Shown here in pieces: positions 1 to 38,804 of a stretch of DNA of 38,804 bases; positions within the stretch are counted from its first letter, which is position 1, and every line of letters begins with the position of its first letter. This DNA comes from Clostridia bacterium (lineage in GTDB: Bacteria; Bacillota; Clostridia; Peptostreptococcales; Anaerovoracaceae), in the NCBI GenBank assembly GCA_024403065.1, contig JAKSSM010000002.1, positions 1 through 38,804 on the forward strand, given 5' to 3'. The translations under genes were made by a program, and so were the position numbers. A model generated the notes under the pieces. It saw only the letters and a list, made by a program, of their open reading frames with translations, searched no databases and had not been told where the DNA came from.

Positions 1-259
1 CCAGCTTTATCGAATTCATTGTGACATATATAACCATGCCAGCTGTTACTGAACCTCCTGTGCTATTGATATAAATGCAAATATCTTTATTTGGATCTTC
101 AGCCTCTAAAAATAGAAGTTCAGCAACAACAATACTTGCCATGTGTTCATCAATCTCTTCACCAATAAATATTATTCTATCCTTTAAAAGTCTAGAATAA
201 ATGTCATATGACCTCTCACCACCTGAGGTTTGTTCAATTACATATGGTATTAAAGCCAT
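1..259 (-). CDS. clpP: ATP-dependent Clp protease proteolytic subunit, 5' part (truncated by window)
   Basis: Only the first 86 codons are present; the C-terminal part with the catalytic Ser and His lies beyond base 1. The start ATG at 257-259 follows a strong ribosome site (AAAGGGGGA). The N-terminus [12 protein letters not shown], then [17 protein letters not shown], and [11 protein letters not shown] are near-identical to ClpP, the barrel-forming serine protease that works with ClpX/ClpC. It lies 24 bases downstream of tig, the usual tig-clpP(-clpX) order. Two positions normally strongly conserved are changed: NSPGG reads NSTGG (Thr67) and IYDTM reads IYVTM (Val79). The fragment also uses TTA and ATA codons more freely than tig does. 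It could be a divergent paralogue or an acquired copy sitting in the native position. Family is certain; activity cannot be judged. Confidence 0.9.
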
Positions 260-283
260 AATATCCCCCTTTAAAATTTTAAA

Positions 284-1567
284 CTATTTTTCTACAACCT
301 TTGCGTTTTCGTAGATAAGTTCAATTGCCTTCTTCATAGCAAGGTCTTTTCTTAAGTATTCAACGCCATCACCAAGGGCCTTCTTTACTTCTTCAAGCTT
401 CATGCCATACTGGTTAGCCATGTCTTCAAGTTCCTTTTCAACATCAGCTTCATCAGCAACGAGACCTTCCTGCTTAACGATTGCTTCAAGTACTAAACGA
501 GTCTTAACCTGCTTTTCAGCTTCTGGCTTGTATTCAGCCTTGAGATCATCCATAGTCTTTCCTGTGAACTGAAGATACTGTTCAAGCTGAAGTCCCTGAT
601 ATGCAAGGTTCTGTGATAACTGCTGGATTCCGTTTTCAACTTCTGAATTTACCATTGCTTCTGGTACTTCTACTTCTGTAGCTTCAGCAACCTTAAGCAT
701 AGCAGCATCCATCATTCTGTTCTTTGCTGATTCAGCAGCATACTTTTCAAGCTTGCCCTTTACGTCAGCTCTTAAGTCAGCTAATGTATCAAAGTTCTTG
801 TCCTGAGCAAATTCATCATCAAGTTCTGGAAGCTGTTCTTCAGTAATTTCATGTACAAGACATTCAAATACAGCTTCTTTTCCTGCTAAATCTTCTGCAT
901 GATATTCTGTAGGGAATGTAACCTTTACGTCTCTCTTTTCACCTGGAGTAGCTCCAACTAACTGGTCTTCGAATCCTGGGATGAACATTCCTGAACCTAA
1001 TGTGAGGTTCTGTCTTTCAGCTGTACCACCTTCGAACTTAACTCCATCAACTGAACCTGAGTAGTCAAGTAAGAGAGTGTCTCCTAACTTAGCTGGTCTG
1101 TCAACGAGTACCATTGATGCAAGTGACTTTCTCATTGCTTCAACTTCCTTGTCAACGTCTTCTTCCTTAACTTCCTGAACTACCTTTTCGATTTCTACTC
1201 CCTTGTAGTCCTTTACAGTTACTTCAGGTTCAACTGTTACAGTTGCAGTAATAACAACTGGCTTTCCAGCTTCAATTGTACCAAATTCCATCTTTGGATA
1301 ATCAACAACCTTAAGTCCTAATTCATTAACAGCTTCTGGGTATCCGTTCTGTAAAAGGTTATCAAGAGCATCTTCAAAGAAAATTTCCTTTCCGTACTTT
1401 GCTTCAATTACCTTTCTTGGAGCCTTACCCTTTCTGAATCCATCAACTTCGATTTTATTCTTGTTTGCCTGATATGCCTTTACTATGCCTGCTTCAAATT
1501 CTTCTGCAGTAAAATCCATAGTAAACTTGACATCGTTCTTTTCACGTCCAATAAGTGTAGTTTTCAT
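284..1567 (-). CDS. tig: Trigger factor, ribosome-associated chaperone and prolyl isomerase
   Basis: Binds the ribosome near the exit tunnel and shields nascent chains. The 427 residues match the family length. The N-terminal ribosome-docking domain carries the signature GFRKGKAP at residues 43-50. An FKBP-type isomerase domain lies around 150-245 (GDTLLLDYSG, then GSGMFIPGFEDQL). The rest is the helical C-terminal substrate-binding domain. The start is set at MKTTLIG because AGGAGG lies 8-10 bases upstream; a longer reading adds 17 codons without a ribosome site. Two -10 boxes lie upstream, so transcription starts here and probably runs into clpP 24 bases downstream. Codon use is strongly biased, as expected for an abundant protein. 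Confidence 0.97.
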   Translation of the reverse strand: MKTTLIGREKNDVKFTMDFTAEEFEAGIVKAYQANKNKIEVDGFRKGKAPRKVIEAKYGKEIFFEDALDNLLQNGYPEAVNELGLKVVDYPKMEFGTIEAGKPVVITATVTVEPEVTVKDYKGVEIEKVVQEVKEEDVDKEVEAMRKSLASMVLVDRPAKLGDTLLLDYSGSVDGVKFEGGTAERQNLTLGSGMFIPGFEDQLVGATPGEKRDVKVTFPTEYHAEDLAGKEAVFECLVHEITEEQLPELDDEFAQDKNFDTLADLRADVKGKLEKYAAESAKNRMMDAAMLKVAEATEVEVPEAMVNSEVENGIQQLSQNLAYQGLQLEQYLQFTGKTMDDLKAEYKPEAEKQVKTRLVLEAIVKQEGLVADEADVEKELEDMANQYGMKLEEVKKALGDGVEYLRKDLAMKKAIELIYENAKVVEK

Positions 1568-1589
1568 TAATATATTTCCTCCTGAATTT

Positions 1590-1638
1590 ATTATACAAAT
1601 TAACATCTTATTATACAAAATGTGACCCTAAAAGTAAA
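1590..1638 (-). promoter_or_regulatory. Tandem sigma-A promoters for tig
   Basis: Reading the minus strand, P1 has -35 TTTACT (1633-1638), a 17-base spacer and -10 TATAAT (1610-1615). A second perfect TATAAT (P2, 1590-1595) lies exactly 20 bases downstream with a poor -35 (TTGTAT). Both -10 boxes sit inside a 12-base direct repeat, TTTGTATAATAA. The tig ribosome site follows within a few bases of P2's expected start. Confidence 0.65.
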
Positions 1639-1680
1639 CGGGAAAACACATTTATTAACGAAAAACTTGTAGAAATTGTG

Positions 1681-1720
1681 ATATAAAAAAATAAAAACCC
1701 TGAAATATCAGGATTTTTAT
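1681..1720 (-). terminator. Rho-independent terminator after the CYTH gene
   Basis: On the minus strand a TCCTGA/TCAGGG stem extended by A/T pairs is followed by TTTTTATTTTTTT. It separates the CYTH gene from the tig promoters. Confidence 0.75.
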
Positions 1721-1741
1721 CATAAAAATATCATTTTCTCA

Positions 1742-2365
1742 TTATTTTTCATTGAATAAATCAATTCCTCGTTTGAGCTTGCTTGCATTTAATGGCAATA
1801 ATTCGAATTTTCCCGCCAATTTCTTGCCAAATTCGAATAAATCTTCTGTATTACCCTCATGAAGTTCTATTTCAAGCTCATTTATAGGGCACTTTTTTCC
1901 ATTGGCAGAAATCTCTCCTTCATCGTAAGAAATACACGAAACTGATTCACCACACTTTACGTCGCACTGTGTTCTTTCATATTCCATTGTAACATAAGGA
2001 TAGAGTTTTTTTCTTCCTACTGCCTTCCTGTACTCTTCATATACATCAAGCGATTTAAGAATTGCAAGTGTTGGTCTCTGAAGAAAAGCTTCATCTACAT
2101 TGAAGTTTTCTTCTTCTCTGCTGTGAAGGCCATTCTCTGCTCCACCACCATATTTTACAGTACATATGATATCATCATTTTCGCGTCTTACTCTAAAAGC
2201 AAGTCCTGCCTTTGAAAGAGCCATATCCTTCGTATCGAAATAGAAAGCTGCCATCTTTAAAACGAGATCACTTCCCTCGATTTTTCTTGAACGGATATCG
2301 TCACTTTCAAATATGTTTTCTTTCTTCATTCCATCAGGAAGAAGATACTTGAATTCTATTTCCAT
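1742..2365 (-). CDS. CYTH-domain protein (triphosphate tunnel metalloenzyme family)
   Basis: The protein opens with MEIEFKY, the ExExK signature (Glu2, Glu4, Lys6) of CYTH enzymes, which bind triphosphates inside a beta tunnel with divalent metal. Further tunnel-type residues are visible: RVRR at 58-61, Lys71, Glu-rich strands around 84-87, DEGE at 148-151, ELEIEL at 163-168 and SKLKRG at 195-200. Length (207 residues) fits a single-domain member. The family includes thiamine triphosphatase, inorganic triphosphatase and class IV adenylate cyclase, and the substrate here cannot be told from sequence. It begins on the stop codon of the Cys-rich gene (TAATG), so translation is probably coupled. 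A terminator follows. Confidence 0.85.
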   Translation of the reverse strand: MEIEFKYLLPDGMKKENIFESDDIRSRKIEGSDLVLKMAAFYFDTKDMALSKAGLAFRVRRENDDIICTVKYGGGAENGLHSREEENFNVDEAFLQRPTLAILKSLDVYEEYRKAVGRKKLYPYVTMEYERTQCDVKCGESVSCISYDEGEISANGKKCPINELEIELHEGNTEDLFEFGKKLAGKFELLPLNASKLKRGIDLFNEK

Positions 2366-2640
2366 TACTTACCCTTTTTCACAAGTTCAATTATTTCCGG
2401 ATATTTTGAAATTATATATTCATAGTTGTTTCTCTTATGAGGAACAAGGCATTTTGAGCAGTCTTTGAAACCGTTTTCTGTGTAGCTGAAGTTTCCACCA
2501 CACTTTGCACCTAATGCATAAAGTGGGCAGTAGCAGAAAAGACAGTTGAAGTTCTCTACATCACCTGTTTCATGACAAGGGAAAAACTCACAGTCTCTGT
2601 GCTGGAAGAATTTGTAGTTTGTTGTTTCCATTTCTCTCAT
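2365..2640 (-). CDS. Cysteine-rich small metal-binding domain protein (PF04071-like)
   Basis: A 91-residue protein with eight cysteines, at residues 17, 22, 33, 36, 38, 47, 61 and 64, spaced C-x4-C-x10-C-x2-C-x-C-x8-C-x13-C-x2-C. This matches my recollection of the 'cysteine-rich small domain' family, thought to bind metal and often found near cobalamin genes; no cobalamin gene is visible here. The function is unknown. The first ATG is favoured by AGAGG eight bases upstream; a second ATG lies three codons on. Its stop overlaps the CYTH start. The hairpin terminator of the upstream lipoprotein gene lies about 20 bases before this start, and I see no clear promoter between them. Confidence 0.8.
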   Translation of the reverse strand: MREMETTNYKFFQHRDCEFFPCHETGDVENFNCLFCYCPLYALGAKCGGNFSYTENGFKDCSKCLVPHKRNNYEYIISKYPEIIELVKKGK

Positions 2641-2658
2641 AAATATTACCTCTAATCT

Positions 2659-2698
2659 AAAAAAAAGTCAGGTTCAAATTATATTGATTAAACCTGAC
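2659..2698 (-). terminator. Rho-independent terminator after the DUF4430 lipoprotein gene
   Basis: Eight-base perfect stem GTCAGGTT/AACCTGAC (2667-2674 with 2691-2698), followed on the minus strand by eight T. The loop contains TATAAT. It ends less than 20 bases before the Cys-rich gene's start, so it also forms part of that gene's leader. Confidence 0.85.
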
Positions 2699-2707
2699 CA
2701 TTGCTTC

Positions 2708-3100
2708 CTATGCAGCCTTTTCAGCCTTGAATGTGTAAAGTTTTCCTGCTTCTACTGGAGTTGAGTCTACGCCAGTCATTGCATATTCGTCTCCAATATA
2801 GAGTGCCCAGTAAGCCTGATCCTTATTATAATCAAGTGCCATTCCATCAACGGAAGTTACATAAAGACCATATGAACCAATTTCACCTTCTATGAGCTTT
2901 TCATCAAGTAACGCATCTCCAAGAAATTCTCTTTCGGTTTTCAAGTCATAAACTTTTTCATTCCCTTCAAGATCAACAACTTTGAATTTGAATTCTACAC
3001 TGTTTACTGCAGGTTCTTCAACCTTTTTTCCACATGCAGCAAATGAAAGAATCATTACTGCAATAAGTACAAGTAATACCACTTTCTTTAATGATTTCAT
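2708..3100 (-). CDS. DUF4430-domain lipoprotein
   Basis: Residues 1-22 form a signal peptide (MKSLKK, a hydrophobic run, then SFAAC) with Cys23 as the likely lipidated residue. The rest (about 40-125) resembles DUF4430, a small beta domain related to the C-terminal domain of transcobalamin: the YWALYIGDEYAMTGVDSTPV stretch and the VEAGKLYTFK end are typical. It is probably an exported, membrane-anchored binding protein with an unknown ligand. The ATG at 3098-3100 is chosen because AAGGAG lies just upstream; a longer reading would start at TTG and place that ribosome site inside the gene. It has its own promoter and terminator, so it is a single-gene unit. Confidence 0.85.
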   Translation of the reverse strand: MKSLKKVVLLVLIAVMILSFAACGKKVEEPAVNSVEFKFKVVDLEGNEKVYDLKTEREFLGDALLDEKLIEGEIGSYGLYVTSVDGMALDYNKDQAYWALYIGDEYAMTGVDSTPVEAGKLYTFKAEKAA

Positions 3101-3128
3101 TTTAAAAATCTCCTTTTCCAAAAATGTA

Positions 3129-3156
3129 ATAATATGAATTCAGATTCATATTCCAA
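3129..3156 (-). promoter_or_regulatory. Promoter of the DUF4430 lipoprotein gene with an inverted repeat in its spacer
   Basis: Minus strand: -35 TTGGAA (3151-3156), 16-base spacer, -10 TATTAT (3129-3134). A perfect 9-base inverted repeat, AATATGAAT/ATTCATATT with a 4-base loop (3131-3152), fills the spacer and overlaps both boxes. It could be an operator, or a weak terminator for the YhhN gene. Confidence 0.5.
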
Positions 3157-3195
3157 TGGGTATTCTAACACTTTGAATACAATAAATCAATCATT

Positions 3196-3876
3196 CTAAT
3201 ACATTGGATATGTTGCAAGGAGGAACATTGCTCCGTAGTAAAGTGTAAGTTCTACAGCAACATACCATTTTCTCTTTTTCTTTCCGAAATACTTGTAGCA
3301 CAGAATTGTATCTGATGCGAAAAACATAAGTGCTGCAACAGTTATAATCACTGTATGATATTCAAATCCATTGTTTATTGCGTTATCAAGCGCAAATCCA
3401 AAAAATGATGCAACAAGGAATGAATATATAACGTTTGACTTAAGTCCTGAACCCAGTGCAATTGCTCCTGTTTTATTGGCAATATAAGTATGCAGCATTG
3501 AAAGAACACCAAATACAGCAAAAAGAAAACCTATTCTGTATTCTGAAAGTCTGAACAGGCCGAAACAGAATACAAGATGTGCAAACTTGAAGGCGGATGC
3601 ACCAAATGCAAACTTTCTTTTATCCAGTCCACCATTTTCTGTCTTTGCAATTGCAAGATAGTAGTCTCCAAGGAAACAGCACAGAAATGCCGGGAAAAAC
3701 CAGACAATACTTCTGTCCTTTGCAAAAAACGATATAACTGCAAGAAGCATAAAACCTGCACTTGTCATAGACTTGAACAGCGTATACTTCTTCAGATCTT
3801 TTCTGTACATCACCTTTATACTTGCATAAAGAAGTGCAAAATATACAAGTGATACAAGTATAAATACGAGTTTCAT
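3196..3876 (-). CDS. YhhN/TMEM86-family integral membrane protein
   Basis: 226 residues with about eight hydrophobic segments. Family features visible are the GDYYLAI segment near residue 70, the FGASAFKFAHLVF segment, FFASDTILCY near 185 and the C-terminal LYYGAMFLLATYP. In animals this family includes lysoplasmalogenase (TMEM86); the bacterial function is largely unknown, so lipid-related activity is inference. The gene has no promoter of its own that I can see: the terminator of the DUF1292 gene ends about 11 bases before its ATG, and its ribosome site (AGGTAG) is weak. Expression probably depends on read-through. Confidence 0.8.
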   Translation of the reverse strand: MKLVFILVSLVYFALLYASIKVMYRKDLKKYTLFKSMTSAGFMLLAVISFFAKDRSIVWFFPAFLCCFLGDYYLAIAKTENGGLDKRKFAFGASAFKFAHLVFCFGLFRLSEYRIGFLFAVFGVLSMLHTYIANKTGAIALGSGLKSNVIYSFLVASFFGFALDNAINNGFEYHTVIITVAALMFFASDTILCYKYFGKKKRKWYVAVELTLYYGAMFLLATYPMY

Positions 3877-3887
3877 GATTACTACCT

Positions 3888-3915
3888 AAAAAAAGTAGTC
3901 GCTTTCGCGACTACT
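3888..3915 (-). terminator. Rho-independent terminator after the DUF1292 gene
   Basis: Perfect 9-base stem AGTAGTCGC/GCGACTACT with a 4-base loop (3894-3915), followed on the minus strand by TTTTTTT. The T run leads directly into the YhhN ribosome site. Confidence 0.85.
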
Positions 3916-3926
3916 GACTTTCTGAC

Positions 3927-4214
3927 TTATTCTTCTTCAGCCATGATTGCATCGAATTCCGCTGCAGCCTTTTCATATTCAGCATCATCTTCGATGTCTA
4001 CGAGTTCAAACTCGTCGTCGCCAACTTCCTTGTAGCCATAGATTAAAACATCACCTGATTCATCTAAAACTTCAAGTGCAACATATTCTTTGCCTTCACA
4101 TTCGAAGACACCCATCATTCCACATTCAACTTCTTCGATTTTTCCGTCTTCATCTTCGAATTCAAGTGTGATGATTTCGTCTTCTTCGTACATTTCTTCT
4201 TCTTTATTTGACAT
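3927..4214 (-). CDS. DUF1292 (YrzB-like) acidic protein
   Basis: A 95-residue, very acidic protein with the DUF1292 pattern: IITLEFEDEDGKIEEVE, then FECEGKEYVALEVLDE, then an acidic C-terminal helix ending in AEEE. The family is common in Firmicutes, where members sit beside ruvX-like or Fur genes; its function is not known. The ATG follows AAGGAG by about seven bases. An earlier ATG is out of frame. It has its own promoter just after uvrC ends and a terminator just after its stop. Confidence 0.88.
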   Translation of the reverse strand: MSNKEEEMYEEDEIITLEFEDEDGKIEEVECGMMGVFECEGKEYVALEVLDESGDVLIYGYKEVGDDEFELVDIEDDAEYEKAAAEFDAIMAEEE

Positions 4215-4258
4215 TTCATTTCTCCTTAAAAGAATTATTTAACAAAACTAACAAATTA

Positions 4259-4287
4259 AATATATCATACTTCCAGTGTTATAGCAA
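4259..4287 (-). promoter_or_regulatory. Extended -10 promoter of the DUF1292 gene
   Basis: Minus strand: -35 TTGCTA (4282-4287), 17-base spacer, -10 TATATT (4259-4264) preceded by TGA, giving the extended form TATGATATATT. The expected start lies about 38 bases before the ATG. Confidence 0.65.
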
Positions 4288-4307
4288 GTATCCGCAGGTA
4301 AAACACC

Positions 4308-6143
4308 CTATTTTGCGTTCTTTTTATCAAAAAACTCTCTTATTTTTTCAGCATTCGCTCTGGTTATGCCCTGAACTTCTGCCAGTTCAGAAACAGTAAG
4401 TGTTTTTATCCTGTCGATTGAACCAAAATGTGAAAGAAGCAGATTTCTTTTCTTTGGTCCTATACCTTCAATTTCATCAAGCAGTGAACCAATTACGCTT
4501 CTGTGTCTAAGCGACCTGTGATATTCAATTGCAAATCTGTGAACCTCTTCCTGAATAGTTCCACAATATCTGAAAAGAAGTGGATACTCTCTTAAATACA
4601 GTTCTTCACCGTCACGGTTTATGAGCGCTCTTGTTCTGTGCTTGTCGTCTTTAGCCATACCATAGATTGCAAGGCTTATTCCAAGCTCATCCATTATCTT
4701 GTATGCCGATGTTACCTGTCCAAGACCTCCATCCATCAGAATTACATCAGGCTTTATATTAAAGCTTCTGTCATCTTCAAGAAGTCGTGTAAAACGCCTT
4801 CTTAACATTTCTTCAAGAGCACCATAGTCATTCTGTCCTTCTATAGTCTTGATTTTGAATCTTCTGTAATCCTTTCTTACAGGTTTAAGATCCTCAAAAA
4901 CCACCATGGCACCAACTGTATCCACGCCATTGGTATTGGAGATATCATATGATTCCACACGATAACTTGATTTATCCATTCCAGTAAGAACTCTTAAAGC
5001 ATTATGAATACTGTCGGTCTTTTCTTTTTCCGACTGAATCTTTATATCCATAGTCTTTGCAAGTTCCAGTCTGTCACGCTTTGCAAGATCAAGAAGAGCC
5101 TTCTTGTCACCTCTTTCAGGAACTGTAAATCTTACCTTGTATGGTCTGTCCTTTGAAAGATATTCAGAAATCATTTCATAGCCATCAGGCAGCTCCTCAA
5201 GAACGATTTCTTTTGGTGGGTTGATGAAATTAACGTAATACTGCTTTATGAATTCTGCTGTAATATTACTTGTATCCTCATTGATTTCAGCAGTCATGTT
5301 GAATGTTTCTCTTCCACTGAGTTTTCCATCTCTTACGGTAAACATAACAACAATGGAATTATCATCCGATTTAAGTGGAAGTACAATGTCAAAGTCTTTT
5401 CCGCTTACCATGGTTACACGCTGCACTTCAGAAAGTGAATTGATTGCTTCAAGGTAATTTCTGAATACAGCAGCCTTTTCGAAGTTCATCTTTTCTGATG
5501 CATCTTCCATTCTTGATGTAACGTACTGGAGCAGCTCTTTTCTCTTACCATTGAGGAAATCAATCACCTTGTCTATTTTTTCTCTGTACTCATCCTTTGG
5601 GAAATCTCCACGGCATACACCACAGCACTTCCTGATGTGGAAATTGAGACAGGGTTTGTATCCATCAGGGAAACTCTGATGAGAACAGCGTTTAAGCATA
5701 TATATCTTGTTCAGCAGGTCAATTATATCATTTACTGCCTTAACGTCACTGTATGGACCAAAGTACTTTGCACCATCATTGCTGATTACTCTTGTCTTCA
5801 GCACTCTTGGATATTCTTCGTTTATAGTAACCTTAATATATGGATATGTCTTGTCATCTCTTAAAAGAACATTGTACTTTGGCTGATATTTCTTTATGAG
5901 GTTGCACTCTAAAATAAGAGCCTCCATTTCAGTATTGCATGTAATATACTCAAACTCTGAAATGTGGCTCACCATAGCCCTCACCTTGTCTGTGTGATTC
6001 TTGGAATTCTGGAAATAGCTTGATACTCTCCTTTTGAGATTCACAGCCTTTCCTACATAAATCACTTGTCCAAGATGGTCCTTATGAAGATACACGCCTG
6101 GTGTATCTGGAAGATTTTTGAGGTTTTCTTTAATGTCGAACAT
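4308..6143 (-). CDS. uvrC: UvrABC system protein C, excision nuclease
   Basis: Makes both incisions in nucleotide excision repair after UvrAB loads at damage. The 611 residues carry the whole family architecture: an N-terminal GIY-YIG nuclease (TPGVY at 14-18, IYVGKA at 28-33, Arg39); a Cys cluster with spacing C-x11-C-x7-C-x3-C (in CSHQSF, KPCLNF and KCCGVC), which fits the UvrC [4Fe-4S] site; a UVR helix; the RNase H-like C-terminal nuclease with DGGLGQV; and helix-hairpin-helix repeats (GIGPKKRNLL, VQGITRANAEKI). The start MFDIKENL is chosen by homology; AAAGAGAAG is a modest ribosome site, and a longer reading would overlap the carboxypeptidase gene. It lies 10 bases after that gene and is probably co-transcribed with it. 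Confidence 0.96.
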   Translation of the reverse strand: MFDIKENLKNLPDTPGVYLHKDHLGQVIYVGKAVNLKRRVSSYFQNSKNHTDKVRAMVSHISEFEYITCNTEMEALILECNLIKKYQPKYNVLLRDDKTYPYIKVTINEEYPRVLKTRVISNDGAKYFGPYSDVKAVNDIIDLLNKIYMLKRCSHQSFPDGYKPCLNFHIRKCCGVCRGDFPKDEYREKIDKVIDFLNGKRKELLQYVTSRMEDASEKMNFEKAAVFRNYLEAINSLSEVQRVTMVSGKDFDIVLPLKSDDNSIVVMFTVRDGKLSGRETFNMTAEINEDTSNITAEFIKQYYVNFINPPKEIVLEELPDGYEMISEYLSKDRPYKVRFTVPERGDKKALLDLAKRDRLELAKTMDIKIQSEKEKTDSIHNALRVLTGMDKSSYRVESYDISNTNGVDTVGAMVVFEDLKPVRKDYRRFKIKTIEGQNDYGALEEMLRRRFTRLLEDDRSFNIKPDVILMDGGLGQVTSAYKIMDELGISLAIYGMAKDDKHRTRALINRDGEELYLREYPLLFRYCGTIQEEVHRFAIEYHRSLRHRSVIGSLLDEIEGIGPKKRNLLLSHFGSIDRIKTLTVSELAEVQGITRANAEKIREFFDKKNAK

Positions 6144-6153
6144 AATCTTCTCT

Positions 6154-7491
6154 TTAGTATTTCCAGTTTCTTCTCTTCTGATCCTGTTCTGTTTCAAGGC
6201 GCTTAAGCGCAGCACGGCGGATAAGCTCTTCTCTTCTCTTTTTCTGCTTCTTTTTGTTTGAAGCACGGATTGAGAAAAGAGCAATCAGAAGAACAAATAA
6301 TACAAATATCACTGCACCATAGATTACAGTCTGTCTGTTTGTGATTCTGAATTTAGAAAGAATCCATCCTTTTTCGACTGATTCAGCAGCAAGAAGCTTT
6401 ACAGTCTTTACAACGCCTTCATCAGCAATGGAAATCTCTATTGTTCCTATTTCATTTCCTGCATTTATAGGGGCCTGAAGTTTATCGTTATACTTTACTG
6501 TTGTTGAAACAAGTGAAAGAGAGAGTTCCTTTGGCATATTGATGAGTCCATCAGCATCAGCCATACCAGTAACCGTATTTGTCTTTCCACCCCAGATTTT
6601 CCCCGGTTCAAATGTTTCTCCCTTAACAAATTCAGTATGAGGATTAATTACAGTCTTTGCATGCTCAATAAGGGCTTCGGCATCTGAGAATCTTTTTGCC
6701 ATAGTACTGTCCATAAGAGCAATATAGCAGTCAAGTCCGGAAATGTTGCTTAAGAATACAAGATTTCCATGGTAGGTACCATGACCGAACGTTCCTGTTT
6801 TACCTGCAACTACAGCATCGTTTGCTTCAACTGTAACGATGGAACCGTCTCCCAGCTTGAACTCACCACCAGCAAGGAGATAATTGGTATTTTCTGTCTT
6901 TGTTCCATCAGAAAGAGTGTATTCAGGAGTACCTGCAATTTCTCTTATGAGTTCATTGGAAAGCGCACCTTTTCCGATAAGAACGAGATCTCCTATTGTT
7001 GCCATGTTTTCATCATAAAGGCCGCTAGGATTATGAATATCAGTTACAGAACTGCATCCATAGTTGTCTTTTGCCTTGTCATTCATAAGGCTGATGAATT
7101 CTACCATTTCAATATTGGCCTTTTCACATGCATATTCTGCAAGTCTTACAGCAGCATCATTGTCTGACTCAAGGAGTACCAGATAAAGAAGATCAAGAAG
7201 AGTAATCTTTTTTCCATCAAATGAAATTCTGTCTTCAAGTTCGTCCTTAGTAATAAAATCAAGAGCTACATCACATGTAAGAAGTTTTGTAGTTGATGCA
7301 AGGTCAACTATCATTTCGTCATTCTTCTTGTAGAGAACCTCCCCTGTTGTATCCAGATCAAGATAAATCATTGCTGCCTGAGCTGAGATTTTTACTTCAT
7401 CCTTTACAGCAAAAACAGGACATACAGAAGTCACAAAAAGAACTGCTGAAAGTGCTAAAACGGTTAATCTATTTTTAAATGTTTTTCTCAT
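6154..7491 (-). CDS. D-alanyl-D-alanine carboxypeptidase (PBP5-type, S11 family)
   Basis: Trims the terminal D-Ala from peptidoglycan stem peptides outside the membrane. A signal peptide covers residues 1-28. The penicilloyl-serine motifs are all present: STTK at 66-69, SDN at 109-111 and KTG at 231-233. A second beta-rich domain covers roughly 290-380. A transmembrane helix at about 389-409 is followed by a highly basic tail (KKKQKKRREE), so the enzyme is anchored by a true C-terminal helix rather than the amphipathic helix of classical PBP5. The ATG follows AAAGGAG by eight bases. A good promoter lies directly upstream, and uvrC follows after 10 bases. Confidence 0.92.
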   Translation of the reverse strand: MRKTFKNRLTVLALSAVLFVTSVCPVFAVKDEVKISAQAAMIYLDLDTTGEVLYKKNDEMIVDLASTTKLLTCDVALDFITKDELEDRISFDGKKITLLDLLYLVLLESDNDAAVRLAEYACEKANIEMVEFISLMNDKAKDNYGCSSVTDIHNPSGLYDENMATIGDLVLIGKGALSNELIREIAGTPEYTLSDGTKTENTNYLLAGGEFKLGDGSIVTVEANDAVVAGKTGTFGHGTYHGNLVFLSNISGLDCYIALMDSTMAKRFSDAEALIEHAKTVINPHTEFVKGETFEPGKIWGGKTNTVTGMADADGLINMPKELSLSLVSTTVKYNDKLQAPINAGNEIGTIEISIADEGVVKTVKLLAAESVEKGWILSKFRITNRQTVIYGAVIFVLFVLLIALFSIRASNKKKQKKRREELIRRAALKRLETEQDQKRRNWKY

Positions 7492-7517
7492 TTCAAATGC
7501 TCCTTTTTTACCCTAAA

Positions 7518-7546
7518 AGTATATCACTGAATCAGATTACAGTAAA
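7518..7546 (-). promoter_or_regulatory. Extended -10 promoter of the carboxypeptidase-uvrC unit
   Basis: Minus strand: -35 TTTACT (7541-7546), 17-base spacer, -10 TATACT (7518-7523) preceded by TGA. The expected start is about 20 bases before the ATG. Confidence 0.6.
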
Positions 7547-7604
7547 GTGATATAATACTTTAGGACAATGGTTCAGATACCATAAAACGCATAGTCAAAG
7601 GTAT

Positions 7605-7630
7605 AAAAAAGTAACGGCGTTGCCGTTACT
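7605..7630 (-). terminator. Rho-independent terminator overlapping the lipid-kinase stop codon
   Basis: Perfect stem AGTAACGGC/GCCGTTACT with a 3-base loop, followed on the minus strand by TTTTTT. The TAA stop at 7626-7628 is part of the 5' arm. It closes the DUF5685 operon. Confidence 0.85.
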
Positions 7631-8531
7631 TCTGTCTTTTCTTCATTACAAGATCAATTGCATTATGCTGATTCTTTATGAAAATTTCTTCGCAGCCCTG
7701 CTGATATTCTCCATCCAGTGTCCAGTTGTTTTCTCCTGATGTAGTAATTTTGAATTCAGAATCATTTACAAATGTAACAAGACTGTCATTATTGAAATTC
7801 TGCGTTGAAAGAATTGAAATAATTTCTCCAAGTTCAATCATATCCATAGGCATTTTTACCAGTAGAAGTTCAAATTTTCCATCTGCCATATCTACAAACT
7901 TGTCACTTAATGTAAGAATTCCTGCAATTGATTTTGAGTTGCTGATTGCACCAAAGATATAGTCACCATCAAATACCTTTCCTGATGATGTTTCAATTCT
8001 GATATTCGTTGCTCTTATTGAAGGTATTGAGTTTATACCACCAAGAATATATGCAAGATGTCCAAGGGCATTCTTTACATTCTGTGGAGTTTCATATGAT
8101 ACACTTGTAACTGCACCAAAGGATGCAACATATGTGAATGGTCTTCCGTTGAAATCACCTACATCGAACGTAATAGGATATCCACTTACAATATCCTTTG
8201 CAGCCTGTACCACATTCTTTGAAAGACCAAGGCTCTGTGCAAAGTCGTTTGTGCTTCCACATGGAATATATCCGATAGGGGTTCTTACCCCACTCTTAAT
8301 AACACCTGCAACGGTTTCATTGAATGTACCGTCTCCTCCTGCACATACAATCAGATCAAACTGCTTAGAATATTCTTTTGCATATTCTGTTGCGTCTCCA
8401 AGTCTTGTTGTTGTAAGTACTGTTGTCATGAAACCTGCTTTTGTGAATACATCAACAATTTCAGTCAGCATCTTATTCACTTTCATCTGACCGGAACATG
8501 GATTTACAATAAGAAGTACTTTTCTTTTCAT
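7626..8531 (-). CDS. Diacylglycerol-kinase-family lipid kinase (DagK/YegS-like)
   Basis: Phosphorylates a lipid, most likely diacylglycerol, at the membrane with ATP and returns it to phosphatidate for phospholipid synthesis. 301 residues. The catalytic-domain signatures are VNPCSG at 9-14, CAGGDGTFNE at 63-72 (the GGDGT nucleotide loop) and IGYIPCGSTNDFA at 86-98. The C-terminal beta domain contains LDGEYQ. The exact lipid is not certain, since bacterial members differ. The start shares its first base with the rdgB stop (TAATG) and has GGAGGG upstream, so it is translationally coupled. It is the last gene of a four-gene operon. Confidence 0.9.
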   Translation of the reverse strand: MKRKVLLIVNPCSGQMKVNKMLTEIVDVFTKAGFMTTVLTTTRLGDATEYAKEYSKQFDLIVCAGGDGTFNETVAGVIKSGVRTPIGYIPCGSTNDFAQSLGLSKNVVQAAKDIVSGYPITFDVGDFNGRPFTYVASFGAVTSVSYETPQNVKNALGHLAYILGGINSIPSIRATNIRIETSSGKVFDGDYIFGAISNSKSIAGILTLSDKFVDMADGKFELLLVKMPMDMIELGEIISILSTQNFNNDSLVTFVNDSEFKITTSGENNWTLDGEYQQGCEEIFIKNQHNAIDLVMKKRQK

Positions 8532-9130
8532 TATTTTCCCTCCAGAATTCTTTCAAGATCTTCAAGCGCTCTTCTTCTGTGGCTTATGGTATTCTTGTAA
8601 TCAGTTCCAAGTTCTGCAAATGTGAGGTCTGAGCCTTCTGGAATAAAGAGAGGATCGTAACCGAATCCATTTGTTCCACATTTCTTTTCAGCAATTCTTC
8701 CGTGGCATTCTCCACGTGCTACAATCTTTTTGCCATCAGGATAAACCAGTGTGATAACTGTTACAAACTTTGCAGTTCTCTTATCCTTTGGACAGTCCTT
8801 CATAACATCAAGAAGTTTTGCATTGTTCTTGTCAGCAGATTCTTCTGGTCCACCGAATCTTCCAGTGTAAACACCAGGAGCACCATTGAGATAATCAACC
8901 ATAAGTCCTGTATCATCAGCAATACTTGGAAGATTTGTCATCTTCATGATTGCATAGGCTTTCTTGTATGAATTTTCTTCCAGAGTCTCTCCGTCTTCAA
9001 CTATGTCATAGTCATGTGGAACACCAGCTTCATCTCTTGTTATCATATCGATTCCAAGTTTCTTGACAATGGCTTCCATTTCTTTAAGTTTTCCTTTGTT
9101 GTGTGTAGCTGCTACAAAAACTTCACTCAT
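8531..9130 (-). CDS. rdgB: XTP/dITP pyrophosphatase, nucleotide-pool sanitiser
   Basis: Hydrolyses dITP, XTP and ITP to monophosphates and keeps deaminated purines out of DNA and RNA. 199 residues. Family motifs are ATHNKGKLKE at 8-17, SIADDTGL at 69-76 (metal-binding and catalytic acids), GAPGVYTGRFGG at 83-94, TNGFGYDPLF at 153-162 and SHRRRAL at 183-189. The ATG at 9128-9130 follows GGAGGAAT; a longer reading would overlap the J-domain gene without a ribosome site. It begins 10 bases after that gene and overlaps the lipid-kinase start. The neighbours do not share an obvious pathway with it. Confidence 0.95.
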   Translation of the reverse strand: MSEVFVAATHNKGKLKEMEAIVKKLGIDMITRDEAGVPHDYDIVEDGETLEENSYKKAYAIMKMTNLPSIADDTGLMVDYLNGAPGVYTGRFGGPEESADKNNAKLLDVMKDCPKDKRTAKFVTVITLVYPDGKKIVARGECHGRIAEKKCGTNGFGYDPLFIPEGSDLTFAELGTDYKNTISHRRRALEDLERILEGK

Positions 9131-9140
9131 TTTATTCCTC

Positions 9141-9806
9141 CTAAATACAGCAGAATACCGGCATTCCCAAACCACTGCATGGTGCAGCAAGACAGCTGCA
9201 TAAAAGTGCTCTGCTGCAGCATGTAAGTACTCTGCTTCCTATATAGTCCATAGACGTTGGATTTCCACCATAGCGTCCACTCATTGACTGGTATCTTGAT
9301 TCTCCACTCATTATATCATTGAAAAGATCTCTATAAAGGAGATTGTCCGGTTCGAATTTAAGCGACTGGGCTGCATGCTCCTGGGCAGTTGAGATATTAC
9401 CGATATAGTAGTTTGCCCATGCACTCAGATAGTACCATCTGCCATCACGGTTCTTTACATTGGAAAGAACATTTATGCCTTCCCTGTAATAGCCGTTATT
9501 GATGTAACTTGCAGCGGATCTCAGGTACATATCATCCTGAGATTCAGTTTTCTGCTCATTTTCAGTGTATGTACTGTATCCGTAATTTCTGTAGTTGTAC
9601 GCGCCAGATACATTTTTACCCTGTCTTTCATCCATAATCATATTGTATGCCTGCTGAACCTCTTTGAATTTTTCTTCATAGGCTTTCTGATTAGGATTAC
9701 CCACATTGGCATCAGGATGATACTTTCTTGAAAGAATTCTGTATTTACTTTTAATTTCTACATCGGATGCATCATATGCTACACCCAATACCTTATACGG
9801 ATCCAT
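9141..9806 (-). CDS. J-domain protein with a cysteine-rich C-terminal tail
   Basis: The N-terminal J domain (about 1-60, MDPYKVLGV, with the HPD motif at 30-32) should stimulate an Hsp70/DnaK ATPase. A short linker rich in Tyr and Asn follows, then a TPR-like helical pair (about 95-165), then a tail in which seven of the last 26 residues are Cys (196, 197, 203, 205, 210, 219, 220), ending Phe-Cys-Cys-Ile. There is no zinc-finger domain of the DnaJ type. The tail could bind metal, carry lipid or form disulfides. The ATG at 9804-9806 lies inside the end of the DUF5685 gene (14-base overlap), so the two are made together. In my recollection this pairing with DUF5685 recurs in Clostridia, which suggests a shared job. 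Confidence 0.85.
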   Translation of the reverse strand: MDPYKVLGVAYDASDVEIKSKYRILSRKYHPDANVGNPNQKAYEEKFKEVQQAYNMIMDERQGKNVSGAYNYRNYGYSTYTENEQKTESQDDMYLRSAASYINNGYYREGINVLSNVKNRDGRWYYLSAWANYYIGNISTAQEHAAQSLKFEPDNLLYRDLFNDIMSGESRYQSMSGRYGGNPTSMDYIGSRVLTCCSRALLCSCLAAPCSGLGMPVFCCI

Positions 9807-10638
9807 CTTCCTTTTTCTTATCCTTTGCTGTCTTCTTTTCAGTATATCTTTCCCATACACCGGAATAAAGAATATTTCTCAATATTTCCGTGTTGGTAAG
9901 AAGTGGTAGTCTTTCAAAATATGCTGTGCACTCACTGATCATTAGCATGAGAAGTCTCATAACCTTTTCTTCAAAATCAGCTTCTGTGCTTAACATTTTC
10001 AATGGATTATATGAATCATTTTCTGTATCATCTTCAAGGTCTTCATAGGCATCAAGAAGATATATGAATTTTCCGAGAAAGAATCCGGTTTTGTACAGGT
10101 CATCTTTAAACTCATCATCCCTGTATGCAAATACTTCCCCCATTATTTCACCAAATATGCCAGATACTGCATCAGGTGACTCTTCTTTATTCTTTTCAAG
10201 AGCAGAAAGTTCCTTAAGTTTATCTTTTATAACTGCACTTTTCTCTTCATATGCTGATGAGATTTTCTTTACTTTCCTTTTGAGTAAAAGCATCCCTATT
10301 CTGGATTTAAGACTTCTGTCATCATTCCAGTCATCAAGAAGCTTATAGTATGTAAGCAGGATGCACATATCTGAACTGTATACTGATGCACTGCTTTTTC
10401 TTTCCTCATGTTTTTTGAAAGGCTTTATGAAGCATCTTCTCATTTCAGCCTTCTCATCTTCATCATAGAGGTCAGCAAGAAGCATTACAAGAAATACCAT
10501 ATCATAGTTCAGTGTTACTCTTCCAATGAGTCCGAAATTCTCGTTCAGAACTCTGCAGAGGCCACAATAATAACTCTGATAGCGATCATATTCTTTAATT
10601 TTCAGTTCAGGTCTGTTGACCTTTACATATCCAAACAT
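9793..10638 (-). CDS. DUF5685 family protein, all-helical, function unknown
   Basis: 281 residues, predicted mostly helical, no signal peptide. The N-terminus MFGYVKVNRPELKI and the YYCGLC motif (23-28) fit DUF5685. Two Asp-rich motifs stand out: LDDWNDD at 101-107, and DAYEDLEDD at 196-204 preceded by GFFLGKF and followed by NDSYNPL. Their spacing and surroundings recall the two metal-binding motifs of squalene/phytoene-synthase-type enzymes; this is inference, not an established assignment. The C-terminus is a charged Lys-rich tail. The ATG has no ribosome site, and a -10 box lies six bases upstream, so the mRNA may be leaderless. It is the first gene of the operon with the J-domain protein, rdgB and the lipid kinase. 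Confidence 0.8.
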   Translation of the reverse strand: MFGYVKVNRPELKIKEYDRYQSYYCGLCRVLNENFGLIGRVTLNYDMVFLVMLLADLYDEDEKAEMRRCFIKPFKKHEERKSSASVYSSDMCILLTYYKLLDDWNDDRSLKSRIGMLLLKRKVKKISSAYEEKSAVIKDKLKELSALEKNKEESPDAVSGIFGEIMGEVFAYRDDEFKDDLYKTGFFLGKFIYLLDAYEDLEDDTENDSYNPLKMLSTEADFEEKVMRLLMLMISECTAYFERLPLLTNTEILRNILYSGVWERYTEKKTAKDKKKEDGSV

Positions 10639-10644
10639 AGATAT

Positions 10645-10675
10645 AATATATCATAAACAGAAGGCCAATTGTGAA
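10645..10675 (-). promoter_or_regulatory. Extended -10 promoter giving a leaderless DUF5685 transcript
   Basis: Minus strand: -10 TATATT (10645-10650) preceded by TGA (TATGATATATT). A possible -35 TTCACA (10670-10675) is 19 bases away, which is long. Six bases separate the -10 from the ATG, so transcription would begin at or next to the start codon. Confidence 0.5.
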
Positions 10676-10690
10676 AATATTGTGTAGTTT

Positions 10691-10718
10691 AAAAGAAATC
10701 GCCGGGCAGATGCCCGGC
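10691..10718 (-). terminator. Rho-independent terminator after the dynamin-like gene
   Basis: GC-rich perfect stem GCCGGGCA/TGCCCGGC (10701-10718) with a tight loop, followed on the minus strand by GATTTCTTTT. The T run is interrupted but the stem is strong. Confidence 0.75.
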
Positions 10719-10726
10719 AATATATA

Positions 10727-12067
10727 CTATTCACAGTGAACGTCTTTAAACTCTTCTTTCTTTTCAGGTTCAACGTAGTTTTCACTTCTGTCAAGTTCTC
10801 TTCTTAAACGGATAAGCTTTCTTGTAAGATAGTTTACTTCGTAGATTCTCTTTGTGACTGTATAGCTGTTATCTTCACGATACATGAAGATTTTAGCCAT
10901 TGTTTCAGTGAGTTCATTTAAAGTATCCTCAACAGCCTTTGAGAAATCTTCGCTTAAATCTCTTGAACCATCTTCAAGATTCTTTCCACCTCTGAAGAAA
11001 TCTACTGTTGAAATACTGTAGTGATATTCAATTCCAAAAAGGTCCTGAACCTTAAGGGAAAGACTGTTTTTTATATCATTGAGATGTGCTTCAAGCATTC
11101 TCGGATTGCTTTTGAACTGACTTCCGAATTCCTTTGCTTCCGCTTTGATTTCATCAAATGATGAGTTGAGTTTAAGGAACGCTTCATCAAATTCCTTGTG
11201 AGTCATCTGAAGTGTCTTTCTGTAGAGACTGATCTGTGAAAGAGCTGAAGCTCCGATATCCTTCATCTTGAGTTTGCATGATGAAGCAATTATATCCTTT
11301 ACAGTTGTCTCACAATCCTTCTTTATTGCTTCTTTCAGCTCCTCAATGCCAGCCTTTGTTTTGGCACTGATTGGGAAAAGCTGAACAGATTCAACCTCCA
11401 TAAGCTTTGATATAAGTTTCTGGCAGTATGAAAGATATGCATTAAGGTCTTCCTCATCAATTGTATCTATTTTGTTTACGGCAAAATAGAACTTCGATGC
11501 ATAGCTTTTTGCATTCTTGAGAAAGTCTATTTCAATCTGATTGATTGGGCTGTCAACTGAAAGCATGAAGATTACTGCATCACTTTCCTTCACATAGGAA
11601 TATGCTGCATCAGTATTCTTCTGATGAACAGATCCTACACCAGGAGTATCTACAAATGTCACTCCTCCTTTAAGGAAATCTGACTCAGCGAAAATTTCAA
11701 CATCGTAAACACCAAGTTCGTTGTTGCTGTTTTCCTGTTCGTTGATGAACTGAGACATTTCGTCGAACTCGATTTCTTTTACGATACCATTGTCAAATCT
11801 TACAGTACAAGCCTTCTTTCCATAGTCAATCTTTGTAACAACAGCAGTTACAGGAACAATTCCAACAGGAAGAATGTCTTCACCAAGAATAGCATTGACT
11901 GTTTTGCTCTTGCCACGCTTGAACTGACCGATAACAGAAATGGTAATCTTCTGATTTTCAAGTTTGTCTATAAGCTCGTTTGTTCTTTCGAGTTCTCCCT
12001 TTGTAAGCTCATACTCTGAAAAAACATCACGCATCTCTTTTGTAATTTCTAAAATACTTCTGATCAA
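10727..12067 (-). CDS. Dynamin-family GTPase
   Basis: 446 residues with a complete GTPase domain of the dynamin superfamily: P-loop GQFKRGKS at 47-54, switch I Thr in PVTAV (72-76), DTPGVGS at 140-146 and NKID at 198-201. A long helical region (about 255-446) follows, as in bacterial dynamin-like proteins that bind and remodel membranes. No transmembrane helix is visible, so it is probably a peripheral membrane protein. The likely start is TTG at 12065-12067, nine bases after AAGGG; an ATG 11 codons later is the alternative. The gene begins four bases after the ferredoxin stop and ends the radical SAM/ferredoxin operon. The target membrane and role are unknown. Confidence 0.85.
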   Translation of the reverse strand: MIRSILEITKEMRDVFSEYELTKGELERTNELIDKLENQKITISVIGQFKRGKSKTVNAILGEDILPVGIVPVTAVVTKIDYGKKACTVRFDNGIVKEIEFDEMSQFINEQENSNNELGVYDVEIFAESDFLKGGVTFVDTPGVGSVHQKNTDAAYSYVKESDAVIFMLSVDSPINQIEIDFLKNAKSYASKFYFAVNKIDTIDEEDLNAYLSYCQKLISKLMEVESVQLFPISAKTKAGIEELKEAIKKDCETTVKDIIASSCKLKMKDIGASALSQISLYRKTLQMTHKEFDEAFLKLNSSFDEIKAEAKEFGSQFKSNPRMLEAHLNDIKNSLSLKVQDLFGIEYHYSISTVDFFRGGKNLEDGSRDLSEDFSKAVEDTLNELTETMAKIFMYREDNSYTVTKRIYEVNYLTRKLIRLRRELDRSENYVEPEKKEEFKDVHCE

Positions 12068-12070
12068 TTG

Positions 12071-12568
12071 TTATTTCCCTTCATAGAATCTGCAGTCTTT
12101 ACATATCGGGTCATTTTCCCTTCTCCATTCGTCGCAGTACATAGGACGAAGGATAAGGTTCTCTGGGATTTTATCACCAAGAAGTGATTTTACAGCTGCA
12201 ATCTGGCATAATGTTGCAACAAATTCTGTTCTCGCACCAGATCTTACGCTTCTCATTACCTGTCTGTAATGTGCTGGAAGATCACGGCTTTCAAATGCTT
12301 CCTCATACTGATAGAACTGCTCAAATTCAGGGAGTTCAACAGGATTGAAAAGCGGACAGAAAAGAACGCAGGCATTGCATTTCTGACATCCGTTTTCATC
12401 ACGGACAGGAACCATTTTCTTTGTATCCTTTTTTACAAAATCACGTGAAGCTAAAACAGATGCTGCTTTTTCGTCATTTCTGTCATGCATCTTAAGGCAC
12501 TGATATTTGCAGGCCACAACACATGCACCACAGCCATTACAATTTTTTACTGAATCTACAATCTGCAT
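12071..12568 (-). CDS. Two-cluster [4Fe-4S] ferredoxin-like protein with a C-terminal extension
   Basis: 165 residues. Two CxxCxxCxxxC motifs (Cys10-13-16-20 and Cys61-64-67-71) each bind a [4Fe-4S] cluster, but they are separated by a roughly 40-residue insert, unlike a compact 2[4Fe-4S] ferredoxin. The C-terminal part (about 75-165) contains a helical segment and three further Cys in PMYCDEW and ICKDC, which may bind metal. It is a plausible electron carrier for the radical SAM enzyme encoded just upstream. The ATG at 12566-12568 begins two bases before that gene's stop in minus-strand order, and the ribosome site AGGGAAT lies in its last codons. Confidence 0.85.
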   Translation of the reverse strand: MQIVDSVKNCNGCGACVVACKYQCLKMHDRNDEKAASVLASRDFVKKDTKKMVPVRDENGCQKCNACVLFCPLFNPVELPEFEQFYQYEEAFESRDLPAHYRQVMRSVRSGARTEFVATLCQIAAVKSLLGDKIPENLILRPMYCDEWRRENDPICKDCRFYEGK

Positions 12569-12569
12569 A

Positions 12570-13481
12570 TTAATATTCCCTGTTTCTGTATGCTTCAAGA
12601 TCAAGTTCTTCACCATAGTCATTCCAGTCGGATCTGATGATTCCTCTTGGGTTTACTATAATGTCATTGATTTCCTGAGTTCCATCTTCTTTAATGATTG
12701 TTGAATATGGAAGAGTTCTGTGGTATGTAACATTTCTGTTTTTTACTGCGCAGTTCCATCTGAAGTCATTCTTTGAAATGCAGTTTTCTGCAAACCACTT
12801 TTCAATAGCTTCAGTTCCATTTACACCAAGTGCACTTAAAACATTTCTGAATGTTGGAACTTCATCGTTGTCAAGGATATAAAGGTTATCAAGAGTAGTC
12901 TTTGTATAGTCCTCTCTGAACTGAACACCTACCACTGACTTTCTGTTTTCAAATCTTTCGATGAAATCCTTTACAAGAAGACCATCTTCTGCATTGAAAA
13001 GAACACAGTTGATTCTTACAGGTACAGGAATAACATCAAATACCATATCGTCACATTCCTTAACATACTTTCTGATATGTCTTGAAACGTTGATGCCTGT
13101 AATAGTATCCTTGTGATCTTCAATAATATCAAGCATGTCGCTTAATGAATTCTTTTCAAGTGGGAAAGTTGTATTAATGAAAAGATTATGTGGTGCAAGC
13201 CCTCTTGCAACACTTTCATCGTTCATTTTCTTAACTGTACTGATGAGAAGTTCGAGACTCTTAAGTTCAGCAAATGGTTCTCCTCCAGTGAATACGAAAT
13301 CGCAGGATGGTGTGATGCTGTGCATAACCTTCATGGATTCGATTACGTTATTAACATCAAAACCTGCATTTTCAAGATAATCCTTTTTATTTACGCAGAA
13401 TGGACAACGGTTACCGCAATCATATGGTGCGAAAACTGTAACTGTTGCTCCCCTCTCATACTGACATGAATATTTGCTCAT
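12570..13481 (-). CDS. Radical SAM enzyme of unknown substrate
   Basis: 303 residues with the canonical CX3CX2C cluster motif (Cys22, Cys26, Cys29 in CGNRCPFC) and the SAM-binding GGEP at 66-69. It should reductively cleave S-adenosylmethionine and generate a 5'-deoxyadenosyl radical. No SPASM-type Cys-rich extension is evident, though single Cys lie in ENCISK and WNCAVK. The nearest architecture is the activase/MoaA-like group, but the substrate is not identifiable. The ATG follows AAAGGAG. It heads a three-gene operon with a ferredoxin-like protein and a dynamin-like GTPase. Confidence 0.85.
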   Translation of the reverse strand: MSKYSCQYERGATVTVFAPYDCGNRCPFCVNKKDYLENAGFDVNNVIESMKVMHSITPSCDFVFTGGEPFAELKSLELLISTVKKMNDESVARGLAPHNLFINTTFPLEKNSLSDMLDIIEDHKDTITGINVSRHIRKYVKECDDMVFDVIPVPVRINCVLFNAEDGLLVKDFIERFENRKSVVGVQFREDYTKTTLDNLYILDNDEVPTFRNVLSALGVNGTEAIEKWFAENCISKNDFRWNCAVKNRNVTYHRTLPYSTIIKEDGTQEINDIIVNPRGIIRSDWNDYGEELDLEAYRNREY

Positions 13482-13521
13482 TCCAAACTCCTTTCGAAAA
13501 AATAGTAACAAATACCAACGA

Positions 13522-13550
13522 ATTTTAACATAAAATATGAGTAAAGTCAC
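13522..13550 (-). promoter_or_regulatory. Promoter of the radical SAM-ferredoxin-dynamin operon
   Basis: Minus strand: -35 GTGACT (13545-13550), 17-base spacer, -10 TAAAAT (13522-13527) preceded by TGT, an extended -10. The expected start is about 34 bases before the ATG. Confidence 0.5.
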
Positions 13551-13607
13551 CCTTTTTAGAAAAAAGTTTAATTATTTAAAATTTAACAAAATATTTTAAA
13601 ATAGCTG

Positions 13608-13636
13608 TTGACAAATCATCCATTTGCTATTAGAAT
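13608..13636 (+). promoter_or_regulatory. Strong sigma-A promoter of the tRNA operon
   Basis: Consensus -35 TTGACA (13608-13613), 17-base spacer, -10 TAGAAT (13631-13636). A very A/T-rich tract upstream (about 13558-13600) resembles an UP element, as expected for a stable-RNA promoter. Confidence 0.85.
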
Positions 13637-13649
13637 AACAAGGTAGCAT

Positions 13650-13724
13650 TCCGGAGTAGCTCAATGGTGGAGCAGGCGGCTGTTAACCGCAAGGTCGGAG
13701 GTTCGAGCCCTCTCTCCGGAGCCA
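13650..13724 (+). tRNA. tRNA-Asn (GTT), CCA encoded
   Basis: Full cloverleaf: acceptor TCCGGAG/CTCCGGA, D stem GCTC/GAGC, anticodon loop CTGTTAA, T arm GGAGG-TTCGAGC-CCTCT, discriminator G and encoded CCA. The outer anticodon-stem pair is a G-A mismatch (27-43). Confidence 0.96.
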
Positions 13725-13768
13725 TTTTTTTAAGAAAATTTGAATGAAGTTTCTTATGAAGCTTTTGT

Positions 13769-13857
13769 GCCGGAGTGGCGGAATTGGCAGACGCACAGGA
13801 CTTAAAATCCTGCGATACTTACCTATCGTACCGGTTCGACCCCGGTCTCCGGCACCA
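13769..13857 (+). tRNA. tRNA-Leu (TAA), CCA encoded
   Basis: Class II tRNA with a long variable arm: acceptor GCCGGAG/CTCCGGC, anticodon loop CTTAAAA, T loop TTCGACC, discriminator A and encoded CCA. It reads TTA and TTG. Confidence 0.96.
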
Positions 13858-13876
13858 ATTTTTTTAAAATCAATAT

Positions 13877-13952
<76 letters not shown>

Positions 13953-13961
13953 AGATTATTC

Positions 13962-13987
13962 AACCTGAACTAATGTTCAGGTTTTTT
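13962..13987 (+). terminator. Rho-independent terminator of the tRNA operon
   Basis: Perfect 9-base stem AACCTGAAC/GTTCAGGTT with loop TAAT, followed by TTTTTT. Confidence 0.9.
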
Positions 13988-14096
13988 GTTGCGTTTTTTG
14001 TGAATGATTACAATTCCCTACCTATACAGATAGTCTACAAGTTGTACTTGTGGTTGTACCAGATTGAAACATAAACTTATCTTTTTTTGATATATC

Positions 14097-14124
14097 AAAA
14101 TCACCGAGCTACGCAGCTCGGTGA
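14097..14124 (-). terminator. Rho-independent terminator after the 210-residue gene
   Basis: Perfect 10-base stem TCACCGAGCT/AGCTCGGTGA with a 4-base loop, followed on the minus strand by a short T run (TTTTGATAT). The roughly 110 bases between this and the tRNA terminator show no gene. Confidence 0.75.
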
Positions 14125-14134
14125 TTCCTCTATA

Positions 14135-14767
14135 TTACTCTTCTTTAATTTTTCCATATTCATAATCGCTTGTATATGGATGTCCATTTAGAAGTTCAAC
14201 AGCGTCATCTGAGTAAATCGATTGATAGCCATCGAAAATTGCAAGATCAGGTTCGATTATAAACGTGTTTCCATTACTCAAATAAAATGTTATCATATCA
14301 AATGTTTCATTACTTGGTTCAAATTCACAAATATTATGATTATGCCACTTGTCATAGCTTTTGGTTCTCTTCCGCAGCTCTACTGATGATAATTCACCAT
14401 ACTCAAAAGTAATTGTATTGTTTTCAACCACACTCTCACTTTGATAAATATCTATAGAATTATTGAATATGTCCTTGTATTCCGCATTATCATACGACTT
14501 CTTTTCATCTGGATCCATAGACCTATACTGAAGCGAAAGTCCATCCATATCCACAAAATTTACTACAAGACTCATTTCATTATCGAAATTGATATATATA
14601 TTATCGTCGACTGAGTATTCCCTTACATTGTCACTGAAAAAACTAAGACTGAACCCCCGAATATACACGGACTTTATTCTATGCCCTTTTGTCTCTTCTA
14701 TAAGTTTTTCAAAATACAATCTTGCATCAGATGCTTTGGGCAGATTATGTTCAACGCTGATATCCAT
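14135..14767 (-). CDS. Unrecognised 210-residue acidic protein, possibly a two-repeat beta fold
   Basis: I do not recognise a family. It is soluble, acidic and Asn/Asp-rich, with no signal peptide or membrane helix. Two similar halves can be seen: IKSVYIRGFSLSF followed by IYINFDNEMSLVVNF (about 32-74), and LSSVELRKRTKSY followed by ITFYLSNGNTFIIEP (about 127-172). Hairpins of the form 'hydrophobic strand, Asn turn, hydrophobic strand' are common in immunity-like and SUKH-like proteins, but that is only a resemblance. The ATG follows AAAGGAGTGTT. It lies 25 bases after the 5'-nucleotidase gene, so it is probably on the same mRNA. Its AT-rich codons and place beside the tRNA operon would fit a recent arrival. 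Confidence 0.7.
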   Translation of the reverse strand: MDISVEHNLPKASDARLYFEKLIEETKGHRIKSVYIRGFSLSFFSDNVREYSVDDNIYINFDNEMSLVVNFVDMDGLSLQYRSMDPDEKKSYDNAEYKDIFNNSIDIYQSESVVENNTITFEYGELSSVELRKRTKSYDKWHNHNICEFEPSNETFDMITFYLSNGNTFIIEPDLAIFDGYQSIYSDDAVELLNGHPYTSDYEYGKIKEE

Positions 14768-14792
14768 AACACTCCTTTAATTAATCCAACCT

Positions 14793-16256
14793 TTACTCCA
14801 CTACTTCTATTCTTCCCTCAACCTGGCTGTCCAGTTCTCTCATACCAGAGAAAAGTTCTTCATAAACGGCATACATAGAACTTACTACCATCCTTGGTTT
14901 TCTATTTGCTGCAACTTCATCAAGTGGCACATTGAAGAATTCTTCGAAATTGCTGTAGTGATAGCCAGGAAGTCCAATTTTGATTCTCTGATCATCCTTT
15001 ATATCTTCCCCATTGAATCTGAACTCAAGAAGTTTCTGCTGTTTTCTTGACCATTTGATTCTCATGCCTTTGGAGAACTGATAGAACTCAGTGTGTCCTC
15101 CAGTGAATGCTTCTTCTCTAAGCACAAATGAAACCATTCTTCTAAGCTGATCCCCTGTTACTTCAAGAAGATGAAGAGTTTCATCAAATGGGAAAAATGT
15201 CTTCAGATCCTGAATCTGCACAATTGGTCCAAGCTCTTTTAATCTCATTGAACCTGAGCCAAGTATCATAAGGTCAAAGCTTGAGCCATCCTGCATTACA
15301 TCTGCAAACAGATTTCCCAGTTCTGTTTCCTGATTACGTTCTGGATGAGTAAGAGTTCTCTTGAATGTAGTAAGAACCTGCGAATATTTTAGATTCGTTT
15401 CGTTACTGTATGAATCAATTACAGCCTGGGTACCTCTGTCAGGCCAGCATACTTCGTCCGATACTTCAACTACCCTGTATCCGAAATCAGTTACCGCATG
15501 TGTTTCTGAATCGAACTTTAGATCAATTCTTCCAATATTTGATGTACCAGTGCCTACCTGAACAATTGGGATACTGTTTTCAAAATGTGGTTCAGTAAGA
15601 AGTGTGTGACTGTGTCCACCTATAATCAGGTCTACCCCACTGGATTCTGAAATGAGCCCTGCAAGTTCACAGTCCTTCTGAAAACCTATATGACTCAGCA
15701 CAACTGTATAATCTATATCAACAGTCTTATATGTATCACAAATTACATCTATTTCCTTTGCCGCTTCTCTTACATCCACAAAGCTTCCAATGAGTTCCTC
15801 TTTTCTTGTTACAGCAAGAATCTCATCAGTAATTACGCCACTAAACATTATCCTTAGGCCGCCGCGTTCAATAACAGTATATGGCGTGAACAGTCTTGTA
15901 TGATTTGTTGTTATGAACATATTTGCTGTTACAATCGGGAATTTTGCACATTTTTCAAGAAACAGAAGATGTGAAAGTCCATAGTCAACTTCATGATTTC
16001 CAATAGTTGCAACATCTGGTGAAAGTCTGTTCATAAGTTCGATTGTGGAAAGCCCTCTATACTCACTGTCAATAATCGAACCCTTGAACATATCTCCTGC
16101 AACAGCAAATATAACATTCTTTTCGTTATGTCTTGTTCTTTTTATATATCCTGAAAGAAGAGCAAGTCCGCCTACTACCCTGTTATCTGCTTTTTTAGAG
16201 ATGAAATCTCCATGAATATCATTTATGTGCAGTAATGTAAGATCAATTGTACCCAT
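14793..16256 (-). CDS. 5'-nucleotidase-like metallophosphatase, predicted cytoplasmic
   Basis: 487 residues. The N-terminal calcineurin-like domain has all metal ligands: Asp13 and His15 in HINDIHGD (10-17), GDMF at 54-57, GNHE at 86-89, His189 in LSHIGF and GGHSH at 213-217. The C-terminal half (about 300-487) is the 5'-nucleotidase substrate domain, with ETELGNLFADVMQ and FPFDETLHLLEVTG. Family members release phosphate from nucleotides, UDP-sugars or cyclic nucleotides. Most are exported, but this one starts MGTIDLTLLH with no signal peptide, so it probably acts inside the cell, like YunD-type proteins. The ATG follows GGAGGAG. Confidence 0.88.
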   Translation of the reverse strand: MGTIDLTLLHINDIHGDFISKKADNRVVGGLALLSGYIKRTRHNEKNVIFAVAGDMFKGSIIDSEYRGLSTIELMNRLSPDVATIGNHEVDYGLSHLLFLEKCAKFPIVTANMFITTNHTRLFTPYTVIERGGLRIMFSGVITDEILAVTRKEELIGSFVDVREAAKEIDVICDTYKTVDIDYTVVLSHIGFQKDCELAGLISESSGVDLIIGGHSHTLLTEPHFENSIPIVQVGTGTSNIGRIDLKFDSETHAVTDFGYRVVEVSDEVCWPDRGTQAVIDSYSNETNLKYSQVLTTFKRTLTHPERNQETELGNLFADVMQDGSSFDLMILGSGSMRLKELGPIVQIQDLKTFFPFDETLHLLEVTGDQLRRMVSFVLREEAFTGGHTEFYQFSKGMRIKWSRKQQKLLEFRFNGEDIKDDQRIKIGLPGYHYSNFEEFFNVPLDEVAANRKPRMVVSSMYAVYEELFSGMRELDSQVEGRIEVVE

Positions 16257-16278
16257 AATATTTCTCCTCCATATTATG

Positions 16279-16307
16279 AATATATCATACATCATGAATG
16301 TATTAAA
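16279..16307 (-). promoter_or_regulatory. Extended -10 promoter of the 5'-nucleotidase gene
   Basis: Minus strand: -10 TATATT (16279-16284) preceded by TGA (TATGATATATT), with a weak -35 TTTAAT (16302-16307) at 17 bases. No terminator is seen between this and the acetyltransferase gene, so read-through is also possible. Confidence 0.45.
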
Positions 16308-16318
16308 AGTGGCTATTC

Positions 16319-16966
16319 TTATATATACATTTCAAAATTGTCAAAATCTTTCTGCAGTTCCTCAAGAAAACACTTTATATGCCATCCATCTGTAGTCGCG
16401 TGATGACATGTTAATGAGATTGGAAGAAGTACTTTTCCATCTTTTTCATGATATTTACCTGCTTCTATACTAGGAAAATAGTATGGCTTGTTTTCATAAC
16501 TGTGTACTGCAAAATGTGAAAATTCTACCCATGGAACAGCAGAAACTGTATATGCATTTTCAGGAGGAACTCCAGGTTTTGCAAGTATTCCTTTTATGTT
16601 GCCATACATTTTCTTATCTTCCATATATCTTTTATGGAATGTTCTGAAATCAGAATCATATTCAGTCCACATGAGAGAAAATGTATGATTATCCTCATGG
16701 AATGATGCATAAAGTGGTGTCAGCTTATCATAGTATCCAACTGCCCCATCCTTGATAGCGCAGCAGAATTCAGTATGATTCATCAGATTTTTTGTTACAG
16801 CCCAAAGATAAGATGGAAAGAATCTGTATTCTGTTTCTTTAATGGTTTCAAGCAGTTTCGATATATCAACCTCTACCGTAATTGAGTATCCTGTTGGTGC
16901 TGCTTCACTGAAATACCAGAATACCTGATTTCTTGGCCAGCATGTTCTGTCAATCAGGTTAAACAT
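16319..16966 (-). CDS. Chloramphenicol-acetyltransferase-like (CatA-type) acetyltransferase
   Basis: 215 residues, the length of a CAT trimer subunit. The catalytic signature HHATTDGWH is at 188-196 (HxxxDG, with His189 as the general base), and the N-terminal RTCWPRNQVFWYF and FPSYLWAVTK stretches match the CAT fold. The enzyme should move acetyl from acetyl-CoA to a hydroxyl. The residue before the catalytic HH is Cys, and much of the substrate pocket differs from classical CAT, so chloramphenicol resistance should not be assumed; many chromosomal homologues have unknown acceptors. The ATG follows AAAGGAG. It is divergent from the flavoprotein gene, with a palindrome between them that overlaps this ribosome site. 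Confidence 0.85.
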   Translation of the reverse strand: MFNLIDRTCWPRNQVFWYFSEAAPTGYSITVEVDISKLLETIKETEYRFFPSYLWAVTKNLMNHTEFCCAIKDGAVGYYDKLTPLYASFHEDNHTFSLMWTEYDSDFRTFHKRYMEDKKMYGNIKGILAKPGVPPENAYTVSAVPWVEFSHFAVHSYENKPYYFPSIEAGKYHEKDGKVLLPISLTCHHATTDGWHIKCFLEELQKDFDNFEMYI

Positions 16967-16980
16967 ATTGATTTTTCTCC

Positions 16981-16996
16981 TTTCATATATATGAAA
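16981..16996. promoter_or_regulatory. Perfect 16-base palindrome between divergent genes, possible operator
   Basis: TTTCATATATATGAAA is fully self-complementary. One arm overlaps the AAAGGAG ribosome site of the acetyltransferase gene. It could bind a dimeric regulator or, as RNA, form a weak hairpin over the ribosome site. Confidence 0.4.
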
Positions 16997-17031
16997 TATT
17001 ACCCGTATATTTCACCATTTTGTACCTACTG

Positions 17032-17060
17032 TTGGTAGATATGTGAAATTGTGATATAAT
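17032..17060 (+). promoter_or_regulatory. Extended -10 promoter of the flavoprotein gene
   Basis: -35 TTGGTA (17032-17037), 17-base spacer, -10 TATAAT (17055-17060) preceded by TGA. A TACC-N7-GGTA inverted repeat (17024-17037) overlaps the -35 and may be a second operator. Confidence 0.7.
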
Positions 17061-17080
17061 CGGGTACAGGAGAACATAGC

Positions 17081-18139
17081 ATGAGTAATACAATTTTTGA
17101 CATAGCAGTAATAGGTGCAGGGCCAGCAGGGTCAACCTTTGCAAGAACCATTGCAGATACAGGAAGAAAAGTGCTCCTAATCGACGGCGAAACAAAAGAA
17201 AACATGAAACCATGTGGTGGACTTCTCTCACCAGATGCCCAGAAATACATGGCAAAATACCGCATGACCATACCAAATGACATATTAGTCAATCCACAGA
17301 TTTTCGCCGTTGATACAGTCGATTTAGTGGCGCAGAAAGCCACCAGATACCAGAGACACTACCTCAATATGGACAGATATCTTTTTGACAAGTATCTCCT
17401 TTCTATCGTTCCCGATTCAGTTGAGATAGTCAGAGGAAGAGTAAAAAGCATCTCTGAAAATCCAGATAGATACTGCATAGAAATACAACTGGAATCAGGT
17501 GAAAAACTGACAGTCTCATCAGAATACATTGTAGGAGCAGATGGAGCATCTTCAGTAGTAAGGAAAAGTCTCTTCCAGGATAGAATTCATGTGAAAAAGT
17601 ATGTCGCAATTCAGGAGTGGTTCAGAATTGAAGGAATAGAACCATGGTATTACTGTATCTTTGATGAAGAAACAAGTGACAGCTGCTCATGGTTTATGCA
17701 GAAAGATGGGTACTCAATTTTTGGAGGTGCATTTGACCCTAAAAACAACAGAGAAAATTACGAAAAACAGAAACAGAAATTTGCAGAATATATAGGATAC
17801 AGCCTTGATAATGCTGTAAAGTTTGAAGCATGTCTTGTAACAAGCCCAAGAAAAAGAAGTGACTTTGCACTTTCAAATGGTAAAGCATTCCTTATTGGAG
17901 AAGCTGCAGGATTCATAAGTGCAAGTTCATTCGAAGGTATAAGCTGTGCCCTGATTTCAGGCTTTGCTCTTTCTGAGGCATTCAGAAACGGAAAAGATGC
18001 TGATGGTATAAAGAAAATATACAGGAAAAAAACACTTAAACTGAGACTCAAACTCCAGTTCAAGATGTTCAAACGTTTTGTAATCTGCAATCCTTTCCTG
18101 AGAAAACTTATTATGAAAAGCGGTATTACATCCGTATAA
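17081..18139 (+). CDS. Geranylgeranyl-reductase-family FAD-dependent oxidoreductase
   Basis: 352 residues. The FAD-binding Rossmann motif GAGPAG is at 12-17, the family-typical KPCGG is at 43-47, VGADGASSVVRK marks the second FAD contact near 155, and the conserved GEAAGFIS segment lies near 270. This group reduces isoprenoid double bonds in archaea, plants and cyanobacteria; Firmicutes members have no settled substrate, so lipid or quinone-like reduction is inference. The C-terminus is basic and amphipathic (KLRLKLQFKMFKR), which could touch the membrane. The ATG follows CAGGAGA. It is the only plus-strand protein gene here and stands alone, with its own promoter and terminator, divergent from the acetyltransferase gene. 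Confidence 0.85.
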   Translation: MSNTIFDIAVIGAGPAGSTFARTIADTGRKVLLIDGETKENMKPCGGLLSPDAQKYMAKYRMTIPNDILVNPQIFAVDTVDLVAQKATRYQRHYLNMDRYLFDKYLLSIVPDSVEIVRGRVKSISENPDRYCIEIQLESGEKLTVSSEYIVGADGASSVVRKSLFQDRIHVKKYVAIQEWFRIEGIEPWYYCIFDEETSDSCSWFMQKDGYSIFGGAFDPKNNRENYEKQKQKFAEYIGYSLDNAVKFEACLVTSPRKRSDFALSNGKAFLIGEAAGFISASSFEGISCALISGFALSEAFRNGKDADGIKKIYRKKTLKLRLKLQFKMFKRFVICNPFLRKLIMKSGITSV

Positions 18140-18140
18140 C

Positions 18141-18168
18141 AAAAATGCAGGTTGCCCTGCATTTTTTT
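18141..18168. terminator. Bidirectional terminator between convergent genes
   Basis: Stem AAAAATGCAGG/CCTGCATTTTT with loop TTGC. A T run follows on both strands, so it ends the flavoprotein mRNA (+) and the long TPR-terminated operon (-). The TPR gene's TAA begins at its edge. Confidence 0.85.
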
Positions 18169-19282
18169 AATTTAACTTTATTCCTTTTTCAATTTTTCTG
18201 TTTTCTTCAGCAAGCTGTCTGTCAAGCTCCTGATTGTTTTTCACAACCTCAAGCTTGTTTTCAAACTTGTTTGCCTTTTCAGTGTCCCCTGTTTTTCTGT
18301 AGAGAACAGCAAGCTTTGTAATTGCATCCTCATTACTTGGTGAATACTTGAGCACTTCAAGGTAATTCTTTATGGCTTCCTCATAGGCTGTAAGTGCAAT
18401 TTCATCAACTGCTCCAGTCTCGTTTTCATGATCTTCTGCAATTGACATATATGCAACTCCAAGATAGAAGTAAAGTGGCCACCAGTCTTTATATCTGCTT
18501 CCCTTATAGATTTCAAGGGCCTTTATTCCCTCTTCGTATCTGCCTGAAAGAATAAGGTTATAGCCTTCTTCTATCTTGCATGGTATTTCAAGAGTCTCAA
18601 GTCTTTCTCTGATTTCTTTCAGTGTATTTTCAGCATCCGCTCTTCTTAAGGCATCAATACCAGGCTCTGCAAGTTTTTCTTCAACAAGCTTTACATATTC
18701 TTCCCATGTAAGCTTTGTCTTGATATACAGACCCATATTAACATATGCATAACCAAGGAAATAGAATGCATCTACAAGCTTTGGATCCTTGATTGTTGCA
18801 ATCTCAAAAGCCTCCAGTGATTCAGCTTTGAATCTTCCGATATATTCTTCCTCTTCTCCAAGTTCGTATGCATCTTTGCATGCTCTTCCGTAGCAGTAGT
18901 ATGCATTGGCATTATCAGGGTTAATGAGCATTGATGCTCTGAACATGATACATGCATAGTCGTAGTCGCGCTTGTCAGCCGCATCGAGTCCTTCTGAAAG
19001 AAGCGCATCGGAGAAACGGATATCAAAGTTTCTGAGGATGTATGCAATATAGTTGTCTACATATCTGAATGATGGGTCACATCCCATTACAAATGCCATG
19101 TTCTTTGCAATCTTGAGAACCGTCATTCCCTTCATATCCTGTGCATGAATAGGAACTTCTACCCCCTTCATGATATCCAGTATGCCAGCCTTTTCAAGGT
19201 AGCTGTCGGACAATTCATCAAAGAGATAATCCTTAAGATGTGGAACTAGATATTCTGATATTCTGTCGTTTGATCTGTCCAT
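18167..19282 (-). CDS. Tetratricopeptide-repeat protein
   Basis: 371 residues, soluble and acidic, made almost entirely of helical hairpins. TPR-type pairs with small residues at the turn are visible around 105-140 (DYDYACIMFRASMLINPDNANAY is split over two helices), 150-180, 235-265 and 295-345 (YLEVLKYSPSNEDAITKLA). TPR arrays bind partner proteins; no catalytic motif is seen and I cannot name a partner. The C-terminus is a Lys/Glu-rich coil. The ATG lies seven bases after the radical SAM gene and follows AGGTAATTT. It is the last gene of the long rRNA-methylase-to-TPR run and shares a terminator with the convergent flavoprotein gene. Confidence 0.8.
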   Translation of the reverse strand: MDRSNDRISEYLVPHLKDYLFDELSDSYLEKAGILDIMKGVEVPIHAQDMKGMTVLKIAKNMAFVMGCDPSFRYVDNYIAYILRNFDIRFSDALLSEGLDAADKRDYDYACIMFRASMLINPDNANAYYCYGRACKDAYELGEEEEYIGRFKAESLEAFEIATIKDPKLVDAFYFLGYAYVNMGLYIKTKLTWEEYVKLVEEKLAEPGIDALRRADAENTLKEIRERLETLEIPCKIEEGYNLILSGRYEEGIKALEIYKGSRYKDWWPLYFYLGVAYMSIAEDHENETGAVDEIALTAYEEAIKNYLEVLKYSPSNEDAITKLAVLYRKTGDTEKANKFENKLEVVKNNQELDRQLAEENRKIEKGIKLN

Positions 19283-19289
19283 AAATTAC

Positions 19290-20162
19290 CTACAACATTC
19301 TAAACATTTCATTTTTAAGCAGATTGGTATTTTTCATATAATGCTTTATCTGCTCAATCATTTTATCGTTGTCATAAGGGAGATTTCCCTTAAGATTCAC
19401 ATAATTTGATGCATGATTTGATCTGAAAACACATTCCTTTTCAGGTCTTGCATTTTCAAGAATTATGCATGTTTCTTCAAGAACCTCCAAAGGTGTAAGA
19501 AGTGTGAATCTTCCTTCTCTTACCTCTTTTACAATAGGTGCAGGTTCTTCAAGCATAAGTGTAAGGAGACTTACATATGATGCGTTCATTTCTCTGATCA
19601 TAGTACCTGTCTCAACAGCATGTTCTCTCATGAGTTCAGGACCGGCAAGACCTGAGATAAATGTAACAGAAGCCTTGATTCCAAGTCTTTCGATTTTCTT
19701 TACCGCTTCTATCAGCTCTTCCCTGGTTTCACCTTTGTTTACCATTTTAAGAACTGTGTCACTTCCTGACTCAGCACCCATATATACCATGGTAAGTCCA
19801 AGTTTCTTAAGTTCAAGAAGCTCGTCATCAGTTTTTCTAAGAATATCTGATGCTCTTCCATAAGTTGTGACTCTTTCACACTCAGGGAAAAGTTCACGAA
19901 TCTTCTCATATATTGGTCTGAGCCTGTTCATGGAAAGACATAATGCATCACCATCACAGAGGAAAATCCTGTCGATTTTTCTGTAATTGACTCTTGCATC
20001 TTCAAGATCCTCAAAGACTTCGTTAATATCGCGAACTCTGAAGTTCTTTGCCTTGAACATATTGCAGAAAGTACATTTATTATGCGCACATCCGATAGTG
20101 ACCTGAACAAGAAGACTGTATGCTTCTGATGGTGGTCTATAGATTGCTCCGTAATAACGCAA
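19290..20162 (-). CDS. Radical SAM protein with a CX4CX2C cluster motif
   Basis: 290 residues. The cluster motif is Cys25-x4-Cys30-x2-Cys33 (GCAHNKCTFC), one residue wider than the canonical CX3CX2C. GAESGSDTVL near 140 is the SAM-contact region of the Elp3/HemN-like superfamily, which contains many uncharacterised members. The N-terminus YYGAIYRPPSEAYS is typical of that subgroup. The substrate is unknown. The start is TTG at 20160-20162, two bases after the argS stop, with AAAGGA seven bases upstream, so translation is probably coupled to argS. It is in a long operon between argS and a TPR gene. Confidence 0.83.
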   Translation of the reverse strand: MRYYGAIYRPPSEAYSLLVQVTIGCAHNKCTFCNMFKAKNFRVRDINEVFEDLEDARVNYRKIDRIFLCDGDALCLSMNRLRPIYEKIRELFPECERVTTYGRASDILRKTDDELLELKKLGLTMVYMGAESGSDTVLKMVNKGETREELIEAVKKIERLGIKASVTFISGLAGPELMREHAVETGTMIREMNASYVSLLTLMLEEPAPIVKEVREGRFTLLTPLEVLEETCIILENARPEKECVFRSNHASNYVNLKGNLPYDNDKMIEQIKHYMKNTNLLKNEMFRML

Positions 20163-20164
20163 GT

Positions 20165-21859
20165 TTACATCCTTTCTGGTGCTTTGATACCAAGTAAGTT
20201 AAGTCCACTCTTTAAAGTGTTCATTGTAGCTACTACAAGTGAAAGTTTTGCTTTCTTTTCTGCTTCATTATCAACAAGAATGTGTTCATCATGATAGAAT
20301 TTGTTGAATGCTTCTGCAATATCAACAATGTATCTGGTTAATATTGATGGTTCATACTTGAGTGCCGCATCCTTTACTGTTTCAGGATATCCGTAAAGAA
20401 GCTTTGTAAGTTCATATGCACTGTCTCCAGTAAGATATTCTGCACATGTTTCTGGAACTATGTCTCCAGCATTTCTTAAGATACTCTTGCATCTTGCATA
20501 TGTGTACTGTACATATGGTCCTGTTTCACCGTTGAAGTCAAGAACCTTATCCCAGTTGAATACATAATCCTTGATTCTGTTGTTTGAAAGTTCATTGAAT
20601 ACTACAGCTCCAATACCAACCATCTTTGCAGTTTCATCAACGGAATCAGTATTAACGCCCTTTTCAATAATGATTTCTCTTGTCTTTTCAATAGCGTGAT
20701 TCAGTACGTCTTCAAGGAATACAACTCTTCCCTTTCTTGTTGACATTGTACCTTCAGCAAGAGAAACAAGACCGAATGGAACGTGAACAATATCCTTTGC
20801 CCATTCATAACCCATAAGTTCTACAATCTTCTTTAACTGCTGGAAGTGAAGATTCTGCTGTGATGCTACAACGTAGATACACTTTTCAAAGTTGTATGTA
20901 TCCTTTCTGTACTTTGCAGCTGAAATATCTCTTGTTATATAAAGGGATGATCCATCTGACTTTACAATTGGAGCTGGAGTAAGACCATAAGGTTCAAGGT
21001 CAACAATCTGAGCACCGCGTGATTCTACAAGAAGATTCTTATCCTTCATTTCAGCAATAATTGCTGGCATCTTGTCTGAATAGAAAGATTCACCATTATA
21101 TGAGTCAAATGTAATATCAAGCATTCCATATACTCTGTTGAATTCCTTTAATGATTCTTCTCTGAACCACTTCCAGAGTTCAACTTCTTCCTTTTCACCC
21201 TTTTCAAGCTTAACGAAAGTATTTCTTGCTTCATCGTCAAGTGCAGGATCCTTTTCTGCTTCTTCATGGAATTTTGTATAGTATGAAAGAAGAGTTTTGA
21301 TTGGTTCACGGTTAACGTCTTCAGCATTACCCCATTTTCTGTAGGCAACAATCATCTTACCGAACTGTGTACCATAGTCGCCAAGGTGGTTGATTCTGAT
21401 TACATCATATCCAATGGCATCATAAAGCTTATAGAGTGAGTTACCGATTACAGTTGATCTGATATGTCCAATATGGAATGGCTTTGCAATGTTAGGAGAT
21501 GAATACTCAACGATAATAGGCTTTCCTTCTCCGTAGGATGATCTTCCATACTTTTCACCAGCTTCAGTTACTTCCTTTAATGCTTCAGTAACAAAATATT
21601 CCTTTGACACAAACATGTTTACATATGCATTTACAGGCTTTACTTCCTGGAAAATGCTGTTTTCTGCAATTGCAGCTGCAACATCCTGTGCAATAAGGTT
21701 TGGTGCCTTTCTCATTAACTTTGCAAGCTTGAAGCAAGGGAAAGCATAGTCTCCCATCTTCTTGTCCTGTGGAATTTCAATCATACCTGATATTTCTTCC
21801 AGTTCCAGTGGAAGTACCTTATCAAGTATCTGTGCGATTTCAAGCTTAAAATTAACCAT
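20165..21859 (-). CDS. argS: Arginyl-tRNA synthetase (class I)
   Basis: Charges tRNA-Arg. 564 residues, the usual bacterial length. An Arg-tRNA synthetase N-terminal domain covers about 1-85, the HIGH motif is HIGH at 129-132 within PNIAKPFHIGHIRS, the KMSKS equivalent is MSTRKG near 372, and the DALR anticodon-binding domain covers the last 120 residues (LTRYIVDIAEAFNKFYH). Two ATG codons are adjacent; the second is chosen because AAGGAG is only two bases from the first but five from the second. The start overlaps the DUF523 stop (TGATG), so the two are coupled. There is no separate promoter or T-box leader. Confidence 0.96.
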   Translation of the reverse strand: MVNFKLEIAQILDKVLPLELEEISGMIEIPQDKKMGDYAFPCFKLAKLMRKAPNLIAQDVAAAIAENSIFQEVKPVNAYVNMFVSKEYFVTEALKEVTEAGEKYGRSSYGEGKPIIVEYSSPNIAKPFHIGHIRSTVIGNSLYKLYDAIGYDVIRINHLGDYGTQFGKMIVAYRKWGNAEDVNREPIKTLLSYYTKFHEEAEKDPALDDEARNTFVKLEKGEKEEVELWKWFREESLKEFNRVYGMLDITFDSYNGESFYSDKMPAIIAEMKDKNLLVESRGAQIVDLEPYGLTPAPIVKSDGSSLYITRDISAAKYRKDTYNFEKCIYVVASQQNLHFQQLKKIVELMGYEWAKDIVHVPFGLVSLAEGTMSTRKGRVVFLEDVLNHAIEKTREIIIEKGVNTDSVDETAKMVGIGAVVFNELSNNRIKDYVFNWDKVLDFNGETGPYVQYTYARCKSILRNAGDIVPETCAEYLTGDSAYELTKLLYGYPETVKDAALKYEPSILTRYIVDIAEAFNKFYHDEHILVDNEAEKKAKLSLVVATMNTLKSGLNLLGIKAPERM

Positions 21860-22290
21860 CATATCTCCTTTTCTGTTTTAATGTTTATTCCTTCTGCAAG
21901 AAGTTTTTCTGCAAAAACTCCGTTTCCTTCTATTGTTTTTCCTGAAAAAGTGCCATCATAGATGCTTCTGAATCCACATGATGGACTGTTGTTTTTCAGG
22001 ATTGCTCCTTCTATTTCTTCACCCAGTTCTTCGGCATATGCCTTTACATACTGAAGGCAGAGTTCTGCACCAACAGCATATTCTGAGGTTACATCTCTTC
22101 CATCTTTAGTCAGGACTTTATCTCCAACCCTTTCTGCAGGGGTTCTTGGAATTGGAAGACCACCTCTTACCTCTGGACATACTGCCACATACTCTTTATC
22201 CGAAAGGAACTGAAGTACTTTTTCATTTCTGTTGTTTCCTCCTGAGTACTTGCAGTTAACACCCAGAAGACAGCATGATACTATATACAT
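21859..22290 (-). CDS. DUF523 (YbbK-like) protein
   Basis: 143 residues covering the whole DUF523 family: SCCLLGVNCKYSGG at 5-18, CPEVRGGLPIPRTPAE at 38-53 and NNSPSCGFRSIYDGTFSG near 100-117. Conserved Cys6, Cys7, Cys13, Cys38 and Cys105 suggest metal or Fe-S binding or redox chemistry, but the function is unknown; I have seen such domains named as possible desulfidase-related, which I do not rely on. The ATG lies three bases after mutS2 ends, with AAGGA upstream, and its stop overlaps the argS start. Confidence 0.88.
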   Translation of the reverse strand: MYIVSCCLLGVNCKYSGGNNRNEKVLQFLSDKEYVAVCPEVRGGLPIPRTPAERVGDKVLTKDGRDVTSEYAVGAELCLQYVKAYAEELGEEIEGAILKNNSPSCGFRSIYDGTFSGKTIEGNGVFAEKLLAEGINIKTEKEI

Positions 22291-22293
22291 TTT

Positions 22294-24699
22294 CTAATCC
22301 TTTTTTAACTGAACGACTGTAACACCGTCACCACCTTCAGAGTAACCTCCCTTATGGTATGATTTTACCAGGTGATGTGTCTGAAGCATCTTTCTTATAC
22401 CCTGCTGAAGTATTCCTTCTCCACGTCCATGGATAATAGTAACTTCAGGAAGCCCTGCAATATATGCATCATCAAGATACTTTTCAACTTCCATGAGTGC
22501 ATCATCAAGATTCTTTCCGATTACGTTTCTTGATGCTGATACAGCCATGGCTTTAACTGTTCTCAGTTTTCCTGCACGGTTCAGTTTTCCGTCTGTCTTT
22601 TCCTTTACTGTATCCCCTATATACATCAGGTCTCCCACATTGGCCTTGAGCTTCATTGCGCCTACCTTTATCTGAAGGTTTCCGTTTGAATCAGGCATAG
22701 AGATAACTTCTGCATTCTGGTCAATTGTAAGGAGTTTTACCTTATCTCCGATTTTTACATCATCAACACTGACAGGATTAAGATTTTCTTTCTTTGAGAG
22801 ACCTGTCTGATATCTTTTTTCTCTTTCGTTAAGAGAAGACTTGATATTGGTAATCTTCTTTGTACGTTCACCAAGGGATTCAACCTTATTAAGGTTTCTG
22901 AGTTCTTTCTGAACTGAATTAACCTTGTCCTTGGCTTCTTTTATGAGACGTCTTGCTTCATTCTTTGCATCATCAATAGTCTCTTTTTCATGTTTCTGAA
23001 GGAGTTCCTCTCTTCTTCGTATGAGGTCTTCCTTCCTCTTTATATCTTCAAGGATTGCTTCAGCTTCAATTCTTGATGCCTCGGCTCTCTTTGTATCCTC
23101 TTCGATCTTTGTAAGGACATCTTCGAATGCAAGTTCACCTTTTTCGATAAGAGTACCCGCTCTTTCGATGATGTCAGATTTCAAGCCCAGCTTTCTTGAA
23201 ATTTCGAATGCATTGGACTTTCCAGGAATTCCTGTAAGCAGTCTGTATGTTGGACTCAGTGTCTCAACATCAAACTGCATGGATGCATTTTCAACTCCTG
23301 GTGTTGAAATAGCATATTTCTTCAGTTCGTTGTAGTGTGTTGTTGCAACAATGGTTGCACCTTTTCTGTTCAGCTCCACAATCCCCTCCAGGATCTTGAG
23401 TTCCTCAAGTATTGCTATACCAAGAGCGGCACCTTCGGTAGGATCAGTTCCTGCACCAAGTTCATCAAGAAGAATAAGTGTATCAAGGCTTGCCTTTTCA
23501 ACAAACTCTACAGTATTTTTCATATGGGATGAGAATGTTGAAAGACTCTGCTCAATACTCTGCTCATCCCCGATATCTGAAAATATATCAGTAAATATTG
23601 GAAGTGAACTTCGTTCTGACGCTGGAATATGAAGTCCAGACTGCGCCATCATTGAAAGAAGTCCAATAGTTTTAAGTGTTACTGTCTTACCGCCCGTATT
23701 AGGTCCGGTAATAACAAGTGTTGTATAGTTCTTTCCTATTTCTACATCAATAGGAACAACTTTTTTTCTGTCAATAAGCGGATGTCTCGCTTTCAGAAGT
23801 GAAAGATATCCATCTTCATTAATTTCAGGTCTTGCACCTTCCATAGAAACAGATAACTTGGCTTTTGCAAATACTTCATCAAGAAGCACCAGAAGATGCT
23901 GGTTGTTTCTTATCTCTTTGAAGTGTTCTGCTACATTTGATGAAAGTTCCAGAAGAATTCGTTCAATCTCAGCCTGCTCATCAACTTCAAGCTCTCTCAG
24001 TCTGTTGTTCAGTTCAACAATTGCCTGAGGTTCTATGAAAAGTGTAGCACCTGTTGAACTCTGGTCGTGAACAATGCCACTTACCTTCTGTCTGTGTTCA
24101 GCTTTTACTGGAACTACATATCTTCCATCTCTCATTGTAACAATTGCATCCTGAAGATACATTTTGCTGTCACTTGAAACTACAAGAGAATTAAGTTTAG
24201 TTCTTATCTGATCATTGGTGCTCTTGATTTCACGTCTGATGCTTCTCAGTTCTGGTGATGCAGAATCAGAAATCTCATCTTCTGAAAGAATAATCTTATC
24301 GATTTTATCACTTAACTGTGGAAGAACAACAAGAATATCACATATAGAATAGAGCCATTTAAGATCCATACAAGATCCTCTTAAATACCCTACTACGTCC
24401 TGTGTTACTCTCAGGTTATACAGCACCTGAAGAAGCTGCTTTGCACTGAGCATTCCGCCCTTCTTCGCAAAAAGAAGTGAACCCTCAATGTCATATAACT
24501 CTCCAAGAGGAATATTTCCCTTTCTTACCGTAATTGTTACCGCTTCTGTTGTTTCGTCAAGTCTTTCTGTGATGTCTGAAAAGTCTGTAAGTGGTTTAAT
24601 ACATGACAAAGTTTCCTTTGCCATATTGGATACGGCAAAGGAAACCAGAAGATCTGTTATTTTGTTGTACTCAAGAACTTTAAGACTTCTCTCGTTCAT
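22294..24699 (-). CDS. mutS2: MutS2, Smr-domain ATPase/endonuclease
   Basis: 801 residues. MutS core and clamp precede an ABC-type ATPase with Walker A TGPNTGGKT at 331-339 and Walker B LILLDELGAGTDP near 409; a long coiled coil (about 515-640) and a KOW-like beta segment follow; an Smr domain lies at about 725-801 with the catalytic-type HGRGEG motif. MutS2 suppresses homologous recombination and, in Bacillus, rescues collided ribosomes. The Smr LDxxG motif is replaced by NVIGK, which I believe is common in clostridial homologues. The ATG follows AGGAGATT with a long spacer. It lies three bases after zapA, as in the Bacillus zapA-mutS2 neighbourhood. Confidence 0.95.
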   Translation of the reverse strand: MNERSLKVLEYNKITDLLVSFAVSNMAKETLSCIKPLTDFSDITERLDETTEAVTITVRKGNIPLGELYDIEGSLLFAKKGGMLSAKQLLQVLYNLRVTQDVVGYLRGSCMDLKWLYSICDILVVLPQLSDKIDKIILSEDEISDSASPELRSIRREIKSTNDQIRTKLNSLVVSSDSKMYLQDAIVTMRDGRYVVPVKAEHRQKVSGIVHDQSSTGATLFIEPQAIVELNNRLRELEVDEQAEIERILLELSSNVAEHFKEIRNNQHLLVLLDEVFAKAKLSVSMEGARPEINEDGYLSLLKARHPLIDRKKVVPIDVEIGKNYTTLVITGPNTGGKTVTLKTIGLLSMMAQSGLHIPASERSSLPIFTDIFSDIGDEQSIEQSLSTFSSHMKNTVEFVEKASLDTLILLDELGAGTDPTEGAALGIAILEELKILEGIVELNRKGATIVATTHYNELKKYAISTPGVENASMQFDVETLSPTYRLLTGIPGKSNAFEISRKLGLKSDIIERAGTLIEKGELAFEDVLTKIEEDTKRAEASRIEAEAILEDIKRKEDLIRRREELLQKHEKETIDDAKNEARRLIKEAKDKVNSVQKELRNLNKVESLGERTKKITNIKSSLNEREKRYQTGLSKKENLNPVSVDDVKIGDKVKLLTIDQNAEVISMPDSNGNLQIKVGAMKLKANVGDLMYIGDTVKEKTDGKLNRAGKLRTVKAMAVSASRNVIGKNLDDALMEVEKYLDDAYIAGLPEVTIIHGRGEGILQQGIRKMLQTHHLVKSYHKGGYSEGGDGVTVVQLKKD

Positions 24700-24702
24700 C
24701 TG

Positions 24703-25173
24703 TTAGTAATCTCCTCTTTGCAGTTTTTCAATCTGCGTTTTGAGCTTAAGGTTTTCAACCTGTGAATCAAAATATGAATTCTCGTATTCATTGCACTTTG
24801 CTTCAAGCTCTTTGATTCTCTTTTCAAGAGCATCAAGCTCAGCTGAATATTTTGAAGCTCCATCCTTATACTGAATAAAGCTCTTTTTTGCTTCTTCCCA
24901 CATTCTTAAGTAGTTGTCGCAGTCTCTTTCAAGCTGGCTTACTTTATCCTTAAGACCTGTAACATCAGTTCTGTTCTGGAAATAGTCATCAGCAATATTG
25001 ATTGCAGCAAGTACTGGAACTGAACCTAAACCATACTGTGTTGAGAGCTGTGCAACTTCTTTCATTTTGGAGTCTACATATGCGGCAATTTCTCTGATAG
25101 TTTCCTCATCGCGTTCGCCTGCGATTGTGTACTCCTGACCATAAATCTTAACTTTAACCTTATTGTCAGCCAT
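24703..25173 (-). CDS. zapA: Cell division protein ZapA
   Basis: Bundles and stabilises FtsZ filaments at mid-cell. 156 residues. The N-terminal ZapA domain (VKVKIYGQEYTIAGE at 6-20, then a helix with AAYVDSKMKEV) is followed by a long coiled coil (about 70-150, heptads rich in Leu and Glu) that forms the tetramer. It is longer than the B. subtilis protein because of the extended coil. The ATG follows AAAGGAGG. It lies between pheT and mutS2, a conserved Firmicutes arrangement. The partner ftsZ is about 4.3 kb upstream on the same strand. Confidence 0.93.
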   Translation of the reverse strand: MADNKVKVKIYGQEYTIAGERDEETIREIAAYVDSKMKEVAQLSTQYGLGSVPVLAAINIADDYFQNRTDVTGLKDKVSQLERDCDNYLRMWEEAKKSFIQYKDGASKYSAELDALEKRIKELEAKCNEYENSYFDSQVENLKLKTQIEKLQRGDY

Positions 25174-25189
25174 ATTAACCTCCTTTAAA

Positions 25190-27646
25190 TTACATTTCTC
25201 TTAATGTAAGTCCAAGCTTATCCTTTAATGTTGCAAGTACTGCACTGTGTGCCTTTACAACTTCATCATCAGTAAGAGTTCTTTCATCGTCTCTGTATGT
25301 GATTGAGAATGCCATACTCTTCTTGTTTTCTGGAACCTGTGCTCCACGATAGATGTCGAAGAGTTTAACGTCCTTGATAAGATCAATCTTTAATCCTAAG
25401 ATTGCTTCTTCAATTTCTCTTACAGTCATTTCTTCGTCACAGAGAAGAGCGATATCTCTTGTGATTGCAGGATGCTTTGGAATCTGATGATAAAGCTTTA
25501 CTGTATTTGAAAGTTCAATTACATTTTCAAAGAAAAGTTCACATACATATGCCTTTGTATCGATGTCATACTTTTCAGTTACTTCTGGATGAACTTCTCC
25601 CATGATTCCAAGTTCGATTTCTTCATCTCCTTCGAAATCAGTGTGTACATTTGTAGCAACGATTCTTGCACATCTTCCTGGATGATATACACCATATTCT
25701 GTTTCTGGAACATATACGATATCCTTGATGCCAAGCTTTGAAAGAAGACCAGCTACAACACCCTTGAGTGTGAAGAAGTCTACTCCCTTTCCATACATAC
25801 CGATTGAAAGGTTGTCTGATTCGTATGGGAGTCCCTTTTCATCAAGCCAGTTAGCTGTAAAGGTGTTTCCGATTTCAAATGCAGCGAATGCAGGAAGTTT
25901 TCTGTTGAAGTTTCTTGCCATTACTTCGAGCATCTGTGGAGTGAGTACAGTTCTCATAACTGATGTATCATCTCCAAGTGGGTTAAGAATCTTTACGAAG
26001 TTTCTTTCCCATGAATCTTCTTCGATTCTGATATTGTCAAGACCCTTAGGACTTACGAATGAGTATGTCTGGATTTCATTTAATCCCATACCACATAATG
26101 TTTCTCTTGTAAGGTCCTTTACATCTCTGTCATGGCTCTGGCCAGCTTCATTGTTACCCTTTGGAATAGTAACAGGAAGATTGTCGTAACCATAGATTCT
26201 TGCTACTTCTTCAACAACGTCTTCTTCGATTGCCATATCCTGTCTTACTGTTGGAGCAGTAACATAAAGGTCATCTCCTTCGCCTTCAACCTTCATTTCA
26301 AGGTTTGTGAGGTACTTAACCATTGTTTCTCTATCAAGACTGATACCAAGAACATGATTGATTCTTGATACTCTTGCATGTACTCTGTTTGCTGTTTCCT
26401 TCTTCGGATAGATATCTACAGTTCCCTTTACAACTGTACCAGCTCCAAGGAGTTCGATAAGATAGCATACTCTGTCTGCAGCAGCCTGACAGAGGTTAGG
26501 GTCAATTCCCTTTTCATATCTTCCTGAAGCTTCAGTTCTTAATGTAAGTCTCTTTGAAGTCATACGAACTGAATTTGAGAAGAAGTTTGCTGATTCTACT
26601 ACGATAGTGCTTGTACTGTCAGTAATTTCTGAGTTTAAACCACCCATAACACCTGCAACAGCTACAGCTTTTTCACAGTCATTAATCATAAGCATTTCGC
26701 TGTCGAGCTTTCTTTCTGTTCCATCAAGTGTAACGAAAGTATCTCCGTCCTTTGCTTCTTTTACAATAATCTGATGTCCAGCAAGTGATTCAATATCAAA
26801 TGCGTGAAGTGGCTGACCATATTCGAGCATTACGAAGTTTGTAATATCTACGATATTGTTAATTGGACGCATACCAGCATGAATAAGCTTCTTCTGGAGC
26901 CACCATGGTGATGGAGCAACCTTGACATCCTTTACAACTCTTGCTGTATATCTCTTGCAGTTTTCTGATTCAACGCTTACCTTAACATAATCGTTTACGT
27001 CTTCAACTTCGTTCTTGCATACTGTTTCTGGATATCTGAATGATTCACCAAATGTAGCAGCAGCTTCTCTAGCCATACCAATCATTGAAAGGCAGTCAGG
27101 TCTGTTTGGTGTAATTTCGAAGTCGATAATAGCATCTTCAAGTCCAAGAGCAGAAACAACTTCTTCACCAACCTTGAGTCCTTCTGGAAGAATCCAGATT
27201 CCATCCTTCTGGTCAACTGGAATAACCTTGTCACTGAATCCGAGTTCTGAGAAAGAAGCGAGCATTCCGTTTGAAAGAACACCTCTTAACTTGCTTGCCT
27301 TTAAGTCAACTCCGCCTTCAACTTTTGGCTGTCCGTGAAGTGGTCCTGGGATATGTGAACCATCAAGACAAACTGGAACATATGCGCCAACGAATACGTT
27401 TGGAGCTCCTGTTACAATCTGAATTGGGCTTTCTTCGCCAACTTCAATCTGACATACTGAAAGTTTATCAGCATCTGGATGCTTTGTGATTTCAACAATC
27501 TTACCAACAACAACCTTCTTGATATCCTGACCAACAAGTTCAAGTGTTTCAAGGTTTGAGCCAGACATGATCATTCTGTCACAGAATGTAACTGGATCAA
27601 CATTAACATCTACGTAATCTTTTAACCATTCTAATGAAACTATCAT
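25190..27646 (-). CDS. pheT: Phenylalanyl-tRNA synthetase beta subunit
   Basis: Forms the alpha2-beta2 enzyme with PheS. 818 residues, near the usual 800. An EMAP/OB tRNA-binding domain (about 40-150, VVGKIVEITKHPDADKLSVC), B3/B4 editing domain (about 210-390), B5 domain, catalytic-like core (about 480-680), and C-terminal FDX-ACB anticodon domain (HPAITRDIALLCDEEMTVRE, about 725-818). The ATG follows AAAGGAG. It begins 15 bases after pheS ends. Confidence 0.97.
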   Translation of the reverse strand: MIVSLEWLKDYVDVNVDPVTFCDRMIMSGSNLETLELVGQDIKKVVVGKIVEITKHPDADKLSVCQIEVGEESPIQIVTGAPNVFVGAYVPVCLDGSHIPGPLHGQPKVEGGVDLKASKLRGVLSNGMLASFSELGFSDKVIPVDQKDGIWILPEGLKVGEEVVSALGLEDAIIDFEITPNRPDCLSMIGMAREAAATFGESFRYPETVCKNEVEDVNDYVKVSVESENCKRYTARVVKDVKVAPSPWWLQKKLIHAGMRPINNIVDITNFVMLEYGQPLHAFDIESLAGHQIIVKEAKDGDTFVTLDGTERKLDSEMLMINDCEKAVAVAGVMGGLNSEITDSTSTIVVESANFFSNSVRMTSKRLTLRTEASGRYEKGIDPNLCQAAADRVCYLIELLGAGTVVKGTVDIYPKKETANRVHARVSRINHVLGISLDRETMVKYLTNLEMKVEGEGDDLYVTAPTVRQDMAIEEDVVEEVARIYGYDNLPVTIPKGNNEAGQSHDRDVKDLTRETLCGMGLNEIQTYSFVSPKGLDNIRIEEDSWERNFVKILNPLGDDTSVMRTVLTPQMLEVMARNFNRKLPAFAAFEIGNTFTANWLDEKGLPYESDNLSIGMYGKGVDFFTLKGVVAGLLSKLGIKDIVYVPETEYGVYHPGRCARIVATNVHTDFEGDEEIELGIMGEVHPEVTEKYDIDTKAYVCELFFENVIELSNTVKLYHQIPKHPAITRDIALLCDEEMTVREIEEAILGLKIDLIKDVKLFDIYRGAQVPENKKSMAFSITYRDDERTLTDDEVVKAHSAVLATLKDKLGLTLREM

Positions 27647-27661
27647 TTTCTTTCTCCTTTC

Positions 27662-28684
27662 CTACTTGAACTGTTCAATAAATCTCATATCGTTTTCATA
27701 AAGAAGTCTGATGTCGTCAATTTCATACTTTAACATTGCAACACGTTCAACTCCCATACCGAAAGCGAATCCTGTATATTTTTCTGTATCGATTCCGCCT
27801 ACCTTGAGTACGTTTGGATGTACCATACCGCATCCTAAGATTTCAATCCATCCGGAACCCTTGCATACTCTGCATCCTCTTCCACCACACTTGAAGCATG
27901 ATACGTCCATTTCAGCTGATGGTTCAGTGAATGGGAAGTGATGAGGTCTGAATTTTGTCTTTGTTTCTTCGCCGAACATCTGCTTTGCGAAGCTGTCAAG
28001 AACACCCTTAAGGTCAGCCATTGTGATTCCTTCATCTACTACAAGTCCTTCAACCTGATGGAACATTGGTGAGTGAGTAGCATCTGGAGTATCACATCTG
28101 AAACATCTGCCTGGAGCAAATACTCTGATTGGTGGTTCCTGAGCCTTTAATGTTCTAACCTGTACTGGTGAAGTCTGAGTTCTTAAAAGAACTTCATCAT
28201 TTACATAGAATGTATCAGTCCAGTCACGAGCTGGATGATATGGTCCTGCGTTAAGTGCATCGAAGTTGTTGAATACTGTTTCAACTTCAGGTCCTTCAGT
28301 TAATGTGAATCCCATTGACTTGAATACCTTTGCAATTTCTTCGATTGTGATTGTTACAGGGTGCTTTGTACCAACCTTGATTTCCTTCGCTGGTTCAGTA
28401 ACGTCGATCTTTTCCATTCTGAACTTTGCCTGCTGAGCAATAGCCTTTAAAGCTTCCTTCTTTTCCTGAAGAAGTTCTTCAATCTGCTGCTTTGTCTTGT
28501 TTGCTTCCTGACCAAGCTGCTTTCTTTCTTCTGGAGTAAGGCTTCCCATGGACTTTAAGATTTCAGTAAGTTCACCCTTCTTTCCAAGAAAACGTACTCT
28601 GATATTTTCTGTTTCATCAACTGAAACAGCTTCTTCCAATTTCTTCTTTGCATCTTCCAAGATGTTCTTTAATCTCTCTTGCAT
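27662..28684 (-). CDS. pheS: Phenylalanyl-tRNA synthetase alpha subunit
   Basis: Catalytic subunit that charges tRNA-Phe. 340 residues. An N-terminal coiled coil (about 1-85) contacts tRNA; class II motif 2 is FRCDTPDATHSPMFHQVEG near 200 and motif 3 is GFAFGMGVERVAML near 308. A four-Cys patch (SCFKC, RGCRVC, near 263-276) is present, typical of a zinc-like insertion in clostridial PheS. The ATG lies 16 bases inside the end of the methyltransferase gene with AAAGGA upstream. No T-box is seen upstream, although Firmicutes pheST often has one. Confidence 0.97.
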   Translation of the reverse strand: MQERLKNILEDAKKKLEEAVSVDETENIRVRFLGKKGELTEILKSMGSLTPEERKQLGQEANKTKQQIEELLQEKKEALKAIAQQAKFRMEKIDVTEPAKEIKVGTKHPVTITIEEIAKVFKSMGFTLTEGPEVETVFNNFDALNAGPYHPARDWTDTFYVNDEVLLRTQTSPVQVRTLKAQEPPIRVFAPGRCFRCDTPDATHSPMFHQVEGLVVDEGITMADLKGVLDSFAKQMFGEETKTKFRPHHFPFTEPSAEMDVSCFKCGGRGCRVCKGSGWIEILGCGMVHPNVLKVGGIDTEKYTGFAFGMGVERVAMLKYEIDDIRLLYENDMRFIEQFK

Positions 28685-29442
28685 TTTCTTATCCTTTCAT
28701 ATAGCAGAATTCCTGCGGAAATAGCACAGTTAAGTGATTCTATGTTTCCTTCCATAGGAATCTTTATTCTTATATCTGATTTCTGTATGAGTTCTTCTGA
28801 TATGCCGTTACCCTCGTTTCCAAGAATTAAAGCAATGTCCTCAGACAGATCTACGTCGTAGTAGTATTCACTTGCAGTAAGTGCTGAAGCAACCAGCTTC
28901 TTTTTTGCTTTTTCTGCAAAAGAAACAAGTGCGTCATTGTCTTCAATATATGCAACCGGAATCCTGAAAAGTGATCCTGTTGCTGCTCTTACTACCTTTG
29001 GCTGATAGATGTCACATGTTCCTTTGATTAGAAGAATCAGACTGTAACCTGCTGCGTCAGCCGTCCTTATGATGGTTCCCACATTTCCTGGATCCTGAAC
29101 TCTGTCAAGAACAAGGAAGTTGGCACCCTTAAGGTTCATAAACATATTTAGGTCCACAACGTTCTTCTCAACTACTGCAATCACGCCCTGAGATGCTTCA
29201 GTCTGTGACAGCTCATCGAATAGCTTTGTGGACAAAATAAAGGCATTCTTCACACTAAATCGTGGCCCATCGTATCCGTCCTTGTAGAAGATTGTTCTGA
29301 TTTCCTGGTTACACTTGAATGCTTCTTCCACCAGGTTGATTCCCTCAATCAGATACAGCCCCAACTCGTCACGATACTTCTTTTTGAGCAGTTTTGTCGC
29401 ATCTTTATATATTCTGTTGTCTTTTGATGTAATCTCCTGCAT
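28669..29442 (-). CDS. SpoU/TrmH-family RNA 2'-O-methyltransferase
   Basis: 257 residues. An N-terminal substrate-binding domain (about 1-95) with YLIEGINLVEEA precedes the SPOUT knot: motif 1 LDRVQDPGNVGTIIRTADAAG near 112-132, motif 2 LILGNEGNGISEE near 203, motif 3 IPMEGNIESLNCAISAGILLYE near 226. It transfers methyl from SAM to a ribose 2'-OH, probably in 23S rRNA, but the target nucleotide is not identifiable; the YsgA/TsnR-like group neighbouring pheST is the nearest match. No ribosome site precedes the ATG. Possible promoter boxes TAGTCA-N17-TATATA lie upstream, partly inside the ftsZ terminator. It overlaps pheS by 16 bases and heads the long operon. Confidence 0.9.
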   Translation of the reverse strand: MQEITSKDNRIYKDATKLLKKKYRDELGLYLIEGINLVEEAFKCNQEIRTIFYKDGYDGPRFSVKNAFILSTKLFDELSQTEASQGVIAVVEKNVVDLNMFMNLKGANFLVLDRVQDPGNVGTIIRTADAAGYSLILLIKGTCDIYQPKVVRAATGSLFRIPVAYIEDNDALVSFAEKAKKKLVASALTASEYYYDVDLSEDIALILGNEGNGISEELIQKSDIRIKIPMEGNIESLNCAISAGILLYERIRKCKRD

Positions 29443-29493
29443 AACACGAAAACAAGACCAAAATTCTCTTCTGGCCTTAAATATATATATTGG

Positions 29494-29519
29494 AAAAAGC
29501 CGGTTGACTAAACCGGCTT
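29494..29519 (-). terminator. Rho-independent terminator after ftsZ
   Basis: Perfect 9-base stem AAGCCGGTT/AACCGGCTT with a 5-base loop, followed on the minus strand by a T run (TTTTT). Confidence 0.85.
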
Positions 29520-29526
29520 GAAAAAA

Positions 29527-30651
29527 CTAAAGGAAACTTGGTATTTCGAATCTGGAATCTTTTTCGTTTTCGCTTTCAGCACCCTTAAGGAGATCCTGAA
29601 GTTCAACTTCTCTTCCATTTAATCCGTCAACACCTGTTGAACGAACTTCTGTAGCCTGTACTTCAGGCTTTTCTTCCTTAACCTGAGGAGTATCAAGACC
29701 TTCGTCAAATCCTGTTGCGATTACTGTAACATGGATTTCATCCTCAAGGTTTTCATCAATCGCAATACCGAACTTGAGAAGTACACTTTCATCTGTAAGT
29801 TCTCTGATGCGATCACCGATTTCACTTACTTCCATCATATTGATGTCTCTGCATGCAGAGATATAGAAGATAAGGGCTTTTGCACCATCGACTGAAGTTT
29901 CAAGGACTGCACTCTCAATATCACTCTTTAAAGCTATGTCTGCACGGTTGTCGCCCTTTCCTGTACCTACACCGATATGAGCAATACCGCGGTCTCTCAT
30001 AACTGTCTCGATGTCCGCAAAGTCAACGTTAACCCATGCATAATCAGAGATAATATTGGAAATACCACCTACACCATCCTTTAATACGTCATCTGACATA
30101 CGGAATGCTTCCATGAATGATGTAGTCTTGCTGCTGTTTTCTATAAGCTTTTCGTTTGGTACTACGATAATAGCATCAACATAAGCCTTAAGGAACTTGA
30201 TTCCAAGTTCAGCCTGTTTCTTCTTTCTTTCACCTTCAAATTTGAAAGGCTTTGTAACAACTGCAACGGTAAGGATACCCATATCCTTTGCTGCCTTTGC
30301 AATTACCGGAGCAGCTCCTGTACCTGTTCCACCACCCATACCTGCAGTGATGAATACCATATCTGCGCCTTCAAGTACGGAAGCGATTTCTTCAATAGAT
30401 TCTTCGGCAGCTCTCTGTCCGATTTCTGGATTTGAACCTGCGCCAAGACCTCTTGTAAGCTTTTCTCCAATCTGTATTTTTGTATCTGGTAAACATTTGT
30501 TGAGAGCCTGTCTGTCTGTATTTATACAGATAAACTGTACTCCCTTAAGACCAGTTTCTACCATATGATTAACGGCGTTGCAGCCTGCACCACCGACTCC
30601 TACAATTTTAAGCACTGCTGCTTTTTCCTGTACTGTTTCAAATTGTAACAT
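29527..30651 (-). CDS. ftsZ: Cell division GTPase FtsZ
   Basis: Tubulin homologue that forms the division ring. 374 residues. GTP-binding loops are GGAGCNAVNHM at 20-30 and GGGTGTG at 106-112; the T7 catalytic loop is NVDFADIETVM near 208-218. A short acidic linker (about 320-364) leads to the C-terminal peptide FEIPSFL, the docking site for division partners such as ZapA- or SepF-type proteins. The ATG follows TTAGGAGGGAT. It has its own promoter and terminator and is separated from ftsQ by a terminator. ftsA is absent from the usual place between them. Confidence 0.98.
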   Translation of the reverse strand: MLQFETVQEKAAVLKIVGVGGAGCNAVNHMVETGLKGVQFICINTDRQALNKCLPDTKIQIGEKLTRGLGAGSNPEIGQRAAEESIEEIASVLEGADMVFITAGMGGGTGTGAAPVIAKAAKDMGILTVAVVTKPFKFEGERKKKQAELGIKFLKAYVDAIIVVPNEKLIENSSKTTSFMEAFRMSDDVLKDGVGGISNIISDYAWVNVDFADIETVMRDRGIAHIGVGTGKGDNRADIALKSDIESAVLETSVDGAKALIFYISACRDINMMEVSEIGDRIRELTDESVLLKFGIAIDENLEDEIHVTVIATGFDEGLDTPQVKEEKPEVQATEVRSTGVDGLNGREVELQDLLKGAESENEKDSRFEIPSFL

Positions 30652-30683
30652 TAGTTATCCCTCCTAATATGTTATCCTTGTTT

Positions 30684-30694
30684 ATTCTACCATA
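30684..30694 (-). promoter_or_regulatory. Extended -10 promoter of ftsZ
   Basis: Minus strand TATGGTAGAAT: -10 TAGAAT (30684-30689) with the extended TRTG element and no good -35. The expected start gives a roughly 25-base leader containing AGGAGGG. Confidence 0.55.
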
Positions 30695-30747
30695 TATTGT
30701 GTATAAATGCACCATTTTTTTAAGAAAATACATATTATTTCTGTATC

Positions 30748-30771
30748 AAAAAAGGAAGCTTACGCTTCCTT
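30748..30771 (-). terminator. Rho-independent terminator overlapping the ftsQ stop codon
   Basis: Perfect 8-base stem AAGGAAGC/GCTTCCTT with loop GTAA on the minus strand, followed by TTTTTT. The TAA stop of ftsQ (30770-30772) begins the hairpin. It ends the dcw transcript before ftsZ. Confidence 0.85.
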
Positions 30772-31534
30772 AAATTACTGGTGTAAAGATAATTTCATCA
30801 GATACATTTGTGTCCGTTATAATGATTGAACCATACTCAATTCCCTGATTCAAAAGCTTTGATACAGTTGCCTGAATACTCTTGTCTTTCAGTTTCTTTA
30901 TTATATCAGATGGCGAACCAACAACCACAAGATTTTCAAGTACATAGGCTTTCATTTCAGCTTCCGAATATCTTATCATATAGAAGAACATGTCGTTTTC
31001 TTCCATTGTCTTTAATACACCTAAAGCCTGATTGAGCTGTACGCTTTCTTCAACTTCAATATTTTCACCAAGTGTAATCTTTGAAAGAGTGAAACCATCA
31101 AGAATTGTAAGTTTAGGTACAACACCAGTCTTACGGAGATACATTCCTTCATCATCAATTACAAGATAGCTTGAACTGTATCTGAAACATGCAACCTGGT
31201 TTCTTTCCTTTACAGTGATTTCTACAGCATCAGGAAGTGCACGTTTAAAGGAAACATCTCTTATGTATGTATCCTTAAGTAGTCTTTTTCTGATTTCCTT
31301 ATAGTCAACACCCACAAAGATATTAGGACCCTTTATGCAGTTACCCATGATTGCAATTTCCTCATCTGTGTAATACGAGTTACCATTGACTCTGTATTCC
31401 TTTACTGCAAAATATGGTGCCCTGATGCAGAATATAATACCACCCGCAAGCATCACAAAAAGAATCAGGAAACTCCAGAATCTTATCTTACGTCTTCTTC
31501 TTAACTTTTCGCGTTCTTCTTTACCTGTTACCAT
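30770..31534 (-). CDS. ftsQ: Cell division protein FtsQ/DivIB
   Basis: Bitopic divisome protein that bridges FtsL/FtsB to the septal synthase. 254 residues. A basic cytoplasmic stub (KLRRRRKIR), one transmembrane helix (about 19-40), then an extracytoplasmic POTRA domain (about 45-115: VKEYRVNGNSYYTDEEI, then IFVGVDYKEI) and the FtsQ beta domain to residue 230. The start ATG overlaps the murG end by 14 bases; the ribosome site is weak, so it is probably coupled to murG. A terminator forms on its stop codon. Confidence 0.92.
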   Translation of the reverse strand: MVTGKEEREKLRRRRKIRFWSFLILFVMLAGGIIFCIRAPYFAVKEYRVNGNSYYTDEEIAIMGNCIKGPNIFVGVDYKEIRKRLLKDTYIRDVSFKRALPDAVEITVKERNQVACFRYSSSYLVIDDEGMYLRKTGVVPKLTILDGFTLSKITLGENIEVEESVQLNQALGVLKTMEENDMFFYMIRYSEAEMKAYVLENLVVVGSPSDIIKKLKDKSIQATVSKLLNQGIEYGSIIITDTNVSDEIIFTPVI

Positions 31535-32630
31535 CTATTTCGCTTTCTACGCATTCATAAATTACATCAAGAGTATCACTCTTGAAAAGTTCCCTTGCCT
31601 TTTCTTTCATTAAGGCAAGTTTATCACTGTCGTCCAGAAGTTCAACAATCTTCTCAACAACAGTTTCAGCCATAAGTCCCTTTTCTTCCATAAGAATTGC
31701 TGCTCCAAAATCAGCTGGAACCTTTGCATTATAGTACTGATGATTCTTGTAGACATAAGTTGAAGGAATAAGGATTGAAGGTGCACCAACTGCAAGAGTT
31801 TCTGCAACAGATACTGCACCACTTCTTTCTACAATTAGGTCAGATGATGCAAGATAATCTGCCATGTTTTCAATATATCCGTAAACTTCAACATTTGTTT
31901 CCTTACCAAAAGGAACACCTGCATCTTTAAATTCACTTTTTACCTTTTCCTCATATCTTCTTCCAGTTGAAAGAATGAGTCTTACACCATCTTTTCCTGA
32001 AATAGCCTTTGCAAGTGCAAGACCTACTTCATTGATTTTTGGTGCACCATGGGAGCCACCAGTCATAAGGATAATGGTTTCTGTCTGATCAAGACCAAGA
32101 AGGTCTCTTGACTTTGATTTCTCTTTTGTGAGGATGTCTGCTCTTACAGGATTACCTGTAAATACCATCTTTTTATCATTTTTGAAGTCATTTCTTGCTT
32201 CATCAAAACCAAGAAATACCTTCTTTGAAAACTTTGAATTAAGAAGATTTGCTCTTCCAGCCATAACATTCTGTTCCTGGATAAAGCATGGTACTCCACT
32301 TAACCAGCCTGCAACCATTAATGGAACTCCGACATAACCGCCTGTTCCAATTATTGCATCTGGTTTAGTCTTGTGAATTATCTTAAGTGAGTCAAAGATA
32401 CCCATTACATTCCACCAGATAGTCTTTACAAGATCTTTGAATCCCCCGAATTCATTGGATCTTGCGTGAATAAACATATATGGAAATCTGTCCTTTGGCC
32501 AGAGTACACTCTCGATTTCATCTGTTCCGACATAGTATACTTCTGCATCTTTTTCTTTGAACTTTTCTGCAATTGCAAGTGCCGGATACATATGTCCGCC
32601 ACTTCCGCCACCTGTTACGATTATTTTCAT
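31521..32630 (-). CDS. murG: UDP-GlcNAc:undecaprenyl-PP-MurNAc-pentapeptide transferase
   Basis: Adds GlcNAc to lipid I to make lipid II on the inner membrane face. 369 residues, GT28 fold. The N-terminal lipid-facing loop is TGGGSGGHMYPALAI at 6-20; the donor-binding half has GGSHGAPKINE near 190 (His where Gln is usual), ERSGAVSVAETLAVGAPSILIP near 265-286 and HQYYNA. The ATG at 32628-32630 follows AGGTGG and comes one base after the ftsW stop; a longer reading would lie inside ftsW. It overlaps ftsQ. Confidence 0.95.
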   Translation of the reverse strand: MKIIVTGGGSGGHMYPALAIAEKFKEKDAEVYYVGTDEIESVLWPKDRFPYMFIHARSNEFGGFKDLVKTIWWNVMGIFDSLKIIHKTKPDAIIGTGGYVGVPLMVAGWLSGVPCFIQEQNVMAGRANLLNSKFSKKVFLGFDEARNDFKNDKKMVFTGNPVRADILTKEKSKSRDLLGLDQTETIILMTGGSHGAPKINEVGLALAKAISGKDGVRLILSTGRRYEEKVKSEFKDAGVPFGKETNVEVYGYIENMADYLASSDLIVERSGAVSVAETLAVGAPSILIPSTYVYKNHQYYNAKVPADFGAAILMEEKGLMAETVVEKIVELLDDSDKLALMKEKARELFKSDTLDVIYECVESEIDGNR

Positions 32631-32631
32631 A

Positions 32632-33780
32632 CTAGTCCACCTGATTGTTATACTTGGATATATTGAGAAGCATTCCAGCTCCAGCCATAAAGAGGAGCAT
32701 GGAGTTACCACCATAGCTGATGAATGGAAGAACTACGCCTGTTGGAGGCATGGATGATGTAACAACCGCAAAGTGTATTATTACCTGAACGGCAATCCAG
32801 AATGTAATACCGAATGAAAGCATCATACCTTCGTAGTCTTTAGCCTTAAGGGCTACGTTTATTCCTCTCCAGAAGAGGAAAACAAAAATTGATACAAGAC
32901 CCATTATACCAACAAATCCCAGTTCCTCACCTATTACAGCAAGGATAAAGTCGTTGTGTCCCATTGGAAGATAAAGATTCTTCTGAACACTGTTGCCAAG
33001 GCCCTTGCCGAATATTCCACCTGTACCAATAGCAAGAAGGGACTGAACGGCATTCCATCCTTCATTGAGTCTTACACCTTCTGCAAAAGGATTGATGAAA
33101 CTTGTGTAACGTCTTCTTCTGTATTCTGATGAAAACATAAGGAAAGCTCCTGCAAATACACATAACGTACCGCAGAAAGCAAACTGCATAAATGTGATTC
33201 CTGCTACAATAAGCATGCCCGCTGTAATGAAAACAACAGTGAATGCTGTTGACATGTTTGGCTGCAGCATGATAAGTCCGAAATATGCGACAGCAGCAAT
33301 TCCAGGAATTACTACTCCTCTTAAAAACTTGTTTCCGTAGTCTCTGTACCTGGCAAAATATCCTGTAAGGAAAAGGATAAGACATGGCTTTGAAATTTCA
33401 CCAGGCATAAGAGAGAATCCGAAGATGTAAATCCATCTTGTTGCACCGAAAGTGTTTGTTCCGATACCAGGAATCATTACAAGAACAAGGAGCGCAAGTC
33501 CTATAGCATATCCAATAAGCCAGAACCTTTCTACCCAGAAATGATAGTCGATTACGTAAAACAATACCATTACAACGGCACCAATAAGAACCCACATGAT
33601 CTGTCTGTAGAAATAGTATGTCGAAATACCATAGTCAGCAATTGAATAATAGTAACTTGCACTGTAAACCATTACAATTCCGAATATAAGGAGGGCGCTT
33701 ACTGCAAGAAGAATCCAGTAATCCGGTGCTGCATGGTTAAGTGAGCTATTGAGTTTTATTACGTTTCCTTTTCTTTTCAT
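32632..33780 (-). CDS. ftsW: SEDS-family septal glycosyltransferase FtsW
   Basis: Polymerises lipid II at the septum with a partner PBP. 382 residues, about ten membrane helices. SEDS signatures are VYSASYY near 38-44, FGATRWIYIFGFSLMPGEISK at 111-131, LQPNMST at 172-178 and YLPMGHNDFILAVIGEELGF at 270-289, where Asp277 is the catalytic acid; PFISYGG lies near the C-terminus. The ATG has AGG only two bases upstream, so translation is probably coupled to murD, which ends three bases before. The name could equally be SpoVE; the place beside murD and murG favours a division role. Confidence 0.94.
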   Translation of the reverse strand: MKRKGNVIKLNSSLNHAAPDYWILLAVSALLIFGIVMVYSASYYYSIADYGISTYYFYRQIMWVLIGAVVMVLFYVIDYHFWVERFWLIGYAIGLALLVLVMIPGIGTNTFGATRWIYIFGFSLMPGEISKPCLILFLTGYFARYRDYGNKFLRGVVIPGIAAVAYFGLIMLQPNMSTAFTVVFITAGMLIVAGITFMQFAFCGTLCVFAGAFLMFSSEYRRRRYTSFINPFAEGVRLNEGWNAVQSLLAIGTGGIFGKGLGNSVQKNLYLPMGHNDFILAVIGEELGFVGIMGLVSIFVFLFWRGINVALKAKDYEGMMLSFGITFWIAVQVIIHFAVVTSSMPPTGVVLPFISYGGNSMLLFMAGAGMLLNISKYNNQVD

Positions 33781-33783
33781 ATC

Positions 33784-35136
33784 CTAGAGGTTATTTACAA
33801 TCTTTTTGAACTCTTCTCCCCTTACCTCAAAGTTAGGATACATATCCCAGCTTGCACAGGCAGGTGAAAGAAGAACTGTATCTCCATTCTCTGCAATTTC
33901 CTTTGCATATTTTACACATTCTTCAAGAGTTTCATGTTCAGAATAACTGTCGAAACCCACTTTCCTGCAGGCATCAATAATCATCTGTCTGTCACGTCCA
34001 AAGAATGTTATGTGTTTAACCTTACCCTTGAGTTCGCTGGCAAGATCAGTGAAATCCTGACTCTTTGCATCTCCTCCAGCAATAAGGATTATATTCTTCT
34101 TTATTGCCCTTAAAGCAATTACTGTAGCATCAACGTTGGTTCCCTTTGAATCATTGTAATACTTTACGTCATCAATGGTTCTTACGTATTCCATTCTGTG
34201 TTCAACAGCAGTAAATGTTTTAAGTACACTTCTTATTACATCAGTATCAATACCTGAGAAATAACAGATAGCAGCGGCCGCCAAGCAGTTTTCTGTATTG
34301 TGGTCACCCACAAGATTAATCTCGTCTCTTGATACCAGTTTAACTGTCATTCCATTATCTTTGATTATCAGGTCGTTTCCATCAAGAAAGGCACCGAAGT
34401 CTAGAACAGTTTTCCTTGAGAAAGGCACTATTTTCGCTTTTGAGTGCTGTTTCATGCTGAAACAGTATTCGTCATCATAATTAAGTACAAGATAGTCATT
34501 TTCGTCCTGTTTTTTTGAGATACCAGCCTTTGTAAGTGCATAGTTCTCAAATGTATGATGGCGGTTAAGATGGTCTGGAGTAATATTCAGAATAGCAGCA
34601 ACATGCGGTCTGAAACTTTCTGTAGTCTGGAGCTGGAAGCTGCTTACTTCTGTTACAAAATATTCGTCATTTCCTGCATCCTTTGCATATGTTACAACCG
34701 GAAGTCCGATGTTACCTACCACATGGCTCTTTCTTCCTGATGCAGCAAAGATTTCACCGACAAGTGATGTTGTTGTAGTTTTTCCGTTGGTGCCTGTTAT
34801 ACCGACAAAATTGCTTTCGCAGAGTCTGAATGCAAGTTCAAGTTCCCCTATTACTTCTGCACCATTATTTCTGAGATTCTCTACAAATGGAAGTTCAGGA
34901 TCAACTCCAGGACTTATAACCACATAGTCAAACTTTTCATTTTCTGGTGTTACCCCAAGGAAAAGACCAACGTTATTCTTTACAAGCTTATCAACAAGAG
35001 TATTTTCAAGTTTATCTATTGTCTTACTGTCCTGAACAGAAACAATCGCTCCCTTCTGAAGGAGTGCGTCAAGGGAAGCTATACCACTTCTTGCAAGACC
35101 AATTATGAGAACCTTTTTATCTTTAAAATTATACAT
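33784..35136 (-). CDS. murD: UDP-MurNAc-L-Ala:D-Glu ligase MurD
   Basis: Adds D-Glu to UDP-MurNAc-L-Ala in the cytoplasm. 450 residues, three-domain Mur ligase: an N-terminal Rossmann UDP domain (VLIIGLARSGIASLDALL at 9-26), a central ATPase with GITGTNGKTTTTSLVG near 113-128 and NITPDHLNRH near 181, and a C-terminal domain with YYNDSKGTNVDAT near 307 and LLSPACASWDMYPNFEVRG near 421. The ATG follows AGGGTAG. It sits 21 bases after mraY and three before ftsW. Confidence 0.97.
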   Translation of the reverse strand: MYNFKDKKVLIIGLARSGIASLDALLQKGAIVSVQDSKTIDKLENTLVDKLVKNNVGLFLGVTPENEKFDYVVISPGVDPELPFVENLRNNGAEVIGELELAFRLCESNFVGITGTNGKTTTTSLVGEIFAASGRKSHVVGNIGLPVVTYAKDAGNDEYFVTEVSSFQLQTTESFRPHVAAILNITPDHLNRHHTFENYALTKAGISKKQDENDYLVLNYDDEYCFSMKQHSKAKIVPFSRKTVLDFGAFLDGNDLIIKDNGMTVKLVSRDEINLVGDHNTENCLAAAAICYFSGIDTDVIRSVLKTFTAVEHRMEYVRTIDDVKYYNDSKGTNVDATVIALRAIKKNIILIAGGDAKSQDFTDLASELKGKVKHITFFGRDRQMIIDACRKVGFDSYSEHETLEECVKYAKEIAENGDTVLLSPACASWDMYPNFEVRGEEFKKIVNNL

Positions 35137-35157
35137 ATCTACCCTGATTACAATTTA

Positions 35158-36162
35158 TTATCTTACACCAAGCATCATAATCAAGCACATAACAACAGTG
35201 AAGCAGTAGAACATAAGAACTACTTTTGTTTCTTTCATGCCGCCAAGTTCAAAGTGATGATGAATTGGTGACATTCTGAAGATTCTCTTTCCATGTGTAG
35301 CTTTGAAATATGATACCTGGATAATAACTGAAAGTGATTCGATTACATAGATGAGACCTGCAATACCAAGAAGGAATTCCAGCTTCATCATTATTGCAAC
35401 TGCAGCAATACCACCACCGATTGCCATGGAACCTGTATCGCCCATGAAGATTTTTGCCGGATAGTGGTTATAGAGGATAAATCCAAGACATCCACCGCAG
35501 AATGCTCCGAATACTACTGGAAGATCCATAAATCTGAATGCAGCTGCAGCAATTGCCATGCTGAGTGTAACAATTGCAGTAACACCAGATGCAAGTCCAT
35601 CAAGACCATCAGTAAGATTTACTGAGTTGGAGAATGCAATCATTATGAATACGATCCATGGAATATAGAAAATTCCAAGATTGAGTGATACGTTGAAGTA
35701 TGGAATCCAGATTGCTCCTGGTGCAACACCAGTGAAGTTCTTTCCATTTACAAAGTAGCAGTAGAAGGCAAAAAGAATACAAGCAAGGAACTGGAAAAGA
35801 AGTTTCTTCTTTGCACTTAATCCATCACTTTTCTTCTGAATAGCCTTTTTATAGTCATCAGCAAAACCGATTGCTGCATAACATACCATGACGAAAAGAG
35901 CAACAAGCACATTAACTGTAAGCTGTCCAACGCATGCCGTAACAATGAGTGTTGAAACAATAACACCAAGTACAATAGCAATACCACCCATTGATGGTGT
36001 ACCGATCTTTTTGAGATGTGACTGTGGACCGAAGTCTCTTATAGCCTGTTCGAACTGATGCTTCTTAAGGAATGGAATAAGGAATCCTGTTGCAACTGCA
36101 GAAACAAGAAGAGCAACAAGCATTGCAATTCCGGCATATATTACTGTCTGTGAATTATTCAT
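35158..36162 (-). CDS. mraY: Phospho-MurNAc-pentapeptide transferase MraY
   Basis: Membrane enzyme that makes lipid I from UDP-MurNAc-pentapeptide and undecaprenyl phosphate. 334 residues, about ten membrane helices. Family motifs are KKIGTPSMGGIAI at 51-63, FADDYKK near 100, NSVNLTDGLDGLASG near 183-197, FMGDTGSMAIGG near 238 and SPIHHHFELGG near 299. The ATG follows AGAGGTTAGAT; the same 16-base start region occurs at murF. It begins nine bases after murF. Confidence 0.97.
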   Translation of the reverse strand: MNNSQTVIYAGIAMLVALLVSAVATGFLIPFLKKHQFEQAIRDFGPQSHLKKIGTPSMGGIAIVLGVIVSTLIVTACVGQLTVNVLVALFVMVCYAAIGFADDYKKAIQKKSDGLSAKKKLLFQFLACILFAFYCYFVNGKNFTGVAPGAIWIPYFNVSLNLGIFYIPWIVFIMIAFSNSVNLTDGLDGLASGVTAIVTLSMAIAAAAFRFMDLPVVFGAFCGGCLGFILYNHYPAKIFMGDTGSMAIGGGIAAVAIMMKLEFLLGIAGLIYVIESLSVIIQVSYFKATHGKRIFRMSPIHHHFELGGMKETKVVLMFYCFTVVMCLIMMLGVR

Positions 36163-36171
36163 ATCTAACCT

Positions 36172-37551
36172 CTAATTCAATATTTTTTCAACAACTCTGC
36201 TAAGTTTCATTCCGTTGGAAGCCTTAACAAGAACGATGTCGTTATCTTTTAATATTATATTACTATTCAGAGCAAAAAGGAACTCTTCAAGATTTTCGAA
36301 ATACTGTGATTCAGGACACTCTTCGTGCATGTACTTAGCACTTTTTCCGATAAATACCGCAAGATCAACATCCTTTTCTTTTACGTATCTTCCTACTTCT
36401 CTATGAGCTTCAACATTTACAGCGCCAAGTTCAAACATATCACCAAGAATGGCTACTCTTCTTCCCTCACCCTTAAGTGACTTCAATGTATCAAGAGCAG
36501 ATTTCATGGATTCAGGAGCAGCATTATAGCAGTCATCGATAACAGTCATGTCACCTTTTCTTCTTACAGAAAGTCTGTTGTCAGGAAGTTCAAATCGTGA
36601 AAGTGCATCTATTGCATCTTCAATAGACACTCCTGCTTTGACACCAGCTGCAATAGTCAGAGCTGAGTTGATCGAGTTGTGAGCACCAGGAATAGCAAGC
36701 TTTACAGTATATTCCCTACCTGAATTCTTCAGTTTATACTCAATTCCTTCAAGACCATAGTCTTTTACATCTGAAATAACATATTCTGATGCTTCGTTTT
36801 CTCCAACAAATACCTGACTGAAAGGCACATTCTTTTCTACCTGGGAAAGAAGGTCATTGTCATTATTGAGTACGAGTGTATTTCCTTCTTTGAAGAAATG
36901 TGCAACTCCCATCTTGCTCTTGAGAATTCCCATCCTTCCTGTTTCAGGGAATCTTTCCATATGGGATACGCCAATATTGGTGATTACGGCAATATCAGGA
37001 GACACAAATCTTGAAAGAGCTTCTTCTGTTGTATCAAAGAGAAGACCCATCTCAATTACGCATGCTTCTGTATCGAGCGGGAATGTGAAAATACTTTCTG
37101 GAATACCAGTTGGGGTATTGTAGTTCTTTATAGTTGTTGCAGTCCTGTATTTTGCAGAAAGAACGCATTTCATCATGTCTCTTGTAGTTGTCTTTCCAAC
37201 ACTTCCTGTTACTGCCACCTTCTTTTTCATTGGCATCAGTGTCATATAGTATGTTGAAAGATCCTGAAGAGAAATGAGCGGATCACTGGAAAGAATGACA
37301 TTTACATCATATCCATCGAATCTAGGAAGTTCTTCACGTCGTGCAATTACAAATGTCTTTGCTCCCTTCTTTAAGGCTGATTCAATGTAGTTGTGACCAT
37401 CACTTACTTCACCCTTAAGGCAAAAGAAGCAGTCTCCTTCCTCAATCAGACGTGAATCCAGTCTGATCATTTCAATTGTATTCTCTCCATTACCCTTAAG
37501 AAGTTCACCTTTAAGAATTCCAATGATATCTGATATTTTTAACGCTTTCAT
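36172..37551 (-). CDS. murF: UDP-MurNAc-tripeptide:D-Ala-D-Ala ligase MurF
   Basis: Adds D-Ala-D-Ala to complete the UDP-MurNAc-pentapeptide. 459 residues. An N-terminal UDP-binding domain (DSRLIEEGDCFFCLKGEVSDGH at 31-52), central ATPase with VAVTGSVGKTTTRDMM near 110-125, a Mur ligase core with LVLNNDND and HNSINSALTIAAG, and the C-terminal DDCYNAAPESMKSAL segment near 343-357, typical of MurF rather than MurE. It lies directly between the PBP and mraY genes, where murE is often found. The ATG follows AGAGGTTAGAT. Confidence 0.96.
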   Translation of the reverse strand: MKALKISDIIGILKGELLKGNGENTIEMIRLDSRLIEEGDCFFCLKGEVSDGHNYIESALKKGAKTFVIARREELPRFDGYDVNVILSSDPLISLQDLSTYYMTLMPMKKKVAVTGSVGKTTTRDMMKCVLSAKYRTATTIKNYNTPTGIPESIFTFPLDTEACVIEMGLLFDTTEEALSRFVSPDIAVITNIGVSHMERFPETGRMGILKSKMGVAHFFKEGNTLVLNNDNDLLSQVEKNVPFSQVFVGENEASEYVISDVKDYGLEGIEYKLKNSGREYTVKLAIPGAHNSINSALTIAAGVKAGVSIEDAIDALSRFELPDNRLSVRRKGDMTVIDDCYNAAPESMKSALDTLKSLKGEGRRVAILGDMFELGAVNVEAHREVGRYVKEKDVDLAVFIGKSAKYMHEECPESQYFENLEEFLFALNSNIILKDNDIVLVKASNGMKLSRVVEKILN

Positions 37552-37553
37552 AT

Positions 37554-38804
37554 CTAACCTCTGTAAACGTATACCGTTGTTCCCTTCGTTGTCTTTGTTC
37601 CAGGAAGCGGGTACTGTGCTGTAATTTCGAAATCAACACCTTCATCTTCAGCAGATGCAGCCTTGCATTCATATCCACGAGGAGCAAGATAGCCGATTGC
37701 TGTTTCATAATGCATTCCTGTTACATCAGGAACAGTTACTGTAGTTGTATTCTGGTAGTTCTTTTCATTTTCAGTATATCTTGCTTCAACGCCAAGATAT
37801 GGAAGAGTTTTTGATAAAACGTCTCTGCAGAATGGCGCTGCAACATTTGCTGAATATTCGAAGTTTTCTGTTTCATCAATTACTACAAGTACTGATACCT
37901 TTGGATCATCCATTGGTGCTGCTGCATAGAATGAAAGGAGTGTTGCCGAACCATATGATCCTCCAACGGCCTTCTGTGCAGTACCTGTCTTTCCTCCAAC
38001 ACGATATCCTGCAATATATGCTTTACCTGCTGTACCATTGTTGATTGTATATTCAAGCATATCTCTCATTTCATCTGAGCTCTGCTTTGAAATAACCTGT
38101 CTGATGATTTCACGGTCGAAACTCTGAACAACCTTTCCAGTTGATGAATCCACAAGTTCAGATACATATCTAGGCTTTAACAGATATCCTCCATTGATTA
38201 CGGCATTTGCTGCCGTAATATACTGAATTGGGCTTACTGCGATACCCTGACCAAAGGCCATATTGGCAATGTCTACTCCGTAAACATTGTAGATGCTCTT
38301 TACCTGTGCATTGGTTTCAGCAGGATAGTCAACTCCAGTAATAGTATCAAGTCCGAATGCCTTGATGTAGTTATAGAATCTTGTCTTACCAAGGTTGAGA
38401 CCAAGAGTCATGAATGCTACGTTACATGAATTACCAAGCGCATCCCCGAGATACTGTGTTCCATGGTATCCGTCGTGGCATACAAGTACATCATCTTCAA
38501 CTCTCTTGTAACCAGGACAGTAAAGTGTGTCATTCATTCCAATTACTTTTTCATCAAGAGCGGCAGCTCCAACAAGTACCTTGAAAATAGAACCCATTTC
38601 ATATGTGTTACTTACAAGTGGGTTTCTCCACATCTGAGAAAGGAAGTTTACATATGCGCTGTCTGAAAGCGTTTCGATTGTTGCCTTGTCCTTTTCATCA
38701 CTTGGAACATATGGTGTATTAGGGTCAAATCCTTTGTTTACAACACTTGCAAGAATCTCGTTAGTATTAGGATCTGTTACGATACACATGATTCTCTTTG
38801 GATT
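37554..38804 (-). CDS. Class B penicillin-binding protein with PASTA domain, C-terminal part (truncated by window)
   Basis: Septal transpeptidase that crosslinks peptidoglycan outside the membrane. The N-terminus lies beyond base 38804; the visible 416 codons continue open upstream (NPKRIM...). The catalytic motifs are the SxxK serine in MGSIFK (around 38580-38595), SCN in GNSCNVAF (around 38420-38430) and KTG in GGKTGTAQ (around 37983-37991). A single PASTA domain ends the protein (VPDVTGMHYETAIGYLAPRG). The residue before the active-site Gly-Ser is Met instead of the common Pro. The place before murF and ftsW suggests FtsI/SpoVD-type and partner of FtsW; the two cannot be separated from this fragment. 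Confidence 0.93.
   Translation of the reverse strand, partial: NPKRIMCIVTDPNTNEILASVVNKGFDPNTPYVPSDEKDKATIETLSDSAYVNFLSQMWRNPLVSNTYEMGSIFKVLVGAAALDEKVIGMNDTLYCPGYKRVEDDVLVCHDGYHGTQYLGDALGNSCNVAFMTLGLNLGKTRFYNYIKAFGLDTITGVDYPAETNAQVKSIYNVYGVDIANMAFGQGIAVSPIQYITAANAVINGGYLLKPRYVSELVDSSTGKVVQSFDREIIRQVISKQSSDEMRDMLEYTINNGTAGKAYIAGYRVGGKTGTAQKAVGGSYGSATLLSFYAAAPMDDPKVSVLVVIDETENFEYSANVAAPFCRDVLSKTLPYLGVEARYTENEKNYQNTTTVTVPDVTGMHYETAIGYLAPRGYECKAASAEDEGVDFEITAQYPLPGTKTTKGTTVYVYRG

Follow-up and report, generated by a model that had tools for sequence, protein, structure and literature searches.

In the 38,804-nucleotide stretch of clostridial DNA analyzed here (the window), the gene for a DUF5685 protein overlaps the gene for a J-domain protein with a Cys-rich C-terminal tail. 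The best explanation that we can offer for this pair, with a probability of about 0.5, is that DUF5685 attaches a prenyl group to the Cys tail and tethers an Hsp70 co-chaperone to the membrane, a chemistry that we infer. The fold of DUF5685, the conservation of its motifs, the conservation and position of the tail cysteines, and the genetic coupling of the two genes were all obtained by computation. The fold superfamily and DUF5685 as a named family were already known. In the literature searched, a single paper mentions DUF5685, listing it among other domain names, and no account of DUF5685 function or of a DUF5685/J-protein module was found.

The Gene Pair in the Window

The pair and its surroundings have the following features.

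9141-9806, minus strand: J-domain/TPR-like protein with Cys tail, 221 amino acids from ATG (DnaJ E 1.1e-18)
9144-9221, minus strand: Cys tail CCSRALLCSCLAAPCSGLGMPVFCCI, penultimate residue Cys (translation and tail alignment)
9339-9437, minus strand: TPR-like segment, residues 124-156 (weak TPR matches; kept in partners without a J domain)
9621-9803, minus strand: J domain, residues 2-62 (PF00226 E 1.1e-18), with HPD residues 30-32 at 9711-9719
9793-9806, minus strand: overlap of the DUF5685 and J genes, exactly 14 bases (overlapping frames are usual in homologues)
9793-10638, minus strand: DUF5685 protein (PF18937), 281 amino acids (Pfam E 7.7e-105), predicted class I isoprenoid-synthase fold
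10003-10062, minus strand: conserved second Asp motif, Y193xxD196xxxD200xxxD204...Y210-N211-P212, with the QxxNxxxDxxxD...Y spacing of squalene/phytoene synthases
10318-10344, minus strand: conserved first Asp motif and preceding Lys, K99-LL-D102-DWN-D106-D107, aligning with RxxDDxxD of squalene/phytoene synthases
10432-10434, minus strand: C69, third invariant Cys (76/76), in a β-hairpin insertion (residues 63-81)
10555-10566, minus strand: C25-G-L-C28 (CxxC), both Cys 76/76
10721-10698: terminator-like hairpin between the DUF5685/J pair and the upstream dynamin-like gene
Downstream neighbors (Pfam): XTP/dITP pyrophosphatase (Ham1), then a lipid-kinase-like gene

Translation verified the residue positions given for DUF5685 in the initial annotation (LDDWNDD at 101-107 and DAYEDLEDD at 196-204, preceded by GFFLGKF, which lies at 185-191), as well as the 14-base overlap, the seven Cys in the last 26 residues of the J protein, and its Phe-Cys-Cys-Ile end. 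In a search of its own genome for CCI-stop patterns, the J gene was the only gene-length frame ending in CCI, with no second gene-length candidate. NCBIfam has no model for DUF5685. PADLOC gave no defense match for DUF5685 and only a marginal ShosT match for the J protein.

The lipid-kinase-like gene, diacylglycerol-kinase-like (7626-8531, minus strand), lies two genes downstream of the J gene and shares one base with the XTP/dITP pyrophosphatase gene; a link to the lipid theme is possible but uncertain. Upstream of the pair, the dynamin-like GTPase (10727-13550, minus strand; Dynamin_N E 1e-29; LeoA-like in PADLOC, E 6e-15) is preceded in its reading direction by a two-cluster ferredoxin-like protein and a radical SAM protein, whose frames overlap. 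These genes are possibly a separate unit.

Predicted Fold of DUF5685

Sequence searches of the PDB, with either the single sequence or a profile, gave no match for DUF5685. The AlphaFold2 model (pLDDT 93.7, pTM 0.91) is composed of helices and a β-hairpin at residues 63-81; the earlier description of the protein as all-helical is thus right for most of the chain but not for the hairpin. Foldseek comparison of the model with the PDB returned as best matches MoeN5 (E 3.6e-4) and trans-polyprenyl diphosphate synthases (E to 8e-4). On structural re-alignment, all 50 of the best 50 PDB chains were isoprenoid-synthase-fold enzymes (polyprenyl diphosphate synthases and the prenyltransferase MoeN5). 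The Z-scores of 15.7-18.9 over 219-247 residues (best Z 18.9, rmsd 3.1, 235 residues) are well above the value of about 13 quoted for chance helical bundles. The model therefore supports, with high confidence, a predicted class I isoprenoid-synthase fold for DUF5685. The initial annotation had proposed a diverged member of this fold, and structure prediction and fold search, which could have returned an unrelated fold, bore the proposal out.

By sequence, the fold is scarcely visible. Comparison of profiles by hhalign gave P 9e-5 for DUF5685 against squalene/phytoene synthases, with three decoys at 0.04-0.37. The second Asp motif was in register, as was the first in a relaxed alignment. The corresponding Pfam family, PF00494, matched weakly in 3 of 35 DUF5685 members (best E 0.0018); the window protein itself does not match PF00494 in Pfam, and DUF5685 scores fall below the curated cut-off. 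The two families have the [KR]xxDxxxD and xxxDxxxDxxxD...Y spacing in common, together with the weak profile similarity, but DUF5685 is shorter between the motifs and has the additional Cys and the β-hairpin. The hhalign comparison with polyprenyl synthases was discarded because its P of 0.04, although the alignment was in register, was no better than that of the decoys, and the fold assignment therefore rests on structure and on the similarity to squalene/phytoene synthases.

Despite the predicted fold common to DUF5685, MoeN5, and the trans-isoprenyl diphosphate synthases (PF00348; Z up to 18.9), identity is 9-16%, and none of the 35 members matched PF00348. The trans-isoprenyl diphosphate synthase motifs DDxx(xx)D and FQxxDDxxD are likewise absent: 23 of 76 sequences have a residue other than Asp at position 103, and none has Asp at position 197.

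Conservation of the Asp Motifs and Cysteines

Homologues were collected as 36 loci, from which 35 proteins were aligned, and later as a set of 76 that includes very divergent sequences. Twelve residues are invariant in all 76: G3, Y24, C25, C28, C69, D102, E148, G189, Y193, D196, D200, and D204. D106 (74/76), N211 (75/76), and K99 (67/76) are nearly so, with Asn, His, or Gln replacing K99 in some lineages. Judged from sequence, K99xxD102xxxD106 and Y193xxD196xxxD200xxxD204...YNP have the spacing of R-xx-D-D-xx-D and Q-xx-N-xxx-D-xxx-D...Y in squalene/phytoene synthases.

In the model, helix 83-107 has D102 and D106 at its end, and helix 178-199 has D196, D200, and D204 at its end. Given the matching fold and the register of the alignment, D102/D106 and D196/D200 would face one cavity, and the Asp motifs would bind Mg-diphosphate. 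Retention of invariant Asp residues would not be expected of a DUF5685 that had lost diphosphate chemistry. To our knowledge, the three invariant Cys have no precedent in the class I isoprenoid-synthase fold.

The Cys Tail of the Partner Protein

In 71 of the 78 loci, the final 30 residues of the partner contain 4 or more Cys, compared with 10 of 733 other open reading frames of at least 150 residues from the loci collected at that stage, which is more than chance would give. Cys is the only residue type present in all 70 tails aligned. Trp, absent from the window tail, occurs in 22 of the 70. The number and spacing of the tail Cys drift freely, from 4 to 17 Cys; one tail class keeps a strict CCECMGGDxxxCC pattern. 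Entire clades have tails ending in CDCI, CCI, SCC, PFC, or CCR.

The last Cys is the final residue in 31 and the penultimate residue in 34 of 69 distinct tails, together 65. When the last 25 residues were shuffled, 33 were expected and none of 2000 shuffles reached 65, a comparison that ignores shared ancestry. The partner tails thus hold their last Cys at a set distance from the C-terminus, resembling Rab-type ends and not CaaX. From the aligned sequences, this pattern looks more like C-terminus recognition, as in prenylated Rab ends, than like a spaced metal site. The Asp motifs proved to be retained across deep divergence, as did the Cys tail, whose conservation among J proteins next to DUF5685 had been left as a question for alignment.

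The J domain is absent, with TPR and tail retained, in loci of Romboutsia type and others of greater divergence (L010, L013-L015, L069, L072, L073, and L079); a TPR match in one such partner and the alignment identify the TPR segment. In L075, a Cys-rich tail of 50 residues, ending in ECFC, is fused to DUF5685 itself. Because J-less partners keep the tail and L075 has it fused, the tail rather than the J domain is the constant partner of DUF5685. A search of 299 genomes with the strict tail found only DUF5685 neighbors at E < 0.05 and thus turned up no wider set of tagged proteins.

Genetic Coupling of DUF5685 and the Tailed Partner

In a sample of 398 genomes from the phylum, 45 had the module, which also occurs in Thermotoga maritima. 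A J/TPR/Cys-tail partner follows DUF5685 in 72 of 78 loci, usually overlapping; the pair is adjacent and on the same strand in 70 of 78, and HPD is present in 62 of the 72 partners. In the family of the window, 68 of 99 genomes contain DUF5685, and the tailed partner is found in 66 of these 68 but in 0 of the 31 genomes that lack DUF5685, counts that ignore shared ancestry. DUF5685 and its partner are unlinked in four genomes, where both are kept and the tail is intact.

A TPR-plus-tail profile gave a strong match in 1 of the 31 DUF5685-negative genomes (G432); weak TPR matches in such genomes (L176-L180) were unrelated TPR proteins. In G432, a J/TPR orthologue directly follows a small membrane gene, c3 (L182:6175-7562), with DUF5685 missing between them. 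This J protein ends in ...FLGTIGRVILFLFMLRMVRVLLALMMSGGMYQIMR, a hydrophobic stretch without Cys, which can be read from its sequence as an anchor in the membrane that has taken the place of a lipid one, in a single case and in a genome that is 77% complete. The divergent clade L070, L074, and L076-L078 has no tailed partner nearby, and DUF5685 may therefore have another substrate there.

Neighboring Genes in Related Loci

A polyprenyl synthetase gene adjoins DUF5685 in four divergent loci without a separate tailed gene (L075, L076, L077, and L078). L077 and L078 have the order Hsp70, polyprenyl synthetase, membrane protein, and then DUF5685 on the opposite strand; the membrane protein matches DUF2232 in L077 and is unclassified in L078. 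Hsp70 is beside DUF5685 in four loci, these two and L039 and L056, where it adjoins the pair. An undecaprenyl diphosphate synthase homologue is near L027. The genome of the window has one polyprenyl synthase and no match to squalene/phytoene synthases.

Several further arrangements were observed. The neighbors of DUF5685 in L075 include, besides the polyprenyl synthetase, a type IV prepilin peptidase-like gene. An 81-residue J-like frame without HPD precedes Hsp70 in L077. A DUF3786 gene immediately precedes DUF5685 in L072 (L072:3543-4088), with a corresponding gene in L069.

Most other loci have one of two small membrane genes. The first, c2, is the usual third gene in related loci and has a predicted ECF S-component fold (TmRibU, Z 11.2); the second, c3, encodes two hydrophobic helices and a Zn ribbon. 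Tail class and membrane gene are associated (30 strict tails with c2, 25 loose tails with c3, and no strict tail with c3), which may simply be phylogeny. An obligate role for c3 as a third part was rejected, as it is present in only 21 of 99 family genomes. The genome of the window has c3 elsewhere, not beside the pair, and no c2 match. The predicted fold of c2 resembles ECF S components (RibU) and DUF2232, but unlike ECF transporters the module has no transporter genes, and c2 is not beside the pair in the window. The last part of the J gene is also covered by the c2 frame (L027:6445-6478, L002:6393-6426, and other loci), in which the CMGGD tail codons read YGRRF, and the c2 start codon is therefore uncertain.

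Comparison with Known Systems

Cys prenylation of proteins is known from eukaryotes. Ydj1/DNAJA1 and cysteine-string protein (DNAJC5) are J co-chaperones that are lipid-anchored via C-terminal or string Cys, DNAJC5 being a precedent for lipidated Cys strings, and the partner of DUF5685 is likewise Cys-tailed. Ydj1/DNAJA1 is farnesylated at its C-terminus (PMC10939075). Eukaryotic farnesyltransferase and the DHHC acyltransferases are unrelated in fold to DUF5685, and the bacterial tail is not CaaX.

A close bacterial parallel in gene organization and fold is offered by ComQ, PalQ, and ChrPC-P, which share the class I isoprenoid-synthase fold and its two Asp motifs (PMC13290415). Their genes lie next to, and sometimes overlap, those of their peptides, as in the DUF5685/J pair (PMC13290415, PMC4008528); comQ and comX can overlap (PMC4008528). 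ComQ-type enzymes prenylate peptides, and ComQ, PalQ, and ChrPC are all Trp-specific (PMC13290415). Immediately ahead of the second Asp motif they carry a conserved Gln (PMC13290415), where DUF5685 has the invariant Tyr-193. Thus the ComQ-type signature of this Gln and a Trp acceptor is absent from DUF5685 and the window tail, and DUF5685 has instead an invariant CxxC...C and a J/TPR Cys-tail partner.

Proposed Function and Alternatives

Prenyl transfer to the tail is the simplest way to account for an active enzyme of isoprenoid fold whose occurrence follows that of a Cys-ended tail. We infer the catalysis, donor, acceptor, Zn, and membrane location as follows. The two Asp motifs would hold Mg2+ and ionize an allylic diphosphate, the probable donor being farnesyl diphosphate made by the single polyprenyl synthase of the genome. 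The prenyl group would be transferred to one or more Cys at the extreme C-terminus of the J-domain/TPR partner, and the lipid would tether the co-chaperone, and via the J domain also DnaK/Hsp70, to the membrane, perhaps near the ECF S-component-like protein or the two-helix Zn-ribbon protein. In DUF5685, the acceptor thiol may be activated by a Zn held in the invariant CxxC...C, a guess by analogy with protein farnesyltransferase, in which Zn has this role (PMC13290415). The fuller proposal, which we hold tentatively and at slightly less than even odds, is of a dedicated bacterial S-prenylation in which DUF5685 is a class I-fold, possibly Zn-assisted Cys prenyltransferase for the co-chaperone tail, giving a counterpart of farnesylated Ydj1/DNAJA1 through an unrelated enzyme. 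Against tail prenylation are the divergent clade without tails and the presence of more Cys (up to 17) than needed. Against Cys as the target is the Trp modification by all known peptide prenyltransferases of this fold (PMC13290415).

It is unlikely, although the motif pattern is closest to squalene/phytoene synthases, that DUF5685 makes or modifies a small isoprenoid, by squalene/phytoene-like condensation or as a terpene, with the J protein as chaperone or adaptor and the tail S-acylated or otherwise inserted in the membrane. The ECF S-component-like neighbor could bind such a small molecule, and the polyprenyl synthase is kept in divergent loci without tails. However, no terpene-pathway enzymes were recognized at the loci examined, and it is the Cys tail and not the J domain that tracks DUF5685, to the point of fusion in L075.

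The initial annotation had also raised a simpler reading in terms of metal. The CxxC...C is invariant in DUF5685, and metal is therefore also possible: the tail would be a Zn or Fe-S site, DUF5685 would share or load the metal via C25, C28, and C69, and the module would be a metal-sensing or metal-delivering chaperone. The strict CCECMGGDxxxCC class and the tails of up to 17 Cys could equally be a metal site. We nevertheless consider this reading rather improbable overall. The last Cys keeps its C-terminal place although Cys number and spacing drift, and the invariant diphosphate/Mg motifs, the polyprenyl synthase neighbors, and the hydrophobic replacement in G432 are left unexplained. Lipidation of the tail is favored over metal by the placement of the last Cys, by the loss of the tail with the loss of DUF5685, and by the polyprenyl synthase neighbors.

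Replacement of K99 in some lineages might suggest a catalytically dead scaffold, a prenyl-diphosphate sensor recruiting the co-chaperone to sites of lipid-carrier synthesis, but this is very improbable, as none of the 76 sequences departs from the four Asp, Y193, E148, or G189, as expected of an enzyme.

A widespread and conserved clostridial module links a predicted enzyme of isoprenoid fold with an Hsp70 co-chaperone that terminates in Cys, and DUF5685 gains a testable function. If S-prenylation holds, the finding would be categorically more interesting than a variation on a known fold superfamily, giving bacteria a lipid-anchored chaperone and adding a new enzyme class. As DUF5685 is inherited together with the Cys-tailed co-chaperone, these bacteria may lipid-anchor a chaperone much as eukaryotic cells do.
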